Assembly: GCF_000015865.1 (NCBI RefSeq) | Contig: NC_009012.1 | Coordinates: 2,845,081 to 2,909,080 of the forward strand | DNA: 64,000 nucleotides | From: Acetivibrio thermocellus ATCC 27405 | GTDB taxonomy: Bacteria > Bacillota > Clostridia > Acetivibrionales > Acetivibrionaceae | Direction: 5' to 3' | Part shown: in pieces, positions 1-64,000 of the stretch | Position numbering within the stretch: the first letter of the stretch is position 1 | Layout: each line of letters opens with the position of its first letter | Notes under the pieces: model-generated | What the model was told of the DNA's origin: nothing | The model's database searches: none | What the model saw: the letters and a program-made list of their open reading frames with translations, nothing else | Translations under genes and position numbers: made by a program

Positions 1-159
1 TATGCTGATGACTGTTATTATTTTATAGCATATTCGGAATATAATATTGGGAATTACGATAAAGCAAAAGAAGCCCTAAATACCATAATTAATAACTATC
101 CTGACAGCAGTTATTATAAGGATGCCAAAGACCTATTGAGAATTATAGAAAATAAATAA
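1..159 (+). CDS. C-terminal end of a tetratricopeptide-repeat protein (partial)
   Basis: The reading frame is open from the first base and stops at TAA 157-159, giving 52 residues whose start lies outside the window. The segment NIGNYDKAKEALNTIINNYP followed by an S-x-Y-Y-K-D-A-K-D-L motif has the spacing of a TPR-type helical repeat, as in outer-surface or periplasmic tol-pal/BamD-like TPR proteins. Such repeats bind partner proteins; nothing in the visible part gives a specific role. It is co-directional with serS, but an extended -10 promoter lies between the two. Confidence 0.6.
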   Translation, partial: YADDCYYFIAYSEYNIGNYDKAKEALNTIINNYPDSSYYKDAKDLLRIIENK

Positions 160-223
160 AGTTTTAAATAACGAAAAAGTAAAAAATTTCTCTGTAATCC
201 GAAAACTTTTTTGGAAATGAAAG

Positions 224-232
224 TGTTATAAT
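224..232 (+). promoter_or_regulatory. Extended -10 promoter for serS
   Basis: TGTTATAAT (TGn followed by a perfect TATAAT at 227-232) lies about 90 bp upstream of serS. No good -35 is present at 17 bp. The leader is only about 80 nt and has no T-box-like specifier or GGTGG element, so serS does not appear to be T-box controlled here. Confidence 0.5.
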
Positions 233-310
233 ATAAGTATGTATCATCAGTATCTTTATCAGGTAATGATAAAAATAAACACTTTAATTAAAACATACTA
301 TTAACAGTAA

Positions 311-1594
<1,284 letters not shown>

Positions 1595-1595
1595 T

Positions 1596-1618
1596 TGTTT
1601 AAGAAAATCTCTTAAACA
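1596..1618 (+). terminator. Weak hairpin after serS
   Basis: A perfect 9-bp inverted repeat, TGTTTAAGA / TCTTAAACA, with a 5-nt loop starts 1 bp after the serS stop. No T-run follows, so it may be only a 3'-end processing or stabilising hairpin. The rest of the space up to the tRNAs holds a 12-bp tandem repeat (TAAGATACATTA at 1656 and 1668) and no gene. Confidence 0.35.
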
Positions 1619-1800
1619 GAAGTACCTGCAGGGTATTTAGGGAATTCAGTTTAAGTAAGATACATTATAAGATACATTATTTTACGAATTAAAATAAACT
1701 AAACAAGGAGAAAATATAGAAGGAGCACGATATTTAAGATTTCTGCCAAAATTATGATGATAAAAGATAAAAATTACCTTAAAAAGGTATAATAAAAGTC

Positions 1801-1829
1801 TTGACAAAGCATATGTAACATGGTATATT
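1801..1829 (+). promoter_or_regulatory. Sigma-A promoter of the tRNA-Ser pair
   Basis: TTGACA (1801-1806), a 17-bp spacer and TATATT (1824-1829) form a near-consensus promoter ending 19 bp before the first tRNA-Ser. The second tRNA has no promoter of its own, so the two are probably one transcript. Confidence 0.85.
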
Positions 1830-1848
1830 AATTTGTGTCGTTAAGGAT

Positions 1849-1939
1849 GGAGAGATGGTCGAGCTGGTTTAAGGCGCCGGTCTTGAAAACCGGAGTAGGC
1901 GCAAGCCTACCGTGAGTTCGAATCTCACTCTCTCCGCCA
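1849..1939 (+). tRNA. tRNA-Ser (anticodon TGA)
   Basis: The sequence folds as a class II tRNA: acceptor GGAGAGA pairs with TCTCTCC, discriminator G and an encoded CCA follow. The anticodon arm is CCGGT-CTTGAAA-ACCGG with TGA in the loop. A long variable arm (GTAGGC-GCAA-GCCTAC) and a TTCGAAT T-loop are present. It reads UCN codons, mainly UCA and UCG. Confidence 0.97.
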
Positions 1940-1968
1940 TATTATTTTTAATAGCAATTTTTTTCTGT

Positions 1969-2062
1969 GGAGAAGTACCCAAGTAGGTCGAAGGGGACGG
2001 TTTGCTAAACCGTTAGGTCGGCTTAAACCGGCGCGAGGGTTCGAATCCCTCCTTCTCCGCCA
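1969..2062 (+). tRNA. tRNA-Ser (anticodon GCT)
   Basis: A class II tRNA with acceptor GGAGAAG pairing to CTTCTCC and an encoded CCA. The anticodon arm is ACGGT-TTGCTAA-ACCGT, giving anticodon GCT for AGC/AGU serine codons. It has a long variable arm and a GTTCGAATC T-arm. It sits 29 bp after tRNA-Ser(TGA) and shares its promoter and terminator. Confidence 0.97.
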
Positions 2063-2100
2063 AATAAAAGCATTCCATTATTATGGAATGCTTTTATTTG
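2061..2100. terminator. Bidirectional terminator between the tRNA-Ser pair and the MFS gene
   Basis: A perfect 18-bp inverted repeat (2061-2078 and 2083-2100) with a 4-nt TATT loop, flanked by A-rich and T-rich arms. It can end the plus-strand tRNA transcript and the minus-strand MFS transcript alike. Confidence 0.9.
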
Positions 2101-2112
2101 TTGTTTACCTTT

Positions 2113-3513
2113 TTACGGCATATTTTTTGCTCTCTTTCGCAGAATTGACTTCATTTTTGTTATATCCCTTTTACTGTTCTCTGAAACTTTGTAGTAAGCA
2201 AATACCGAAGGAATAACAAAAAGCTGAAATGTTGCCATCGCAACTATGTAATTGTCAGGTTCGCCGAAGAAGGAAGACACTATACCCAACGCTATACCCA
2301 TGAAAGCATTTCCGCACGAACGGGCGATTCCATTTATAAAATTGGATATACTGAAACTTGTAGCCCTGTGCTCGGGAAGATTGACATCAGTAATAAGAGC
2401 AAGCCAGTTGGGAATATTGGCTGATTGGACTGCGGATGCAAATATTGAAAGAAGAAAAACACTCAGTATCCATGGATTTAAACAAATTTGTCCCAGCAAA
2501 GAAAGCAAAATGGAAAATGCGCTGCCGCCATCGGGCAGAGTAAGGTTGTTTAATGGAATTATAAAAACCAAAATGTAAAACGGCATCATAAAAAAGATGA
2601 GAGAACCCGTAAGAAGTGCTCTGGCTCTCAAAGTTTTTTTCTGAAGCCTGTCGCCCAGATACCCAAAGTAAGTCGATGAAAGTCCGCCCAGCTGAAAGAG
2701 GGCATAAAAATAGCTTGCCGCAATCAGGGAAGTTTCTTCACTGTAACCCTGGGCTTCTATTTTGGCTGCATACAACGTGGGAAGCCATAAAAGTGTGCCG
2801 AGAGTTATATTAAGAAAAAAACCTTGAATCATAAGCCAAAAATTACTTTTCTTTGTTAAAATGCTTTTAACACTTGAAAGGCTTATATTGTAGTTGTAAC
2901 TTTTAAGTGCAATCCCTCCAAGTTCAGGCTCTGCAGCGCCTTTTACCGGTTCCTTTATAAAAAAATACATAAATATGAAAACTGCACCTAAGGAAGATAT
3001 AATTATAAAAGGCATGCGCCATCCAAGCCTGGATGAGACAATGGGGGCCATGATTGATCCTGCAATGCAGCCAAAGCCTTGCGAAAGCCCCCACAAACTC
3101 ATAACAGTTCCAAGATATTTCTTGGGCACATAATCCGTCAGTACACTGAAGCCAATAGAGCTATTGCACCCAAGCCCCAGTCCGGTAAAAATCTGAAAGA
3201 TAATCAGATGAAGGTAACTTTGGCTCAAAGAGGTAAGGAAAAGGAATAATGACCAGATTAAAGTACCCATAATTATAAGTCTTTTTCTGTTACCTTTGTC
3301 TGCAAGGTAACCCCAAACGATGCTTGACAAAGCAGTAAAGAGTATTGTTACGGCTGAAACACTTCCCATGGCCGATATATGCACATTTAAGCTTTTGGCA
3401 ATGGACGAAAACAAAGGCGGAAAAAGACCGACGACGGCGTAGTCGAGGGAAGCAAGAAAAATAAAAATAAAAACAGTATAAACAGTCCTAAAATCCATTT
3501 TACCTTTAGCCAT
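2113..3513 (-). CDS. Major facilitator superfamily transporter
   Basis: A 466-residue integral membrane protein with about 12 hydrophobic helices in two halves of six. The loop between helices 2 and 3 carries the MFS signature (GYLADKGNRKRLI) and the start is well placed after a TGAGGG ribosome site. It is longer than many drug-efflux MFS proteins because of extended loops near residues 195-225 and 325-345. It resembles spinster-like or sugar-phosphate/organic-anion MFS members, but the substrate cannot be told from sequence. It stands alone, with terminators on both sides. Confidence 0.85.
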   Translation of the reverse strand: MAKGKMDFRTVYTVFIFIFLASLDYAVVGLFPPLFSSIAKSLNVHISAMGSVSAVTILFTALSSIVWGYLADKGNRKRLIIMGTLIWSLFLFLTSLSQSYLHLIIFQIFTGLGLGCNSSIGFSVLTDYVPKKYLGTVMSLWGLSQGFGCIAGSIMAPIVSSRLGWRMPFIIISSLGAVFIFMYFFIKEPVKGAAEPELGGIALKSYNYNISLSSVKSILTKKSNFWLMIQGFFLNITLGTLLWLPTLYAAKIEAQGYSEETSLIAASYFYALFQLGGLSSTYFGYLGDRLQKKTLRARALLTGSLIFFMMPFYILVFIIPLNNLTLPDGGSAFSILLSLLGQICLNPWILSVFLLSIFASAVQSANIPNWLALITDVNLPEHRATSFSISNFINGIARSCGNAFMGIALGIVSSFFGEPDNYIVAMATFQLFVIPSVFAYYKVSENSKRDITKMKSILRKRAKNMP

Positions 3514-3849
3514 AATTTATAACCCTCACATGTGTATAAAATATGTAAACCAATCCTTAGCAGATTTAATAATATATTATTTATAAAAATTGCGTTATTT
3601 ATTAAATAATATAAAAATGTTTTATTTTGTCAATAGGAAATGAAATAAAATGACAGCCGGTGTCTTTTTCAATATAAATAAAAAGACAGTATTTTAACAA
3701 AAAATATTTTAATAAAAGATATTTTAATAAAAAAAGATGTATAAGCAGTGTAGAAAAAGCTTATACATCTTTTTTTACATGCGATATGGCATAAATAATC
3801 AAATTAAACAGCCCGCGTAAGTTCAATGACATATACGGGTAAGTAAAAT
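3514..3849. other. Intergenic region with tandem repeats and hairpins
   Basis: An AT-rich gap with no convincing gene. It holds a perfect 9-bp hairpin TGTCTTTTT / AAAAAGACA (3661-3669 and 3680-3688). Three tandem copies of a 15-bp unit, ATATTTTAATAAAAR with small changes, lie at 3689-3733. The terminator of the stalk-domain gene completes it. Confidence 0.6.
3729..3776. terminator. Terminator downstream of the stalk-domain gene
   Basis: Inverted repeat 3729-3746 / 3759-3776 (core GATGTATAAGC / GCTTATACATC) with A-rich and T-rich flanks and a 12-nt loop. It lies 74 bp beyond the stop of the minus-strand gene at 3850-4764 and is symmetrical enough to work both ways. Confidence 0.8.
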
Positions 3850-4764
3850 TTATTTCAGACGGAAGTATACAAATCTGTCGTTATAGTCAAAACTATAACC
3901 TTTTGTTATAACAAGATAATTTTCCTCACCTTTTGTCAGCGGTATGATCGCCTTTCCGGTATAAGAGTAGTTGCCTACCTCTCCGGCTTTTAACTTTTTC
4001 GTAAGACCGTCACTGCCTTTGACGACTTCCGAAAAACTTCTGTTCAGAGAACCATCAAATCCGTAGTCAGTACCTCCAATTACAGAATATCCGCTGGGCG
4101 TTTTCGTACCCCATATGTCTACGGCAAAAGCCAATTCCGGATATACTTCGCCGGATTCAACTTTTGCATTGGAAACAGTAACCTTGGCAGTAATCATCAC
4201 ATAATCGAATTTCTCATTATTGGAAGTCACATTGAATCCAAGGTCCTTTATTTCATCAATAGTCATAGGTTTTACGTCCAGAAGGGTAAAAGAATAATCG
4301 GCGGAAACATTGGTATCAATGTACTTTTCTTTTGCCGACCAATAAAATGTATCGCCAATACTTATAGGATCGTCCATGGTTCCTTTGTTCTTTGAAGGTT
4401 TTGATGTTTCAGTGCTTGGCGCAGGTGTTGTCTGTGGCTTTGGTGTACCGGTGTTCGAAGGGGTACTGTCGGTTGACAAATAAATTGACTGAGTGGTACC
4501 GTCCCATTCGATGTCAATTCCCAACAATTCGCTCATGGCTCTTAAAGGCAAATATGTTCTTCCGTTTATTATAACCGGAGATATTTTTGAACCGTCCGTA
4601 TCAGTTAAATTTGCCAAATCGCCGTTGTAGTAAATTTTAATGTTGTCGTTTGCAACTGCGTCAATCTTTCTTAACGCATTGCTGCCCCATACCGTACCTG
4701 CGGCAATTATGCTTGTGACAAGCAAAACCACCACAGCCAGAGAAACTTTTGTCATTTTCTTCAT
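3850..4764 (-). CDS. Exported copper-amine-oxidase N-terminal (stalk) domain protein
   Basis: A 304-residue secreted protein. Residues 1-27 are a signal peptide or N-terminal anchor (KK, then a run of V/L/I/A). Residues 40-98 form a stalk domain of the copper amine oxidase N-terminal family, with the usual VIINGRTYLPLRAMSELLGI motif; this family module does not imply oxidase activity. A Pro/Thr/Ser-rich linker (about 99-128) leads to a C-terminal beta-rich domain (about 130-304) resembling DUF4352-type extracellular domains. Such proteins sit in the cell envelope; the ligand is unknown. The start has a strong AAAGGAGG site. Confidence 0.75.
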   Translation of the reverse strand: MKKMTKVSLAVVVLLVTSIIAAGTVWGSNALRKIDAVANDNIKIYYNGDLANLTDTDGSKISPVIINGRTYLPLRAMSELLGIDIEWDGTTQSIYLSTDSTPSNTGTPKPQTTPAPSTETSKPSKNKGTMDDPISIGDTFYWSAKEKYIDTNVSADYSFTLLDVKPMTIDEIKDLGFNVTSNNEKFDYVMITAKVTVSNAKVESGEVYPELAFAVDIWGTKTPSGYSVIGGTDYGFDGSLNRSFSEVVKGSDGLTKKLKAGEVGNYSYTGKAIIPLTKGEENYLVITKGYSFDYNDRFVYFRLK

Positions 4765-4809
4765 TTAATGCATCCTCCTTTGAAATGTTAAATTCTGATT
4801 TTAGGAATA

Positions 4810-4832
4810 ATGATATAAAAGAATTATATCAT
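4810..4832 (-). promoter_or_regulatory. Extended -10 promoter with overlapping palindrome for the stalk-domain gene
   Basis: Read on the minus strand, TGATATAAT (complement of 4823-4831) is an extended -10 element 59 bp upstream of the start codon. It lies inside a perfect 9-bp inverted repeat, ATGATATAA / TTATATCAT with a 5-nt loop. The palindrome could be an operator or simply chance in AT-rich DNA. Confidence 0.45.
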
Positions 4833-4940
4833 AACATTTGAAAAATTTGCAGGTATATAGATAAAAAAATTCGGCACAAGAATAAAAAAATTACTGAATG
4901 TTTAATTTTTTGCATCAAAGAAAAGTTTTAATAAAGAAAT

Positions 4941-4971
4941 AAAAAGCATCCCAAAATTCAAGGATGCTTTT
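4941..4971 (-). terminator. Terminator of the SLH-domain gene
   Basis: The 10-bp stem AAAAGCATCC / GGATGCTTTT with a 10-nt loop lies 67 bp past the stop of the minus-strand gene at 5039. Confidence 0.75.
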
Positions 4972-5038
4972 ATAAATCCATATTAAGTTGTTAAATCAAT
5001 TATTACCGATATTCGTTTATCTTTTACATTTCACAGGG

Positions 5039-5608
5039 TTAACGATTAAACTTTACGGTAAGAGCATTATACACTATTACCGACATTTCTCCCCGGGTGA
5101 GCTTGTGATTTGGGTCAAGGTTGAGGTTGGCTGACAGCTTGAGCTCGGCGGCTTTATTTATTACATTGCCCGGCCATTCACCTTTCAGAGTCTTTTCATA
5201 TCCAAGGGCACGAATTACAACAGCCAAAGCCTCAGCGTAAGTTACGTCATTGTCAGGTGCTATGGTATTGTCAGGGTACCCGGAAACAAGGTCGTACTTG
5301 ATGGCGCGCCTTATATTGTCATAAGCCCAGTGACTTTTCTTAATGTCAGTAAAAGTGACTTTTACGCTGTCGAGGTTGGTATCGGCATCATATCCCATCA
5401 GGTTTACAACCAAAGTTATAAACTCGCTTCTTTTGATTTTGTTTTCAAGTCTTAAAGATCCGTCTTCATAACCTTTCATTATTCCCAGGGTTACAAGAGC
5501 ATCGGCATTCTTTGCCTGAATTTCAGGAATTGCCTGTGCCCTTGCGCCGATTATATTAAAAGAAAATATTATGGCTAAAGCGACCAGTAAACTTATGTAC
5601 TTCTTCAT
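5039..5608 (-). CDS. S-layer homology (SLH) domain protein
   Basis: A 189-residue exported protein made almost wholly of SLH repeats. A signal peptide (residues 1-24, ending near A-R-A) is followed by three SLH-type modules at about 30-70, 80-135 and 140-189. Typical motifs are visible: GIMKGYEDGSLRLENKIKRSE and SGYPDNTIAPDNDVTYAEA. In this family SLH modules bind pyruvylated secondary wall polymer and hold proteins on the cell surface. With no further domain this may be a small wall-bound or adaptor protein. The chosen ATG has GGAG 9 nt upstream; a TTG 21 bp earlier has no ribosome site. Confidence 0.85.
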   Translation of the reverse strand: MKKYISLLVALAIIFSFNIIGARAQAIPEIQAKNADALVTLGIMKGYEDGSLRLENKIKRSEFITLVVNLMGYDADTNLDSVKVTFTDIKKSHWAYDNIRRAIKYDLVSGYPDNTIAPDNDVTYAEALAVVIRALGYEKTLKGEWPGNVINKAAELKLSANLNLDPNHKLTRGEMSVIVYNALTVKFNR

Positions 5609-5630
5609 GCTATCAACTCCATTTGTCAAT

Positions 5631-5664
5631 TATAGTGTTTTATCCAATATAGTGTTTTATCCAA
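5631..5664. repeat. Perfect 17-bp tandem repeat
   Basis: Two back-to-back copies of TATAGTGTTTTATCCAA lie just upstream of the SLH gene start. This is a recent local duplication, possibly touching its promoter region. Confidence 0.9.
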
Positions 5665-5819
5665 GCCAGTACATTTAAATTATACATCATAAAGAATCAA
5701 ATAAACATTAAATAATAATTACAATTATGTTTAAAAACCAAAAAAATACATATAAGTGCGGAATAATTCAAACTTCAATAACCAAAACTAAATTTAGTAC
5801 AACAAAAGGAGGAAAAATC

Positions 5820-6353
5820 ATGTCAAAAACAGTTGCAGCAATTTTTGATAATTACAGCGATGCAGAAAGAGCAGCCTACCAGATAAAAGAGCAAGGACTC
5901 AGAACCGACGATATTTCAATAGTTACAAAGCAGGGTGAAAAAGATGACAATACAAAGGGCATGTTTATGGGAACAACAGGGCAGATGAATGCGGACATGA
6001 CCGCGGGAAGAAACAAAGGCGGTGTGAATGACAATATATCCGACGGAGTTATATCCGGAGGGATACTTGGAGGACTGGCAGGATTGTTAATCGGCGCCGG
6101 CAGTATGGTTATACCGGGTCTTGGAATTGTGGCTGCGGCAGGTCCCATAACCGGACTTGTTTCCGGAGCGGTAACAGGAGGCATTGTCGGCGGACTTATT
6201 GATTTGGGTATTCCTGAGAACAAAAGCCGGCAGTACGAAACAGATATAAAGGCGGGAAAAACGCTTTTCAGCATGAGAACGGATGACGACAAGGTTGAAC
6301 AGATTAGTACAATACTGAGAAACAACGGTGCTGTAAGTGTGGACAGTTACTAG
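5820..6353 (+). CDS. General-stress-protein-17M-like (YflT-type) glycine-rich protein
   Basis: A 177-residue protein. Residues 1-35 match the N-terminal fold of heat-induced stress proteins of the YflT/GSP17M family (TVAAIFDNYSDAERAAYQIK, then DDISIVTK). The middle (about 70-130) is a Gly/Ala/Ile-rich double hydrophobic stretch that may insert in the membrane. The C-terminus returns to an alpha/beta pattern. A role in stress response is inferred from family only. The start follows AAAGGAGG. The frame is open 93 bp further upstream, but that extension has no ribosome site and is lysine/threonine-rich, so it is discarded. Confidence 0.75.
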   Translation: MSKTVAAIFDNYSDAERAAYQIKEQGLRTDDISIVTKQGEKDDNTKGMFMGTTGQMNADMTAGRNKGGVNDNISDGVISGGILGGLAGLLIGAGSMVIPGLGIVAAAGPITGLVSGAVTGGIVGGLIDLGIPENKSRQYETDIKAGKTLFSMRTDDDKVEQISTILRNNGAVSVDSY

Positions 6354-6400
6354 AATTTATCTTGATTTGTCTTTGATTTGAGGAAAGAGAACTGTAAATA

Positions 6401-6431
6401 AAAAGCGAAGGGCTTATTTCCCCTCGCTTTT
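6401..6431. terminator. Terminator between convergent stress-protein and VanW genes
   Basis: AAAAGCGAAGGG / CCCCTCGCTTTT forms a 12-bp stem with one mismatch and a short loop, followed by TATT. Its A-rich and T-rich ends let it serve both strands. Confidence 0.8.
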
Positions 6432-6462
6432 ATTATTGGAATTTATTCAGATGTTACTGTTT

Positions 6463-8172
6463 TTATTCTACGAGTGTTTCATCAACAACTTCATTCGAAG
6501 CTGCAGGATCGGGTGTTGGATCAGATGTAGGCGATAATACTGTTTCGGGAGCCGGAGAGTTGGTTTGTACCACTTTCTCAACTTTTTTGGTACCTCTCTT
6601 AATTATGGTTTCATAGGGTCTGTAGATGCTTCTGTGAATCTTGTTGTTACTTACAACATTACCGTTAATCTTTACTATTTTATATGTGTCTATTGTATAT
6701 CCCGTATATCCGGATTGAACAACCACTGTCTTGCCTTCTTCAAGATTTGGGTCGTCTATATATTTGACGGGTGATGGCTGGGAACTTACCTGAACATGTT
6801 TAAGTTCTACGGTTTTTCCCGGCTCTTCCTTTGTGCCGTAAATTGTAAAAGATACGGTGTTGTTCTTTACGCTGGACACAATTTTAATCGGCCAGTTTGT
6901 ATTGTTTTTAAACTTAAAGTCCAGTTCGTTGTATGCTACGGCGGCATCTCTTCCCAGAGGGATGTATGATACCGTAAACATATGATTTTGTCTTTCCACT
7001 GTCTCAAGGTCGGCAAAAAGCACCGCACTGTACAGAGTTGACGAAACCTGGCACACTCCTCCGCCGACTCCGTCCACTATTTTACCGTTGACATATTCTT
7101 TTGCAATCTTAAAACCGTTTGCCACCGTTCTTGGACCGACTACGTCATTGAATGAGAAAACTTCGCCGGGAGCAAGAATTTTTCCGTTTATTTTTGATGC
7201 CGCAACGCCTATGTTTATGCCTCTGTTGTAATTGTTTTGACCGGATGTGGAAAATGAAGTACTTGATGAGGCAAGAACATCTCTGAAAAGCTTTGCGTTT
7301 ACTTCATCGGTTGTAACTTTCGGCTGTATAAATTTTACCGGAAGCAATATTTCCTTGTCCGTCGTATTTTCATTTTCCTTTATTATGTCGGCAAGTTCGG
7401 ACTTTGAAATTTCGCGGCCCAACTCGTGGGGAACAACTCTTACCTTGTTGTTTTCAACGACTGCTTTTGCATCCACCGGTTGTACGACTATTTGATTGTA
7501 AATGTCATCGACGCCGATAGCTTTTGGCATGGTTGTTATAACAGGCACGTCAAAAGTTCCGCCCTCGCATGTTTTAATAGAATTATCAATAATTTCCAAA
7601 GCTTTTTCTTTGTCTATTGATTTGCCGGGATGACCGGTGGTAAGGGTTACCTTGTTGTCTTGAATGGACAGGTTTGCTTCTTTGACCGAAATCAATGTTT
7701 TGGAATAGAAATCATCGATTATCTCATTTACTTTGCCTAAGTTATAAGAATACTCCAGACTTAGCCGAACACCTTCCCTGCTGGTGTTAAAAATCTCGGA
7801 CAACCTTTCAAAGATATTTCCTTTTCTGCCCACATCAAAAGCTTTTTGTGCGGCTTCTTCAATCTTGTATTCCAAATCTATTTCAGACAGGTCAACCTCT
7901 GCGGCCATGCCTTCATGGTTTAAAACCACCTTTAAATCTTTTGCCTTCTCGGAATACTTTGATTTAAGAAGATTGCAAACATCATCAAATGTCATCCGGC
8001 TTACATCTGTATCGTTTATAAACACTCCTTTATAGACCCTGTCATAGGACAGAGTGGAATAAACGAAAAATATGGATACAAGTAAGCAAACCGATATTAA
8101 TACCAGTAGGCAGATTAGTATTATTTTTGTTTTTGGGTTCAAACTTTTATTTTCAACTGCTGGACCTGTCAT
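6463..8172 (-). CDS. VanW-family protein with PG4-type and G5 domains
   Basis: A 569-residue membrane-anchored envelope protein. Residues 15-37 form one transmembrane helix. Two peptidoglycan-binding PG4-like repeats follow (about 75-290). The VanW domain covers about 310-440 (motifs APGEVFSFNDVVGPRT and VDGVGGGVCQVSSTLYSAVL). A G5-like beta domain (about 450-530, YTIDTYKIVKINGNVV) precedes a low-complexity acidic tail. The molecular role of VanW is not established; the family is found near glycopeptide-resistance and spore or cell-wall genes. ATG 8172 has GGAG 8 nt upstream and is preferred to a GTG three codons earlier. Confidence 0.85.
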   Translation of the reverse strand: MTGPAVENKSLNPKTKIILICLLVLISVCLLVSIFFVYSTLSYDRVYKGVFINDTDVSRMTFDDVCNLLKSKYSEKAKDLKVVLNHEGMAAEVDLSEIDLEYKIEEAAQKAFDVGRKGNIFERLSEIFNTSREGVRLSLEYSYNLGKVNEIIDDFYSKTLISVKEANLSIQDNKVTLTTGHPGKSIDKEKALEIIDNSIKTCEGGTFDVPVITTMPKAIGVDDIYNQIVVQPVDAKAVVENNKVRVVPHELGREISKSELADIIKENENTTDKEILLPVKFIQPKVTTDEVNAKLFRDVLASSSTSFSTSGQNNYNRGINIGVAASKINGKILAPGEVFSFNDVVGPRTVANGFKIAKEYVNGKIVDGVGGGVCQVSSTLYSAVLFADLETVERQNHMFTVSYIPLGRDAAVAYNELDFKFKNNTNWPIKIVSSVKNNTVSFTIYGTKEEPGKTVELKHVQVSSQPSPVKYIDDPNLEEGKTVVVQSGYTGYTIDTYKIVKINGNVVSNNKIHRSIYRPYETIIKRGTKKVEKVVQTNSPAPETVLSPTSDPTPDPAASNEVVDETLVE

Positions 8173-8516
8173 AAAAAACACTCCAAATCAAATTTATTTT
8201 GTTAACTGACACTTTATAAATTAGACGTATTTTTATAAAGTCTGGTTCAAAGTTTGGTCCGAATGAGCTGAGTTGCTTGCGTGAAATATTCAAATTAACA
8301 TTATTCCTTATCTTGGGATAATTATATTATCGCAAGTTTGCTGTAAAAAAACAATATATTATTAAATGAAAATATGTAAATCATTGTATTACGATAATTA
8401 AAATCCTTCATTGCTATTATCGGTCAAAGAGTTTCTTTTGCTTATGTTTTGAGCCTGAATATCAAGCCATATTTTGAAAGAATATTTTGCCAATGCATAA
8501 TAAAATCATATTAAAT
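8173..8516. other. Intergenic region upstream of the VanW-family gene
   Basis: About 340 bp of AT-rich sequence between two minus-strand genes. No ORF with a ribosome site, no strong terminator and no convincing promoter was seen. It presumably holds the promoter of the VanW-family gene. Confidence 0.5.
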
Positions 8517-9806
8517 TTAAATTAAAGATGCAAGAAGCAGAATTTCTTCATTATCATTATAAATAGTATTAAATTGGGATATGGGAAGAGGATTTTGCCC
8601 CAATCCCACTTCAATAGTGAATCCGGGTCTTCTGTACTCCTGTATAAACCAATCCTTGTATCCGGCATAGGCAGCCTCGTAAGGGACATCCAAAACAATG
8701 TATCCGCTTACCCTTGCAAAAGCATTTGCAATTGTCAGGGACTCAGGTGGAGCAAGATTTAAATAGTTCCAGTATATTACTCTTCCCTGCGAATGGTATG
8801 CCAGGGCAAGCCTGAAATCATGAGTTCTTGTAAAGCTCACCATGGCGGATGACTCGGGCTCTGAAAGAGGATACGGTCCTCCGTATCTTGTGGGGCCAGG
8901 ACCGAATATACCCAATGCTTCTTCCTGCGCTTTTGCTTCTTCCCAACTTGCCGGATAATTTCTGTTTAAATCAACTCCCCTGATATTGGCACTCCACACC
9001 TGGGAAAACGGTCTGCCTGTGGTATTCCAGCGCAGCAGGTCCGCATAATACGGGTTTGTCGGGCTAAGTCCGTTAAGGACAAGATCCACTCCGTCCGGAT
9101 TTACCATGGGTACAATGTATATACTGCTTTGATTCCATATTTCCCTTACATTATAACCACGAATCCTGCTGCCGGTGGAATATGCTTTCAGGAAGTTTTC
9201 CGCAAATTTCATAAGAAGCACGGTGGTTATCCATTCAATGGCATGATGGGCGGCATTGTAAAATACCTGTCTTGGACCGGTTCCGAGTCTCAGATAATAA
9301 AGATTTCGTCCAAGGACACTGGTGCCCGCGACTCCTGTCTCCAGGAACGGATATCTTGCTTTAAGACCCTGGATATCCCTTTCCATTATTTCATAAGTAT
9401 AGTCAATGTCGGTAAATACCACATCTATTCCGTAGGGAACCACCAACCTTTGCCCTATATTTATGACATTGGGGTTTATTCCCGGATTGGCTGTTACTAT
9501 GGAGTTGACCGATGTATAAAACCTTCCGGCAATATTATATAAAGTATCTCCGGGTCTGACATAGTAAATTGCGTATCCTCTCAGAAATTGTTCAAAGACG
9601 CTCCACGTTGCCGGTCCCACAATTCCGTCGGCCACAAGTCCGTTGTTTCTCTGAAAAGCAATTACCGCCTGCCGGGTTCGTGTTCCGTATATTCCGTCCA
9701 CAGCCCCGACCGGATAGCCAATTTTATTAAGCAGGCTTTGAGCCAGTTTTACATCAGGTCCGACGGAGCCAAGTCTTAGTACTTGCACACATACCACCAT
9801 TTCCAT
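8517..9806 (-). CDS. PG-binding/LysM M14-family carboxypeptidase (gamma-D-glutamyl-diamino acid endopeptidase type)
   Basis: A 429-residue zinc peptidase. Order of domains: PG_binding_1 (about 9-70, GAVDGIYGTRTRQAVIAFQ), LysM (about 78-124, YYVRPGDTLYNIAGRFYTSV) and M14 peptidase (about 135-425). Zinc and catalytic features visible are HAIEW (HxxE, near 189), VDLNRNYP with substrate-binding Arg, AYHSQG with the third ligand, and the catalytic Glu in FTIEVG. Family members cut the gamma-D-Glu-diaminopimelate bond of peptide stems. No signal peptide is present, as in sporulation-associated relatives that act from the mother cell. The start is uncertain: ATG 9806 lacks a clear ribosome site, and a GTG six codons on is possible. 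Confidence 0.88.
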   Translation of the reverse strand: MEMVVCVQVLRLGSVGPDVKLAQSLLNKIGYPVGAVDGIYGTRTRQAVIAFQRNNGLVADGIVGPATWSVFEQFLRGYAIYYVRPGDTLYNIAGRFYTSVNSIVTANPGINPNVINIGQRLVVPYGIDVVFTDIDYTYEIMERDIQGLKARYPFLETGVAGTSVLGRNLYYLRLGTGPRQVFYNAAHHAIEWITTVLLMKFAENFLKAYSTGSRIRGYNVREIWNQSSIYIVPMVNPDGVDLVLNGLSPTNPYYADLLRWNTTGRPFSQVWSANIRGVDLNRNYPASWEEAKAQEEALGIFGPGPTRYGGPYPLSEPESSAMVSFTRTHDFRLALAYHSQGRVIYWNYLNLAPPESLTIANAFARVSGYIVLDVPYEAAYAGYKDWFIQEYRRPGFTIEVGLGQNPLPISQFNTIYNDNEEILLLASLI

Positions 9807-9973
9807 ATTTGATTGCTACTATAGTTTATTAAAAAATAAAGTATTTGGTTATTGATCATTTGAAAATGTATAGTCAAGGTAAAAACTGCTTATACTTAAT
9901 AATGTATGAAACTGTATTTGATTTAAGAATATTATGAAAGTAAAGCTTTAAAAATTAAATACAAGGTGGTTCT

Positions 9974-10297
9974 ATGAACATAAATATACAAAAAAATCTG
10001 AACATTAGGTTTTTGAAAGATGCTTTGCTTGCAAAATTGTCCGGATTGCTGATGAAAGCAAAGAGTGAATTGACGGAAGATGAAGAATTTAATGAAGTTG
10101 AAGAATTGTTAAAATGCATTAAAGACGCAAAAAAAGAGTGGATTAATGCCAATGCCAATTTCGAGCATGCCGTTGAAAACGAAATTATAGATTTTTACAC
10201 TTATGAAATAAAAGCCTATCAGCTAAGGTACGAATATCTTTTGAAAAAGGCTAAGGAAAAAGGAATTAAAATAAACGAAAGCGGAATAATTATATAA
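9974..10297 (+). CDS. DUF2508 (YaaL-like) small helical protein
   Basis: A 107-residue, highly charged, all-helical protein. The segment LKDAKKEW-type (here CIKDAKKEWINANANFEHA) and YEYLLKKAKEKGI match the YaaL/DUF2508 family. In Bacillus yaaL lies between recR and bofA; here the next gene is a BofA homologue, so the yaaL-bofA neighbourhood is kept although recR is absent. Function is unknown. The ribosome site is AAGGTGG before ATG 9974. Confidence 0.8.
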   Translation: MNINIQKNLNIRFLKDALLAKLSGLLMKAKSELTEDEEFNEVEELLKCIKDAKKEWINANANFEHAVENEIIDFYTYEIKAYQLRYEYLLKKAKEKGIKINESGIII

Positions 10298-10450
10298 TTT
10301 TTAAACTCCACTTTTACTTATACGGGCCTATTTTTTTGTAATAAATTATTGACCGGGCCTATATATTTATATGAAAGGATTTATTTTCATTAAGCAGGGT
10401 GAAAATAAAACCTTGACAGATTTAAGTACAAAGGTAAAAGTGGAGTGGGG

Positions 10451-10729
10451 ATGCATATGTTTGTTGAATATAATACGGTGTTTGCTTATGTAGCAGGAAT
10501 AATACTTTTGTATATTTTGGGCAGATACCTGGTTGTTCCGATGAAAAATCTCTTAAAACTTGTATATAATGGCTTTATCGGGGGAATTGCCATTCTGGTT
10601 ATAAATTTTGTGGGAGGAAACTTCAGCTTCCAAATCGCATTGAATCCTCTGACGGCATTTATTGTAGGTACGCTGGGAGTGCCCGGAGTACTTATGATAA
10701 CAATTCTAAAGTATCTTTTCCAGGTATGA
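10451..10729 (+). CDS. bofA: BofA-family pro-sigma-K processing inhibitor
   Basis: A roughly 92-residue membrane protein with two or three hydrophobic helices (residues 8-28, 35-58 and 68-88) and the family motif NPLTAFIVGTLGVPGVLMI at the C-terminus. In Bacillus BofA sits in the outer forespore membrane and restrains SpoIVFB cleavage of pro-sigma-K. Many clostridia keep bofA with different sigma-K control, so the exact role here is uncertain. Start candidates are ATG 10451 and ATG 10457; GGAG/GGGG upstream suits either. Confidence 0.88.
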   Translation: MHMFVEYNTVFAYVAGIILLYILGRYLVVPMKNLLKLVYNGFIGGIAILVINFVGGNFSFQIALNPLTAFIVGTLGVPGVLMITILKYLFQV

Positions 10730-10843
10730 AAACAGCTTAAAATCAACCAAGTACCCTGTTTTTGATTTTAAATCCCTTATTCCAAATTCCATATAAAGTA
10801 AACTGTCAATTAAAAATTAAAATTTTCGCAAACGCATAAGAAA

Positions 10844-10853
10844 TTGTATACAA
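10844..10853. promoter_or_regulatory. Palindrome TTGTATACAA upstream of the POR promoter
   Basis: A perfect 10-bp palindrome 56 bp upstream of the POR -35 element. The identical decamer occurs 59 bp upstream of a candidate rnf promoter (58365-58374). It may be an operator for a shared redox regulator; this is inference. Confidence 0.35.
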
Positions 10854-10909
10854 AGAACATTGAGAGAGCAAATCAGCATAGATATTAAGCCATTTTCAAT
10901 TTCGCTTTC

Positions 10910-10938
10910 TTGACAAAAAATTGACAAACAATTATACT
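10910..10938 (+). promoter_or_regulatory. Sigma-A promoter of the POR operon
   Basis: TTGACA (10910-10915), a 17-bp spacer and TATACT (10933-10938). A second TTGACA starts at 10921 but is too close to this -10. The roughly 85-nt leader ends in an AAGGAGG site. Confidence 0.85.
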
Positions 10939-11029
10939 TGAAGATGTATTAATCTATGTTTTTGGTATACAAAGCTGAATTTTTTTTCAGCGTAAAACTT
11001 CTCATAAATAAAATAAGGAGGATTACCAC

Positions 11030-11608
11030 ATGGGCAAGGTTGTTGAAATCAGATGGCACGGGCGCGGCGGACAAGGTGCCAAGACTGCGTCGCTTCTGCT
11101 GGCTGATGCTGCATTCAATACCGGAAAATACATCCAGGGTTTTCCGGAATACGGTCCTGAAAGAATGGGCGCGCCAATTACAGCTTACAACAGGATAAGT
11201 GATGAGAAACTTACCATTCACAGCAATATTTATGAACCGGATTATGTTGTGGTTGTAGATGACACTCTTTTGACATCCGTTGATGTTACAGCAGGTTTGA
11301 AAGAGGATGGAGCTATTATCGTCAACACTCCAAAAACTCCTGACGAAATAAGACCTCTTTTAAAAGGCTACAAGGGAAAGGTTTGCACGATTGACGCAAG
11401 AAAAATTTCCATTGAAACTTTGGGAAAATACTTCCCGAACACCCCAATGCTTGGTGCAGTTGTAAAGGTTAGCAAGATAATGGACGAAGAAGAATTCCTC
11501 AAGGATATGGTTGAGTCATTCAAGCACAAGTTTGCGAACAAGCCTGAAGTTGTTGAAGGCAATATCAAGGCCCTGGAGAGGTCAATGCAGGAGGTGAAAG
11601 GATTATGA
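11030..11608 (+). CDS. porG: Pyruvate:ferredoxin oxidoreductase, gamma subunit
   Basis: First gene of the four-subunit POR operon. The 192-residue product has the gamma-type signature RWHGRGGQGAKTAS and FPEYGPERMGAPI. The gamma subunit helps assemble the CoA-binding region of the heterotetramer that converts pyruvate, CoA and oxidised ferredoxin to acetyl-CoA, CO2 and reduced ferredoxin in the cytoplasm. It starts 8 nt after AAGGAGG. Its stop overlaps the porD start as ATGA, so translation is probably coupled. Another 2-oxoacid is possible as substrate, but order and sequence fit POR. Confidence 0.93.
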   Translation: MGKVVEIRWHGRGGQGAKTASLLLADAAFNTGKYIQGFPEYGPERMGAPITAYNRISDEKLTIHSNIYEPDYVVVVDDTLLTSVDVTAGLKEDGAIIVNTPKTPDEIRPLLKGYKGKVCTIDARKISIETLGKYFPNTPMLGAVVKVSKIMDEEEFLKDMVESFKHKFANKPEVVEGNIKALERSMQEVKGL

Positions 11609-11910
11609 GTAAAGAATTGAGAGATGTAAAACCTGATGTTACCTGGAAAGAGATAACATCCGGTGGAGTGATAGATTCCCCTGGAAACGCACATCTTTTT
11701 AAGACCGGTGACTGGCGTTCTATGAAGCCGGTGTGGAATGAGGAGAAATGCAAGCAGTGTTTGCTTTGCAACCCGGTATGTCCTGATTCATCCATAATGG
11801 TAAGTGAAGAGGGAAAAATGACAGGTATCGATTATGATCACTGCAAAGGATGTGGCATTTGTTCAAAGGTTTGTCCTTTCAAAGCCATAGACTTTGTAGA
11901 GGAAGTATAA
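11605..11910 (+). CDS. porD: Pyruvate:ferredoxin oxidoreductase, delta (ferredoxin-like) subunit
   Basis: A 101-residue 2[4Fe-4S] ferredoxin-like subunit. The two cluster motifs are CKQCLLCNPVCPD and CKGCGICSKVCPF. It passes electrons from the thiamine diphosphate site to free ferredoxin. An N-terminal extension of about 45 residues packs on the other subunits in this family. It overlaps porG by 4 bp and precedes porA by 16 bp. Confidence 0.95.
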   Translation: MSKELRDVKPDVTWKEITSGGVIDSPGNAHLFKTGDWRSMKPVWNEEKCKQCLLCNPVCPDSSIMVSEEGKMTGIDYDHCKGCGICSKVCPFKAIDFVEEV

Positions 11911-11926
11911 GAGAGGGGGACACAAA

Positions 11927-13111
11927 ATGGGAATAAGAGAAAGGCTTAGCGGTAATGAGGCAACGGCGATTGCCATGAGACAAATAAATCCTGATGTGGT
12001 TGCTGCTTTTCCGATAACACCGTCAACGGAAATTCCTCAATATTTCTCGTCATATGTCGCTGACGGACTTGTAGATACGGAATTTGTTGCTGTGGAATCA
12101 GAGCACAGTGCAATGTCTGCATGTATAGGTGCTCAGGCTGCAGGTGCAAGAGCAATGACTGCCACATCCGCAAACGGTTTGGCATATATGTGGGAGGCTT
12201 TGTATATAGCGGCAAGTATGAGACTTCCGATTGTATTGGCGGCTGTAAACAGAGCACTTTCAGGTCCTATCAATATCCACAACGACCACAGCGATACAAT
12301 GGGAGCTAGGGATTCGGGATGGATCCAGTTATACAGTGAAAACAACCAGGAGGCTTATGACAACATGCTTATGGCTCACAGGATAGGTGAGCATCCTGAT
12401 GTAATGCTTCCTGTCATGGTCTGCCAGGACGGATTTATTACTTCTCACGCAATAGAAAATATTGAACTGGTGGAAGATGAGAAAGTTAAGGCTTTTGTAG
12501 GAGAATACAAACCGACTCATTATCTTCTCGACAGGGAAAATCCGATTTCTGTGGGTCCTTTGGATTTGCAGATGCATTATTTCGAGCACAAGAGACAGCA
12601 GGCACAGGCAATGGAAAACGCCAAAAAGGTAATTCTTGAAGTGGCGGAAGAATTCTACAAGCTTACGGGAAGAAAATACGGATTTTTTGAAGAATACAAA
12701 ACCGATGATGCCGATGTTGCCATTGTTGTTATGAACTCCACTGCCGGTACTGTAAAATATGTTATCGACGAGTACAGGGCAAAAGGCAAAAAAGTTGGTT
12801 TGATAAAACCTAGAGTATTCAGACCTTTCCCTGTTGATGAACTGGCACAGGCTTTGTCAAAGTTTAAGGCAGTGGCCGTTATGGACAAGGCTGACAGCTT
12901 CAATGCAGCCGGAGGACCTTTGTTTACAGAGGTAACAAGTGCACTCTTCACAAAAGGAGTATTTGGTCCTAAGGTTATTAACTATAAGTTTGGATTGGGT
13001 GGAAGAGACGTTAAAGTTGATGATATTGAAGTTGTTTGTGAGAAGCTTCTGGAAATTGCAAGTACAGGCAAGGTAGACTCAGTATACAATTACCTTGGTG
13101 TTAGAGAGTAG
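11927..13111 (+). CDS. porA: Pyruvate:ferredoxin oxidoreductase, alpha subunit
   Basis: A 394-residue subunit carrying the pyrimidine-binding part of the thiamine diphosphate site. The N-terminal domain has the AFPITPSTEIPQ motif and EFVAVESEHSAMSA; the C-terminal part is a transketolase-C-like domain with GLIKPRVFRPFP. It pairs with PorB to make the active site. The ribosome site GAGGGGG precedes ATG 11927. The order G-D-A-B is the archaeal/thermophile type, unlike the single-chain PFOR of many clostridia. Confidence 0.95.
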   Translation: MGIRERLSGNEATAIAMRQINPDVVAAFPITPSTEIPQYFSSYVADGLVDTEFVAVESEHSAMSACIGAQAAGARAMTATSANGLAYMWEALYIAASMRLPIVLAAVNRALSGPINIHNDHSDTMGARDSGWIQLYSENNQEAYDNMLMAHRIGEHPDVMLPVMVCQDGFITSHAIENIELVEDEKVKAFVGEYKPTHYLLDRENPISVGPLDLQMHYFEHKRQQAQAMENAKKVILEVAEEFYKLTGRKYGFFEEYKTDDADVAIVVMNSTAGTVKYVIDEYRAKGKKVGLIKPRVFRPFPVDELAQALSKFKAVAVMDKADSFNAAGGPLFTEVTSALFTKGVFGPKVINYKFGLGGRDVKVDDIEVVCEKLLEIASTGKVDSVYNYLGVRE

Positions 13112-13123
13112 GAGGTGTGGTAA

Positions 13124-14059
13124 ATGGCTTATAATTTGAAAGAAGTTGCAAAAAAACCGGAAAGACTTACGGGCGGACACAGAATGTGTGCAGGCTGCGG
13201 AGCTCCGATAGTTGTAAGACAGGTTCTTAAGGCATTAAAACCGGAAGATCATGCGGTTATCTCAGCTGCAACAGGTTGTTTGGAAGTTTCAACTTTCATT
13301 TACCCTTATACAGCATGGAAGGATTCTTTCATTCACAGTGCGTTTGAAAATACCGGTGCTACAATTTCCGGTGCGGAAGCGGCTTATAAAGTATTGAAGA
13401 AAAAAGGAAAAATTGAAGGGGAGACCAAGTTTATTGCGTTCGGTGGTGACGGCGGAACATACGACATAGGACTTCAGGCACTCTCAGGAGCGATGGAAAG
13501 AGGACACGACATGGTTTATGTGTGCTACGACAATGGAGCATACATGAACACAGGTATCCAGAGGTCTTCTGCCACTCCGAAATACGCTGATACCACAACT
13601 TCACCTGTTGGAAAGAAGATACCCGGTAAAATGCAGCCAAGAAAAGACCTGACAGAAGTATTGGTAAATCATCGCATACCTTATGTTGCTCAAACCGCTC
13701 CTTTCGGGAACATGAAGGACCTCTATGAAAAAGCTGAAAAAGCTATTTATACACCCGGTCCTGCGTTCCTGAACGTGTTGGCACCGTGCCCGAGAGGATG
13801 GAGATACAACACTCCTGATTTGATGGAATTGAGCAAATTGGCGGTTGAAACTTGCTTCTGGCCGCTTTATGAAGTAATTGACGGCAAATATATAATAAAC
13901 TACAAGCCGAAGGAAAAAGTTCCCGTCAAGGAATTCTTGAAACTTCAGGGAAGATTTAAACATCTTTTCAAAGCCGGCAACGAATATATGCTGGAAGAAA
14001 TTCAGAAAGAAGTCGACTTAAGATGGGAGAGACTCTTGAAGCTGGCCGGAGAGGCTTAA
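13124..14059 (+). CDS. porB: Pyruvate:ferredoxin oxidoreductase, beta subunit
   Basis: A 311-residue subunit that binds thiamine diphosphate and a [4Fe-4S] cluster. The N-terminus has MCAGCGAPIVVRQ (CxxC) and a later cluster Cys is at ATGCLEVS. The diphosphate/Mg motif is GGDGGTYDIGLQAL through YDNGAYMNTG, and LAPCPRGW gives the last cluster Cys. It starts 12 bp after porA with GGAGG and ends the operon; a terminator follows. Confidence 0.95.
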   Translation: MAYNLKEVAKKPERLTGGHRMCAGCGAPIVVRQVLKALKPEDHAVISAATGCLEVSTFIYPYTAWKDSFIHSAFENTGATISGAEAAYKVLKKKGKIEGETKFIAFGGDGGTYDIGLQALSGAMERGHDMVYVCYDNGAYMNTGIQRSSATPKYADTTTSPVGKKIPGKMQPRKDLTEVLVNHRIPYVAQTAPFGNMKDLYEKAEKAIYTPGPAFLNVLAPCPRGWRYNTPDLMELSKLAVETCFWPLYEVIDGKYIINYKPKEKVPVKEFLKLQGRFKHLFKAGNEYMLEEIQKEVDLRWERLLKLAGEA

Positions 14060-14085
14060 AAAACGCTAAAGTAAAATGATAATAA

Positions 14086-14113
14086 AAAGACCTGGGTTTT
14101 GGCCTGGGTCTTT
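14086..14113 (+). terminator. Terminator of the POR operon
   Basis: AAAGACCTGGG / CCTGGGTCTTT forms an 11-bp stem with two G-U pairs and a 6-nt loop, 26 bp after the porB stop. Confidence 0.75.
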
Positions 14114-14189
14114 AAATTTGTAAAATCAGTTTATTTTTTAAAATGAGAAAATATTATTGAAAATAGCATTTAAAAGTCTCATTAAAGTA

Positions 14190-14312
14190 TCATTTAAGAA
14201 GGACTTTCGGTACTTTGGGTTGGTATAAAAAGAAAAAACAGGCCGAACTTGCCGACAAAACGGCAAAAAGAGTGACGATAAAAGCCACCAAACCTAATGT
14301 TTTTTTTAACAT
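14190..14312 (-). CDS. AgrD-like cyclic autoinducer peptide precursor
   Basis: A 40-residue ORF below the usual length cut-off. It starts at ATG 14312 behind a strong GGGGGAG ribosome site and ends at TGA 14190-14192. Layout matches AgrD precursors: a short positive start (MLKKT), an amphipathic or hydrophobic leader (GLVAFIVTLFAVLSASSA), a single Cys in SACFFFLY, then a QPKVPKVLLK tail like the conserved P-x-x-P-K recognition tail of AgrD. In that family AgrB cleaves the tail and joins the Cys side chain to the new C-terminus as a thiolactone; the exported ring is read by an AgrC receptor. No agrB is visible in the window. It lies 142 bp downstream of a receptor-like membrane gene on the same strand. 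The assignment is by pattern; maturation is inferred. Confidence 0.72.
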   Translation of the reverse strand: MLKKTLGLVAFIVTLFAVLSASSACFFFLYQPKVPKVLLK

Positions 14313-14454
14313 GAAAAATTACTCCCCCTCTATCCAATTATTCATTTAAGATTATTGAAGCCGGTATTGCGGTCAGAATTATTGCAGAAGGAATGTGGTT
14401 CGTAGGATATAGGATAATATGGTTCATAGAATGATACAGTTTCGTGTAAACAAA

Positions 14455-15294
14455 TCAGTGTTCAATGATATGCGATTTTAAGCTTATTAGAGCGTTTTTG
14501 GCTTCATTGATTTTTTGTTCATCTATAAGTCTGTATATATATTCTATATTTTGCACTATTTCGTTATTATTCAGGGTATTTTTGTTTTTATAAAATTCAT
14601 GAATATTTTTTACAGCAAGGGTCAGAATTATAGTCACAAATAAAGAAATAAAAATATTTATTCTTAATAAATAGACATTTTGTGATGAAGTTATCGCGGT
14701 TTTTTCAAAAATCAGCATCCGGGTCATGAGAAAAGTAAGAAAACCAATGGTACACAGCGATATTAAATATACAATTAATTGAATATAATATACTTTTGTC
14801 CTAATATTTGCATTTTCCATATTTACTACCTTAAACTTGAATCGATAAAACAAAAATGCCAAAACTATTTGCAGTAACCTTGTACTCAATACAAATATCG
14901 CAAAATTTACAGCATTTTGGTAGAGTTCTTCTGCTCCGTTGATTCCAAGCAGCAGCGTGATAATAACTGAAAAAGGTATTTCCACAAGCATTATCAACGA
15001 GAAGCCCAGTACTGATGATGTTATGGCTTCATAAAAATTAAATCTCATAATGAATATCATTAGTATGATATCAGCAAATAATACTAATAATGGAGCTTCG
15101 GAAACAAGTCCAAGTTTTTCGCGGAGGATATAGCTGATTACAGTGACGAGTGAAGCCGTTGACAGTATTCTATAGTAATTGGAATGTATTTTAAAATAAT
15201 GGTATTTGCCGATTGACAAAGTTCCTAAAAAAATGAAAATCACCTGCTCTGAAAAACTCACTAAAATAAACTGCAGTAATGACATATTTTCCAT
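14455..15294 (-). CDS. AgrC-like membrane receptor without a kinase domain
   Basis: A 279-residue protein with six to seven hydrophobic helices over residues 8-235. A short cytoplasmic tail follows (KNIHEFYKNKN, then NNEIVQNIEYIYRLIDEQK and INEAKNALISLKSHI). The tail lines up with the Spo0B/AgrC dimerisation helix pair (typical form RHDFxNHLQxIYxLIxxGKxxEALxYI), but the phospho-acceptor His is Asn and no ATP-binding GHKL domain follows. AgrC proteins normally exceed 400 residues, so this is receptor-like but not an active kinase by itself. ATG 15294 follows AGGAG by 8-9 nt. It lies between an XRE regulator gene and the AgrD-like peptide gene, all on the minus strand. Confidence 0.6.
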   Translation of the reverse strand: MENMSLLQFILVSFSEQVIFIFLGTLSIGKYHYFKIHSNYYRILSTASLVTVISYILREKLGLVSEAPLLVLFADIILMIFIMRFNFYEAITSSVLGFSLIMLVEIPFSVIITLLLGINGAEELYQNAVNFAIFVLSTRLLQIVLAFLFYRFKFKVVNMENANIRTKVYYIQLIVYLISLCTIGFLTFLMTRMLIFEKTAITSSQNVYLLRINIFISLFVTIILTLAVKNIHEFYKNKNTLNNNEIVQNIEYIYRLIDEQKINEAKNALISLKSHIIEH

Positions 15295-15383
15295 ATATAA
15301 CACTCTCCTGACTTGTAATAAATTTACTAAACAATTAATGTCCAGTCAATTATTTCCTAAAATTTTTTATATTTCCAGAAAAT

Positions 15384-16103
15384 CTATTTTGCTTTTTTAA
15401 CCTCTTTTGCAATTGTATCTATCAGAAGCTTTAAAGTATCGGCGCTTATGTTTTTGCTTCGGGCTTCCATGGCTGCTTTTATGTATGGCATGTTTTCCTC
15501 GGAGGAAAGAAAGTTTTTAATGTCATCGTCAAGATTTAAAAACGTCTCAAAATTTTTGTCAAAGGTCTGAGAGGCGGCTTTCAAAATGGTTTCATTATAT
15601 TTTTCTCTCTCCTTGCGAAGGCTTTCCTCGGTATTGGGCACATACCAGAAATCAGGTGTTACCTGGGCATATTTCGAAAGAATGTTTATTGTACCCGGAA
15701 AAGGTTCAATGTCGCCGTCTATATAGCTTTTTATCTGGGAAGGCTTGATTTGATATCCTGTCTTTTGGTATATGTCGTCCGAGAATTCTTCGGCGGTCAT
15801 GTTACCCATAATAAGCAAAATATTTTTTACAAAAATATCATGGTCAAATTTTTTTTGAATTTGGACATCTTCACTTAAATATCCCGCTGCTTTCATGAGC
15901 TCTTCATAAGGGTAGTCATATGCCTTTGAAATCATTTTCAAAGTTTCAGGCTTTGGATTGGAATCCTTTCCTGTGCGGGGGTCCACACCCTTTTCAAGGA
16001 TACTTAAGTATGAGTAACTAATTCCCATCTTTTTAGCGGCCTGTCTTATGGACCATTTTTTACTTAATCTTATTTCTTTGAAGAGTTTGCCTAGATTACT
16101 CAT
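15384..16103 (-). CDS. XRE-family transcriptional regulator
   Basis: A 239-residue DNA-binding protein. Residues 5-70 are a Cro/C1-type helix-turn-helix (IRQAAKKMGISYSYLSILEKG with a longer loop, PRTGKDSNPKPETL). Residues 95-160 look like a second HTH or degenerate helical module (MTAEEFSDDIYQKTGYQIKPSQIKSYIDGD). The C-terminal 70 residues are helical. It is the first gene of a minus-strand set with the receptor-like and AgrD-like genes, 89 bp before the receptor start. It probably controls that cassette or responds to its signal; neither is proven. The start at ATG 16103 has a close GGTG. Confidence 0.8.
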   Translation of the reverse strand: MSNLGKLFKEIRLSKKWSIRQAAKKMGISYSYLSILEKGVDPRTGKDSNPKPETLKMISKAYDYPYEELMKAAGYLSEDVQIQKKFDHDIFVKNILLIMGNMTAEEFSDDIYQKTGYQIKPSQIKSYIDGDIEPFPGTINILSKYAQVTPDFWYVPNTEESLRKEREKYNETILKAASQTFDKNFETFLNLDDDIKNFLSSEENMPYIKAAMEARSKNISADTLKLLIDTIAKEVKKAK

Positions 16104-16454
16104 ATCACCAATCCTATATCAAATGATAGTCTGAAATTAATGCAATTAATTATCAAGTTGTTTTGTTAAATAAAGAAAACTTGGAAACCGGCAAAAAATG
16201 GCTTAAAATATAAATTGGTAGTGTTATAAAATTAACAGCTGTAAAAACAAACAATAAATTACAATAAAGCAATAATTATTACAGAATATAAAAGAAAAAA
16301 ATAGAATATATTCTTATTCTAAAACACTTTACAAAATATTTCAAAGTAAATTTTAGTAAATTATGTTGTATAAAACAATTAAAATTGCATTAGTATTTTT
16401 TATATTTAAAAAGTAAAGTTCTGGGTTAATAATATATTTTTTTCAAACCAAATA

Positions 16455-16483
16455 TTGACATGGAAATCAAAATAGTATAATAT
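16455..16483 (+). promoter_or_regulatory. Promoter for the 87-residue gene
   Basis: TTGACA at 16455-16460 with TATAAT at 16476-16481 (15-bp spacer) or TAATAT at 16478-16483 (17-bp spacer). Transcription would begin near 16490, leaving a leader of about 300 nt. Confidence 0.6.
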
Positions 16484-16654
16484 TACATAAGAATATTGTT
16501 TTTGTCGGCCAATACTATTTTTTCAAATTGAAGTATTCTGTTTTTGGTGTAACGTGTAAACTGTTTTTGTATTATCAAACTGGTTTTATCTGTCAGGGTT
16601 TAAAAAATACAAAGCTTGTTTTATTGATGCTGGTGGGTACTAATTTTCCAGAGT

Positions 16655-16712
16655 AAAACTTATAAATATAAAATGATATTATAAAAACTTATAAATATAA
16701 AATGATATTATA
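16655..16712. repeat. Perfect 29-bp tandem duplication
   Basis: Copies at 16655-16683 and 16684-16712 are identical; each begins AAAACTTATAAATATAAAAT and ends GATATTATA. It lies in the leader of the gene starting at 16800. Confidence 0.92.
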
Positions 16713-16799
16713 AATAGAATAAATTAGGCAAAAACAGAAGTAGCTAAATTCATATTTACATGAGATATAATAATTGTTTCTGAAAGGGTGAGTAACCAG

Positions 16800-17063
16800 A
16801 TGGAATTTCTCAAACGGAAACTTCTCAATGAATGCGTTCGTTTTATTGAGTTATGCCAATCTTATGTACTGGACGGAAGAATAAACGTGGATACGTACAA
16901 TTCACTTTCAAATATTAAACTGAACTTTATAAAAGATATGTTGGAAAAGGAGAGATCAAATATTTATTTGGATAGAGATTTTTTAAAAAGAATAAACAAA
17001 TTGTTTAAAATAAATTCTCTTATCTGTGAGATGAGTCAAAAAGCTATTAATATTAACAGGTAA
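16800..17063 (+). CDS. Small helical protein of unknown function
   Basis: An 87-residue protein, charged and probably all-helical, with no signal peptide or membrane helix. The segment CVRFIELCQSYVLDGRIN followed by VDTYNSLSNIKLNFIKDML recalls small two-helix sporulation regulators, but the Spo0E SQ-x-LD motif is absent, so I do not assign that family. ATG 16800 has AAAGGGTGAG upstream; a GTG at 16788 lies inside this site and is less likely. It stands alone between a long leader and a terminator. Confidence 0.6.
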   Translation: MEFLKRKLLNECVRFIELCQSYVLDGRINVDTYNSLSNIKLNFIKDMLEKERSNIYLDRDFLKRINKLFKINSLICEMSQKAININR

Positions 17064-17178
17064 AATTCCATTACGTTTAGTAAAAATTATGTTTAGTAAA
17101 ACTAAAATATTTAATTAAGTCTAAATAAATAAAGTTTAAATGGAAAAAATATAATTTGTATAAAATAAGTAAAAATAA

Positions 17179-17207
17179 AAAGATACTTGTGGGAGTGTCT
17201 TTTTTTT
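17179..17207 (+). terminator. Terminator after the 87-residue gene
   Basis: AAAGATAC / GTGTCTTT (8-bp stem with one G-U pair, 8-nt loop) is followed by a run of T to 17207. Confidence 0.8.
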
Positions 17208-17239
17208 ATTTTGGCAAAAAAAAGGAGAATAGATAAAAA

Positions 17240-18460
17240 ATGGTGCGAAAAAACAGGCATAATCTTATCCTGATATTAATTATTATTGCATCCCTGATTG
17301 TAAAAATAGTTTTGATAGTAAAGTATAAAAACAACTTAACCTTGTCCAGTGATGACTTAAACTATGTAAAAAGTGCGGTGGTGCTTGTAAAAAGAGGCAT
17401 TTACATTTTTCACAATTTAAATGAGCCAACGGTTTTTGTAACTCCGGTATATCCTTTTTTTCTTGCTCTGGTCTTTAAGTTGTTTGGGACGGGATTTGCC
17501 GGCCTTCAGGCTGCAAGAATTATACAAGCGGTAATAAGTTCTGTCACGATACTCCTTGTTTATTTAATTGCCGGAAAGCTTTTTAATAAAAATGTGGCTT
17601 TGCTTGCTGCATTTTTGGTGGCGTTCTATGTTCCAAACATTGTAACAGTAGGATATATGCTGACGGAAACGCTTTTTACGATGCTTCTTTGCCTCCTTTT
17701 GTATTTTAGCCTGTTGTTCGCAAAAAAGCCAAAAAAAACCGGGTTTGTGTTTTTAGGAGTGCTTTGGGCTGTTGCCACATTGTGCAGACCAACCATAGCC
17801 CTGTATCCGATTTTTTTATTTGTCTACCTGTTTTGGTCGGAGCGTATAAAAATTGTTGAGATGATAAAGCTGGGAACTGTTATGTTTTTGGCATTTGTGG
17901 CAGTAGTATCTCCATGGTGGATAAGAAACTATCGCGAATACGGGGAGTTTATACCCCTTGCGGCCTCCAGTGGAAATCCGCTCCTTCAGGGAACGTATGT
18001 AAATTATGAGCAAACACCGGAAAATGTAGTGTACTATAAATTGGGGAAGAATGCTTTTGAAACCAACAAAACGGAAGTTGCTGTTGCTAAAATGAGGATA
18101 AAGGAGGAATTTAAGAAGGACTTTTGGGGATATCTTAAATGGTATACCATAGGGAAGACAAATCTTTTTTGGAGGACGGTGTTTTACTGGAAGGGCTTTT
18201 TCAACATCCCACACTCCATTGTGTTGTACATTCACCTGTTTATAGTATATACAGGTTTTGCCGGCATAGTTATGTTATTATTCAAAGGAATCGGAAAATA
18301 CAGCCTGCCTGTGCTAGTAATGCTTTATTTTAATGCAACTCACTGTGTTTATATGGCCTTTGACAGGTATGCCTTTCCCATGATACCGCTTTTGTCGATA
18401 TTTTCGTCTTTTTTGATTTTAAAGGTTTTGAGCTTAATGAGGGAGAAAATCCGGTTCTAA
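17240..18460 (+). CDS. GT39/ArnT-like membrane glycosyltransferase
   Basis: A 406-residue multi-pass protein with about nine hydrophobic helices. The first external loop has the acidic pair of GT-C enzymes in TLSSDDLNYVKSAVVLVKRG. A PVYPFFLALVFKLFG stretch follows, as in dolichyl-phosphate-mannose/ArnT-type enzymes (PMT_2, family 39). These transfer a sugar from a polyprenyl-phosphate donor outside the membrane; the acceptor is unknown. A large extracytoplasmic loop occupies about residues 235-310. AAAGGAG lies 12 nt upstream of ATG. Confidence 0.8.
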   Translation: MVRKNRHNLILILIIIASLIVKIVLIVKYKNNLTLSSDDLNYVKSAVVLVKRGIYIFHNLNEPTVFVTPVYPFFLALVFKLFGTGFAGLQAARIIQAVISSVTILLVYLIAGKLFNKNVALLAAFLVAFYVPNIVTVGYMLTETLFTMLLCLLLYFSLLFAKKPKKTGFVFLGVLWAVATLCRPTIALYPIFLFVYLFWSERIKIVEMIKLGTVMFLAFVAVVSPWWIRNYREYGEFIPLAASSGNPLLQGTYVNYEQTPENVVYYKLGKNAFETNKTEVAVAKMRIKEEFKKDFWGYLKWYTIGKTNLFWRTVFYWKGFFNIPHSIVLYIHLFIVYTGFAGIVMLLFKGIGKYSLPVLVMLYFNATHCVYMAFDRYAFPMIPLLSIFSSFLILKVLSLMREKIRF

Positions 18461-18601
18461 TTTTTAGGACGTGTTAATATGATTATAATTATACGGAAGA
18501 GTGTTGGAGCATTTTACGGCCTTTTTTAGCTTAAAAGTTGAGTTTCACGAATAAAAATGTAAATGGGAAAAATGCGCTTACGGGTATCTGGGGGGTTGAA
18601 A

Positions 18602-19591
18602 ATGCAAGATTTAGACAAGGAATTGTCCAGGATATATGATTTTGACATAGACAAGATTTATCCGTTAAAGAACTATTATGTTATTGAAACATCGGAAGGA
18701 AAGAGAATTTTAAAAAGCGTCAACTGTTCACCAGAACGCATAATGTTTGTGCATGGAGCAAAAGAACACCTGTATAGTAATGGCTTTAAAAACATAGACA
18801 GGTATGTGTGTAACAAATCCAAAAGCCCGGCATCATTTATAAACGGGATTCTTTATACAGTTTCGGAGTCGGTGGAGGGAAGAGAATGTGATTTCAACAA
18901 CAGAGATGATGTGATAAGGGCTTCGAAAACACTGGCAATGCTGCACAAGACTTCAAAAGGATATATTCCTCCTCAAAACAGCATAATAAGGAGTGATTTG
19001 GGCAAACTTCCCGAGTATTTCAGCAAGAGACTGGAAGAAATAAAAAGGACAAAAAAGATGGCGCAAAGGGAAAGAAATGAATTTGATTATCTTGTTTTGG
19101 AATATATTGACTATTTTTATGAGCTGGGAGAGAATGCATTGGAGAAAATACACAATTCAAAATATTATGATGTGGTAAAAAAAAGCCAGGAAGAAAGATT
19201 GTTTTGCCATCATGATTATACTCATTGTAATATAATCTGCAAGGATTTGGAAACATCAGTTATAAATTTTGAACATTGCACTTTTGATCTGAAAGTATAT
19301 GATGTGGCCAATTTATTGAGAAGAAAAATGAGAAAATGTAACTGGGATATAAATGAAGCGATGGTCATAATTGATGCCTATACATCCATAGAACCAATTT
19401 CAAAAGAAGAGTTTGAGATTTTGGAAATCATGCTTCAGTTTCCCCAGAAATTCTGGAGAGTGGTTAACAGATACTACAACAGCAGACGCATAAAAAGGGA
19501 AAAGAACTTTATTGCAAGGTTTAACGAAGTAATTGAGGAAATTGAGTATCATAAAAGATTTTTAAATGAATTCAATAAAATTGTTCAATAA
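18602..19591 (+). CDS. CotS-family spore coat protein (aminoglycoside-phosphotransferase fold)
   Basis: A 329-residue protein of the CotS/YtaA/YutH group, which has a kinase-like fold and associates with the spore coat. The catalytic-loop equivalent is FCHHDYTHCNII (HxDxxxxN kept). The next metal-binding motif, usually IDFDY, reads VINFEHC, so the key Asp is Asn. The family tail FDLKVYDVANLLRRKMRKCNWD is clear. Enzyme activity is therefore doubtful. ATG 18602 follows GGGGGG; an earlier in-frame ATG at 18563 has no ribosome site. The 3' end runs into a 13-bp triple repeat. Confidence 0.85.
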   Translation: MQDLDKELSRIYDFDIDKIYPLKNYYVIETSEGKRILKSVNCSPERIMFVHGAKEHLYSNGFKNIDRYVCNKSKSPASFINGILYTVSESVEGRECDFNNRDDVIRASKTLAMLHKTSKGYIPPQNSIIRSDLGKLPEYFSKRLEEIKRTKKMAQRERNEFDYLVLEYIDYFYELGENALEKIHNSKYYDVVKKSQEERLFCHHDYTHCNIICKDLETSVINFEHCTFDLKVYDVANLLRRKMRKCNWDINEAMVIIDAYTSIEPISKEEFEILEIMLQFPQKFWRVVNRYYNSRRIKREKNFIARFNEVIEEIEYHKRFLNEFNKIVQ

Positions 19592-19609
19592 AATTATTCA
19601 ATAAAAATA
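19571..19609. repeat. Three 13-bp tandem repeats across the cotS-like stop codon
   Basis: TTCAATAAAATTG, TTCAATAAAATTA and TTCAATAAAAATA lie head to tail; the stop TAA of the cotS-like gene is inside the second copy. The duplication may have set the present C-terminus. Confidence 0.85.
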
Positions 19610-19641
19610 AAATTTAAACGGGGTAAAAATAAAAAATTTAG

Positions 19642-19670
19642 AGCCCAATGGGAAGAAAATCCCATGGGCT
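19642..19670. terminator. Terminator between convergent cotS-like and fhs genes
   Basis: AGCCCAATGGGA / TCCCATGGGCT pairs over 11 bp with one bulged A. The T-tract is weak on the plus side and stronger on the minus side (a T-rich run follows some bases later). Confidence 0.6.
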
Positions 19671-19702
19671 TTGGGCGTAAGCTCTTCAGTTTTTGCAATT
19701 TT

Positions 19703-21373
19703 TTAAAAGAGACCTGTAATAACTCCGTTTTCGTCTATATCGATTTTTTCTGCGGCGGGAACTTTGGGAAGACCTGGCATTGTCATGATGTCCCCGGTAA
19801 TTGCCACAATAAATCCTGCTCCGCTGGAAAGCTTTATTTCCCTCACTGTGATGACAAACCCCTGCGGCCTTCCCAAAAGGGTTGGATCGTCGGAAAGGGA
19901 GTACTGTGTCTTGGCTACACATATGGGCAGCTTGTCCATTTTAAGCTCTTCAATTTTTTTGATTGCTCTTTCGGCTGCCGGCAAAATGTTGACACTGTCC
20001 GCACCGTAAATTTCCCTGGCAATTATCTCTATTTTTTCCCTTATGGAAAGATTGACGTCGTACAGAGGTTTGAAATTTGACTTTTGTGTTTCGGTAAGTT
20101 TTACAACTTTTTCGGCAAGCTCTATACCACCTTCGGAACCTTTTGAGAAGACATCCGAGAAAGCAACTTCTACGTTTAAGGCTTTGCATCTGTTTTTAAC
20201 ATATTCGATTTCAGCTTCGGAGTCGGTGTCAAAATGGTTGATGGCAACAAGAAGCGGAACCTGGAACTTTCTGATGTTTTCTATATGCTTTTCAAGATTG
20301 ACAAATCCTTTTTCAAGTGCCGGAAGGTTCTCAATTCCCAGATTCTCTTTTTTCACACCGCCGTTATACTTAAGAGCCCTTATGGTGGCCACCAGCACGA
20401 CCAAATCAGGCTTTAATCCGGCATAGCGGCACTTGATGTTGAAAAACTTTTCCGCACCCAGGTCGGCACCGAAGCCGGCTTCTGTGATACAGTAATCTGC
20501 AAGTTTCAAACCAAGCCGGGTGGCAACAATGCTGTTGCAGCCGTGGGCTATGTTGGCAAAAGGACCTCCGTGCACTATTGCAGGAGTGTTTTCCAGGGTT
20601 TGAACTAGATTTGGCTTTATGGCATCTTTTAAAAGCAGAGCCATTGCGCCGTTTACCTTTAAATCCTTTGCAAAGACCGGTTTTCCGTCATAAGTGTACC
20701 CAATCAGTATTCTTCCAAGGCGCTCTTTTAAGTCCATAAGTCCGGTTGAGAGGCATAAAACAGCCATAACCTCCGACGCCACCGTTATTTGGAAACCGTC
20801 TTCCCTGGGCACACCGTTTGCTTTGCCGCCTAAACCCACCACAATGTTTCTTAGCGCCCGGTCGTTCATGTCCATTGCTCTTTTCCATATTATCTGTCTT
20901 ACGTCAATATTAAGCTCGTTTCCCTGCTGTATATGATTATCGATAGCGGCTGACAACAAGTTGTTGGCAGCGGTTATCGCGTGCATGTCTCCGGTAAAAT
21001 GCAAATTTATGTCTTCCATGGGAACTACCTGGGAGTATCCTCCTCCGGCGGCTCCGCCTTTTATTCCCATTACGGGACCTAAAGATGGTTCTCTTAAAGC
21101 AATCACTGCTTTTTTCCCGATTCTTGCCATGGCCTGACCCAGTCCGACGGTGGTGGTGGTCTTTCCCTCACCGGCCGGTGTGGGGTTTATCGCAGTCACC
21201 AGAACAAGTTTGCCGTCAGGCCTGTCCTTTACTCTTTCCCAGAGCTTGTCGGATAATTTTGCTTTGTATTTTCCGTAAAGCTCAAGTTCTTCCTCATCAA
21301 TGCCAAGCTCTGCCGCAACTTGAGTTATGGGCTTCATTTTGCATGATTGGGCTATTTGAATATCCGTGAGCAC
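19703..21373 (-). CDS. fhs: Formate-tetrahydrofolate ligase
   Basis: A 556-residue cytoplasmic enzyme that joins formate to tetrahydrofolate using ATP, making 10-formyl-THF for one-carbon supply. The ATP-binding loop [19 protein letters not shown] is near residue 67, followed by [21 protein letters not shown] and [12 protein letters not shown]. Length is normal for the family. The start is GTG 21373, 8 nt after AGGAGG. No other Wood-Ljungdahl gene is in the window, so the role is more likely purine/formate one-carbon metabolism than acetogenesis. Confidence 0.97.
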
Positions 21374-21441
21374 TCCTGATACCTCCTGAGAACTGTTCCC
21401 ATTTATTAAAATAAAATCCGGGACAGTTTTATTATAAATTT

Positions 21442-21471
21442 ATTATATCCTTTATCGGCATGGCATTTCAA
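21442..21471 (-). promoter_or_regulatory. Sigma-A promoter of fhs
   Basis: On the minus strand TTGAAA (complement of 21466-21471), an 18-bp spacer and TATAAT (complement of 21442-21447) point toward fhs, about 70 bp from its GTG. Confidence 0.7.
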
Positions 21472-21539
21472 TACCTCTCACTCTTTGAGCGGATAAAACA
21501 TATTATGTATAGTAGGAAGATAAATCGAGGGTGGTATTG

Positions 21540-22415
21540 ATGGGTTTGAAAATCGGGGACATAGTGTCAAGAAAATCTTATGGTTCGGACATATTGTTCA
21601 AGGTGGTTGACATAAAATACGAAAAGGGAAGGAAGATAGTAGTATTAAAAGGTATTTGTTACAGACTGGAAGCCGATGCTCCTGAGACGGATTTGATTGT
21701 GCAGCCGGACAGTTACGTTCGGGAATACAATGCAAGAGTCAACAGGGCGATTAATGAAAAATTGAAAAGCCTGAACGAGTCACTTATGCGTGAAAAAACA
21801 AAAAAAAAATTCTTTCGTGACGCCGCTAAAGAGAATAATGAGAACTTTCCAAGGCCTGGCAAAGTGCTTCATGTTGACGGTGATAGTGATTATCTTGATA
21901 CTTGTATGGAAGAATACAGGAAGCTGGGGATGGATGCCGTAGGGGTGTATGTGAAAGAAAAGGAGCAGCCTTTGAAAATATACAATCTTTTAAAAGAGCA
22001 CAAGCCTGACATTCTTGTGCTTACCGGTCATGACGGTGTTATAAAAAGCGAGAAAGGATATTCGGATATAACAAATTACAGAAATTCAAAATATTTTGTT
22101 GAAGCGGTGAGAGAAGCCAGACGGTTTGACGGCAATTTAGACAGTCTTGTTATTTTTGCCGGTGCATGTCAGTCAATGTTTAAAAAAATTATTGAGGCAG
22201 GTGCAAACTTTGCAAGTTCGCCTTACAGAGTGCTTATTCACGCTCTGGATCCGGTAATGGTATGCGAAAAAATAGCATTTACAAGCATAAACCAGGTGAT
22301 AAGTCCCCAGGACGTGATAAGCAAAACAATTACCGGAGTCAAAGGTATAGGCGGAATTGAAACAAGAGGGAAATACAGAGACGGATTTCCACGGGAACCT
22401 TATAATATAAAATAA
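21540..22415 (+). CDS. yabG: Sporulation-specific protease YabG
   Basis: A 291-residue YabG homologue. The N-terminal domain (MGLKIGDIVSRKSYG) is beta-rich; the catalytic region has KVLHVDGDSDYLDTCMEEY, LVLTGHDG and FAGACQSMF, typical of this clan CD-like cysteine protease family. In spore formers it trims coat and cortex-associated proteins such as SipA, SpoIVA or CspB-type substrates. ATG 21540 is preferred over a GTG nine bases earlier because of the CGAGGG site. veg lies next, as in Bacillus, supporting orthology. Confidence 0.93.
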   Translation: MGLKIGDIVSRKSYGSDILFKVVDIKYEKGRKIVVLKGICYRLEADAPETDLIVQPDSYVREYNARVNRAINEKLKSLNESLMREKTKKKFFRDAAKENNENFPRPGKVLHVDGDSDYLDTCMEEYRKLGMDAVGVYVKEKEQPLKIYNLLKEHKPDILVLTGHDGVIKSEKGYSDITNYRNSKYFVEAVREARRFDGNLDSLVIFAGACQSMFKKIIEAGANFASSPYRVLIHALDPVMVCEKIAFTSINQVISPQDVISKTITGVKGIGGIETRGKYRDGFPREPYNIK

Positions 22416-22549
22416 TGAATGATATTGATTTACAGGATATTTTGGCCTGATAGAACTAAATGTTGATGAAAAATTGATTAATATCATCAATATTTAGGTT
22501 AACTGGTTTTATGCGGGTTGCATGTAAGAAATCACCTCATAAAAAAGGC

Positions 22550-22579
22550 TTGACACAAATATTTTTTCCCTGCTATAAT
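22550..22579 (+). promoter_or_regulatory. First (upstream) veg promoter
   Basis: TTGACA at 22550-22555, an 18-bp spacer, and TGCTATAAT giving an extended -10 with TATAAT at 22574-22579. Confidence 0.85.
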
Positions 22580-22592
22580 ATTATATTTTTCT

Positions 22593-22621
22593 TTGACAAG
22601 CCGGCCTTAATATGATATAAT
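22593..22621 (+). promoter_or_regulatory. Second (downstream) veg promoter
   Basis: TTGACA at 22593-22598, a 17-bp spacer, and TGATATAAT giving an extended -10 with TATAAT at 22616-22621. Both hexamers and spacing are consensus. Transcription would start about 20 nt before the ATG. Confidence 0.9.
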
Positions 22622-22649
22622 TAGTGCAAACAGAAGATGAGGTGATTCA

Positions 22650-22916
22650 ATGATGGAGAAAAGCACCCTGCTCCAAATAAAGAGAGATATAGAGACCTGC
22701 GTGGGGCAGAAAATTCAACTTAAAGCAAATAAGGGGAGAAAAAAGGCTTTCATTAGAGAAGGAATAGTCGAGAACACCTATCCCAGCATCTTCGTAGTTA
22801 AATTTGAAAACGATTATGATACAGTTAGAAGAGTGTCTTACAGTTATACCGATATTCTTACAAAAGCCGTAGAAATAACTGTTTGTGAAGACAATAGGAA
22901 AATACAGGTCAGCTAA
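22650..22916 (+). CDS. veg: Veg family protein
   Basis: An 88-residue small beta-barrel-like protein of the Veg family (DUF1021). Motifs KRDIETCVGQKIQLKANKGRKK and YPSIFVVKFEN are typical. In Bacillus, Veg is made strongly during growth and affects biofilm gene expression; the biochemical role is unsettled. It lies after yabG as in Bacillus and has two near-perfect promoters and a strong terminator of its own, so it is a monocistronic, probably very abundant message. Confidence 0.93.
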   Translation: MMEKSTLLQIKRDIETCVGQKIQLKANKGRKKAFIREGIVENTYPSIFVVKFENDYDTVRRVSYSYTDILTKAVEITVCEDNRKIQVS

Positions 22917-22973
22917 TCGGAAGATCAGTTTAACGTATATTAATGTATAGAGGATTGAATTTAAATCTTACTT

Positions 22974-23023
22974 AAAAAGCATAAAAGAACCGAATCGCAA
23001 GATTCGGTTCTTTTATGCTTTTT
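22974..23023. terminator. Strong terminator after veg
   Basis: A perfect 23-bp inverted repeat (22974-22996 and 23001-23023) closed by a GCAA tetraloop and ending in TTTTT. It isolates veg from sipL. Confidence 0.95.
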
Positions 23024-23192
23024 AAAAATAGTGATAAAAAGATTTTATCATTTACTCTGTTCAACGGAATATTTAATGAACCTTGTCAGTATATATTTAC
23101 TAGGCAAATATTTATTTCCCAAATAATTAAGATTAACCACAGTGATTTAATAATACAAATTGCTACGGAATAATATTTAAGGAGGATGGAGA

Positions 23193-24761
23193 ATGTCCCT
23201 TGAACTTGTTAGAGAGTCCACGAAAGTCAATTACGTTGTTGGTGAGGAATTGGCGCAGACAATTGTTGAACATGATATAATTGTACCTGACGTTAATCCG
23301 GACGTGGCAAGGATTCTCCTTATTGACGGTGAGATAAGAGAAGGGGATTCTGAGGCTTCACAGGATAGAATACATGTGGACGGTACTATTTATTACAAAA
23401 TTCTCTATGTTTCCGACGATCCGGAACAGTCGGTAAAAAGTATAAACACTTCCAGTGATTTTTCATATACCGTTGATGTGGCAAACAGCCGCGCGGGAAT
23501 GAAAGCAAAAGTAAAATGCGACATAGAACATATTGATTATGAGATACTGAACGGAAGAAAAATCAACGCAAAGACCATTCTCAGGATTTACGCAAAGGCT
23601 GTAAATGACGTTGAACAGGAATTTGTAAGTGATTTGAGAGGAATTGAAGACATACAGGTTTTAAAGGACAACGTGGATATATACTGTTATCTTGGAGAGA
23701 ACACTGTTAATTGCACTTCCGAGGAAATGCTGGAGGTTCCTGCGGGAAAACCGGCCATAAAAGAAATACTGAGAAACGATGTAAAGATAGTGGGCAAAGA
23801 CTACAGAATTTCTGATGACAAGATTATTGCCAAAGGTGACATAAACATACTTACGTTGTACATAGGGGACAATGAGGAGAGAAGCATTCAGTTTATGGAG
23901 CATGAAATCTCCTTTACGCAGTTTATTGACCTTCCCGGCATAAGTGAAAGTTCCGAGTGCGAGGTGGATTACAGGATAAAGAACGCAACCTTTATCCCTC
24001 AGGAGGACAGCGACGGTGAATTAAGAATTTTAAAAGCCGAGGTGACAGTGGGTCTTACGGCTGAGGCAACTGACAAGAAAAATGTGGAGATTGTGTCCGA
24101 TGCATATGGCTTAAGATCAAATATTGAGAATGAGAGGCAGGCATTTAAAATCAACAGGGTTGTGGCAAGAAACAGAAGTCAGGTAACCTTAAAAGAGGTA
24201 GTGGAGTTTGACGGTAACAGTCCCGATATATCAGAAGTGTTCAATGTTTTGTGCAAACCTGGCCTGCTTGAATGCAGTGCAGGGGATGGATATGTCAATG
24301 TGGAGGGAATTGTTAAAAACAACATCCTCTATGTGGCAAACAATACAGAACAGCCGGTGTTTGCCTATAGCTATGAAATGCCTTTCAGCCAGAGAATTGA
24401 GCTTGAAGGCGCAAAACCCGGAATGAGGTGTGACGTGGATTTGGAAGTTGACCACTATAGCTACAGCGTGATTTCGGCCAATGAAGTCGAGCTAAGGGTT
24501 GTGGTGGATATTAACGCCCGATTGATGGAACAGACGGATGTATCCCTTATAACAAATGTTACTGAAACTCCTGCCGAAGACAGAAGCAATGAGCAGTATC
24601 CCAGCATAACCATATATTTCTCCCAGCCCGGTGACACTCTTTGGAAAATAGCAAAAAAATACCGCACAACGGTGGAGGATATTTTAAGAGTTAACGAGTT
24701 TGGTGCGGATGATGTTATCGGGGTGGGACAGCAAATAATAGTTCCAAGAAAAATAAGTTAA
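23193..24761 (+). CDS. sipL: SipL-like spore coat morphogenetic protein (DUF3794 repeats plus LysM)
   Basis: A 522-residue protein with three DUF3794-type beta modules (roughly residues 25-160, 170-300 and 320-465) and a C-terminal LysM domain (about 474-519, SQPGDTLWKIAKKYRTTVED, ending VGQQIIVP). Architecture and length match Clostridioides difficile SipL, whose LysM domain binds SpoIVA to attach the coat to the forespore. The symbol is given on architecture and its place beside yabG. AAGGAGG precedes the start; a terminator follows. Confidence 0.85.
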   Translation: MSLELVRESTKVNYVVGEELAQTIVEHDIIVPDVNPDVARILLIDGEIREGDSEASQDRIHVDGTIYYKILYVSDDPEQSVKSINTSSDFSYTVDVANSRAGMKAKVKCDIEHIDYEILNGRKINAKTILRIYAKAVNDVEQEFVSDLRGIEDIQVLKDNVDIYCYLGENTVNCTSEEMLEVPAGKPAIKEILRNDVKIVGKDYRISDDKIIAKGDINILTLYIGDNEERSIQFMEHEISFTQFIDLPGISESSECEVDYRIKNATFIPQEDSDGELRILKAEVTVGLTAEATDKKNVEIVSDAYGLRSNIENERQAFKINRVVARNRSQVTLKEVVEFDGNSPDISEVFNVLCKPGLLECSAGDGYVNVEGIVKNNILYVANNTEQPVFAYSYEMPFSQRIELEGAKPGMRCDVDLEVDHYSYSVISANEVELRVVVDINARLMEQTDVSLITNVTETPAEDRSNEQYPSITIYFSQPGDTLWKIAKKYRTTVEDILRVNEFGADDVIGVGQQIIVPRKIS

Positions 24762-24794
24762 TTTCCTGATTTTTATAAAAAATTTTATCAAATT

Positions 24795-24826
24795 AAGGTC
24801 CGAAGTCGAAGATTTCGGACTTTTTT
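24795..24826 (+). terminator. Terminator after sipL
   Basis: AAGGTCCGAAGTC / GATTTCGGACTTT pairs over 13 bp with two G-U pairs, has a 3-nt GAA loop and ends in TTTTTT. Confidence 0.88.
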
Positions 24827-24890
24827 GTGCGAAATTTTCAAGTTTGGATTTTGTTTTGCACATGTCCTGAAAGTACATTGAGAGATTTTA

Positions 24891-24919
24891 TTGAAAAAGG
24901 AATGTATATTGTATATAAT
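24891..24919 (+). promoter_or_regulatory. Sigma-A promoter of ispE
   Basis: TTGAAA (24891-24896), a 17-bp spacer and TATAAT (24914-24919), about 85 bp upstream of ispE. Confidence 0.75.
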
Positions 24920-25003
24920 ATAAAAATATATAAAACCCTATAAACATTTGGGTTTGAAATTTAATTTGAAAAATCTGAATGTAAATTTGAAACCGGGTGA
25001 AAA

Positions 25004-25855
25004 ATGGAATCAATAAGTTTGAAAGCCCATGCAAAAATTAATTTGTCCCTTGATGTAATTGGAAAGAGACAGGATGGTTATCATGAGGTCAGAATGATTA
25101 TGCAGTCCATAGCTTTGCATGACGAAGTTGTAATCGAAAAAAGGGCTGCAGGAATCAAAGTGGAATGCGACAAGCCGTGGGTGCCCGAAGGAAGCGGCAA
25201 TATTGCTTATAAAGCGGCAAACCTCATGATGGAAAGGTATAAGATTGAAAGCGGCGTTGGCATTAAAATCCTAAAGAGAATTCCCGTGGCGGCAGGCCTT
25301 GCAGGGGGAAGTGCCGATGCGGCGGCGGTAATTAAAGGGATGAATGAACTTTTTAATTTGAATGCTGATGAAGCCGAACTTATGGACATCGGAAAGCAGG
25401 TGGGAGCGGATGTGCCTTTCTGCATCAAGGGAGGAACCATGCTCTCCGAAGGAATCGGGGAGAAGCTTACAAAAATCCCTTCTTTTGAGGGAGTGAATAT
25501 TGTATTGGTAAAACCCAAAGTCGGCGTGTCGACAGCCTGGGTATACAGCAATTTAAAGCTGAATGAAATATCCTCAAGACCTGATACCGAACTTTTGATA
25601 AAAGCAATTTATGAGAAAAATATTGGCTGTCTGGCGCAAAACATGACAAATGTGCTGGAGACAGTTACAATAAAAAAGTATGGAGTTATAAATGATATTA
25701 AAAACGAGCTCTTGAGGCTCGGAGCTTTGGGAAGCATGATGAGCGGAAGCGGTCCTTCCGTGTTTGGCATATTTGAAAATGAAAAACAGGCTTGTCTTGC
25801 TTATGAAGGCCTTAAAAACAGTGAGTGGGAATGCTTTGTTACACAAACAATATAA
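25004..25855 (+). CDS. ispE: 4-diphosphocytidyl-2-C-methyl-D-erythritol kinase
   Basis: A 283-residue GHMP kinase of the MEP isoprenoid pathway; it phosphorylates CDP-methylerythritol with ATP. The N-terminal AKINLSLDVIGKRQDGYHE is diagnostic for IspE. The ATP loop is PVAAGLAGGSADAAA (about 91-105), and the C-terminal GHMP motif is GSMMSGSGPSVFG. GGGTGA lies just before ATG 25004. Bacillus also has ispE close to yabG-veg, so the neighbourhood is conserved. Confidence 0.96.
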   Translation: MESISLKAHAKINLSLDVIGKRQDGYHEVRMIMQSIALHDEVVIEKRAAGIKVECDKPWVPEGSGNIAYKAANLMMERYKIESGVGIKILKRIPVAAGLAGGSADAAAVIKGMNELFNLNADEAELMDIGKQVGADVPFCIKGGTMLSEGIGEKLTKIPSFEGVNIVLVKPKVGVSTAWVYSNLKLNEISSRPDTELLIKAIYEKNIGCLAQNMTNVLETVTIKKYGVINDIKNELLRLGALGSMMSGSGPSVFGIFENEKQACLAYEGLKNSEWECFVTQTI

Positions 25856-25961
25856 AAATTAAAATGGGAATTGAAACGGGATTGTTGGCAAAAACTGTTG
25901 GAAAACTATTATTGGCAGACTATTGTCATATGCAATAAGCACTAAGTGAGGAGAGAATTTA

Positions 25962-26654
25962 ATGGCGGGAAAGCTTTCAAAGGTAAATCTGAACAACTAT
26001 AAACCTTTAAGGGAAGTAATTTTTGATACTCTCAGGGAAGCTATTATTGCAGGTGAGCTAAAGCCGGGAGAAAGACTTATGGAAGTCAAACTGGCGGAAA
26101 AAATGGGAGTCAGCCGTACGCCTGTAAGAGAAGCAATAAGAAAACTTGAGCTCGAAGGGCTGGTCGAGATGCTTCCTCGAAAAGGAGCCCACGTTGCCGA
26201 GCTTTCGGTTAAGGATATTATGGATGTTTTGGAGGTCAGGGCCACCCTTGACGGTTTGGCGACGGCTCTTGCGGCTGAAAGAATAACCGATGAGGAAATA
26301 AAGGAATTGGAACATGTACATTCGCAGTTTTTGAATTATGCCAATAAAGACAATTTGCAGGGTTCGATAAAAAAGGACGTGGAGTTCCACGAGTTAATAT
26401 ATCGGGCATCCCGGAACGAGAGGCTTATTCAGATTGCAAACAATTTACGCGAGCAGGTTCAGCGCTTCAGGGTAATATATCTTAAAGATTACAGCAATCC
26501 CAGGGAGCTGATCAAGGAGCACCAGTACATCCTTGAGGCCATCTCAACCCGCGACAAAGCGGCGGCCCAGGAGTATGCACAAAGGCATATAAACCATCAG
26601 GAGGCGGCAATAATAAAGGCGATAAAAAATATGAAGGGAGGTGGAGGGGAATAA
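25962..26654 (+). CDS. GntR-family regulator with FCD ligand domain
   Basis: A 230-residue FadR-subfamily regulator. The winged helix lies at about 15-78 (LREAIIAGELKPGERLMEVKLAEKMGVSRTP in pieces, then REAIRKLELEGLVE). The helical FCD domain follows (about 90-220) with the metal-binding Asp and His pattern D...FHELIY...H. It probably binds a small carboxylate; the targets are not visible, though ispE is 106 bp upstream. TGAGGAG precedes ATG. Confidence 0.88.
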   Translation: MAGKLSKVNLNNYKPLREVIFDTLREAIIAGELKPGERLMEVKLAEKMGVSRTPVREAIRKLELEGLVEMLPRKGAHVAELSVKDIMDVLEVRATLDGLATALAAERITDEEIKELEHVHSQFLNYANKDNLQGSIKKDVEFHELIYRASRNERLIQIANNLREQVQRFRVIYLKDYSNPRELIKEHQYILEAISTRDKAAAQEYAQRHINHQEAAIIKAIKNMKGGGGE

Positions 26655-26670
26655 CCTCTCCACTTTAAAT
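26641..26670. terminator. Hairpin between convergent gntR-like and HMA genes
   Basis: GTGGAGGGG / CCTCTCCAC pairs over 9 bp (one G-U) with a 5-nt loop that contains the gntR-like stop, followed by TTTAAATTATTT. It likely serves as a shared terminator. Confidence 0.6.
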
Positions 26671-26871
26671 TATTTCATAGCCCATTTGGGCAATATGTTT
26701 TTTTATTTCTTGCGGGCTTATTTCTGAAGGGTTGTATTCGACTTTTATCTGCTGGCTTTTTAAGTCGGAATACACATTTGTTATACCCTTTAGTTCTCTT
26801 ACGTTTTCTTCGATTTTGCTCGAACAGGCGCTGCATGAAACTGAAGGAACGTTAAAAGTTGCTATTTCCAT
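26665..26871 (-). CDS. Heavy-metal-associated (HMA) domain protein, CopZ-like
   Basis: A 68-residue single-domain protein with the ferredoxin-like HMA fold. The metal-binding loop SCSACSSKIEE gives CxxC at residues 13 and 16. Such proteins carry Cu(I) or other soft metals, or occur as loose regulatory domains. No copper ATPase lies next to it. AAGGAGG precedes ATG 26871. Confidence 0.85.
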   Translation of the reverse strand: MEIATFNVPSVSCSACSSKIEENVRELKGITNVYSDLKSQQIKVEYNPSEISPQEIKKHIAQMGYEII

Positions 26872-27079
26872 AAGTTACCTCCTTAAAGGACTTGTTATAC
26901 TTTATAGCATTTCAAAAGAAGAAATATTTATTCTAAAATTGATATACATTCTTTTGAAAAAGTTTTGGGTATGTCAGGTTCGTTTACATAAAAGTACACA
27001 TAAATGTGCTTTGCAAAGCAGAAACAGGAAAACAGCAAAAAAGCCGCCGCTTACAAGCAAAATAAAAAGGAGGACAGTG

Positions 27080-27592
27080 ATGGCAGGGGATCATTTATAT
27101 GCTCCGTTTGTGGAAAGTGTAAAAAAAGTTTTAAAAGAAAAAGCGGATATTGAAATTTGTGAAGAAAAATTTTATACGGAGAATAAAGATGTCCAATCCT
27201 TGGGAGTTGCCTGTGTTGTTAATTTTTTCGGCAGGATAAAGGGAAAATTTTTGATTGACATGGAAAGGGACTTGGCTTTTGCGTTGGCAAAAAACATAAA
27301 GGGAGAGGATTTTGATCCTGAAGACGAACCTATGGTGTTGAAGCCTTTTCAGACACTGAGCAAAATTATTGTGAATAAAGCCATAGAAGAACTGAACAAT
27401 TTATATTCTGCAAAAATCGAGGCGGCACCGCCCATAGTTTTAAAAGGGAAAGACGCTCTTATCACTGTTCCGAAGGTTGAACCTGTGTTTGTTGATTGTA
27501 CCACCGCTTTCGGCAAACTTAGAATCAATGTTGCCATAGAAGAAGAAAACCTGACTGGAGAATCATATTCCAAGGTTTTTACTGACAAGTAG
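27080..27592 (+). CDS. CheX-like chemotaxis phosphatase family protein
   Basis: A 170-residue protein of the CheX/CheC-like fold (alpha-beta with the long LSKIIVNKAIEEL helix). CheX enzymes dephosphorylate CheY using Glu and Asn in an ExxN motif. Here the Asn is kept in IIVNKA but the residue three before it is Ile, so phosphatase activity is doubtful. AAAAGGAGG lies 6 nt before ATG 27080; a much longer upstream open frame has no ribosome site and overlaps the HMA gene antisense, so it is rejected. Confidence 0.72.
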   Translation: MAGDHLYAPFVESVKKVLKEKADIEICEEKFYTENKDVQSLGVACVVNFFGRIKGKFLIDMERDLAFALAKNIKGEDFDPEDEPMVLKPFQTLSKIIVNKAIEELNNLYSAKIEAAPPIVLKGKDALITVPKVEPVFVDCTTAFGKLRINVAIEEENLTGESYSKVFTDK

Positions 27593-27671
27593 TGAACTTT
27601 TTCAAAAAATATCGTATAATTACTGTGTAAATTGCAAGGTATTATTTTTGTAGGAGGATTAAGAGCAGAAG

Positions 27672-29294
27672 ATGTGGTTTGACAGGTTTTTAAGCATTTA
27701 TAAAGCCGGAATATCCCATGAATTTATTCTGTATTTCAACATCCGGGATATGGTGGACAATTACAGATATATTGACAGATATATTTATGATGAGTTTATA
27801 AAGCAAAGAGGTTTTTCGATAGTGGCATTCTATGATATTTCAAGGGGCCTTAGTTTTTTGGACCCGGCAATGGAGAGGGAATTTAACAAAATTACCGCAA
27901 ATGAGGCCATAGGCTTAAAAAGAGTGCTGCCGTCGAAAATATTTCCATACATTGATATTGCGCTAAAGAGCACAAAAATGTTCCTGTTTATAGAGCATGC
28001 CGAGAAAATAATTCCTGCGGGAGATACGGCTTCCATGTCACTGGAGGAAAGAATGGCGCTTATTTGGCTTTGCGAGTGGTCAAATGACCCGAAAATCTCC
28101 ACGGTAGGAAGTACAATAGTTATGACTGCAAATAATCTTGCTGAAGTGAGCAGTGAGATTTTGAATTCATCTTACAGGGTTGAGCCTATTTTGGTGGAGC
28201 TGCCGGATGAGGAAGAACGCAGGAAATATATAGAATATCTTTTAAAAGATGAAAATATAAAAATAAATATTACCATTGACGAATTTGCCAAACTTTCGTC
28301 GGGGCTCAGCAAAAAGGCCATAAAGGACATAAAACTGAAAGCTGAAGCCGAGGACGTGCCGATAAGTTTTGAATTCATAAAAGAGAAAAAACATTCGGTA
28401 CTGAAAAAAGAGTATGGGGACGTCCTGGAGTTTATATATCCTGAAATAAGCTTTGAAGACATCGGAGGCATGGAACGGGCCAAGAACTATCTTCTCAAAA
28501 ATATTGTGGAGCCGATAAAGAAAGGTGACTTAAGACGGGTTCCGATGGGAATACTTTTATGTGGGCCGTCCGGTACCGGGAAAACTTTGCTTGTAAATGC
28601 TCTGGCAAAGTCAAGCGGATTTAACTGTGTGAAGATTGACATGTCCAGAATACTGGGACAATACGTGGGAGAAAGCGAGAAGAATTTCAAGAAATGCCTT
28701 TTGGGCGCCCAGTCGCAGAACCCGGTAATCGTATTTGTTGATGAGATAGACACGGCCTTCAGAAGAGGTGAAAGCGGCGACAACGGAGTCAGCAGAAATA
28801 TTTTCAGTGAATTTTTGCAGTTTACCAGTAATACAAATAATAGGGGCAAGGTTATTTTTATCGCTGCGACAAACAGGCCCGACCTTTTGGACCCTGCTTT
28901 GAAAAGAGCCGGAAGATTTGACAAGAAGATACCCATACTTCTTCCGGAGGAGGATGAAAGGGCGGAAATATTTAAAGTAATGATAAAGAAATACGGATTC
29001 GAAACGGACATAGAGGACTTTACACCTTTTGCGGCAAAAACGGAGAATTATACCGGTGCGGAAATTGAGACTGTGGTGAGAAAAGCTTATGAGATAGCAA
29101 ATGAAGATGACGTTGAAGGCTGTGTTCTTACAGCGGAAATACTCAATGAGGCAATTTCGAGATGCAGACCCAGTACCCAGCAGGTGGAGTTTATGACAAT
29201 GCTGGCAATCAAGGAATGCGATGATAAGGACCTTTTACCGGAAAGATACAGGCATTATCTTGATGACAGGACGAAATTTGACGGAGATTTATAA
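27672..29294 (+). CDS. AAA-family ATPase with degenerate first AAA module
   Basis: A 540-residue protein. Residues 250-530 are a classical CDC48/Vps4/FtsH-clade AAA domain: Walker A GPSGTGKT near 298, Walker B VIFVDEID near 351, and a second region of homology RPDLLDPALKRAGRFDKKI with arginine fingers. The first 230 residues look like a second AAA module that lost Walker A but kept a FLFIEHAEKI strand, as in YjoB or Ycf46-like ATPases. No membrane helix. A TATAAT lies at 27615-27620 and AGGAGG before the start. The next gene is pspA-like. Confidence 0.85.
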   Translation: MWFDRFLSIYKAGISHEFILYFNIRDMVDNYRYIDRYIYDEFIKQRGFSIVAFYDISRGLSFLDPAMEREFNKITANEAIGLKRVLPSKIFPYIDIALKSTKMFLFIEHAEKIIPAGDTASMSLEERMALIWLCEWSNDPKISTVGSTIVMTANNLAEVSSEILNSSYRVEPILVELPDEEERRKYIEYLLKDENIKINITIDEFAKLSSGLSKKAIKDIKLKAEAEDVPISFEFIKEKKHSVLKKEYGDVLEFIYPEISFEDIGGMERAKNYLLKNIVEPIKKGDLRRVPMGILLCGPSGTGKTLLVNALAKSSGFNCVKIDMSRILGQYVGESEKNFKKCLLGAQSQNPVIVFVDEIDTAFRRGESGDNGVSRNIFSEFLQFTSNTNNRGKVIFIAATNRPDLLDPALKRAGRFDKKIPILLPEEDERAEIFKVMIKKYGFETDIEDFTPFAAKTENYTGAEIETVVRKAYEIANEDDVEGCVLTAEILNEAISRCRPSTQQVEFMTMLAIKECDDKDLLPERYRHYLDDRTKFDGDL

Positions 29295-29388
29295 TATTGA
29301 TTAAAATTTTATTGATTTACAGTTTACAACAAAGCATATTTATTATAAATTAAAAGATGAACCATTTTATTTACAAGGAGGATTAGGT

Positions 29389-30117
29389 ATGGGTTTTTTT
29401 AGCAGACTTGGAAGTTTAATCCGGGGTTTCTTTGGAATGTTTGTCGGCGGACTTGAGGAAAACAATCCGGAGTTGTTGTTCGAAGACATTAAAAATCAGA
29501 TAAACAAAGCACGTAAGGAAGCGGAACAGCAAATACTCGAAATCCAGACAAATGCGGAAATGATAAAAATTGAAATGAAGAACGCCGAGAAGAATCTTGC
29601 CGCAATAAGGGCAAGAATTGAAGCTGCCCAGAGGCAGGGTGACAAGGAACTTTTGATTGAGCTTCTCATGCAGGAAGAGGAATACCAGGCTGCTTATGAG
29701 ACATATAAGGAAACCCACGATAATGCTTTAAGAGAAGTTGAGAATATACGTGAAAACTATAAGATATTTGAGTCGGAAATGACAGCGAAGCTCAATGAGC
29801 TTAAGACACTGAAAACTCAGGCAAAGATGGCAAAACTCAAAGAGAATATCAACTCGGTAAATGCCAAATACACTTCCAAAAACAACAGGATTGGAAATAT
29901 TAATCAGGATATTGAGCGTGCAAGAGAAATTGTTAACAAAAAGATTGCAAGAGCCAATGCGGTTGAAAGCCTGAATGACGCCAATTCTGAGCTCAGGATT
30001 AAGAAACTTGACCTGAATTCCGCCCGTGAGAGGGCAAAAGCCAGGGCTGAAGCTTTGCTCAGCGGTGAGCAGGGATTTGAAGTTAAGGAGAAGACCGAGA
30101 ACAAAGCAACAAATTAA
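29389..30117 (+). CDS. pspA: PspA/IM30/Vipp1-family membrane remodelling protein
   Basis: A 242-residue, almost wholly helical coiled-coil protein. It begins with an amphipathic helix (MGFFSRLGSLIRGFF) as in PspA, and continues with long heptad-rich helices through residue 225. PspA/Vipp1 proteins belong to the ESCRT-III superfamily and coat stressed membranes. It lies 94 bp after the AAA ATPase gene and before a membrane coiled-coil gene. GGAGG precedes ATG 29389. Confidence 0.88.
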   Translation: MGFFSRLGSLIRGFFGMFVGGLEENNPELLFEDIKNQINKARKEAEQQILEIQTNAEMIKIEMKNAEKNLAAIRARIEAAQRQGDKELLIELLMQEEEYQAAYETYKETHDNALREVENIRENYKIFESEMTAKLNELKTLKTQAKMAKLKENINSVNAKYTSKNNRIGNINQDIERAREIVNKKIARANAVESLNDANSELRIKKLDLNSARERAKARAEALLSGEQGFEVKEKTENKATN

Positions 30118-30134
30118 TGAAATTGTTGTAAATT

Positions 30135-30167
30135 AAAACACACACTCCCAAAGAAGGGGTGTGTTTT
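30135..30167 (+). terminator. Hairpin between pspA and the coiled-coil membrane gene
   Basis: AAAACACAC / GTGTGTTTT, extended by CCC/GGG across a small bulge, ends in TTTT then GCT. The T-run is short, so it may act as an attenuator that lowers expression of the next gene. Confidence 0.55.
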
Positions 30168-30182
30168 GCTAAGAGGGGATTT

Positions 30183-30989
30183 ATGAAACTGAAACTTTTC
30201 TGGAATGCAATTATTCATTATAAAAATTTGGGCGTGCTTTTGATTTCATTGGGAATTGGACTGGCAGCTGCGGAATTTGTAGAGTTTCCCGCGGAATTTA
30301 TGAAATTTTCCCATGTTTATGCTGCAATTGCAGCTGCTGTGCTCTATTTTGCGCTGGTTTTGAGAAGCTTTACGGATAAAAAGTTTCAGGAGAGGTTTTT
30401 GCATAAAGAAAAGGAAAAAGAAATAAAAAAGATGGACAAAACGTGTCTTAAAATGGCTCAGGAGACCAAAAAGTATACCAACGCCGCTTATTATAAAAAA
30501 CTCAATTTGCTGCTTAAAGACAAAGATGAAATATTAAAAGCATACAACAAGGACAAGACCAATAATATAAAAGAGAAGATTGCCGAGTATGCGTTAAATC
30601 TCACTATTTCTTATCTGACTCTGCTTAAGGATTTTTGCATAAGAAGCAGGGCTATGGAACGTACAAATATAAATTCCCTGATGGAAAGACTTTCACAAAA
30701 CACAAGGAAGCTTAATTTTGCCCAGGATCCAAAAGTTTATGAGGATATCAAAAGAATTGTTGAAATGGATGAAAAAATAATTAACAGGTTCAAAGAGGAA
30801 AAAAACGATCTTGAGCGCCTGGATGTAAAACTTGATTATATAAAAAGTACGATTGACATGCTGAAGCATCAGATTAATTCAACTCTTGATTCCCAGGACA
30901 CCCTGGAAAGTATTGAAAGTATTTTAAATGAAGCCGTTGCGTTTGAAAGTGTCCTGTATGAAAGAAGCAAAAACAGACTTAGAAATTAG
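30183..30989 (+). CDS. Two-helix membrane protein with long coiled coil
   Basis: A 268-residue protein of unknown family. Residues 15-35 and 45-65 are hydrophobic helices; the remaining 200 residues are Lys/Glu-rich helices with coiled-coil character. It resembles XpaC/TelA-type or PspA-partner proteins in layout, but I cannot assign it. GAGGGGAT precedes ATG 30183; an upstream extension lacks a ribosome site. Its place after the AAA and pspA genes suggests a membrane partner for that pair. Confidence 0.65.
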   Translation: MKLKLFWNAIIHYKNLGVLLISLGIGLAAAEFVEFPAEFMKFSHVYAAIAAAVLYFALVLRSFTDKKFQERFLHKEKEKEIKKMDKTCLKMAQETKKYTNAAYYKKLNLLLKDKDEILKAYNKDKTNNIKEKIAEYALNLTISYLTLLKDFCIRSRAMERTNINSLMERLSQNTRKLNFAQDPKVYEDIKRIVEMDEKIINRFKEEKNDLERLDVKLDYIKSTIDMLKHQINSTLDSQDTLESIESILNEAVAFESVLYERSKNRLRN

Positions 30990-31038
30990 TCATGCTTTTA
31001 ATATTTTTATTTATGCGTTTGTTTTGTACATTTATATT

Positions 31039-31065
31039 TAATATTCCGTCTGTGTTAGCCGATAA
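31039..31065 (+). promoter_or_regulatory. Sigma-D (FliA)-type promoter upstream of the FapA-like gene
   Basis: TAAT (31039-31042), exactly 15 bp, then GCCGATAA (31058-31065). The sigma-D consensus in Bacillus is TAAA-N15-GCCGATAT, so 3 of 4 and 7 of 8 bases match. Confidence 0.6.
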
Positions 31066-31168
31066 TAATCTATGACAACTCTTATTGTACTCATTTCCGT
31101 CAATTGGTGCAAAAAGAAATAAGTTGTCTGTAAAGGGATTGTTTTTTTGTAGAAATGGGGATTTTGAT

Positions 31169-32761
31169 ATGTCACAGGAAAATATTATATATTTTTCTGA
31201 TTATATCTGCATAACGAAAGGGGCTGACGGCTTTTATATAGAATCCTATAAAAAAGGCATGTCAGTCGATGAATTTAATAAAATAATAGGCCGGCATCCT
31301 GAAATAAAGATTACCAGTTTTATGGCAATTAAAAATGCAATACTCTTTGCGCCAAAACCTCCGGTCAAATTTGGTGAAGTTAAAGACAGAATCAGTGTTG
31401 AGCTCTCAAGTGATGAGTTAAAAGCGTATATCAGGCTTTGCGTGGAAGAATGGGAGTTTTCCGGGGATGCAAGGGTAAAGCTCATGGAGGAGATATCAAA
31501 GAGCCTGGAAAAAGCAGGAGTTGTATTTGGAATTAAAGAGGATGTTTTGCTGGACGGACTTTGCAACAACAAGCAAATTTTGATAGCCGAAGGCATACCT
31601 CCGGAGCATGGCGAAGATGCGGTAATAAGAATGTATGAAATAAAAAAAGCAAAGCCTGCGATAAAAGAGGACGGCAGAGTGGATCATTATGAGCTTAACC
31701 TTATAAACAAGGTGAAAACCGGAGACTGGTTGGGAGAAAGAATAGATCCCACTCCGGGAACTGCCGGCAAATCGGTAAAGGGAAATCCGATACCCGCAAG
31801 ACCCGGAAGAAATTATCCATTGCATTATGACAAAAACTCAGTCAGAGAAGAACGCAAAGGCGGAGTGACATATCTTTATGCGCTGAAAAGTGGGGCGGTA
31901 CACTATGAAGGAGACAGGATAAGTGTATCCAATCACCTGGAGATAGACGGGGATGTGGACTTTAAAACGGGAAATATTAATTTTGACGGTTTTGTGACTA
32001 TAAAGGGAACTGTTGCGGACGGATTTTCCGTAGTGGCAGTCAAAGATGTGGAAATACTTGGGACCATTGGTATAGGTAGTGTAAAAGAAGTGGTCAGCAA
32101 AGAGGGGAGCATCTATATCAAGGGTGGAATCGCCGGTAAAAACAAGGCGGTAATAAAGGCAAAAAAGGATGTTTACACAAAATATATTTCCGATGCCACT
32201 GTTGCTTGCGAAGGGAGTCTTCATGTGGGGCTTTATTGCATCAACAGCAATATTACAGCCAGAGAGATTATAATTGACTCGCCGAAAGGACAAATATCAG
32301 GTGGAAATATACAGTGTGAAACAAAAGTGTTATCCCCGGTTTTAGGTTCACCCAGTGAGAAACGTACGGTTATATCGGTCAAAGGATTTAACAGAAACAC
32401 CCTGAAAGAAAGGCTTGAGGAAGTGATGAAAAATATAGAGACTTTGAAAAATGAATTGGTAAAAGTAAAAGCTGAGGTAAATGCCTATTTTGAAAATGAA
32501 CAAAATGGGAAGGTCGGGAGTTTGAAAGCAGAAGACATCAGACAGAGGTTTAACCGTATAAAAAATGAATTAACGGAGCTTGAGGAAGAGAAAAAAGCGA
32601 TTTCCGATACATTAAGAACCAGGGGGGAAGGAGAAATATCCATATTAAAAAAAGCTTACCCCGGTGTTGTTATTGGAATAAAAAATATTATTAAGGAAAT
32701 AGACAGGCCGATAGTAAATACCACTTTCTATATACAGGACGGATATATAAAAGAGGTATAG
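31169..32761 (+). CDS. FapA-family (DUF342) protein
   Basis: A 530-residue DUF342/FapA protein. The N-terminal 230 residues are mixed alpha/beta. About 230-425 form a right-handed beta-helix with repeating short strands (for example GNINFDGFVTIKGTVADGFS). Residues 430-500 are coiled coil. Members affect cell envelope or polar assembly and are found near motility genes in several bacteria; the exact role is unsettled. ATG 31169 follows GGGG; a 28-codon upstream extension covers the sigma-D-type promoter and is rejected. Confidence 0.82.
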   Translation: MSQENIIYFSDYICITKGADGFYIESYKKGMSVDEFNKIIGRHPEIKITSFMAIKNAILFAPKPPVKFGEVKDRISVELSSDELKAYIRLCVEEWEFSGDARVKLMEEISKSLEKAGVVFGIKEDVLLDGLCNNKQILIAEGIPPEHGEDAVIRMYEIKKAKPAIKEDGRVDHYELNLINKVKTGDWLGERIDPTPGTAGKSVKGNPIPARPGRNYPLHYDKNSVREERKGGVTYLYALKSGAVHYEGDRISVSNHLEIDGDVDFKTGNINFDGFVTIKGTVADGFSVVAVKDVEILGTIGIGSVKEVVSKEGSIYIKGGIAGKNKAVIKAKKDVYTKYISDATVACEGSLHVGLYCINSNITAREIIIDSPKGQISGGNIQCETKVLSPVLGSPSEKRTVISVKGFNRNTLKERLEEVMKNIETLKNELVKVKAEVNAYFENEQNGKVGSLKAEDIRQRFNRIKNELTELEEEKKAISDTLRTRGEGEISILKKAYPGVVIGIKNIIKEIDRPIVNTTFYIQDGYIKEV

Positions 32762-32856
32762 TATATTTAATTTAATGTATCATTTTTGCAGAAACTTTGA
32801 TATGATATTCTTGTGATAAACAAGGCTGCATGAAGTTTTGGGGTGGAAAACGGAAC

Positions 32857-34002
32857 ATGAATTCATTAAAGTTTCTGCATTTTTCGGATATTCATCTTGA
32901 CGCACCTTTCAGCTCTTTGGGCTCAAAATTTGCGGCTGAACAAAGAAGACGGGACCTTCTTGAAGTGTTTGGCCGGATAATTGACCTTGCGAAAAAGGAA
33001 GCTGTGGACATCATACTGATAAGCGGAGATCTTTACGAACATGAGTATGTAAGAAAGTCTACAATTCATTACATAAATAAAAAATTCAGCGAGATTCCCG
33101 AAACAAAAGTGTTTATTGTTCCGGGAAACCATGATCCGTGTATTTCCAATTCCTATTACCAAAACTTTGAGTGGAGCAAAAATGTCTGTATTCTGTCGGA
33201 GAACAGGACGAAAGTTTTTCTTGAGGAGCACAATGCCTGTGTGTATGGTGCGGGCTTTTCAAATTTCCATGAAGGAACAAGTCTTATAAACAAAATTGAG
33301 CCGGCAGACCCAAGGTATATTAATATTTTGCTGGTTCACGGCACCGTGGATTTGGATTTCAAAGACAGCCGGTATAATCCCATGTCAAGCGGCGAACTTG
33401 CACTTTTGGGCATGGATTATATTGCTTTGGGGCATTTTCATAATACTCTGCGGGGTGTTGGAAAGAGTGAAAACATATACAACCCCGGAAGCCCGGAACC
33501 TCTGGGATTTGATGAGGAGGGGGAGCACGGTGTCTTTATTGGCAGAATAGACTTTGTGTCAAAAGAGGAAAAAAAACTTCAGGTAAAGTTTGAGAAGACC
33601 TGCAAAAGGCAGTACAAATCTTTTGAGATAAAATCCGACTGTTTTGAGAGTGACGACCAAATTATAGACGAAATTTTTCGTAAAGCCGTAAAAGATGAAA
33701 ACCGGAACGACCTTGTACATATAACTTTGAAGGGCTATACCATGCCTGGATATCGTATTAATGCTGCAAACATAGCCAGTGCTATTGAGGACAGCTTTTT
33801 TTATGCGGTTGTAAATGATGAAACCGTAAATCAATATAATTACGAGGAGCTTATGAACGAACCGGGATTAAAGGGGCTGTTTGTGAGGAAAATGTTTTCG
33901 CTTATAGACAAAGCTGAAAATGAAAAAGAAAAGCATCTTTTGATGAAGGCCATGCAATACGGTGTCGAAGCCCTGGAACAGGGCAAAGTGGAAGTGCTGT
34001 AA
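32857..34002 (+). CDS. yhaO: YhaO-type metallophosphoesterase, SbcD/Mre11-like
   Basis: A 381-residue member of the Mre11/SbcD nuclease superfamily. Metal-binding motifs appear in order: FSDIHLDAPF, LISGDLYEH, VPGNHDP, LVHGTVD and LGHFHNT. A capping domain completes the C-terminus. With the next gene it forms the YhaO/YhaN pair of Bacillus, an SbcCD-like DNA repair nuclease. The start is chosen at MNSLKFLHF; an ATG nine codons upstream is less family-like. Confidence 0.88.
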   Translation: MNSLKFLHFSDIHLDAPFSSLGSKFAAEQRRRDLLEVFGRIIDLAKKEAVDIILISGDLYEHEYVRKSTIHYINKKFSEIPETKVFIVPGNHDPCISNSYYQNFEWSKNVCILSENRTKVFLEEHNACVYGAGFSNFHEGTSLINKIEPADPRYINILLVHGTVDLDFKDSRYNPMSSGELALLGMDYIALGHFHNTLRGVGKSENIYNPGSPEPLGFDEEGEHGVFIGRIDFVSKEEKKLQVKFEKTCKRQYKSFEIKSDCFESDDQIIDEIFRKAVKDENRNDLVHITLKGYTMPGYRINAANIASAIEDSFFYAVVNDETVNQYNYEELMNEPGLKGLFVRKMFSLIDKAENEKEKHLLMKAMQYGVEALEQGKVEVL

Positions 34003-34063
34003 CCTTTGAGGCAATATTAATTTCCGGGACAATATAGGGAAATATAGTTCAAAAGGAGCAAAT

Positions 34064-36715
34064 ATGAGAATTGACAAGCTTGATATAAGGGGATTTGGAA
34101 AGATTCACAATTTAATAATTGAATTTTCAAAAGGATTTAATTTGGTTTACGGTGAAAACGAGGCCGGGAAAACAACGGTTCAATGGTTTATCCGCGGCAT
34201 GCTGTATTCTCTGAAAGGAGGAAAAAACACAAAAGGCGGCGCGATACCTCCTTTGAAAAAATACAGTCCATGGAAAGGAGATTTCTACGGAGGAAGCATT
34301 GTTTATACTCTTGACAGCGGAGCTTCTTTTACCGTGGAAAGAGATTTTAACAATAATACGGTAAAAATCTTTGATTCTTTTTTCAATGACATAAGTGACA
34401 GCTTCAAAAAAAGCAAGGAAAAAGGGCCTTTGTTTGCCGTGGAGCATCTTGGTATAAATGAGGCTTGCTTTGAAAGAACCGTGTTTATTGGCCAGATGGA
34501 TACGAAAGTTGACGCCTCGGGAGGCAGGGAGCTTGTGGACAAGCTTGCCAATATCAGAGAGACAGGCTCGGAGGAAGTTTCCCTTAAAAAGGCAAGGGAG
34601 GCTCTTAAAGATTCTCTTATAAACTATGTCGGAACCGACAGAAGCACGACACGGCCCCTGGATATGGTGAACTTAAAGCTGGCCGAACTTGAGGGAAAGA
34701 AAAAGGAACTTTTTAAGGAAAAGGAAAAAATATTTGAGGCGGAAGAAAAGCTAAGAAAGCTTTCCGAACAGAAGAATCGTTATGAGAAAAAAAGAGAAGT
34801 TTTTAACCTTGCAAGAAAGGTCATTGAACTTAGGAAAAACGTTGAAGAAGTAAAGAAGAAGAAAAGGGAACTTGTCTTGATTATAAAAGAGGCGGAAAAA
34901 TATGAGCAGGAAAGAGAAACTTTAAGTCAGCAGACGGAGCTTTGCAACGGAGTTAAAAAACAGTATGAAGCCTATTCGAAATACGCAAAAGACGACCCGG
35001 GACTTATCAATATTTTATACAATAAGCTGGAAGATGCATTAAAAGAAAAGGAGCGGCTTTGTAAAAAGCAAGAGACATTAATGCAGGAGATTGGGGAAAT
35101 TGAAAGGTCGCTCGAAGAATATAAAGCTTTTCGCAGCTTTGAAGAAGACGTGGACGGCAGGGTGCAAAATCTTTCCGGGAGTATAAAAGAACTTGAACAG
35201 AAAAAAAGGGATGTAAACGTTACAGCATTGGACGAAAGTGTGAAAGCTGCTTCTTACAAATTGGGTTTCATTAAAGTTGGCATTGGTATCTTGGCAATTT
35301 TAACTCTTTTGTCCGGAATCTGTACATCGTTTTTCCGGCAGAAAGCTGTTTTTGCGGTGCTGACTTTTGTCTTTGCACTGTTGACACTGGTATTTGTTTA
35401 TATGGGAAAAGCCGTAAGGGACAATCTTCAAAGACTTGATCACAATAGGAATATTCTTCTTTCAGAAATGCGGGACATAGACAGGGAGCTTTCCGCAAAA
35501 CAAGAGGAAATCCGGCGGATTTTTTCCGTGGCGGGTGTGGAAAATGAGGGTGAGTTTATTAAGAAGAAAACCCTGTACGAAAACAAGGTTCTCCGCCTTG
35601 CCGAATTAAACGGCAGCATGGATGAGCTTGAAAGGGAAATGGATGAGAACCGGATATATATTGAAAAAATTAAGACTTTAATGCTTGACAGACTTGGAAC
35701 GTGCGGTATAATTGCTTTGGAAGAAAATGAAATAAAATCAGAGCATGTAAAAACTTTTAGAGAAGGCCTTGCAAAATACCTGGAAGCAATTGAAAACTTA
35801 AAAAGGCTCAATGAAAAGCGGGAGGATGCTGCCAAATACCTGCAATCTCTTTATGACAGGGCGTCTTCATTGTTTGGTGAGAGCTTTGCCAAAAAAGAAG
35901 ATTTGTTGAGAAGCCTTGACGGGATGGATCTAAAAATAAATGAGCTCTACGAAAAAATTGAGAAATATTCGATGGAAATTCAGAATTCTTACGGCTTTAC
36001 GGATAATTCTCCGGAATATCATGAGCTGATGGAGAAAATTTATGACGCTGAATTTCAAAGTGCTGAAAGTTATATAGAAAATTTACTTTCAGAGCTAAAT
36101 GGCAGGATTGACGAGATTGTGCTTGAGATGAGCAGGGACTGGGCTTTGGTGGAAAGAGGCTGTTTAATTGAAAATGAAATTCAGGAACTTGAAGTAAAGA
36201 CGGCAGAACTTGAAAGGGAGAAAGAACGTCTTCTGGATATTGGCAAAAGTTTAAAGACTGCGCTGGATGTCCTTGAGGAGGCGGCGCTTGAGATAAAAAG
36301 GGAATTTGCACCTTTGCTGAATCAAAAGCTTGGCAGCATAGCAGGTTTTATAACGCAAGGCAAATACAGTGAGGTAAGAGCCGATGACAGTTTCATGATA
36401 AGAGCGTTGGAGCCGGGTACCCGGCGCATTGTGGAGCTGCCTTTTTTAAGCGGCGGCACCGTTGAACAGCTGTACCTTGCATTAAGAATTGCCCTTGCAG
36501 AGACTGTTGAAGACGGCGGCGAAGTTTTACCCCTCATTATGGACGAGGTGTTTGCGCATTATGATGACACAAGGGTGTTTAGTACTTTGAAGATGCTTTT
36601 TGAGCTGTCGAAAGAGCGCCAGATTATATTTTTTACATGCAAGGACAGAGAGATGGAGGCAGCCACAGAGGTTTTCGGCAAAGATTTAAATGTTATAAAA
36701 CTGGGCACTTGTTGA
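34064..36715 (+). CDS. yhaN: YhaN-type SMC/Rad50-like ATPase with a membrane hairpin
   Basis: An 883-residue ABC-type ATPase split by coiled coils. Walker A is YGENEAGKTT near residue 29; the signature LSGGTVEQLYLALRIAL and Walker B LPLIMDEVFAHYD lie near 800-826. Long coiled coils occupy 190-395 and 460-760. Between them residues 405-450 hold two hydrophobic helices (IGILAILTLLSGI and AVLTFVFALLTLVFVY), where Rad50 has a zinc hook; this should tether the arm tip to the membrane, as in other YhaN proteins. AAGGAG precedes ATG. It is 61 bp after yhaO. Confidence 0.88.
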   Translation: MRIDKLDIRGFGKIHNLIIEFSKGFNLVYGENEAGKTTVQWFIRGMLYSLKGGKNTKGGAIPPLKKYSPWKGDFYGGSIVYTLDSGASFTVERDFNNNTVKIFDSFFNDISDSFKKSKEKGPLFAVEHLGINEACFERTVFIGQMDTKVDASGGRELVDKLANIRETGSEEVSLKKAREALKDSLINYVGTDRSTTRPLDMVNLKLAELEGKKKELFKEKEKIFEAEEKLRKLSEQKNRYEKKREVFNLARKVIELRKNVEEVKKKKRELVLIIKEAEKYEQERETLSQQTELCNGVKKQYEAYSKYAKDDPGLINILYNKLEDALKEKERLCKKQETLMQEIGEIERSLEEYKAFRSFEEDVDGRVQNLSGSIKELEQKKRDVNVTALDESVKAASYKLGFIKVGIGILAILTLLSGICTSFFRQKAVFAVLTFVFALLTLVFVYMGKAVRDNLQRLDHNRNILLSEMRDIDRELSAKQEEIRRIFSVAGVENEGEFIKKKTLYENKVLRLAELNGSMDELEREMDENRIYIEKIKTLMLDRLGTCGIIALEENEIKSEHVKTFREGLAKYLEAIENLKRLNEKREDAAKYLQSLYDRASSLFGESFAKKEDLLRSLDGMDLKINELYEKIEKYSMEIQNSYGFTDNSPEYHELMEKIYDAEFQSAESYIENLLSELNGRIDEIVLEMSRDWALVERGCLIENEIQELEVKTAELEREKERLLDIGKSLKTALDVLEEAALEIKREFAPLLNQKLGSIAGFITQGKYSEVRADDSFMIRALEPGTRRIVELPFLSGGTVEQLYLALRIALAETVEDGGEVLPLIMDEVFAHYDDTRVFSTLKMLFELSKERQIIFFTCKDREMEAATEVFGKDLNVIKLGTC

Positions 36716-36775
36716 ACTTTTCGAAAAACGATTATCGGTTTGCATGTTGTTTTTATTTTGGTGATTGGGGGGTTA

Positions 36776-37798
36776 ATGAAAAAGATGTTTTCAAAAAGTG
36801 CAGGAATGAAAAAGATATTGCTGGTTGCGGTGATTTTAGGCATATATGGACTCTTTATGTGCGGTTGCGGAAAAGTGTCCCAAAAAGTGAGCAGCAACAT
36901 ACCCAATGGCAGCAACGGGGCTGAAGAAGATGTTGCAAAGCCGAAAAGCAGTGACGGCAAAAATTTGGATATGGAGAACAAATACAAAAACAAGGCGGTT
37001 GTATTGGAAACAGTGGTTGATATTTTCAGAGAGCCTGATATAAACTCGGAAAGGGTTACCCAGGCGATTTTCAACCAGCCTGTTGAAGTGATTGAGGAAA
37101 AGGGCAGCTGGACAAAAGTGAAAGTTGTGGACGGATATACCGGGTGGCTTAAGTCGAAGTTTATTGACAGGGATTGTACAAGCATTATGGAGGAAAAGTA
37201 TACTGACAGAGCCGTGATTACGGGAAAGACAAAAAAAGTTTATTCCTCCGCGGGAGGAGGAGTGACGCTGAAAGATGTTGTAATGGGAACTGAGCTTTTT
37301 ATAAAGGAAAAAAAGGACCGTTATTACGAGGTTGCTCTGCCCGGAGGAATTACGGGATGGATTGATACAAAAGATACAATAAAAGTTCCGTCGGGAAGTC
37401 CGATACCGAAGACATCCGCACAGGATTTTGTGGCTACTGTGAGTAAATTCACAGGTACGCCGTACCTGTGGGGAGGAGTCAGCAGCTGGGAAGGTGTTGA
37501 CTGTTCGGGGCTTGTGTATATTTGCAGCAGAATAAACGGAGTGGACCTGCCCAGGGATGCCGACATGCAGTTTGAATTTATAAAAACCGGGGTTGGAAGC
37601 GTGGAAGAATTAAAAGCCGGGGACTTCCTCTTTTTCAGCTCCAGTGAAGAGCTTAAAGATGTATCCCATGTAGGGGTTTATGTCGGAGACGGCAAGTTCA
37701 TACAAGCGGCAAAATCAAAGGGAATGGTTGTTGAAACCGGGCTTGATACGGAATATTACCTTAAAAGGTTAAAAGGCATTAAAAGAATATTTGAATAA
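36776..37798 (+). CDS. SH3-domain NlpC/P60 peptidoglycan endopeptidase, lipoprotein
   Basis: A 340-residue exported protein. The N-terminus has a signal with a lipobox-like end (GLFMCGCGK), so it is probably lipid-anchored. Two bacterial SH3 domains follow (about 65-125 and 130-190). The NlpC/P60 catalytic domain covers about 205-340: the Cys is in GVDCSGLVY and the His in SHVGVYVGDG. It cleaves stem peptides in the wall. A longer upstream frame is rejected because GGGGGG lies just before ATG 36776. Its 3' end overlaps the convergent glycosyltransferase gene by 30 bp. Confidence 0.88.
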   Translation: MKKMFSKSAGMKKILLVAVILGIYGLFMCGCGKVSQKVSSNIPNGSNGAEEDVAKPKSSDGKNLDMENKYKNKAVVLETVVDIFREPDINSERVTQAIFNQPVEVIEEKGSWTKVKVVDGYTGWLKSKFIDRDCTSIMEEKYTDRAVITGKTKKVYSSAGGGVTLKDVVMGTELFIKEKKDRYYEVALPGGITGWIDTKDTIKVPSGSPIPKTSAQDFVATVSKFTGTPYLWGGVSSWEGVDCSGLVYICSRINGVDLPRDADMQFEFIKTGVGSVEELKAGDFLFFSSSEELKDVSHVGVYVGDGKFIQAAKSKGMVVETGLDTEYYLKRLKGIKRIFE

Positions 37799-38920
37799 CC
37801 CTTTTTCGTTGTCATTTACCAGTTTTTCAATGAGACTTAGAATATTGCGGCCGGAATCGGGATTGGCGAGATTTCCGGCTATTTCTTTCATTTGTTTGTA
37901 CCTTAGTTTGTTGTCATAGACCTGGCACAAAACACTGTCGATTTTTGTATTTTTATATATCCGTACCGCGGTGCCGCTGTTTACAAGGAACTGTTCATTT
38001 CTTTCCTCCTGACCGGGAATTGGAGATATTATAAGTGCGGGAAGCCTTTTTACCAAAGCTTCGGATATTGTCATTGCTCCCGGTTTGGTGACAATAAAGT
38101 CTGATGCGTCCATGAGCATGGGAATACTGTCTGTATAACCGAAAATTTTGACCGGCATGGGAAAAGAAGCCGCCAGACTGTCAAGCCTTTTTTTTAAGGC
38201 TGTGTTCTTGCCCGCAACGGCAATAATTTGGATGTCCCTTTTGCATTTTGCAAAGGATTTGAAGGTATTTTCAATATCACCAATTCCGAGGCTTCCACCC
38301 ATTAAAAGCACAGTCAGGGTGTTTTCCAGCGACAGTTCTTTTCTTGCCTGTTCCTTGGGTATGCTCTTCAAAAACTCCGGTGCCACGGGAAGTCCATAAG
38401 TAAATATTCGGTCTTCGGAAATCCCGCATTCAATCATGTCTCTTTTTATATAGTCATGGGCAACAATATAGGCCTCAATATTATTTTGAAACCAGAAAGG
38501 GTGATTTACAAAATCAGTTACAATTGCTATTGACGGCACATCGAGGTTGTAATGTTTTTTCAGGTGTGCAATCATTTGCAGGGGAAAAGGATGAGTGCAC
38601 ACTATAATTGAGGGTTTGAAGCTTTGTATCAGTCTATGAATTTTGGGAGTCAAAAGATTGCTAAAACCCCTGCTCATTCTGTCTATGTTTTTTATATGTT
38701 CGGACATTCTGTAAAGCCCACCGTAAATTTCGGGTACATATTTGACAATATTAAGATATCCGTCTACGACGACGGTGTGAATCAAAGGATTTATGTATTT
38801 GAAAGTATCCACTATCAAAGTTTTGGATTTGGGGTACTTTTGCACGACGAACTTTTGCAAAGCTTCGGCCGCCCTGATGTGCCCCGACCCCAGTGAAATT
38901 GACAAAAACAGAACATTCAT
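37769..38920 (-). CDS. MGDG-synthase-like / diacylglycerol glucosyltransferase family protein
   Basis: A 383-residue GT28-family enzyme of the UgtP/MGDG-synthase group. The N-terminal acceptor domain begins with SISLGSGHIRAAEAL; the C-terminal donor domain has LLMGGSLGIGD and KPGAMTISEAL, which bind the UDP-sugar. Members build glucosyl-diacylglycerol for membranes and lipoteichoic acid anchors. GAGGTGA precedes ATG 38920. The 3' end overlaps the NlpC/P60 gene on the other strand. Confidence 0.88.
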   Translation of the reverse strand: MNVLFLSISLGSGHIRAAEALQKFVVQKYPKSKTLIVDTFKYINPLIHTVVVDGYLNIVKYVPEIYGGLYRMSEHIKNIDRMSRGFSNLLTPKIHRLIQSFKPSIIVCTHPFPLQMIAHLKKHYNLDVPSIAIVTDFVNHPFWFQNNIEAYIVAHDYIKRDMIECGISEDRIFTYGLPVAPEFLKSIPKEQARKELSLENTLTVLLMGGSLGIGDIENTFKSFAKCKRDIQIIAVAGKNTALKKRLDSLAASFPMPVKIFGYTDSIPMLMDASDFIVTKPGAMTISEALVKRLPALIISPIPGQEERNEQFLVNSGTAVRIYKNTKIDSVLCQVYDNKLRYKQMKEIAGNLANPDSGRNILSLIEKLVNDNEKGLFKYSFNAF

Positions 38921-39150
38921 TTGTTCACCTCATAGAGTAAAGTTATTTTGCAAAGCACATATTGTGTTTTCTGTAATTCTTTTCTTAAGGTTATTATCTG
39001 GGAATTTGCCTGATGTTATACGTGATTTTGGTGAATTTACGAATATTTTTTGCAACAGAACAAAAAATATCTTTGAATGTATGGCAATGTTTTATGTGAT
39101 GTTGCACACTTTGCAACTTCAAGGTAATGTTTTGGCTGAAGGAGGAGTGG

Positions 39151-39852
39151 GTGTTTTTGAAGACATTTTGGAGAATACTTATTCTTGCCGTTATATTTTT
39201 CATTGGCATACCGCTGTTTTTAAATGGCAGGTTCTTTATTGTACCAATTACCGAAAGACTTGCTCCCAACATGCAGAACGAGGATGTAGTGAGACTGCAG
39301 CAAAGGCTTAAGAACTGGGAATATTATGACGGCAAAATAACCGGAGTGTATGATTTTAAAACATATTTGGCAGTAAGGGATTTTCAGAAAACATATAATT
39401 TGCCCGTAACCGGTATTGCAGGGGAAGAAACTTTGGCTGCGATGGGACTTACCACTCTTTCCCGGTGGAGTGAGGTCCGGGCACAATCAAGCCGGATAAG
39501 TGATGAACAGCTTTTGGCAAGGGCGATTAACGGGGAAGCCAGAGGAGAACCCTACGAGGGACAGGTGGCTGTAGGTGCGGTTATTTTGAACAGGACAAGG
39601 GACCCCAGATTTCCCAAAACCATTGCAGGGGTTATATACCAGCCGGGAGCGTTTACGGCAGTTTCGGACGGTCAGATAAATGTACCTATTGACCCCAATT
39701 CAACTGTTGTGAAAGCTGCAAGAGACGCTTTGAACGGTTGGGATCCCACCAATGGATGCATATACTATTGGAATCCGGCAACTGCAACCAGCAAATGGAT
39801 ATGGAGCAGAAAGATAGTTACAAAAATCGGAAAGCATTATTTTGGAATATGA
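39151..39852 (+). CDS. sleB: Spore cortex-lytic enzyme SleB
   Basis: A 233-residue lytic transglycosylase that opens muramic-delta-lactam cortex during germination. Order: an N-terminal signal/anchor (about 5-25), PG_binding_1 (about 40-95, NWEYYDGKITGVYDFKTYLA) and a hydrolase-2 catalytic domain (about 115-233) with the catalytic Glu in AINGEARGEP. The start is a GTG at 39151, or TTG 39157, behind AAGGAGG. ypeB follows after 43 bp, the usual partner. Confidence 0.92.
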   Translation: MFLKTFWRILILAVIFFIGIPLFLNGRFFIVPITERLAPNMQNEDVVRLQQRLKNWEYYDGKITGVYDFKTYLAVRDFQKTYNLPVTGIAGEETLAAMGLTTLSRWSEVRAQSSRISDEQLLARAINGEARGEPYEGQVAVGAVILNRTRDPRFPKTIAGVIYQPGAFTAVSDGQINVPIDPNSTVVKAARDALNGWDPTNGCIYYWNPATATSKWIWSRKIVTKIGKHYFGI

Positions 39853-39895
39853 TTGGGAAACTGATTTTCAGTATATAAACAGGAGGTGCGTACTT

Positions 39896-41290
39896 TTGAG
39901 TATAAGAGAGAAACTGTTGGATTTTAAAAGAAGATTGTCGGACAGGAAAATGTACAGTATTGTGGTTGTAGCAATTTCCGCTGTGGCTTTGTGGGGATTC
40001 TACCAATACAAGCATGCGGCAGATTTACGACAGGAACTGGATAACCAATATAACCGGGCTTTTTATGAAATGGTTGGATATGTGAACAATGTCGAAGTAT
40101 TGCTGTTGAAATCTCTTATATGCAACAGTCCGGAAAAGACGGCCCAGACCATGCAGGAAGCATGGAGACAGTCAAATCTTGCCCAAAGCAATTTGGGACA
40201 GCTGCCCATAACTCCGGAGGTGCTGTCCAATACATCGAAATTCCTCACACAGGTGGGAGATTTGGCTTATTCCATAAACAATCAGAACATGTCAGGAAAA
40301 GGTTTGACTGAGGAGCAGTATAAACTTATAGAGCAGCTCCACGGTTTTGCCGTAACATTGGGGCAAAGCTTGAATGACCTTCAGAATCAGCTTTCGGCAG
40401 GAAGAATAAAATGGGGAGAACTTGCCAATAAAGGAACTCCGTTGTTTCAAAAAACATCCCAGAACATGCAGCTGCAACAGTTTGAGAACATAGACAAGAC
40501 TTTCCAGGATTATCCTACTTTGATTTATGACGGTCCTTTTTCGGACCACATGACTATGACCGAGCCTAAAGGACTTACGGGAAATGAGATGAATCCGGAA
40601 GAAGCAAAACAGAGGGTTGTGGATTTCTTCGGCAAAGATAAAGTGAGTGCGGTGGAGGATATCGGAAGAAACGACGCGACAACTATAAAGACCTATAGCT
40701 ACAGGGTTAAGTTTAACAATGTACCTGAGGAACAGACCGCAACCGTGGATGTGACTCAAAAGGGTGGTCATGTTTTATGGATGCTTTACAACAGACCCAT
40801 TGGAGCGGAAGAAAACATAAACATTGACCAGGCAAAGGAATTGGGAAAGAAGTTTTTAGAAGAGCATGGATATAAAAACATGGTTGACACCTATTATCTG
40901 AAAGAGGACAATACGGCGATTATCAATTATGCTTACAAACAAGGGGATGTTGTTGTATATCCCGACCTTATAAAAGTAAAAATCGCACTGGATAACGGTG
41001 AAGTAATAGGCTTTGAGAGCAAGGGTTATCTTTCCAATCACACGGAAAGAAATATTCCGGCTCCAAAACTTACTTTGGAGGAGGCCCGTTCCAAAATTTC
41101 ATCGAGGATGCAGGTTTTAAGCTCAGGCCTTGCTATAATACCCACGGACTACAAGACGGAATTGTTCACTTATGAGTTTAAGGGGAAACTTAATGATAAG
41201 GATTTTCTTGTCTACATCAACGCCGAAACCGGTAAAGAGGAGAATATCCTTATGATAATTGACACGCCGAACGGAGTACTGACAATGTAA
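39896..41290 (+). CDS. ypeB: Germination protein YpeB
   Basis: A 464-residue partner of SleB; each stabilises the other in the spore. Residues 20-36 form the N-terminal membrane anchor, 40-200 are helical, and PepSY-type modules fill about 210-460. The start is TTG 39896, exactly 7 nt after AGGAGGTG; no ATG suits. The gene ends in a hairpin that overlaps its stop. Confidence 0.93.
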   Translation: MSIREKLLDFKRRLSDRKMYSIVVVAISAVALWGFYQYKHAADLRQELDNQYNRAFYEMVGYVNNVEVLLLKSLICNSPEKTAQTMQEAWRQSNLAQSNLGQLPITPEVLSNTSKFLTQVGDLAYSINNQNMSGKGLTEEQYKLIEQLHGFAVTLGQSLNDLQNQLSAGRIKWGELANKGTPLFQKTSQNMQLQQFENIDKTFQDYPTLIYDGPFSDHMTMTEPKGLTGNEMNPEEAKQRVVDFFGKDKVSAVEDIGRNDATTIKTYSYRVKFNNVPEEQTATVDVTQKGGHVLWMLYNRPIGAEENINIDQAKELGKKFLEEHGYKNMVDTYYLKEDNTAIINYAYKQGDVVVYPDLIKVKIALDNGEVIGFESKGYLSNHTERNIPAPKLTLEEARSKISSRMQVLSSGLAIIPTDYKTELFTYEFKGKLNDKDFLVYINAETGKEENILMIIDTPNGVLTM

Positions 41291-41323
41291 ATCGGGCAAG
41301 CAAAATTGCCCGATTATTTGTTT
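41290..41323 (+). terminator. Terminator of sleB-ypeB
   Basis: AATCGGGCAA / TTGCCCGATT (10 bp, 6-nt loop) starts at the stop codon and is followed by ATTTGTTTT. Confidence 0.8.
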
Positions 41324-41453
41324 TACTTCTGTAAAGTGAAAAGAAAGAGGAAAAAGTTATGTATTGGTAATCTTTAATAATTGTTTGAAATAGTCTATAA
41401 TAAATACATGGTACCTTTTAAGCTTTGCATTTATTGATGAAGGGGGAAAAACC

Positions 41454-42542
41454 GTGGAAGAGTTTTCAATGGAACAAAGTGATTTTGACATACAAAAAGA
41501 GGAAGACCGGAATAAGAATACCAAAATGCCACGCATAATTCAGGTTGGAGCTTTGTATTCTCTTGCGGTAATACTTATGGTGTTTGTATCCACAAGACTG
41601 CAAACAGCATTGGGGTTCAATCTCGGAGGGGCTCTTTCGGAAGTTCTTCTTATAATGCTGCCTCCGTTGCTTTTTTTGATATTGTTCAAGTTTGATGTAA
41701 AAAAGGTGCTGAGAATAAATAAAACAGGCTTTATGAATTTCTTTCTGACCTTTTGGATCATGTTTTTTTCCATACCTGTAGTGGGACTTTTTAATATTTT
41801 GAACATGCTTTTGGTTAAGCTTTTGTTTGGTACTGTGGAAATTACCCAGTATCCTGTTGGAAGTGATGCCAAAGGGTTTCTTGTCAGCATTCTGGTTATA
41901 GGTGCTTCTGCCGGAATATGTGAGGAACTTTTGTTCAGAGGGGTAATCCAAAGGGGATTGGAGAGACTTGGAGCAGTTAAATCCATTCTTATAACGGCGT
42001 TTCTTTTTGGACTTATTCATTTTGATTTTCAGAGGCTTTTTGGAACTTTTCTCCTGGGGGCGTTGATAGGTTTTCTGGTATACAGAAGCAATTCCCTGCT
42101 TGTTGGAATGTTTGCCCATTTCACCAACAATTCCATAGCTGTGGCGGCACTTTTTTTGTCAATGAAAATGACCGAGTACGCAGAGAAAATGGGCATTTCC
42201 AATGTATCTGAAATGAACACGTCCGGTGCGGCGGATGTGTTTGGTGAGCTTCAAAAGCTTCCTGCTCCCCAGCTTCTTGCAGTAATAATCTTTTATTTGT
42301 TCATGTTTGTTTTTATGGCAGTAGTTTTTGGGGTTCTTCTTTATGCTTTTATTAAAAATACGGCAAAAGATGTTGGGAAAATAAATGAGGATAAATCGAA
42401 GATTAAGGCAGTGGATTTTATTTCCTTTGTGCCGGGAATTCTCATAGTGATTTTGATATATGTCTACAACGGTTTGTCAATGTCAGGTTCTGCCGCTGCC
42501 GAATCTATGACGGAATTTTTTAAAGCCATAGGTATAGGTTGA
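41454..42542 (+). CDS. CPBP-family intramembrane metalloprotease
   Basis: A 362-residue protein with about eight hydrophobic helices. CPBP (Abi/Rce1-like) motifs are visible: EELLFRGVIQRGLERLG (EExxxR, near 150), FGLIHFDFQ (FxxxH) and MFAHFTNNS (HxxxN). Rce1-like members are membrane proteases; the substrate here is unknown, and the family is also linked with bacteriocin immunity. GTG 41454 follows AAGGGGG. A TATAAT at 41396-41401 lies upstream with a weak -35. Confidence 0.86.
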   Translation: MEEFSMEQSDFDIQKEEDRNKNTKMPRIIQVGALYSLAVILMVFVSTRLQTALGFNLGGALSEVLLIMLPPLLFLILFKFDVKKVLRINKTGFMNFFLTFWIMFFSIPVVGLFNILNMLLVKLLFGTVEITQYPVGSDAKGFLVSILVIGASAGICEELLFRGVIQRGLERLGAVKSILITAFLFGLIHFDFQRLFGTFLLGALIGFLVYRSNSLLVGMFAHFTNNSIAVAALFLSMKMTEYAEKMGISNVSEMNTSGAADVFGELQKLPAPQLLAVIIFYLFMFVFMAVVFGVLLYAFIKNTAKDVGKINEDKSKIKAVDFISFVPGILIVILIYVYNGLSMSGSAAAESMTEFFKAIGIG

Positions 42543-42593
42543 AAAGCACCAGGAAAGGCATGCCATGCTGCCTCATTACGTGTTGCCGAACCG

Positions 42594-43637
42594 TTATGCC
42601 TTATCTGAAACGTGCTGTGCGGTTTTTTTCAGTACCCGGATGTCGTTTCCCGCAAACCTGAACAGGTCAAATCCTCCTATAATTCTTGACACAATTCTTT
42701 CGTCATAATATTCACTGAGCAGATTGATTCCAAGGTTGGTGGCTATAATGGTTTTGCAGGGAGTGGACAAGTTTCTTTCCTGCCGGGTGTTCAGAATGTT
42801 TAAAAGTTCTGCATATCTTGTTGCCGTTGGAGATTCGGTCCCAAGGTCGTCTATAATAAGGAGTTCAACATTAAAAATGTCGGAATAGGCGGTGTCTTCA
42901 AATTCACCGTCTTTTAGTGCCGACAGCCTGTAATCATTAATGACCTTGAACAGAGACTGGGCTGTCTGGTACAATACGGTTCTTCCTCTTTTAAGAAGCT
43001 CTGAAGCTATGCAGTTTATCATAAAGGTTTTGCCAACCCCTGTGGGTCCACTGAAAAAAAGGTTCTTGTCCTGTGGATTGTCAATGTTTTCGATAAACGC
43101 CAATGCCCGCTCCCGTATTTTTAAAATATTCTGTCTTGGTGAGATTTTGATTCCGTACTTTTTCTCGTCAATTTCATCAGGATAAAAGTTCACATTAAAA
43201 GTGGAAAAATTCTCCACATCCAGAACCTTTATATTTGACTGCTTAAAAAGATGGTTGATATATTGCTGGCGGTAGCAGGAGCATTTTTCCGTGCCAGTCG
43301 GTGTTTCCACAAAACCTGTGTCTTTGCATTGCTTGCATTGGAATTCAGGTTCAAGATAGTCTTCAGGGTAAGAATGCTTTATCAAAAGTTCCTTTTTTTC
43401 CTGATTAAGTCTTTCAATTTTTGCCAAAAGCTCTTTTATTGCTTTGTCCGAAGGTTCGATGCCTAAAAGTATGGCTTTGTTGTATTTTACCCCTGCAAGC
43501 CGTATTTCATTGTCTATTTCCTCAATTCGGGGTATCTTTTTGTAAACCTCTTCCCTTTTCAATAATTGCCTGTAAGAGGCTGCCTGCTGTCTCGATTCGT
43601 ATTCATTTATTATTATGCGGTGAATATCCCTGCTCAT
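42594..43637 (-). CDS. dnaC: DnaC/DnaI-type helicase loader ATPase
   Basis: A 347-residue AAA+ protein that loads the replicative DnaB-type helicase at oriC or during restart. The N-terminal half is coiled coil and ends in a zinc-finger-like CKQCKDTG...CSC motif near 100-120. The ATPase domain has Walker A SGPTGVGKT near 196, Walker B LLIIDDLGTE and sensor IIATNLG. It follows the dnaD-domain gene by 32 bp; the two form a helicase-loading operon. AAGGAGG precedes ATG. Confidence 0.9.
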   Translation of the reverse strand: MSRDIHRIIINEYESRQQAASYRQLLKREEVYKKIPRIEEIDNEIRLAGVKYNKAILLGIEPSDKAIKELLAKIERLNQEKKELLIKHSYPEDYLEPEFQCKQCKDTGFVETPTGTEKCSCYRQQYINHLFKQSNIKVLDVENFSTFNVNFYPDEIDEKKYGIKISPRQNILKIRERALAFIENIDNPQDKNLFFSGPTGVGKTFMINCIASELLKRGRTVLYQTAQSLFKVINDYRLSALKDGEFEDTAYSDIFNVELLIIDDLGTESPTATRYAELLNILNTRQERNLSTPCKTIIATNLGINLLSEYYDERIVSRIIGGFDLFRFAGNDIRVLKKTAQHVSDKA

Positions 43638-43669
43638 GCTGCCTCCTTGTTTCCCATTACATGTAAGGT

Positions 43670-44647
43670 TTATGCATTTTCATAAAGACTGTTCAAATAT
43701 TCGTCTTCGTATTTCCTTTGCTCAAAGTTGCCTTTTTGAGGCACAATGACTGATGCGGATACGGAACTTGTCCTGGAATTTTTCTTTTTCCGTGCTGCCT
43801 CATACGACATTATTTCTTCCTTGGTTTTGAAATTGTTGTTGTGCCAGTCGGTAATTATACTGTCCAGATAATCAAAATTTGGGTTGGTTTTGGAAGTTGT
43901 CTTTTTCAAAGCAAGTTCGATGATGTCAAAATCATAATTGTAATCCATAACCCACTTTTCAACATAAGCCTCTTCATACTCGGTAAGGTTTCGGCCCAGT
44001 TTCAGCTTTTTGACAATGGCACTGCGAACATCCTTGAATTTTTTGTATTGGATGGAGTAATTGTCAAGGTCAAAAGCATTTCTGATATTTCTGTTTTTCC
44101 AGCTTTCGGCCACTTTTTCTATGTAAGGTTTGATAAGGCCTTTATGATCAAAGCAATATTGAAACAGTGCCAGCATAACGTCCTCGTCAAATTTATACCG
44201 GTCAAACCAGGCATCGATATCGGTGTACCATGAAGGAGACATAACTCCCTGGAAAAATGTATTGTTAATGGTATAAATTATTTCATTGCGTTTTTTGTTT
44301 TTTTCGCAGTTGGATGCAACTTCCTCCGGTGTCGAGGTGGTTTTTAAGCGGTACATTTTGTTGATCTCTTTTTCTTTCAGGTCATGAAGAACGAGACCGT
44401 CTTCCTTCCACGTAAGCACACCCATGCTTTCAAGCTGTGCGAGGCATTCTTTTACCGTTGAGATCTCGAGCCCCATACTTTTGGCAAACTCTTCCGTTGA
44501 AGCTTTCTTGTTGTGTTTGCTTAAAAAAAGGCTGTATAAGTAAACCTTTACACTGTCGGAACTGAGCAAAGGCATATACTCGGTAATAAAAATATCCGGA
44601 ACCAGGGTATCCGAATAAAGAATTGATTTGCAGGACTCAAAAAACAT
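43670..44647 (-). CDS. DnaD-domain replication initiation protein
   Basis: A 325-residue DnaD/DnaB-like primosome protein. Residues 1-110 form a winged-helix domain (STEEFAKSMGLEISTVKECL). Two DnaB_2/DnaD helical modules follow at about 135-200 and 215-275; the second ends in the diagnostic YLDSIITDWHNNNFKT. It acts with the DnaC/DnaI-like product of the next gene. An extended -10 TGATATAAT (minus, complement of 44698-44706) lies about 50 bp upstream; GAGGGG precedes ATG. Confidence 0.9.
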   Translation of the reverse strand: MFFESCKSILYSDTLVPDIFITEYMPLLSSDSVKVYLYSLFLSKHNKKASTEEFAKSMGLEISTVKECLAQLESMGVLTWKEDGLVLHDLKEKEINKMYRLKTTSTPEEVASNCEKNKKRNEIIYTINNTFFQGVMSPSWYTDIDAWFDRYKFDEDVMLALFQYCFDHKGLIKPYIEKVAESWKNRNIRNAFDLDNYSIQYKKFKDVRSAIVKKLKLGRNLTEYEEAYVEKWVMDYNYDFDIIELALKKTTSKTNPNFDYLDSIITDWHNNNFKTKEEIMSYEAARKKKNSRTSSVSASVIVPQKGNFEQRKYEDEYLNSLYENA

Positions 44648-44697
44648 TGCATCATCCCCTCATTGTAATGGGAAAATATTCTCGTTCAAATATTTTT

Positions 44698-44706
44698 ATT
44701 ATATCA
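44698..44706 (-). promoter_or_regulatory. Extended -10 promoter of the dnaD-dnaC operon
   Basis: TGATATAAT on the minus strand, about 50 bp upstream of the dnaD-domain start. No strong -35 at 17 bp. Confidence 0.5.
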
Positions 44707-44885
44707 TATAAAATTGACATGTTACAGGAATAATAAACCTGATATGAAGTATTCATGAAAAATAGTCTTGCTTTAAAGTTGTTTTTGAAGTGTTTTCGGC
44801 AGTTGTTTATAAAAAAGAAAATAATGTTGTTGATTTTTTTTAAAATTTATATTATCATATAATGTGTTCGTTAGAATTTAATTTT

Positions 44886-44962
44886 GCGCCCATAGCTCAA
44901 TTGGATAGAGCGTTTGACTACGGATCAAAAGGTTAGGGGTTCGACTCCTCTTGGGCGCGCCA
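44886..44962 (+). tRNA. tRNA-Arg (anticodon ACG)
   Basis: Acceptor GCGCCCA pairs with TGGGCGC, discriminator G and an encoded CCA follow. The anticodon arm TTTGA-CTACGGA-TCAAA gives ACG, read as ICG after deamination for CGU/CGC/CGA. A TATAAT lies at 44858-44863, but no -35 is at a normal distance. Confidence 0.97.
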
Positions 44963-45213
44963 GATAAGGCAGCTGATCGTTGGGATTAGTTGCCTTATTG
45001 TGTTGTTTTTGACAGTTGATGAAATTTAAAGGTTTTAGGTACTTTATTTATGGATTTGCAAGTTATAGATCAATTGATTATGCTTTTTCATAAAATTTTA
45101 GGAAAAATAAAGGATAATTGTATTTAAAATAGAATAATATATTTATGGTATGCAGAAAGAAAATACGATGAAAATCAGGGGCAATTTTCCATGCTGCGAA
45201 AGGATGTGCATGG

Positions 45214-46995
45214 ATGGCAAATGAGAAATGTATCAGGGATCCTGTTCATAATTATATATATTTAACCGATGTTGAATTTAAACTTATAAGACATCCTTTG
45301 TTTCAAAGATTGAGATTTATAACTCAGAACGGTTCGGCATATTATACTTATCCGTCAAACAAAAATTGCCGTTTTTTACATTCTCTTGGTTCTATGAAAC
45401 TTGGAGGAGACATTTTCTTAAATGCCACAGAGAATTTGTCTGACGGGGATGTAAAAGAATACCTGATACAAGCTTATAAAATGTTGGATAGCATAGCAAA
45501 TAACAATCTGACAATTCCTATTTTTGACATAATTAAAGAATTTGCCTCCATGAATGATAAAACGTTTGATAAATACGGGTTATCTTTGCATATAGACAAA
45601 TCTTCGATAGAGAATGAAATAAAAAAAGAAGTGTTTCAAATGAAATTTGCCAGGGCGGTTTTATTTCAGAGCGTGAGGCTTGCGTGTATACTTCATGACA
45701 TAGGCCATTTTCCGTTTAGTCATGCTGTGGAAAGAGCCTTTAGCCAATATTTTGATTATTTAACCGGGGATCAGAAAAAGGAAAACCAAATATATGTGAA
45801 ATATCATTCAAAAGCAGAATATGTTGAAAAACAAATCCATGAAAGAATTGGTTTGGGAATATTGCAAAAGATTATTCCGTCAAGTGAAAAAGATTTTCAT
45901 AAGCTGTGCAGGCATGTAGCAAGAATAATTCTTATTGGGCATTCGGAATACAGAAATATAGTGCATCCTTTATATACTATTATATCAAGTGAGTTGGATG
46001 CTGACAGGCTTGACTATTCGCTAAGGGACCCCCGTTCGTCAGGTCTTGAATTGGGAGCGTTTGATATTGAAAGATTGCTGAACAATTTTACAATATATAG
46101 AGAAAATGACAAATTTGAGATATTGCCAAAGGTAAATGCGCTTTCTTCAATTGAAAGTTTTTATCACCAGCGTTTCCTTATATACAAGTATTTAATATAT
46201 CATCACAGTAAAGCCCGTATGGATGAAATTGTAAAGGAAATTACTTTTTTACTGCTTGAGATTTATAACAGCAAGGAGATAAAATACGATTCAGTCAGGA
46301 GAGTATTGACAGATTATAATTTCGATTTTCTTTGGGAAAAATGTGACGAAGAGGAGTATTATTATTGTAATGAAAATTGGTACTTTACTATTTTGCAGGC
46401 AATATATATAATTATACAAGGCGTCAGTAACCCTGATGACAGGACTGAGAAACTTAAGACTTTGATTGAGACTTTTATTTTCAGAAAAACTGAAAACATT
46501 TACTCATTTTTTAAAAGATATGATGCCTATTTTGATTTTATGCAAAAAATGTACATAAAGATAAAGGAAGCCGAAGATATAGAATTTGGTGATTTTGAAA
46601 AGAAGATGAGGGGTGTCATAAAAGATTCGATTAACAATAATGATTTGAAAGAACTGAATGATAGACTTTACAAACAGGACCGGGTTATTTGTTTGATTGC
46701 AAAAACTGAGCCCAAAGTGATAAAATTTTTGGAAAATCAGGCATTTCCATTCACATCGGAGTTACATGTTGCTCAACAGGAAAAAAACGGTCAGAAGAAA
46801 AAGGTACCTGTAACTGTATTTTCACCTTATCTGCAGAGTATGGCTCATGCATCGGAAAAAGAGCAATTCTTCAATGTGTTTATTATTAAAGAGGGGATTA
46901 AAACAGACGGCCAAAGAAGATTGTTGGAGAAGATCAGAAAGGAATTTATGCGCTTTTTTGTTTCAAAATACAAGCTTTGCTTTGGAATAGAATGA
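45214..46995 (+). CDS. HD-superfamily phosphohydrolase (dNTPase-like)
   Basis: A 593-residue protein whose first 280 residues match the SAMHD1/dGTPase-like HD family: RDPVHNYIYLTDVE at the start, FLHSLGSMKLG (first metal His), ILHDIGHFPFSH (HD pair, near 160), and SSELDADRLDYSLRDPRSSG (last Asp). Such enzymes remove triphosphate from dNTPs or act on other nucleotides; several serve in phage defence. The C-terminal 300 residues are helical without a known domain. AAAGGATG precedes ATG 45214. It sits after tRNA-Arg and is followed by a small winged-helix-like gene. Confidence 0.85.
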   Translation: MANEKCIRDPVHNYIYLTDVEFKLIRHPLFQRLRFITQNGSAYYTYPSNKNCRFLHSLGSMKLGGDIFLNATENLSDGDVKEYLIQAYKMLDSIANNNLTIPIFDIIKEFASMNDKTFDKYGLSLHIDKSSIENEIKKEVFQMKFARAVLFQSVRLACILHDIGHFPFSHAVERAFSQYFDYLTGDQKKENQIYVKYHSKAEYVEKQIHERIGLGILQKIIPSSEKDFHKLCRHVARIILIGHSEYRNIVHPLYTIISSELDADRLDYSLRDPRSSGLELGAFDIERLLNNFTIYRENDKFEILPKVNALSSIESFYHQRFLIYKYLIYHHSKARMDEIVKEITFLLLEIYNSKEIKYDSVRRVLTDYNFDFLWEKCDEEEYYYCNENWYFTILQAIYIIIQGVSNPDDRTEKLKTLIETFIFRKTENIYSFFKRYDAYFDFMQKMYIKIKEAEDIEFGDFEKKMRGVIKDSINNNDLKELNDRLYKQDRVICLIAKTEPKVIKFLENQAFPFTSELHVAQQEKNGQKKKVPVTVFSPYLQSMAHASEKEQFFNVFIIKEGIKTDGQRRLLEKIRKEFMRFFVSKYKLCFGIE

Positions 46996-47025
46996 CTTTA
47001 AATTTTGAGGAGGTTTTTTATAATT

Positions 47026-47274
47026 ATGAGTTTGACAATGCTGGAAGAAAAGACCTGTAGTGTATTTGACATTATTAATTCATATAATGGCATAACAATT
47101 GAGGAATTGATTGATAATTTGAACAGTAAATATGCTGACAGTTTTTTCTTTAATGCTCACGTAACGCTGGATGATTTAATTGAAACAAATGTTCTTATTG
47201 GAAGACTAAAAATTGACAATGGATGTATTTTTATAACCGAAAGAGGAAAGCAATATTTAAATACACTAAAATGA
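47026..47274 (+). CDS. Small winged-helix-like protein
   Basis: An 82-residue protein 30 bp after the HD gene, with GAGGAGG upstream of ATG 47026. The pattern SVFDIINSYNGITIEELIDNL, then LDDLIETNVLIGRL and CIFITERGKQYLN fits a helix-helix-wing fold, with the usual TERGKQYL end of winged-helix regulators. It may regulate or bind the HD protein. Function unknown. A 7-bp hairpin without a T-run follows at 47283-47299. Confidence 0.65.
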   Translation: MSLTMLEEKTCSVFDIINSYNGITIEELIDNLNSKYADSFFFNAHVTLDDLIETNVLIGRLKIDNGCIFITERGKQYLNTLK

Positions 47275-47347
47275 TTTCTACAATAATGGTTTCCATTATG
47301 ACGACTTAGGATAATTAGCTTTGATAATTTGCTTTATATAAATAAAA

Positions 47348-47385
47348 CAGGAGTTGTGGAACATATTTTTCAACTCCTGCTTTAT
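47348..47385 (-). terminator. Terminator of the DUF5050-like gene
   Basis: CAGGAGTTG / CAACTCCTG (9 bp, 14-nt loop). Read on the minus strand it is followed by TTTTATTT, 58 bp after the stop at 47437. Confidence 0.7.
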
Positions 47386-47436
47386 TTTCGTTTTAATTTA
47401 CAAGAAAGAGCTAACGATATAAGTTTTCAATTTGAA

Positions 47437-48510
47437 CTAAAACCCTTTAGAAAGTATGGTATCGATAACTGTTATTGAGTTGCTGCTCAAATCCAGTTTG
47501 CACATTTCAAGTTTTTCACCTGTGATAACATTGTTTTTGTCCCTTTTTCTTGTTGACAGTATATAATACAGGCTGTTGTCGCTTTCGTTGTAAGAAAAAC
47601 CTGTAAGAGTATATTCAATAGTATAATCATTTTCTTCCACTGTATCATACCTGGCGATGAGATTAAGTTTGCTGTCTTTTTTGGAAATGCTGAATATAAC
47701 TGTGTCTCTGGGGTTCTTCATGCGTCGTGTTTCAAAGTACATTGTATCACTGACGGAATATGCGCTCTTAACGGAAAAATTATCGTATCCTGCTTCGCGA
47801 AGGTATTGGTTAAGTTCTGTTTGATTAAAAGGGTAATTCAGAGTCATTATCGAGCTGAACTGTTGTTCGGATACATCACCAATATCTTCGGGATTTTCAA
47901 GGGATACGGCCTGGTATTTGCTGACGAGCTTTCCGGTTTCTTCACCATAATCGTCTTTACCGCCGTCACCTTCAAATATAACAAGTTTGTATATTAACAA
48001 GTCGTTGACTGCCAGCATTGAATCTATCCTTTGACAGTTCATACTGGCAATTTCAGTTTTTTCAGATCCATCAAAAGACTGTTTGATAATATTGTGAGTA
48101 TAGTTGGTACTACTTATGGTTTTGTTTTCTGAAATTCTCTTGGTGTAATATAAATAATTGTTATATATATTGATGTTTGAAATTTCTCCCTGTTCCAGTT
48201 CCAGTTTGTTTGAGCCGTCTTTGTTGATTCTGTAGAGACCTTCGGAATTTGAGTAGAAAATGTAATCGTCTGTTACTGCAAGAGAACCGCATGTTAAAGC
48301 ATTTTTTACATAAGTGTCAAGGTTTATAGGAGTATTTATCTTTTCTTTTATGTAATCGGATTGCGAAATCTTCGGAGAATCCGGTGAATTAGACGGCTTC
48401 GAACCGGAACCAAGTTTTGATACAAGAACTACAAACACCAAAATAAGAATTACCACTGAAGAAATCAACACTATTTTCGAATTATTTTTGCTGTTTTGCT
48501 CATTGCTCAT
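47437..48510 (-). CDS. Membrane-anchored DUF5050-like beta-propeller protein
   Basis: A 357-residue protein with a single N-terminal membrane helix (about 13-33). A Ser/Pro/Lys linker leads to an extracytoplasmic domain with repeated short motifs (DDYIFYSNSEGLYRINKDG, then NNYLYYTKR) typical of DUF5050/TolB-like propellers. In C. thermocellum-type genomes such proteins act as envelope sensors or stalks; ligand unknown. ATG 48510 follows AGGAGG; an upstream start six codons earlier lacks a site. Confidence 0.75.
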   Translation of the reverse strand: MSNEQNSKNNSKIVLISSVVILILVFVVLVSKLGSGSKPSNSPDSPKISQSDYIKEKINTPINLDTYVKNALTCGSLAVTDDYIFYSNSEGLYRINKDGSNKLELEQGEISNINIYNNYLYYTKRISENKTISSTNYTHNIIKQSFDGSEKTEIASMNCQRIDSMLAVNDLLIYKLVIFEGDGGKDDYGEETGKLVSKYQAVSLENPEDIGDVSEQQFSSIMTLNYPFNQTELNQYLREAGYDNFSVKSAYSVSDTMYFETRRMKNPRDTVIFSISKKDSKLNLIARYDTVEENDYTIEYTLTGFSYNESDNSLYYILSTRKRDKNNVITGEKLEMCKLDLSSNSITVIDTILSKGF

Positions 48511-48641
48511 TGTTTGACCTCCTGACAAAAAATGATTCTATAATATCACATAAAATAACATGTACGAACATATTATAACATATAACTGCACAATATTACA
48601 TATCAATTATTTTACATCTTGATTTTTAATTTTAAAAAATG

Positions 48642-48672
48642 AAAGCTCCGGGATACACACCCCGGAGCTTTT
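48642..48672 (-). terminator. Terminator of the CBM3-like/VWA surface protein gene
   Basis: AAAGCTCCGGG / CCCGGAGCTTT (11-bp stem, 8-nt loop). On the minus strand CATTTTTTAAAA follows. Confidence 0.85.
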
Positions 48673-48687
48673 GCTAAGTTTTTTGAA

Positions 48688-51684
48688 TTAGTTGATATCC
48701 TTCTTGTACTCTACATTGAATTTAATATTGTCGAACGGCACTACAACTTCAAATTCAGCTTCACCTGCGGACCTTACGCCGTCATTATTTTTGTCATCAA
48801 ACAATTTATATGTTATTTTAGGTCCGGCAATGTCAACGGTACCTTTAACGGTCAGAGGATTATCTCCATCGTCCCAATCGTCACTACTGTTGACAATCAG
48901 GGTCATGTATAATCCGTTGCTTTCCAAGTCATATTTCAAGCCGTCGCTAATCCTTGTAAGGGTTGCCAGCTCATCGCCGCTGAAAGTATAGGTTATATTG
49001 TATTTGCCACCAGATGCTGCAAGTCCTGACAAGTTAACAATTGACTCTTTTGTATTACTTGCCCTCTTGAAGAACAATTCAACCGGTTTGATGTAACTTG
49101 GCAGTGACAGTTCAAATTGTGCTGAACTGATTTTCAAGTTTTCCACAGCAAGTTTAGGCGGCATACTGTTTGAACGATATGCCAATTCGTTTATAATTGA
49201 AAGTGATTGTATATCCTCTAATGAAGGACAGTAGTAAGCTTTTTCATCAGAGTCAGAAATGTCAATTCCCAGGTCATAGGCAAGATTTGTTAAAACGTCA
49301 ACTTCTATTTCAGATTCTTTTGCACCGTTCTTTATATTGAATTCTTTAATATAATTAGTCAAATCAACAAGTATAAGTTTTATTTTGCCATTGACGTGAT
49401 TATTATTATACTTTTCAATTAATTTCATTATTTCTCTAACATATTGGTTTCCTTCCCCGTTGACAGTTTCATCATAAATATAGGCCGCATTAGTATCAAC
49501 TTTCGGGTCAGTTTCAAATAGTCCGTCAGAAAGATGCGATCTGGTGTATGCATTTGGATCAAGACTTGTAAAGATGTATATATATTTGTCCGCTTCGGGA
49601 TCTGAGTATTTATTGAATACATCCAAAGCTTTTCTCAGTCCGTCACCAAGATTGCTTCTTTTGCTGTCCTCGTCCACTGACAGTGTCAAAGTATAATTTA
49701 AAAATTCTTCCCGCTCAGTAGCAGCATCAAAAAATTTCCAACTATCGTTAATCGGTGAGTCATTTATGTTTGCATAATCCGAATAGGTTATGATACCAGC
49801 TCTTGTATATTCATCAAATATATAGGGAAGTAAGGCTATTGAGTTTCTAATGGTGTCAAAACCTTCTGTACTTTTCAGGGCATCTTCAATATCTTCTAAT
49901 TGGTCATCAGTGGGTCCTTTAAAAACACTATTACCTGGCTCACATTGGATTTTTCTTGCAACGAAACTACCTTGTAGATTGTTGCTTCGACCGTTAATGA
50001 CAATTTTTCCGTTTGGAGCAAATGCAATGCCGTTGACATTACAGCTATCTGTTTCAATATAAATGTTTCCATATTTTGTTATAAGATACACATCATTAAA
50101 CGTTGCTCCATTTCCTTGTAGAATTATATCGCCATAAGCGTATATAAAAGCAGATGTGGCACCATCAATTAATTCTTGCCTAATACCTTTGACGCTTATT
50201 ATAAGATTGCCGTCAAAAAACATATTGGATTTAAGTACAAATGCATCGCCTTTGTCTTGTTTTATAGAATATTGCGGTAAGGAGTTACCGTATTCGCGAC
50301 TAAATCCTCCGGCTTCTTTTGAACGGTATTCAATAGATACGGATTTGTCATTGTCATCATAGTAAAACTGTACTGCATTTTTCCGCCAATTAGGATTTGC
50401 GGGAGAAATGTATTTTTCGACTGTGTCTTCTGTAATTAAAAACTTAGCGTCATCTTTTTCAGGAAGATTTGTAACCTTAGTCTGTATCATTGAAAATAAT
50501 GCTGAATAGTCGTCATTTTCATCAGGTACAAGATAACGATCATACCTCTCTGCATCAGCCGGTTCCATCTCTATTTCTTTACCACCCAAAGGACCAGCAT
50601 ATGAGTTTCGATCTCTAAATGAGTATTCAACTTTTCCTGTTATTTTAATACCTGAAGTCGTAACATTCATTGTATTTCTTGTAAACACATCCCCTTCAAT
50701 TGTTATATTGTCTCCCTGGTATAAAGAATCACCACTGGAGAACAGACAATATTTAAAAATACCTGTCGGTCCATCATCTACATCGTTGGATTCATAAGAT
50801 GAATCAAGCAAAATCAAGGCTTCTTTTTTGCGTGGAGAGAAACCCACATCTATGGAACCTTCATGCGGGAATCCAATATCAGCCGGTTCAAATAATCCAA
50901 CAGGGGCAGGACTTGGTTTTGGTATAATGATATTTCCTGAAGCAGTAGCAAGTATTTTTTCACCTTCGGGTACTATTGGTGAAGGAGAAGGAGATACTAC
51001 AGGCGTCGGAGTTGGATTCGGAATCTTGGATGTTTCGCTGGGGAGTACACCGGTCAAAAGCACATAGTCGCGTTTTTTTGGATCGTACATGAAAACCGGC
51101 ACTCTTCCCGATGCAAAAAACTCTTCAGGCAAAAAGGGAGTATAGTAATTATTATTGGAAAAATCATTGGATTGATCGAAGTTACGATCAGGGCTGTTTT
51201 CTTTGATATCAAGTTCAATGTATATAGGTTTGCGATCACAATTTAACTCTACAGAACCGGTAAATCCTATTTCAACATAGCTGTCAGCACCCGGATAGGA
51301 CAAACCTGTCACTACTGAAGTTTTAACCAGTTCAGGGTTGAAACTCTCCGTTTCTGTGCCAAATAATTTTATATTAACCTGTATAGGGGAGCAGCCGTCA
51401 TTAGTAAAGTAATATCTTAGTTTAATATCATTCAAATTTATGTTTATTGCTTTATTTAAATTGATAATACCAATCTTCAAGGCTATAGTATCTGATGGCA
51501 CACCTGTTTTGATGTTTTTCAATGTTACATAAACCTTGTTGCTTGAAACCGGAAATTCAACACCTTCATCTGCATAAACATTTTCTACAAAAAGCCTATT
51601 AAAACCTGCTATTAATGAAAGGTTGACAAAAACGCAGAGAACTATCAGAAGCGCAAACGTTCGAAGATAAAACTTTCTTTTCAT
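48688..51684 (-). CDS. Large exported protein with CBM3-like, DUF7305-like and VWA-like regions
   Basis: A 998-residue surface protein. After a signal peptide (1-40), residues 45-210 match carbohydrate-binding module family 3: VTLKNIKTGVPSDTIALKIG, LNDIKLRYYFTNDG, and ADSYVEIGFTGSV through DQSNDF. The Trp/His pair of the CBM3a cellulose-binding face is not evident, so crystalline-cellulose binding is uncertain. A Pro/Ser/Thr linker (about 220-245) follows. EALILLDSSYESND near 290 resembles a MIDAS start. Residues 310-610 resemble the DUF7305 beta-helix (GNIYIETDSCNVNGIAFAPN). The VWA-like part resumes at 620-760 (SNLGDGLRKAL). The last 200 residues are beta-rich. GGGAGG lies 7 nt before ATG 51684. 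Confidence 0.7.
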   Translation of the reverse strand: MKRKFYLRTFALLIVLCVFVNLSLIAGFNRLFVENVYADEGVEFPVSSNKVYVTLKNIKTGVPSDTIALKIGIINLNKAININLNDIKLRYYFTNDGCSPIQVNIKLFGTETESFNPELVKTSVVTGLSYPGADSYVEIGFTGSVELNCDRKPIYIELDIKENSPDRNFDQSNDFSNNNYYTPFLPEEFFASGRVPVFMYDPKKRDYVLLTGVLPSETSKIPNPTPTPVVSPSPSPIVPEGEKILATASGNIIIPKPSPAPVGLFEPADIGFPHEGSIDVGFSPRKKEALILLDSSYESNDVDDGPTGIFKYCLFSSGDSLYQGDNITIEGDVFTRNTMNVTTSGIKITGKVEYSFRDRNSYAGPLGGKEIEMEPADAERYDRYLVPDENDDYSALFSMIQTKVTNLPEKDDAKFLITEDTVEKYISPANPNWRKNAVQFYYDDNDKSVSIEYRSKEAGGFSREYGNSLPQYSIKQDKGDAFVLKSNMFFDGNLIISVKGIRQELIDGATSAFIYAYGDIILQGNGATFNDVYLITKYGNIYIETDSCNVNGIAFAPNGKIVINGRSNNLQGSFVARKIQCEPGNSVFKGPTDDQLEDIEDALKSTEGFDTIRNSIALLPYIFDEYTRAGIITYSDYANINDSPINDSWKFFDAATEREEFLNYTLTLSVDEDSKRSNLGDGLRKALDVFNKYSDPEADKYIYIFTSLDPNAYTRSHLSDGLFETDPKVDTNAAYIYDETVNGEGNQYVREIMKLIEKYNNNHVNGKIKLILVDLTNYIKEFNIKNGAKESEIEVDVLTNLAYDLGIDISDSDEKAYYCPSLEDIQSLSIINELAYRSNSMPPKLAVENLKISSAQFELSLPSYIKPVELFFKRASNTKESIVNLSGLAASGGKYNITYTFSGDELATLTRISDGLKYDLESNGLYMTLIVNSSDDWDDGDNPLTVKGTVDIAGPKITYKLFDDKNNDGVRSAGEAEFEVVVPFDNIKFNVEYKKDIN

Positions 51685-51807
51685 ATACATACCTCCCTAA
51701 CATTTTTATATTTTTCTTTCTATCTTTCTAAAATACCCGGCTATGAAAACTGAGTAGCTGTCATCTCATATAAAAACATGTTGAGTTCCAAATTTTTTAA
51801 AACCATA

Positions 51808-52638
51808 TCAGAGATCATACATTCCAATTCTTATATACCTTTCGTCTATGTATGGTATTGTTACGTACATTACTTTCGGCACAAAAGATTTTGAGACAAA
51901 AACAGATCCTACAACTTTATGTGTGTCAGATTGTGACGGTATAGCAAAAGCTCTGACTTTGACAGATCTACCGGAAGCATTATAAAGCTCGAGAATAAAA
52001 GTGGAATCTTCAATATTGGTTTTGCCTTTTACAGTTATTTTAACGTCATTAGTTTTTTCTATTTCTTCGATAATGATTTCGTCAAAGGAAACGGCCAAGT
52101 CTTTATATTTAAACTCACTACCCAAACTTTTTCTTTCGACGGTTGGCAATACTTCTCCTGGAGAGGACGGTATGTTATTGGGCATTGTTATGTATACGGA
52201 CTTCGTGCTGTCATCCCAGGCAACCACCGCTCCACAGTTTTCACTGACAAATCTTAACGGAACAAAAGTCCTGTCGTCCGTTATTTCAGCAGGTACATCA
52301 AGTTCTTTTTCTTCTCCGTTTACAATGGCAATTTTTCCACCGATGTAAAGTGTCATTTCAATGCCATTGCCTTTGGCTGTGACCATACGAAGTACAGGAT
52401 CCCAGCCCACATCCATACCCAGGGCTTCAAATATTCTGCGGAACGGAATAAGAGTCCTTCCTTCCTTAATATAAGGAGCCGGGTCATTGGCGCTGGTTCC
52501 GAATTCCATAAGTTTACCGTTAAAATATACTTTCACGTTGGTAGACGCTATGCTTTGAAGGGTGGTTGATAGGAATAACATACATAGCAGAGTAGTGTAG
52601 ACGACGAAACGAAAGGCACGAGATTTTAAGTTTTTCAT
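51808..52638 (-). CDS. Exported protein with two copper-amine-oxidase-like stalk modules
   Basis: A 276-residue secreted protein. Signal peptide 1-32; stalk modules at about 34-90 (YIKEGRTLIPFRRIFEALGMD) and 92-150 (DDRTFVPLRFVSENCGAVVAWDD); a C-terminal beta domain with KDLAVSFDEIIIEEIEK. Envelope location is inferred; ligand unknown. GGGGAGG precedes ATG. It is co-directional with and 120 bp upstream of the CBM3-like/VWA gene, so the two may be co-expressed. Confidence 0.78.
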   Translation of the reverse strand: MKNLKSRAFRFVVYTTLLCMLFLSTTLQSIASTNVKVYFNGKLMEFGTSANDPAPYIKEGRTLIPFRRIFEALGMDVGWDPVLRMVTAKGNGIEMTLYIGGKIAIVNGEEKELDVPAEITDDRTFVPLRFVSENCGAVVAWDDSTKSVYITMPNNIPSSPGEVLPTVERKSLGSEFKYKDLAVSFDEIIIEEIEKTNDVKITVKGKTNIEDSTFILELYNASGRSVKVRAFAIPSQSDTHKVVGSVFVSKSFVPKVMYVTIPYIDERYIRIGMYDL

Positions 52639-53096
52639 TATTAATTCCTCCCCAAATTTTCTTATCTTTAATCTATCTTAATTTATATAATTTTTACTTA
52701 AATCTCTCTTATTTATCTTTATATGATTTTTGATTAAGGTTGTGAACGATTGAAAAAAGAAACCGGTCTTATCACTCCTCTTTGCATAACATTATGTGTA
52801 TCATATTATACGTTATTACACTGGCAAAACCACAGATGTTACTTAAAAGGAAAAATATACTTTTTTCCATTATCATTATATCACAAATAAGGTAAAAAAT
52901 AAAGCTATTTTTGGTATTTGCGCAAGAAAAATATGTTTTTCGAAATCATACGTGCGATGATACAAAATGACGATATAAAATATAGAGTGGTGAACAGAAC
53001 AATAAAAAAAATTTAGGAAAATATAATCCAGTTGCTTAATTATTCCGATATATAAATAGCAGGTTCAAAAAATATAAGGATAGAAGGCGATGGGGT
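52639..53096. other. Divergent intergenic region upstream of motAB
   Basis: About 460 bp without a supported gene. On the minus strand an extended -10 TGATATAAT (complement of 52875-52883) may drive the stalk-module gene with a long leader. On the plus strand a sigma-D-like promoter lies at 53024-53051. Nothing else was recognised. Confidence 0.55.
53024..53051 (+). promoter_or_regulatory. Sigma-D (FliA)-type promoter of motAB
   Basis: TAAT (53024-53027), a 16-bp spacer and TCCGATAT (53044-53051) compare with the sigma-D consensus TAAA-N15-GCCGATAT (3 of 4 and 7 of 8 bases). motA starts 46 bp downstream, as expected for a motility promoter. Confidence 0.6.
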
Positions 53097-53936
53097 ATGG
53101 ATCTAGCTACTATTATAGGGTTAATTTTAGGTGTTATATGTGTAATATGGTCTATTATGCTTGACGGTAGCCTATTGTCGTTCTGGGATTTTGCCTCGGT
53201 AATTATTACTCTTGGCGGGGGACTTTGTGCCACTCTTGTTTCATGTAAAATTACCGAATTTGCAAAGATAATGAAGGTAACTGTGAAGGTACTAAGAGGA
53301 AAAGAACCAAGGCCGCAGGACACCATCAGGATGCTTGTCGAGCTTTCGCTGAAAGCGAGAAGAGAAGGACTGCTTTCTCTTGAGTCTGAACAGGAAAATA
53401 TTGACAACGATTTTCTGAAGCAATCTCTTCAACTTGTTGTTGATGGTGTTGAACCTGAAGTTATAGTTGATACAATGGATCTTGAATTAGAAAACATGAA
53501 AGCCCGCCATGACAAAGGCGTATCACTGTTTAAAACCATGGCAGCACAGTTCCCGGCATGGGGAATGATAGGTACTCTTATAGGCCTTATTAAACTGTTG
53601 GAATCACTGGATGATCCATCTAAAATCGGTTCTGCCATGGCGGTAGCGTTGGTCACAACTTTCTATGGAAGTATTCTTGCCAACCTGATATGCAACCCTA
53701 TTGCAACTAAACTGGCTGAAAAGAGTAAAGAGGAAATACAGGAAAAAAAGATGATTATTGAAGGAGTTCTGTCCATACAAGCCGGAGAAAATCCAAGAAT
53801 TTTGGAGCACAAACTGAAAACCTTCCTTTCGCCGAAACAAAAACTTGAATATGACAAGATGGCAAATCAGGCTGCAGAAGAAAGAAGAAGTGAGAGAGGC
53901 GAAAGAAGTGAAAAAGGCAGAGAAGCTGCTGTGTAA
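53097..53936 (+). CDS. motA: Flagellar motor stator protein MotA
   Basis: A 279-residue inner-membrane protein with four helices (about 2-20, 30-50, 148-170 and 182-205). The conserved FPAWGMIGTLIGLIKLL motif lies in helix 3. The charged cytoplasmic loop (about 55-145) contacts FliG. With MotB it forms the ion-driven stator. The C-terminal tail is Arg/Glu-rich. It precedes motB by 13 bp under a sigma-D-type promoter. Confidence 0.95.
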   Translation: MDLATIIGLILGVICVIWSIMLDGSLLSFWDFASVIITLGGGLCATLVSCKITEFAKIMKVTVKVLRGKEPRPQDTIRMLVELSLKARREGLLSLESEQENIDNDFLKQSLQLVVDGVEPEVIVDTMDLELENMKARHDKGVSLFKTMAAQFPAWGMIGTLIGLIKLLESLDDPSKIGSAMAVALVTTFYGSILANLICNPIATKLAEKSKEEIQEKKMIIEGVLSIQAGENPRILEHKLKTFLSPKQKLEYDKMANQAAEERRSERGERSEKGREAAV

Positions 53937-53949
53937 GTGAGGTGTAATT

Positions 53950-54750
53950 ATGAAAAAATTAAGAAAACAGCTGACGGATGACGAACCGGCGTCAGAAGGC
54001 GCGCCAGAATGGTTGCAAACTTACAGTGATATGGTTACACTGGTACTTACCTTTTTTGTACTCTTGTTTTCCATGTCAACTATTAGCAAGGAAAAATTTG
54101 AACAGCTTAGCAGTTCACTGAGTGCAGCATTTATGGGGACCGGCCGTGGAGGCGTATACGGTTATAATGACGGAACGGTGCTATACAGCGTAAAAGAAAA
54201 TACAACCGGTGACATACTGGAGGATGGTGAAGAGGCTTTTAATGAAGGAAAGAGTGCAGAGATCGGAGCGTTTACGGGAGGAAACGCCGACAAAGAAGCT
54301 CAGAAAATCGAAGATTTTATTAATGAGGTACAGAATATTGTTGAAGAGATGGACTTAGATGAATATGTAAAGGTAATTGAAGATGATAAAAGTTTGACGG
54401 TCAGAATGAATTCCGTCATACTCTTTGATCTTGGTAAAGCGGATATAAAAGAACCCGGAAAAGAAACATTAAGAAAAATCGGAACATTAATAAAACAACT
54501 GAATAAAAATGCCGTTATACAAGGACATACGGACAATCTGCCGATAAATACCATGCTGTTTCCTACCAACTGGGAGCTGTCAACAAAGAGGGCAACCAAC
54601 GTTGTATTGTTTCTTGTCGACGAATGCGGTGTGGATCCGGTGAAACTAACTGCTACAGGCAATGGCGAATTTAGGCCCATAGCACCTAACGATACGGAAG
54701 AGAACAGGCAAAAAAACAGAAGAATTGATATCGTAATAGAGAAACAATGA
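53950..54750 (+). CDS. motB: Flagellar motor stator protein MotB
   Basis: A 266-residue stator partner. The single helix (about 22-42) has the essential ion-carrying Asp in YSDMVTLVLTFFVLLF. The OmpA-like peptidoglycan-binding domain covers about 140-264 (QGHTDNLPI, NWELSTKRA, NRRIDIVIE). It anchors the stator to the wall. GAGGTG precedes ATG; a terminator follows. The ion (H+ or Na+) cannot be decided safely. Confidence 0.95.
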   Translation: MKKLRKQLTDDEPASEGAPEWLQTYSDMVTLVLTFFVLLFSMSTISKEKFEQLSSSLSAAFMGTGRGGVYGYNDGTVLYSVKENTTGDILEDGEEAFNEGKSAEIGAFTGGNADKEAQKIEDFINEVQNIVEEMDLDEYVKVIEDDKSLTVRMNSVILFDLGKADIKEPGKETLRKIGTLIKQLNKNAVIQGHTDNLPINTMLFPTNWELSTKRATNVVLFLVDECGVDPVKLTATGNGEFRPIAPNDTEENRQKNRRIDIVIEKQ

Positions 54751-54771
54751 ACAATATAAAATTAAAATAAT

Positions 54772-54811
54772 AAAAGGCTTTATGACAACTTTGCTCATAA
54801 AGTCTTTTTTT
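54772..54811 (+). terminator. Terminator of motAB
   Basis: AAAAGGCTTTATGA / TCATAAAGTCTTTT (14-bp stem with one G-U pair, 9-nt loop) ends in TTTTTTT. Confidence 0.9.
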
Positions 54812-54941
54812 GTTTCCGAAATTGTACAATGTGATGGAAATATCAGGCTTTTAATGCAATAAAGGGGAAGGAAAAATGTTTGAAGGCGCAAAATGAGTGG
54901 AATCATTAAAATTAAGCGAAAATTCCGGTTGGGAGTTTTTA

Positions 54942-54970
54942 TTGAGTTTATAAGCCGGATAATGTATAAT
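54942..54970 (+). promoter_or_regulatory. Sigma-A promoter of the DUF1385-prmC operon
   Basis: TTGAGT (54942-54947), a 17-bp spacer and TATAAT (54965-54970), 45 bp before the start codon at 55016. Confidence 0.75.
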
Positions 54971-55015
54971 GAAAATAATAAAATTATAAGCGAGAAATTA
55001 TAGGCGAGGTTTAGA

Positions 55016-55972
55016 ATGAAACAGGATATTTTTAAAAAACCAAAACATATGACCAGCATAGGGGGTCAGGCCCTGATTGAGGGACTTATGATGATAGGCC
55101 CTAAGAATGCTGCAATTGCAATAAGAAAGCCTGACGGGGAAATCGTTGTTGAAAAAAGGCCGGTTCCTAAAAAAGGCAGAGTATCGAAACTTCCGATAAT
55201 TCGGGGATTTGTAGGTATTTTCAAGCAGATGGTTCTTGGAATCAAGGCGCTGATGTATTCGGCGGAATTTGTGGATTTGGAGGATGACAAAGATAAAGAG
55301 CCTTCGAAAGTTGACAAGTTTCTTGACCGGATTCTGGGTGACAAGCTGCAGGATGTGCTGATTTATATTTCAGTTATTTTCTCAATAATTTTCAGTGTAT
55401 TTTTGTTTATGGTGCTGCCTAACCTTGTGGCTTCAATTCTGCCCGTTGACAAGTCAACAGGCGTGGGTACGCTTATATATAATGTTGTTGAAGGTGTTGT
55501 AAGGGTCGGGATTTTTATAGGTTACCTTGCTCTGACATCGTTGATGAAGGATATCAGGAGAGTTTGGCAGTATCACGGTGCCGAACACAAGACCATACAC
55601 TGTTATGAGAATGAAGAAGAGCTTACTGTTGAAAATGTTAAGAAATATTCGACGAGACATCCCCGCTGCGGAACTTCCTTTTTGTTTACGATTATGGTGG
55701 TAAGCATATTGGTGTTCTCGCTGGTGGGACAGCACGGACTGTGGATAAACATACTGCTTAGAGTTGTTTTGATTCCTTTGGTGGCAGGCATTTCCTATGA
55801 GATTATAAAGATAAGCGGAAGAAGCCAGTCAAAAATAGCAAGGATTATCAACGCGCCGGGGTTGATGTTCCAGGCGTTTACCACGAGGGAGCCGGATGAC
55901 AGCCAGATAGAAGTGGCTATTGAAGCCATGAAGAATGTAATGGTTGAGAACAGGGAAGAAGACAGATGGTGA
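55016..55972 (+). CDS. DUF1385 (YqhQ-like) membrane protein
   Basis: A 318-residue membrane protein of the DUF1385 family. Family motifs: SIGGQALIEGLMMIGP at the start, YHGAEHKTIHCYENEEEL with conserved His residues, and TRHPRCGTSFLF. Three to five hydrophobic helices lie at about 110-290. The His/Cys-rich cytoplasmic loop may bind metal, but the function is not known. In many clostridia it precedes prmC and prfA, as with prmC here. GCGAGG precedes ATG. Confidence 0.88.
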   Translation: MKQDIFKKPKHMTSIGGQALIEGLMMIGPKNAAIAIRKPDGEIVVEKRPVPKKGRVSKLPIIRGFVGIFKQMVLGIKALMYSAEFVDLEDDKDKEPSKVDKFLDRILGDKLQDVLIYISVIFSIIFSVFLFMVLPNLVASILPVDKSTGVGTLIYNVVEGVVRVGIFIGYLALTSLMKDIRRVWQYHGAEHKTIHCYENEEELTVENVKKYSTRHPRCGTSFLFTIMVVSILVFSLVGQHGLWINILLRVVLIPLVAGISYEIIKISGRSQSKIARIINAPGLMFQAFTTREPDDSQIEVAIEAMKNVMVENREEDRW

Positions 55973-55984
55973 CAGGGTGATAGC

Positions 55985-56893
55985 GTGATACTGAAAGATG
56001 CACTGTTGATGGGAACAAAGCTTCTTAAGTCAGCGGATATTGATACCCCGGCGTTGGAGGCCGGGGTACTTTTGTGCCGTGTTTTGAATGTGGACAGAAG
56101 TTATTTGTATTCTCATGATGATTACAACATGACCGAAGAGGAGTATAAAAAGTTTACCTTGTTTCTTGAGGAAAGAATCAAAGGAAAACCTCTTCAATAC
56201 ATAACCGGGCACCAAGAATTTATGTCCCTTGATTTTATTGTAACGCCGGACGTATTGATACCGAGACAGGACACAGAGACCCTTGTTGAGGCTGTGTTGA
56301 CGCATGTAAAAAGTACCGGCCTTGAGAATGCAAGAATACTCGATATAGGCACCGGCTCGGGATGTATAGCCGTAAGCCTTGCACATTTTCTGAAAGACAG
56401 CAGGGTTCTTGCATTGGATATTTCTGAGAAAGCGCTTGAAATTGCCGAAACAAACGCAAAGAGATGTGGTGTGTGGGATCGGATGTTTTTTCTTAAAGGA
56501 GATGCGTTGGAAGGACTTGCCGGCATTATAGCCCAAAGTCCTTTTGCAAAAGACTTTGAACGCAAGGGAGAAGGATTTTTTGACATTATTGTTTCAAATC
56601 CTCCCTACATACCGTCGGAAGAAATAAAGACCCTCCACAAACAGGTAAAGGATTATGAGCCTCGCACGGCGCTGGACGGGGGTATTGACGGCCTTGACTT
56701 TTACAGGGCCATAACCTGTGAAGCAGCAAAACTGTTAAGTACGGATTCGTTGCTGGCTTTTGAGGTAGGCTATAATCAGGCGGAAAATGTTTCAGAATTT
56801 ATGAAAGAAAGCTTTTCTGCCATTAAAGTCGTAAAGGATTTGGCAGGAATTGACCGGGTGGTGATGGGCTGCAGGAAACAGCTGAAAGATTAA
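55985..56893 (+). CDS. prmC: Peptide chain release factor N5-glutamine methyltransferase
   Basis: A 302-residue SAM-dependent methyltransferase that modifies the GGQ glutamine of RF1/RF2. The N-terminal helical domain is followed by QDTETLVEAVL, the SAM motif ILDIGTGSGCIAVSL and the catalytic NPPYIPSEE. The start is GTG 55985 after AGGGTGA. It is 12 bp after the DUF1385 gene. Its stop overlaps the stop of the convergent ytvI-like gene by 4 bp. Confidence 0.95.
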   Translation: MILKDALLMGTKLLKSADIDTPALEAGVLLCRVLNVDRSYLYSHDDYNMTEEEYKKFTLFLEERIKGKPLQYITGHQEFMSLDFIVTPDVLIPRQDTETLVEAVLTHVKSTGLENARILDIGTGSGCIAVSLAHFLKDSRVLALDISEKALEIAETNAKRCGVWDRMFFLKGDALEGLAGIIAQSPFAKDFERKGEGFFDIIVSNPPYIPSEEIKTLHKQVKDYEPRTALDGGIDGLDFYRAITCEAAKLLSTDSLLAFEVGYNQAENVSEFMKESFSAIKVVKDLAGIDRVVMGCRKQLKD

Positions 56894-57960
56894 TCATCCC
56901 ATACGCTTATAAGGCCGGACTTGTGGAGGCTTTTTAAAATTGTTACAAATATGGGGCCTATGAAAAGTCCCGGAAAACCAAAAAGTGTCATTCCCAAATA
57001 CATGGATACAAGAGTGGCAAAGGGATGAATTCCTGTCTGGCTTGAAACTATTTTCGGCTCGATTATTTGCCTTAAAATCACTCCTAAAAGGTATACGGCG
57101 GTTATGCCTAAAGCTATTTGAATGTTTCCTGTAATAATGTTCCAGCCAATAAGCGGAAACAGAACAATGCCCGTTCCCACGATGGGCAGTGCATCGGCAA
57201 TTGCGGCGATAAACCCGATTAGCACTGCATATTCACATTTTATGACGATAAGACCCAAAGTTGTTTCAATGAAGGTGATGGACATAAGGATGAGCTGTGC
57301 CTTTATGTATCCGGCTATTGTTGAAATGGCATCGCTTTTAATCCCGATAAAACCTTGTTTTAGATTTACGGGAAGCTGCCTGTAAATAAAGTTTCTGATC
57401 TTTTTTCGGTCACTGCTTATAAAATAGGAAGACAGGAGAGTTACAGCGGTAAAGACCGCAGCTTTGGGTATTGATGCAATGCTGCTTATAATTGATTCTG
57501 CAATTTTGCCGGTTATGGTCTCAAGTTTCGGTAGCAATGATTTAAAGTTGTTTTCCAAAATATCGGCCAAACCCTTCGGAAGATGATAATAAAAAACGCT
57601 CATGCGGTCGTAACAAGCCGATGCGGTGGCTGAAAAAGATTCCATGTAGTAGGGGAGATTGGAGTTAAGCTTTACCAGTTCATAGTATACTTTAAATATG
57701 CATAAAGAAATTAAGATGATAATTATGCTTACCGTCATAATGATGGATATAACTGAGGCAATTTTTCTGTTAAGCCTTAGCTTTGTTTCCATGTAACTGA
57801 TAACAGGTTCGTTGACGGAAGAGATTATTACGGCAATTAAAAAAGGCAGAATGAGAGCCAGGAAATAGTTCATGATTATATAAATAGCAAACAGTAATGT
57901 AAATGCAAGGATGAGGCTGATTATTGCCTTTTTCTGCTTTTTCCGTAATAAAAAATTCAT
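56890..57960 (-). CDS. ytvI: Sporulation membrane protein YtvI (AI-2E transporter family)
   Basis: A 356-residue permease-like protein of the AI-2E/PerM family with about eight hydrophobic helices. The C-terminal motif GWNIITGNIQIALGITAVYL and the HPFATLVSMYLGMTLFG stretch match YtvI, a mother-cell sporulation protein of unknown transport activity. ATG 57960 has GGAG 9 nt upstream; an ATG five codons before it has no site. Confidence 0.85.
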   Translation of the reverse strand: MNFLLRKKQKKAIISLILAFTLLFAIYIIMNYFLALILPFLIAVIISSVNEPVISYMETKLRLNRKIASVISIIMTVSIIIILISLCIFKVYYELVKLNSNLPYYMESFSATASACYDRMSVFYYHLPKGLADILENNFKSLLPKLETITGKIAESIISSIASIPKAAVFTAVTLLSSYFISSDRKKIRNFIYRQLPVNLKQGFIGIKSDAISTIAGYIKAQLILMSITFIETTLGLIVIKCEYAVLIGFIAAIADALPIVGTGIVLFPLIGWNIITGNIQIALGITAVYLLGVILRQIIEPKIVSSQTGIHPFATLVSMYLGMTLFGFPGLFIGPIFVTILKSLHKSGLISVWDD

Positions 57961-58175
57961 GTTATTTTTCTCCATTGCATTTTTTAAAAATACATAGAAT
58001 GCATGAGCATTTCTTCAATGAGAATCCTATATAAATATATATGATATATGATGGTGAATTTATAAAAAAACTGATACGAATGAATATCGTGATTACAGTT
58101 GTTTATTGAAAGACAGCATAAATTAGTTGCTAAAAATTGGTTACTAAAAGATATTTTAATTTGGCAAATTCTTAT

Positions 58176-58204
58176 TTGACTTATTTACAAGTTGCAAATA
58201 TAAT
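58176..58204 (+). promoter_or_regulatory. Upstream promoter of the rnf operon
   Basis: TTGACT (58176-58181), a 17-bp spacer and TATAAT (58199-58204). If used for rnf, it gives a leader of about 355 nt. Confidence 0.7.
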
Positions 58205-58364
58205 ATTCAGTGGAAATATATTTAGAGGAAGAACATATTCAGAAAAAAAGCAGCCTATCGAAAAAACAAAAAAGCCTGTCAATGGGGATGGGTTTTATCA
58301 CTCTAGTCGAACAGCTTGCTACAGAAATTGCTCATTTTTAGTTGGTGTTTCGTGATATTCTATG

Positions 58365-58374
58365 TTGTATACAA
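58365..58374. promoter_or_regulatory. Palindrome TTGTATACAA in the rnf leader
   Basis: The same perfect decamer as at 10844-10853 before the POR operon; here it is 59 bp upstream of the TTGTAC element of the downstream rnf promoter. Confidence 0.35.
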
Positions 58375-58433
58375 TATACCGCCAGAAATCACAGAAATCC
58401 AGTAATTTTGCATGGTAGTAACAATTGCCTGAT

Positions 58434-58462
58434 TTGTACAAATCAAAATATTTTAATAAAAT
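58434..58462 (+). promoter_or_regulatory. Downstream candidate rnf promoter with overlapping palindrome
   Basis: TTGTAC (58434-58439), a 17-bp spacer and TAAAAT (58457-58462). The -35 is inside the perfect palindrome GATTTGTACAAATC (58431-58444), a possible operator. Confidence 0.45.
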
Positions 58463-58567
58463 TGCCGATGTGCTATTATAAAAAAGTGAGTAATTAAAAT
58501 AGGCATATGGGTGGTATATAAAATTTTACTGTGGAATATAAAAATTATTTAAAATGGGGTTATACGA

Positions 58568-59887
58568 ATGTTTGCTAGGAATTTCTTCAAAGGCGGAACG
58601 AAAGTTCCTCACTTCAAAAATACTGCTGAATGTGAAACTGTCAAAATGGGGGTCCCTGAAAAGGTGGTAATTCCCATGCTTCAGCATGTCGGAGCGCCGT
58701 GTGAACCCTGTGTAAAGAAAGGGGATACTGTCCGGGTGGGACAGGTGATAGGAAATTCTGATAAGTATATTTCGTCACCTATCCATTCAAGCGTATCCGG
58801 AACGGTAAACGATGTGGCTCCGATGCTTTTTGCCGGCGGGATTTACGTTACCGCGGTGGAAATTAAGACTGACGGAAAACAGGAAATTTATGAAGGTATC
58901 AAGCCTCCGAGTTTTTCAAACAGCAAAGAGTTTATTTCAGCCATCCGGGAATCGGGCCTCGTAGGACTTGGCGGTGCTGGATTTCCGGCTCATGTCAAGC
59001 TTTCACCCCCTCCGGACAAAAAGATTGACACGCTGATAATCAATGCGGCTGAGTGTGAACCTTATATAACTTCCGATTACCGGGAAATTATTGAAAATTC
59101 CTGGAACGTGGTCAGCGGAATCAATATAATTATGGAAATTCTGGGGATTGAAAATGTTTTGATAGGTATTGAGGACAACAAGCCGGAAGCTATAAAAGAA
59201 ATGACCCGTGTTGCGGCAACAGACGACAGAATAAATGTAATCAAGCTTAAATCCCGGTATCCGCAGGGTGCTGAGAAAATGCTCATTTATGCAACTACGG
59301 GAAGGAAGGTTCCGCCCGGAAAACTGCCTGCGGATGTGGGAGTAATTGTTATGAACGTAAACAGTGTGTCTTTTATATCGGAGTATATCAAGACCGGAAT
59401 GCCCCTTATAAAGAAAAGGGTCACGGTGGACGGACCTTCGGTAAAAAGACCGGGCAATGTGGAAGTTTTGATAGGTACTCCCATATCGGAGGTTTTCAGC
59501 TTTTGCGGAGGTTTTGGCATTGTTCCCAAAAAGATACTGATGGGTGGACCAATGATGGGAATAGCGCAGTATACGCTGGATACACCGGTTCTCAAGCATA
59601 CAAATGCCCTTCTGGCTTTTGATGAAACAACTGCCGTATTGCCAAAGGAGCAAGCTTGTATAAGGTGCGGAAGGTGTGTTAGGGCATGTCCGATGAATCT
59701 TTTACCACTTTATCTTAACAATAATTCGATAAGGGGAAATATTGAAGAGCTTAACAGATACCATGTAATGGATTGCATAGAATGTGGCAGCTGTGCTTAT
59801 GTATGTCCGGCAAAAATTAATCTTGTCCAGTCAATAAGGCTTGGCAAGGCACAGGTAAGACAAGCGGCAGCGAAAGGGGGAAATTAA
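58568..59887 (+). CDS. rnfC: Rnf complex subunit C
   Basis: First gene of rnfCDGEAB. Rnf is a membrane complex that moves electrons from reduced ferredoxin to NAD+ and pumps Na+ or H+. The 439-residue RnfC is peripheral and binds NADH and FMN: the GLVGLGGAGFPAHVKL motif and the SLBB-like segment lie in the centre. Two [4Fe-4S] motifs are near residues 365 and 403 (CIRCGRCVRACP, CIECGSCAYVCP). AATGGGG precedes ATG. Confidence 0.96.
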   Translation: MFARNFFKGGTKVPHFKNTAECETVKMGVPEKVVIPMLQHVGAPCEPCVKKGDTVRVGQVIGNSDKYISSPIHSSVSGTVNDVAPMLFAGGIYVTAVEIKTDGKQEIYEGIKPPSFSNSKEFISAIRESGLVGLGGAGFPAHVKLSPPPDKKIDTLIINAAECEPYITSDYREIIENSWNVVSGINIIMEILGIENVLIGIEDNKPEAIKEMTRVAATDDRINVIKLKSRYPQGAEKMLIYATTGRKVPPGKLPADVGVIVMNVNSVSFISEYIKTGMPLIKKRVTVDGPSVKRPGNVEVLIGTPISEVFSFCGGFGIVPKKILMGGPMMGIAQYTLDTPVLKHTNALLAFDETTAVLPKEQACIRCGRCVRACPMNLLPLYLNNNSIRGNIEELNRYHVMDCIECGSCAYVCPAKINLVQSIRLGKAQVRQAAAKGGN

Positions 59888-59888
59888 T

Positions 59889-60854
59889 TTGGAAAGAAGT
59901 TTTATAGTATCATCATCGCCTCATATAAGGGACAATATAAGTACAAGGCGGATAATGCTGGATGTGATTATTGCCCTTATTCCGGCATCTTTGGCAGGAG
60001 TCTACTTTTTCGGTCCCAGAACGCTGCTGGTAATTTTAGTAAGCATTCTGGCCTGCGTGTTGTCAGAATATCTCTCAGGTAAGCTGATGAAAAGAAGCAA
60101 CACAATTTCAGATTTGAGTGCGGTGGTTACAGGACTTATTTTGGCATTAAACCTTCCTCCCACAGTACCTCTGTGGATGGTTGTGGTAGGAGCGGTTGTG
60201 GCAATAGTTGTCATAAAACAGCTGTTTGGAGGAATGGGACAAAATTTCATCAATCCGGCATTGGGAGCAAGAGTGTTTTTATTTATATCCTATGCAAATC
60301 GCATGACCAATTGGGTAATACCGGGTACTGACGCAGTGTCTTCGGCAACTCCCCTTGGGTTGCTTAAGGCCGAAGATGCCGCACAAGTTGTCCTTCCATC
60401 CTACAAGGACCTTTTCTTTGGCAACATTGGAGGATGTATAGGTGAAGTTTCTGCAGCCGCCCTTTTGATAGGTGGAATATACCTTGTGGCAAGAAAGGTT
60501 ATAAGCCCGGAAATACCTTTGACATACATCGGAACCTTGGGATTGTTTACATGGATATTCGGAGGACCAACACTGTTTAGCGGGGACTTTGTATACCACA
60601 TACTTTCAGGTGGCCTGTTGCTGGGCGCAATTTATATGGCTACGGATTACACCACTTCGCCCATGACCACCAAGGGACGGATAATTATGGGTATAGGATG
60701 CGGACTTCTTACCGGAATTATACGTCTGTATACCAACTATCCGGAAGGAGCGTCTTTTGCAATCCTTATAATGAATGTCATGGTTCCGTTGATTGACAGA
60801 TATACCGTTCCAAAAAGTTTTGGAGGTGGAAAAGCCGTTGAAAGATATAGTTAA
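59889..60854 (+). CDS. rnfD: Rnf complex subunit D
   Basis: A 321-residue integral subunit with about nine helices. The motif DAVSSATPLGLL carries the Thr that covalently binds FMN. Related to NqrB; it forms part of the ion path. One base separates it from rnfC. Its 3' end overlaps the start of rnfG by 17 bp, and the rnfG ribosome site lies inside it. Confidence 0.96.
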   Translation: MERSFIVSSSPHIRDNISTRRIMLDVIIALIPASLAGVYFFGPRTLLVILVSILACVLSEYLSGKLMKRSNTISDLSAVVTGLILALNLPPTVPLWMVVVGAVVAIVVIKQLFGGMGQNFINPALGARVFLFISYANRMTNWVIPGTDAVSSATPLGLLKAEDAAQVVLPSYKDLFFGNIGGCIGEVSAAALLIGGIYLVARKVISPEIPLTYIGTLGLFTWIFGGPTLFSGDFVYHILSGGLLLGAIYMATDYTTSPMTTKGRIIMGIGCGLLTGIIRLYTNYPEGASFAILIMNVMVPLIDRYTVPKSFGGGKAVERYS

Positions 60855-61431
60855 ACCGACAGTGGTGTTATTGTTAATATGTTCATTTGTTACTTTGGCT
60901 TTGGCATTTACCAATTCCATGACCAAGGATAGAATAGCCGAGGCGGCCAAAATAGAAGAGGATAATGCCAAAAAAGAAGTATTGTCTTTGGCCGAAACTT
61001 TTGAAGAAATTGAAAATGTTGAGGCAATAACAAGCCGAAATGAGGCTTTCGCTCCCGTAAAGAAAGCATTTGTCGGACTGAAAGGTGAAGACGTGGTCGG
61101 AAGAGTATTTATTACGGAAACAAAAGGTTACGGGGGCACAATGAAAATAACAGTGGGAATAGACAGCGAAGGGGCTATAACTAAAGTTAAAATTGGAGAC
61201 AACAATGAAACACCCGGACTGGGAGCAAAAGCTAAAGATAAACCTTTCATATCCCAGTTTGAGGGTATTGCTCCGAAAGAGCCGCTGACTGTGGTGAAAA
61301 ATGCTAAAACAAAAGTGGAAGAAATCAATGCCATAAGCGGAGCCACCATAACTTCCAGGGCGGTAACAAAAGCAGTCCAGGCAGCTCTTGATGTTAATGC
61401 GGAGCTTGACAAAGCAGAGGAGGATTTATAA
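60838..61431 (+). CDS. rnfG: Rnf complex subunit G
   Basis: A 197-residue subunit with one N-terminal helix (about 7-28) and an FMN-binding domain outside or near the membrane. The covalent FMN site is SGATITS. The start is TTG 60838, 8 nt after GGAGGTGG; the ATG 45 bp upstream has no ribosome site and would lengthen the overlap with rnfD. Confidence 0.93.
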   Translation: MKDIVKPTVVLLLICSFVTLALAFTNSMTKDRIAEAAKIEEDNAKKEVLSLAETFEEIENVEAITSRNEAFAPVKKAFVGLKGEDVVGRVFITETKGYGGTMKITVGIDSEGAITKVKIGDNNETPGLGAKAKDKPFISQFEGIAPKEPLTVVKNAKTKVEEINAISGATITSRAVTKAVQAALDVNAELDKAEEDL

Positions 61432-61433
61432 AA

Positions 61434-62090
61434 ATGAGTGGTTTTAAGACTGTAACGAAAGGGATAATAAAGGAAAATCCGGTATTCAGGCTTGTCCTTG
61501 GTACATGCCCCACTTTGGCTGTGACAACATCAGCCGAAAATGCCTTGGGAATGGGGGCGGCCGTTATATTTGTGTTGATGGGGTCAAATGTAGTGATTTC
61601 CCTTTTGAGAAAGGTGATACCTGACAAGGTCAGAATTCCTGCATATATAACAATTATTTCGGGATTTGTGACGATAGTTCAGATGCTGATTAAGGCATAT
61701 CTTCCTGCTATTGATAAGCAGCTGGGTATATTTATACCTCTTATAGTTGTAAACTGTATCATACTTGCAAGAGCGGAGATGTTTGCAAGCAAGAACGGTC
61801 CACTCATGTCAATTCTTGACGGGCTTGGCATGGGAATAGGTTTTACCTTGTCGCTTCTTGTTATGGGAAGCGTCAGAGAGATACTTGGAAACGGCACATG
61901 GTTTGGAATGAATATTACCGGTGGAATTTATGAACCGGCAATAATTATGATACTTCCTCCCGGTGGATTTTTGGCATTTGGATTTATAATGGCAGCTATA
62001 AACAAGCTTTCTTCCAAAAAAGTTGAGCATACAGGCTGCGCATCATGTCCTATGCCTTGCGGGGTTTCAAATAATGGTGAGGAGGCTTAA
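61434..62090 (+). CDS. rnfE: Rnf complex subunit E
   Basis: A 218-residue six-helix subunit related to NqrD. The helix-1 Cys motif LVLGTCPTLAVTTSAENALGMG is typical; paired with RnfA it binds an Fe-S cluster inside the membrane. It ends with a Cys-rich tail (TGCASCPMPC) that is unusual for the family. It starts 2 bp after rnfG. Confidence 0.95.
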   Translation: MSGFKTVTKGIIKENPVFRLVLGTCPTLAVTTSAENALGMGAAVIFVLMGSNVVISLLRKVIPDKVRIPAYITIISGFVTIVQMLIKAYLPAIDKQLGIFIPLIVVNCIILARAEMFASKNGPLMSILDGLGMGIGFTLSLLVMGSVREILGNGTWFGMNITGGIYEPAIIMILPPGGFLAFGFIMAAINKLSSKKVEHTGCASCPMPCGVSNNGEEA

Positions 62091-62095
62091 CCAAA

Positions 62096-62683
62096 ATGAG
62101 TGATGCTAGTTTGATGATTATAATTATATCAGCTTTGCTGGTAAAGAATTTTGTGCTTTCGCAGTTTTTAGGAATTTGCCCGTTTTTGGGGGTTTCCACG
62201 AAGCTTTCCACAGCCATGGGAATGGGCTGTGCGGTAACCTTTGTTATGACGATTGCGTCCTTTGTTACAAAACTCTTGTATGACGGCTTGCTTGTTACTT
62301 TTGAACTTCAATACCTGCAAACTATATTGTTTATTCTTGTTATAGCGGCACTTGTACAGCTTGTTGAGATTATATTGAAGAAGTTTGTGCCTCCTCTTTA
62401 CAGGGCGCTGGGTATTTATCTTCCTCTCATTACTACCAACTGCGCCGTGCTGGGAGTGGCACTGCTTAATATCGACGAGGGATTTGACCTTTTGAGGTCC
62501 ACGGTTTATGGTTTTGCAGCCGGGCTTGGATTTACTCTTGCCTTGATTCTGTTTGCGGGGGTAAGGGAAAGATTGGAGTACAGTAATATACCGGAATCCT
62601 TCAAGGGACTTCCGATAGCGCTGATTTCAGCAGCTTTTGTTTCCCTGGCATTCTTTGGTTTCCAAGGACTTCTGGGTATATAA
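62096..62683 (+). CDS. rnfA: Rnf complex subunit A
   Basis: A 195-residue six-helix subunit related to NqrE. The motif VKNFVLSQFLGICPFLGVS carries the conserved Cys of the intramembrane cluster shared with RnfE, and the second Cys is in TTNCAVLG. It starts 5 bp after rnfE. Confidence 0.96.
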   Translation: MSDASLMIIIISALLVKNFVLSQFLGICPFLGVSTKLSTAMGMGCAVTFVMTIASFVTKLLYDGLLVTFELQYLQTILFILVIAALVQLVEIILKKFVPPLYRALGIYLPLITTNCAVLGVALLNIDEGFDLLRSTVYGFAAGLGFTLALILFAGVRERLEYSNIPESFKGLPIALISAAFVSLAFFGFQGLLGI

Positions 62684-62721
62684 AAGTGTTTTCCAGATTA
62701 TTAAGAGGGGTTGTTTAAAAT

Positions 62722-63525
62722 ATGGTTTTTGATGTGTTGATACCAACTGCTATTGTTGGAGGAGTAGGTCTTTTGGCAGGACTTGGCCTTTCTGTGGCGT
62801 CAAAGAAATTTGAGGTAAAAGTTGATGAAAGGGTCGGACTGGTAAGAGAAGTTTTGCCGGGAGCCAATTGTGGTGCCTGCGGACAGACGGGTTGCGACGC
62901 ATTTGCAGAGGCCGTTGTTGAGGGAAAATGCAAACCAAACGGCTGCCCTGTGGGTGGACAGGAGGTTGCCGATAAAATTGGCGAGATTCTCGGCGTAAAA
63001 GCTGAAGCAGCTGTGGCGAAGGTTGCCAGGGTTATGTGCTCGGGAACTTATGAGGCGTGCAAGCAAAAGTATGAGTATTCGGGAATTGAGGATTGTGCCG
63101 CGGCATCAGTTCTTTTTGGAGGACCTTCGGGATGTTCTTACGGTTGCGTTGGCATGGGTAATTGCGTGAGGGCATGTCCCTTTGATGCAATTGTGCTGGT
63201 AAACGGTGTGGCAAGAGTTGTGGAATCAAGATGCAAGGCATGTGAAATGTGCGTGGCATCTTGTCCTAAAAAAATAATTAAAATTGTTCCAAAATCCAAT
63301 GAATATACAGTGGCATGCTCCAGCATGGACAAGGGAGCCGTGGTGAGAAAGAATTGCACCGTGGGGTGCATTGGCTGTGCAAAATGTTCGAAAGTGTGCC
63401 AGCATTCAGCCATAGAGATGCAGGGAACACTGGCAAGGATAAATGTGGAAGCCTGTGTCAACTGCGGTGAATGCATGAAGGCTTGTCCTACCGGGGCGAT
63501 TAAAAAGTTTAAATGTGAAGTTTAA
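62722..63525 (+). CDS. rnfB: Rnf complex subunit B
   Basis: A 267-residue ferredoxin-like electron-entry subunit. Residues 3-25 are the membrane anchor. The CGACGQTGC root motif is followed by four ferredoxin-type cluster motifs: CVGMGNCVRACP, CKACEMCVASCP, CIGCAKCSKVC and CVNCGECMKACP. It takes electrons from reduced ferredoxin, such as that made by POR. GAGGGG lies upstream; a weak hairpin follows. Confidence 0.96.
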   Translation: MVFDVLIPTAIVGGVGLLAGLGLSVASKKFEVKVDERVGLVREVLPGANCGACGQTGCDAFAEAVVEGKCKPNGCPVGGQEVADKIGEILGVKAEAAVAKVARVMCSGTYEACKQKYEYSGIEDCAAASVLFGGPSGCSYGCVGMGNCVRACPFDAIVLVNGVARVVESRCKACEMCVASCPKKIIKIVPKSNEYTVACSSMDKGAVVRKNCTVGCIGCAKCSKVCQHSAIEMQGTLARINVEACVNCGECMKACPTGAIKKFKCEV

Positions 63526-63563
63526 ATGTTAAGTGTGAAATAAAGTTTGGTTCTTTTGACATA

Positions 63564-63585
63564 AAGCTCAGCGGATGCTGAGCTT
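63564..63585 (+). terminator. Hairpin after rnfB
   Basis: AAGCTCAGC / GCTGAGCTT (9 bp, GGAT loop) lies 38 bp after the rnfB stop. There is no real T-run, so termination may be partial; it also lies just beyond the stop of the minus-strand gene at 63616. Confidence 0.5.
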
Positions 63586-63615
63586 AATATATTTGTAATT
63601 TTTAGATTTGGGTTA

Positions 63616-63852
63616 TTATCTGTGTGGCTTTTTTGTAACCAGTATTTGGTTTCTGCCGTTTTTAAATGATTTTCTAACATCATAGCCCCTTGTTACCAAT
63701 GTGTCGTATATTTTGTCGGTTTGCTCAAAGTAGTTGTTTTCCACATCCAAAATCAGTGTTTCTCCGGGCTTTAACTCGTTTGACAACTTTTCCAGTGTGG
63801 CATCCACGTTCATATTTTCTGCGTTTATGATTTTCTCACCGTTGTGATTCAT
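63616..63852 (-). CDS. Small alpha/beta protein of unknown function
   Basis: A 78-residue protein with a strong GGGAGG site. The pattern is beta-alpha-beta-alpha-beta: NMNVDATLEKLSNELKPGETL, then ILDVENNYFEQTDKIYDTLV, GYDV, QILVTKKP. This resembles the small TusA-like fold, but the Cys-Pro motif of TusA is missing, so sulfur transfer is unlikely. No family could be named. It converges on the rnf operon. Confidence 0.65.
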   Translation of the reverse strand: MNHNGEKIINAENMNVDATLEKLSNELKPGETLILDVENNYFEQTDKIYDTLVTRGYDVRKSFKNGRNQILVTKKPHR

Positions 63853-64000
63853 TTTGATTTCCTCCCGTTTTGGAAAAAATAAATGAAAAATGATTTAAGT
63901 CAGTGCAAAAAATGTTTCAAAACTCAATTCAATGCGTATATATTTTGTATATAGTATTGACATGCAGATGCTATTATATAAGGCAAATATTATTATATTG

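Follow-up and report, generated by a model that had tools for sequence, protein, structure and literature searches.

Gene organization of the locus

The 64-kb window (the whole stretch of DNA analysed here) carries a regulator gene, a gene for a seven-helix membrane protein and a 40-residue open reading frame, all on the minus strand. The initial annotation had recognized these three genes and the GGGGGAG site of the smallest, and each of them is present as listed in Table 1. An alternative start of the receptor gene is possible (GTG at 15303). The gap between the XRE and receptor genes contains a putative promoter, TTGACT with a 17-nt spacing to a -10-like hexamer, in the window and at four loci of the same genus (five of the nine loci compared); this motif was not seen in the same gap at the other four of the nine, which are from other genera.

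Table 1. Positions of the genes and sequence elements of the cassette within the window
Feature	Position	Strand	Basis
XRE-family regulator, 239 aa	15384..16103	(-)	N-terminal HTH_3 and a helical C-terminal half without a Pfam family
Kinase-less AgrC-like receptor, 279 aa, seven predicted transmembrane helices	14455..15294	(-)	Profile match to AgrC-type kinases
AgrD-type cyclic-peptide precursor, 40 aa	14190..14312	(-)	TIGR04223, 56.8 bits (cut-off 19)
Ribosome-binding site GGGGGAG of agrD	14322..14328	(-)	Sequence; 9 nt before ATG
Putative sigma-A-type promoter for receptor-agrD, TTGACT-17 nt-TAAATT	15321..15349	(-)	Motif and spacing
Cytoplasmic helical tail of the receptor, residues 239-279, possible kinase DHp remnant	14458..14580	(-)	Alignment
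Predicted five-residue ring C25-F-F-F-L29	14226..14240	(-)	Register with the published S25-F29 ring of the paralogue

The AgrD-type peptide and its predicted ring

The 40-residue product, MLKKTLGLVAFIVTLFAVLSASSACFFFLYQPKVPKVLLK, matches the TIGR04223 model at 56.8 bits (E 1.6e-15; curated cut-off 19) when the query is read as 39 of its 40 residues, and it has no Pfam match; the AgrD layout that had been read from its letters is borne out by this search. The host family is represented by 14 genomes; a search with the window's own receptor gives a match in 13 of them, and a profile search in all 14. Every one of the 23 receptor homologues found in the family is followed by a same-strand AgrD-like ORF, and the loci are of two types as follows: at type 1 loci XRE, receptor and AgrD lie in that order on one strand (13 of 13), and at the paralogous type 2 loci receptor and AgrD occur without an XRE gene (10 of 10). 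The QPxxPK tail is kept in all 23 of these peptides, as the initial annotation expected, but strict conservation of the Cys does not hold, since the ring residue is Cys in 14 and Ser, the other ring-forming residue, in nine, with no other replacement.

A second receptor-AgrD pair, without an XRE gene, occurs in the genome that contains the window, and its peptide is a known one. When translation is taken from the second Met (MKNK...), this type 2 peptide (locus L012) shows A24|S25...F29, Y30 and P35, and the same residue features are given for Clo1313_2818 of C. thermocellum in the accessible text of Verbeke 2017 (PMC5322536). The [M+H]+ calculated for cyclic S-F-F-I-F is 642.3286, and the ion monitored in that study was 642.3292, so by sequence and mass the type 2 peptide fits the published pentapeptide. 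According to the same text the cyclic pentapeptide ring was confirmed by LC-MS/MS and the synthetic peptide at 50 µM slows growth; its authors state that candidates for AgrB, AgrC or AgrA had not been identified. A 2013 transcriptome paper (PMC3880215, in the part available) describes Cthe_3383 as a 40-aa gene that is among the highest expressed and adjoins sporulation genes; the Clo1313_2818 peptide is probably the product of Cthe_3383, a link between names that we infer.

Cys25 and Leu29 of the window peptide stand at the places of Ser25 and Phe29 in the type 2 peptide, and because these are the ring ends published for the paralogue, the window ring is predicted to be a five-residue thiolactone, C-F-F-F-L, with a computed [M+H]+ of 658.3058. 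Since five-residue rings without an exocyclic tail are described as rearranging to homodetic peptides in Listeria (accessible text of PMC11297923), the active form of the window peptide may be short-lived too.

The seven-helix protein

The initial annotation had called the second gene product a seven-helix, receptor-like protein without a kinase, and both parts of this description stood up as follows: Pfam gave nothing above cut-off and no kinase domain, NCBIfam gave no match, an Asn occupies the position of the kinase phospho-His in the alignment, and the AlphaFold model (pLDDT 75.4, pTM 0.65) has seven long helices, the last of which extends past the membrane and is followed by a short final helix, the tail being helical. 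The nearest named relatives of the protein are from Acetivibrio species. When the receptor profile was aligned by hhalign with AgrC-type kinases of the same order, the probability was 99.2% and the score 146.9, compared with maxima of 0.7% and 21.3 for 20 column shuffles and a score of 18.3 for AgrB; the column-shuffled, reversed and AgrB alignments were all below 1% probability. Within a 7-protein set, six kinases (L089, L106, L110, L112, L119 and L121; two of them examined with Pfam) match the receptor profile with E values between 1.4e-15 and 2.3e-9; they do not form an independent sample because the receptor profile itself had selected them. In a control set of 599 proteins, 80 AgrBs among them, all sequences other than the receptors and those six kinases lie at E ≥ 0.027. 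An explanation of the kinase match by hydrophobic composition alone was rejected on the basis of this set and of the shuffled, reversed and AgrB hhalign controls. Foldseek of the model against the PDB returned nothing significant (best E 1.2) and the receptor profile matched no PDB chain even at E ≤ 1, so the assignment of a receptor role rests on the sequence profiles, by which the protein is a kinase-less remote relative of AgrC-type sensor domains.

At the position of the H-D pair of the kinase H-box the type 1 receptors mostly have N-E and the type 2 receptors mostly R-E. The best alignment of the tail falls on the H-box, below significance for the tail alone (E 0.04-0.07 against the kinase DHp; score 16.5 versus a shuffled maximum of 16.3 in 50), and the tail is a possible remnant of the DHp domain. 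Five of the ten invariant columns among 14 aligned sequences lie within the last 40 receptor residues, which suggests that the tail makes a contact that is conserved; Glu245 and Gln248 are invariant residues of the tail. No tail is present in at least three divergent receptors (L097, L102 and L109), which stop directly after the last membrane helix.

Could the seven-helix protein instead be an export, processing or immunity partner, with the XRE protein controlling a small peptide-production or bacteriocin-like unit? Such a role would agree with the slower growth reported for the paralogous synthetic peptide at 50 µM (accessible text of Verbeke 2017, PMC5322536), with the tail-less divergent receptors and with the lack of a nearby XRE gene at 31 of 74 receptor-AgrD loci (below), but the homology of the protein is to AgrC-type sensor domains, with none detected to AgrB, there is no Cys or His among its invariant or nearly invariant columns in two alignments, as a protease would need, and the genome has AgrB genes elsewhere (below). 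We regard it as rather improbable and favour a receptor.

The homology to AgrC-type sensors also suits a truncated receptor that pairs with a full histidine kinase encoded elsewhere, as a decoy or sensor subunit, the XRE protein being a separate autoregulator; truncated kinases can act as partners. Against it, the only proteins in the window's own genome that match the receptor profile at E ≤ 0.001 are the two kinase-less ones, and the kinase linked to AgrB at 1.59 Mb shows no more than a marginal relationship (E 0.0034 in the 7-protein set and 0.29 in the 599-protein set). This pairing is decidedly unlikely, and a receptor that passes its signal on without a kinase is the reading we retain.

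Conservation of the gene association

Searches of 58 genomes of the order gave 68 matches for the receptor profile, 121 for AgrB and 149 for AgrD. Of the 68 receptor matches, 59 are followed on their own strand by an AgrD gene at a distance of at most 621 bp. Six of the remaining nine are frames of kinase length (456-481 aa), two are fragments or lie at contig ends, and the last has an AgrD that is found solely by a custom profile. The first survey placed 55 of the 149 AgrDs by a receptor only, 57 by AgrB only, four by both and 33 by neither. Twenty of these 33, from 18 of 20 genomic regions, were examined, and a receptor-like ORF is present at 14 (two of them, L217 and L219, by weak scores of E 0.022 and 0.056 together with place and size) and absent at six (the two AgrDs of L214, and L224, L227, L229 and L230). 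Agr peptides are textbook two-component signals; in this one clostridial order (58 genomes) at least 73 of 149 AgrDs (59 + 14, two by weak scores), or about half, adjoin a kinase-less receptor.

Recurrence of the three-gene order, which the initial annotation had proposed as a check, was found in 13 of the 14 family genomes and at six loci in five other families of the order; a seventh such locus, in a sixth family, is interrupted by a contig end. Genes for XRE, AgrD and receptor also occur together at L202, a locus from outside the order. In a class-wide draw at least 25 of 391 genomes have a receptor match at E ≤ 1e-5, a count that is low because at most six candidates were scored per genome (G016 was missed here though found in the order-wide search); 14 of these genomes are from the host's order, and several of the matches outside it are kinase-length frames. 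The XRE-receptor-AgrD trio is conserved as a gene association.

The XRE regulator and its linkage to receptor-AgrD

The first gene product was correctly called an XRE-type regulator: Pfam HTH_3 matches it above cut-off at E 4.2e-13, at the N-terminus only, and the HTH is its best-conserved stretch. HTH_3 was likewise present in all 20 regulators run through Pfam (19 cassette-adjacent, of which 18 are from the order and one is from elsewhere, and one unlinked). No TPR was found in the window protein by Pfam at E ≤ 1, the matches being N-terminal HTH-type families and NUMOD1. A fold search with its model (pLDDT 82.5, pTM 0.45) gave a single match at E ≤ 0.001, RghR (5.6e-4), with weaker matches to the HTH repressors DdrO, Stl and SinR; PlcR, PrgX and ComR ranked 16, 29 and 46 with TM-scores below 0.3, and the search brought no identification of the C-terminal half.

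An XRE gene lies within 700 bp at 43 of 74 receptor-AgrD loci examined across the order, a count that includes one doubtful case (L226; 109 aa, 628 bp away, E 7e-6) and leaves out the second receptor-AgrD pair of L213. By class, with receptor types assigned here from the tail sequences, it is linked at 19/19 type 1 loci, 0/18 type 2 loci, 15/22 and 9/14 loci of the divergent sets and 0/1 contig-end fragment. The 31 loci without a nearby XRE gene mean that it is not the linked output everywhere. At type 1 loci the XRE gene is upstream on the same strand, and at most others it is convergent and just after agrD. The HTH model that gave these counts was built from 22 regulators and favours cassette-linked ones, because 21 of the 22 were of that kind; it matched once in 169,453 bp of control flank beyond 2.5 kb, and its sole match in the 64-kb window is the cassette's own XRE protein.

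The lack of a linked XRE gene at all 18 type 2 cassettes is what would be expected if the neighbourhood were historical, with XRE, receptor and AgrD side by side but in separate pathways. In many families, however, the XRE gene adjoins receptor-AgrD, and it does so in two or more arrangements (upstream on the same strand, or downstream and convergent), so inheritance of one gene order is insufficient, and we consider a merely historical association very unlikely. If XRE and receptor do act together, an unlinked XRE protein with the same C-terminal half would serve the type 2 cassettes. This genome has such a second, unlinked XRE gene at 456,680. An XRE protein with the common C-terminal half occurs in 18/18 genomes with a type 2 receptor versus 8/40 without one (5/5 versus 7/39 outside the host family), values whose p values are a guide only because related genomes, treated as independent in the test, are not; in one of these 26 genomes (G051) that XRE gene is itself cassette-linked.

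Agr parts elsewhere in the genome

The window occupies 2,845,081-2,909,080 of a single contig of 3,843,301 bases. No AgrB gene is in the 64-kb window, as the initial annotation had remarked, but the genome has two elsewhere (at 2,812,695 and 1,593,116). It also has three AgrDs above cut-off (in the window and at 2,571,655 and 1,593,781) and two receptors, the window copy and one at 2,571,896 that is 20% identical and is also followed by AgrD. A LytTR search of the genome gave one match, at 3,014,360, and none in the window; two stops interrupt this match, so no intact LytTR was found. At 1.59 Mb the genome has the succession of radical-SAM, AgrB and AgrD genes that the 2013 transcriptome paper (PMC3880215, in the part available) describes. 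The other, orphan agrB lies downstream of a 16S-23S-5S operon and in the same orientation. Its co-transcription with the rRNA is unsupported, as a 13-pair terminator-like stem lies between the 5S rRNA and orphan agrB.

Is either AgrB related to the cassette? In a tree of 80 of the 121 AgrB matches (matched stretches rather than whole ORFs, with one fragment and 40 of the 52 f3-family AgrBs excluded), the orphan AgrB is a member of a clade of 37 rows (support 99/77, the second value being below the usual 80) that also holds four f3 AgrBs adjoining receptor-AgrD; the genome's other AgrB falls outside this clade. Among the 44 of 58 genomes in the tree, and with related genomes treated as independent, an AgrB of this clade is present in 31/32 with the cassette versus 2/12 without. 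One of these two proved to have AgrB-receptor-AgrD-XRE, and the exceptions are G040 (orphan-type AgrB, no cassette found) and G048 (cassette without that AgrB). A 5S or 23S rRNA gene lies just upstream of 14/33 scanned clade AgrBs, several of the remainder ending at contig edges, versus 0/7 non-clade AgrBs. No AgrB was found in four cassette genomes (G003, G006, G007 and G050), all drafts of at least 250 contigs. Five loci of the sister family f3 have the order AgrB-receptor-AgrD, four with AgrB no more than 400 bp away and one with a 1.1 kb gap, and G055 has AgrB-receptor-AgrD with a convergent XRE gene. Most likely an AgrB belongs to the system and acts in trans from the rRNA-linked gene.

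A proposed signalling pathway

We think it fairly probable that the ring peptide is matured by AgrB in trans, sensed by the kinase-less receptor and relayed to the XRE protein by protein contact, as follows: an AgrB from another part of the genome (most likely the rRNA-adjacent orphan) would cleave AgrD and close the ring, giving the thiolactone C-F-F-F-L (calculated 658.31). The exported ring peptide would bind the seven-helix receptor, in effect a truncated AgrC-type sensor domain. Because the receptor has no kinase, the change would pass through its short cytoplasmic helical tail to the XRE protein by contact (sequestration or release), and the XRE protein would control the receptor-agrD promoter and probably other genes too. 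We lean slightly toward the broader view that there is a widespread phosphorylation-free branch of Agr, in which an rRNA-linked AgrB in trans, a kinase-less receptor and a direct-contact XRE protein would make up a two-protein relay from membrane to DNA.

The different wiring of Agr signalling suggested by the initial annotation is supported in its anatomy, in that the AgrD peptide, the kinase-less AgrC-like receptor and the XRE regulator were each confirmed; signalling from peptide to receptor to XRE would be its function. To judge from its sequences the cassette is a real, conserved variant of Agr signalling, strong in anatomy and with a function that we infer, and it looks like a second, phosphorylation-free way to read Agr-type signals. 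No account of an AgrD-XRE-receptor wiring was found in the open-access papers searched, judged by titles and the starts of abstracts, and its novelty is provisional because the search covered open-access text only. The cassette supplies a candidate receptor, regulator and processing enzyme for the published growth-inhibiting peptide of C. thermocellum, and the question can now be put to a direct test in a laboratory strain employed in cellulosic biofuel research.

Comparison with known systems

The cassette resembles the canonical agr system (AgrBDCA of staphylococci and Listeria) in its AgrD-type precursor, its AgrC-related seven-helix sensor and the presence of an AgrB-family gene in the genome; it differs in having no kinase (no H-box or HATPase_c), an XRE protein in place of the LytTR regulator AgrA, and AgrB away from the locus. 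RRNPP regulators (PlcR, ComR and PrgX) are also XRE-type regulators that answer a peptide, but they bind imported linear peptides through TPR domains, whereas the window XRE protein has no TPR by Pfam and its ring peptide would be sensed at the membrane. SinR-SinI and Stl-dUTPase are examples of an HTH repressor governed by protein contact, as proposed for the window XRE protein, and SinR and Stl are among its weak fold matches; Mlc is a membrane-sequestered repressor. To our knowledge no ring peptide or seven-helix receptor is involved in these three cases.

The autoinducing cyclopeptides of Ruminiclostridium cellulolyticum, which are reported to undergo an S-to-N acyl shift (Molloy 2021, cited in the accessible text of PMC11297923), are likewise clostridial Agr-type peptides. 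The C. thermocellum pentapeptide Clo1313_2818, for which the accessible text of Verbeke 2017 (PMC5322536) names no receptor, differs from the window peptide in its ring residue, Ser (a lactone) rather than Cys, and in having no linked XRE gene; it is like it in that its type 2 counterpart in this genome, the paralogue L012, has the receptor-AgrD layout and a five-residue ring.

Genomic surroundings of the orphan agrB and of the cassette

The orphan agrB of the host genome is preceded on the same strand, at a gap of about 155 bp, by a 16S-23S-5S rRNA operon, and a terminator-like stem lies between the two. rRNA is found immediately upstream in 14 of the 33 scanned members of the orphan-type AgrB clade. 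On the side away from the rRNA are genes that we identified by eye as nadA, nadB and nadC, and nadA and nadB (also by eye) are near the orphan-type agrB of genome G040, a genome in which no cassette (XRE regulator, kinase-less receptor and AgrD precursor) was found though this agrB is present.

Convergent to the cassette in the window are genes identified by eye as encoding pyruvate:ferredoxin oxidoreductase subunits. The 311-aa one adjoins the cassette in eight of the 13 type-1 (XRE-receptor-AgrD) loci of the family; a ninth is cut short.

Coordinates of features (L, fetched loci; L011 and L013 are in the host genome, L212 in G040)
Feature	Locus or window	Host genome	Position
Orphan agrB	L013 6609-7262	2812608-2813261	outside window
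nad genes to orphan agrB	L013 1593-7262
G040 nad genes, agrB	L212 258-3761
Oxidoreductase genes	window 11030-14059		in window
Second XRE	L011 1285-1986	456545-457246	outside window
LytTR match		3014360-3014632	outside window
Tandem receptor-AgrD pairs	L213 3078-5474
AgrD-like, SSVTW	L227 3177-3299
AgrD-like, STATW	L229 3005-3142
Two AgrD-like ORFs	L214 3159-3503
Receptor-like and 282-aa ORFs	L204 1480-2810

Unusual receptor and AgrD loci

Locus L213 carries the receptor-AgrD pair twice in tandem, with Cys as the ring residue of one peptide and Ser in the other. The AgrD-like peptides of L227 and L229 have Thr-Trp at the ring position, and each is directly preceded by response regulator-like and kinase-like ORFs (by eye). 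The two short AgrD-like ORFs of L214, CSGGLHQPKIPK and CTVGLHQPKIPK, have less hydrophobic leaders, and neither a receptor nor an AgrB was found near them. In L204 a 152-aa receptor-like ORF is followed after 23 bp by a 282-aa ORF whose end resembles, by eye, a kinase ATPase domain; the pair is possibly a split kinase.

Regulators elsewhere in the genome

The second XRE regulator shares its C-terminal half with the cassette XRE (37% identity over ~147 aa), but its HTH differs; across genomes, it and the type-2 receptors (receptor-AgrD without linked XRE) are found together. With three AgrDs and two AgrBs, the host genome seems to be without an intact AgrA-type regulator; its sole LytTR match contains two TAA stops.
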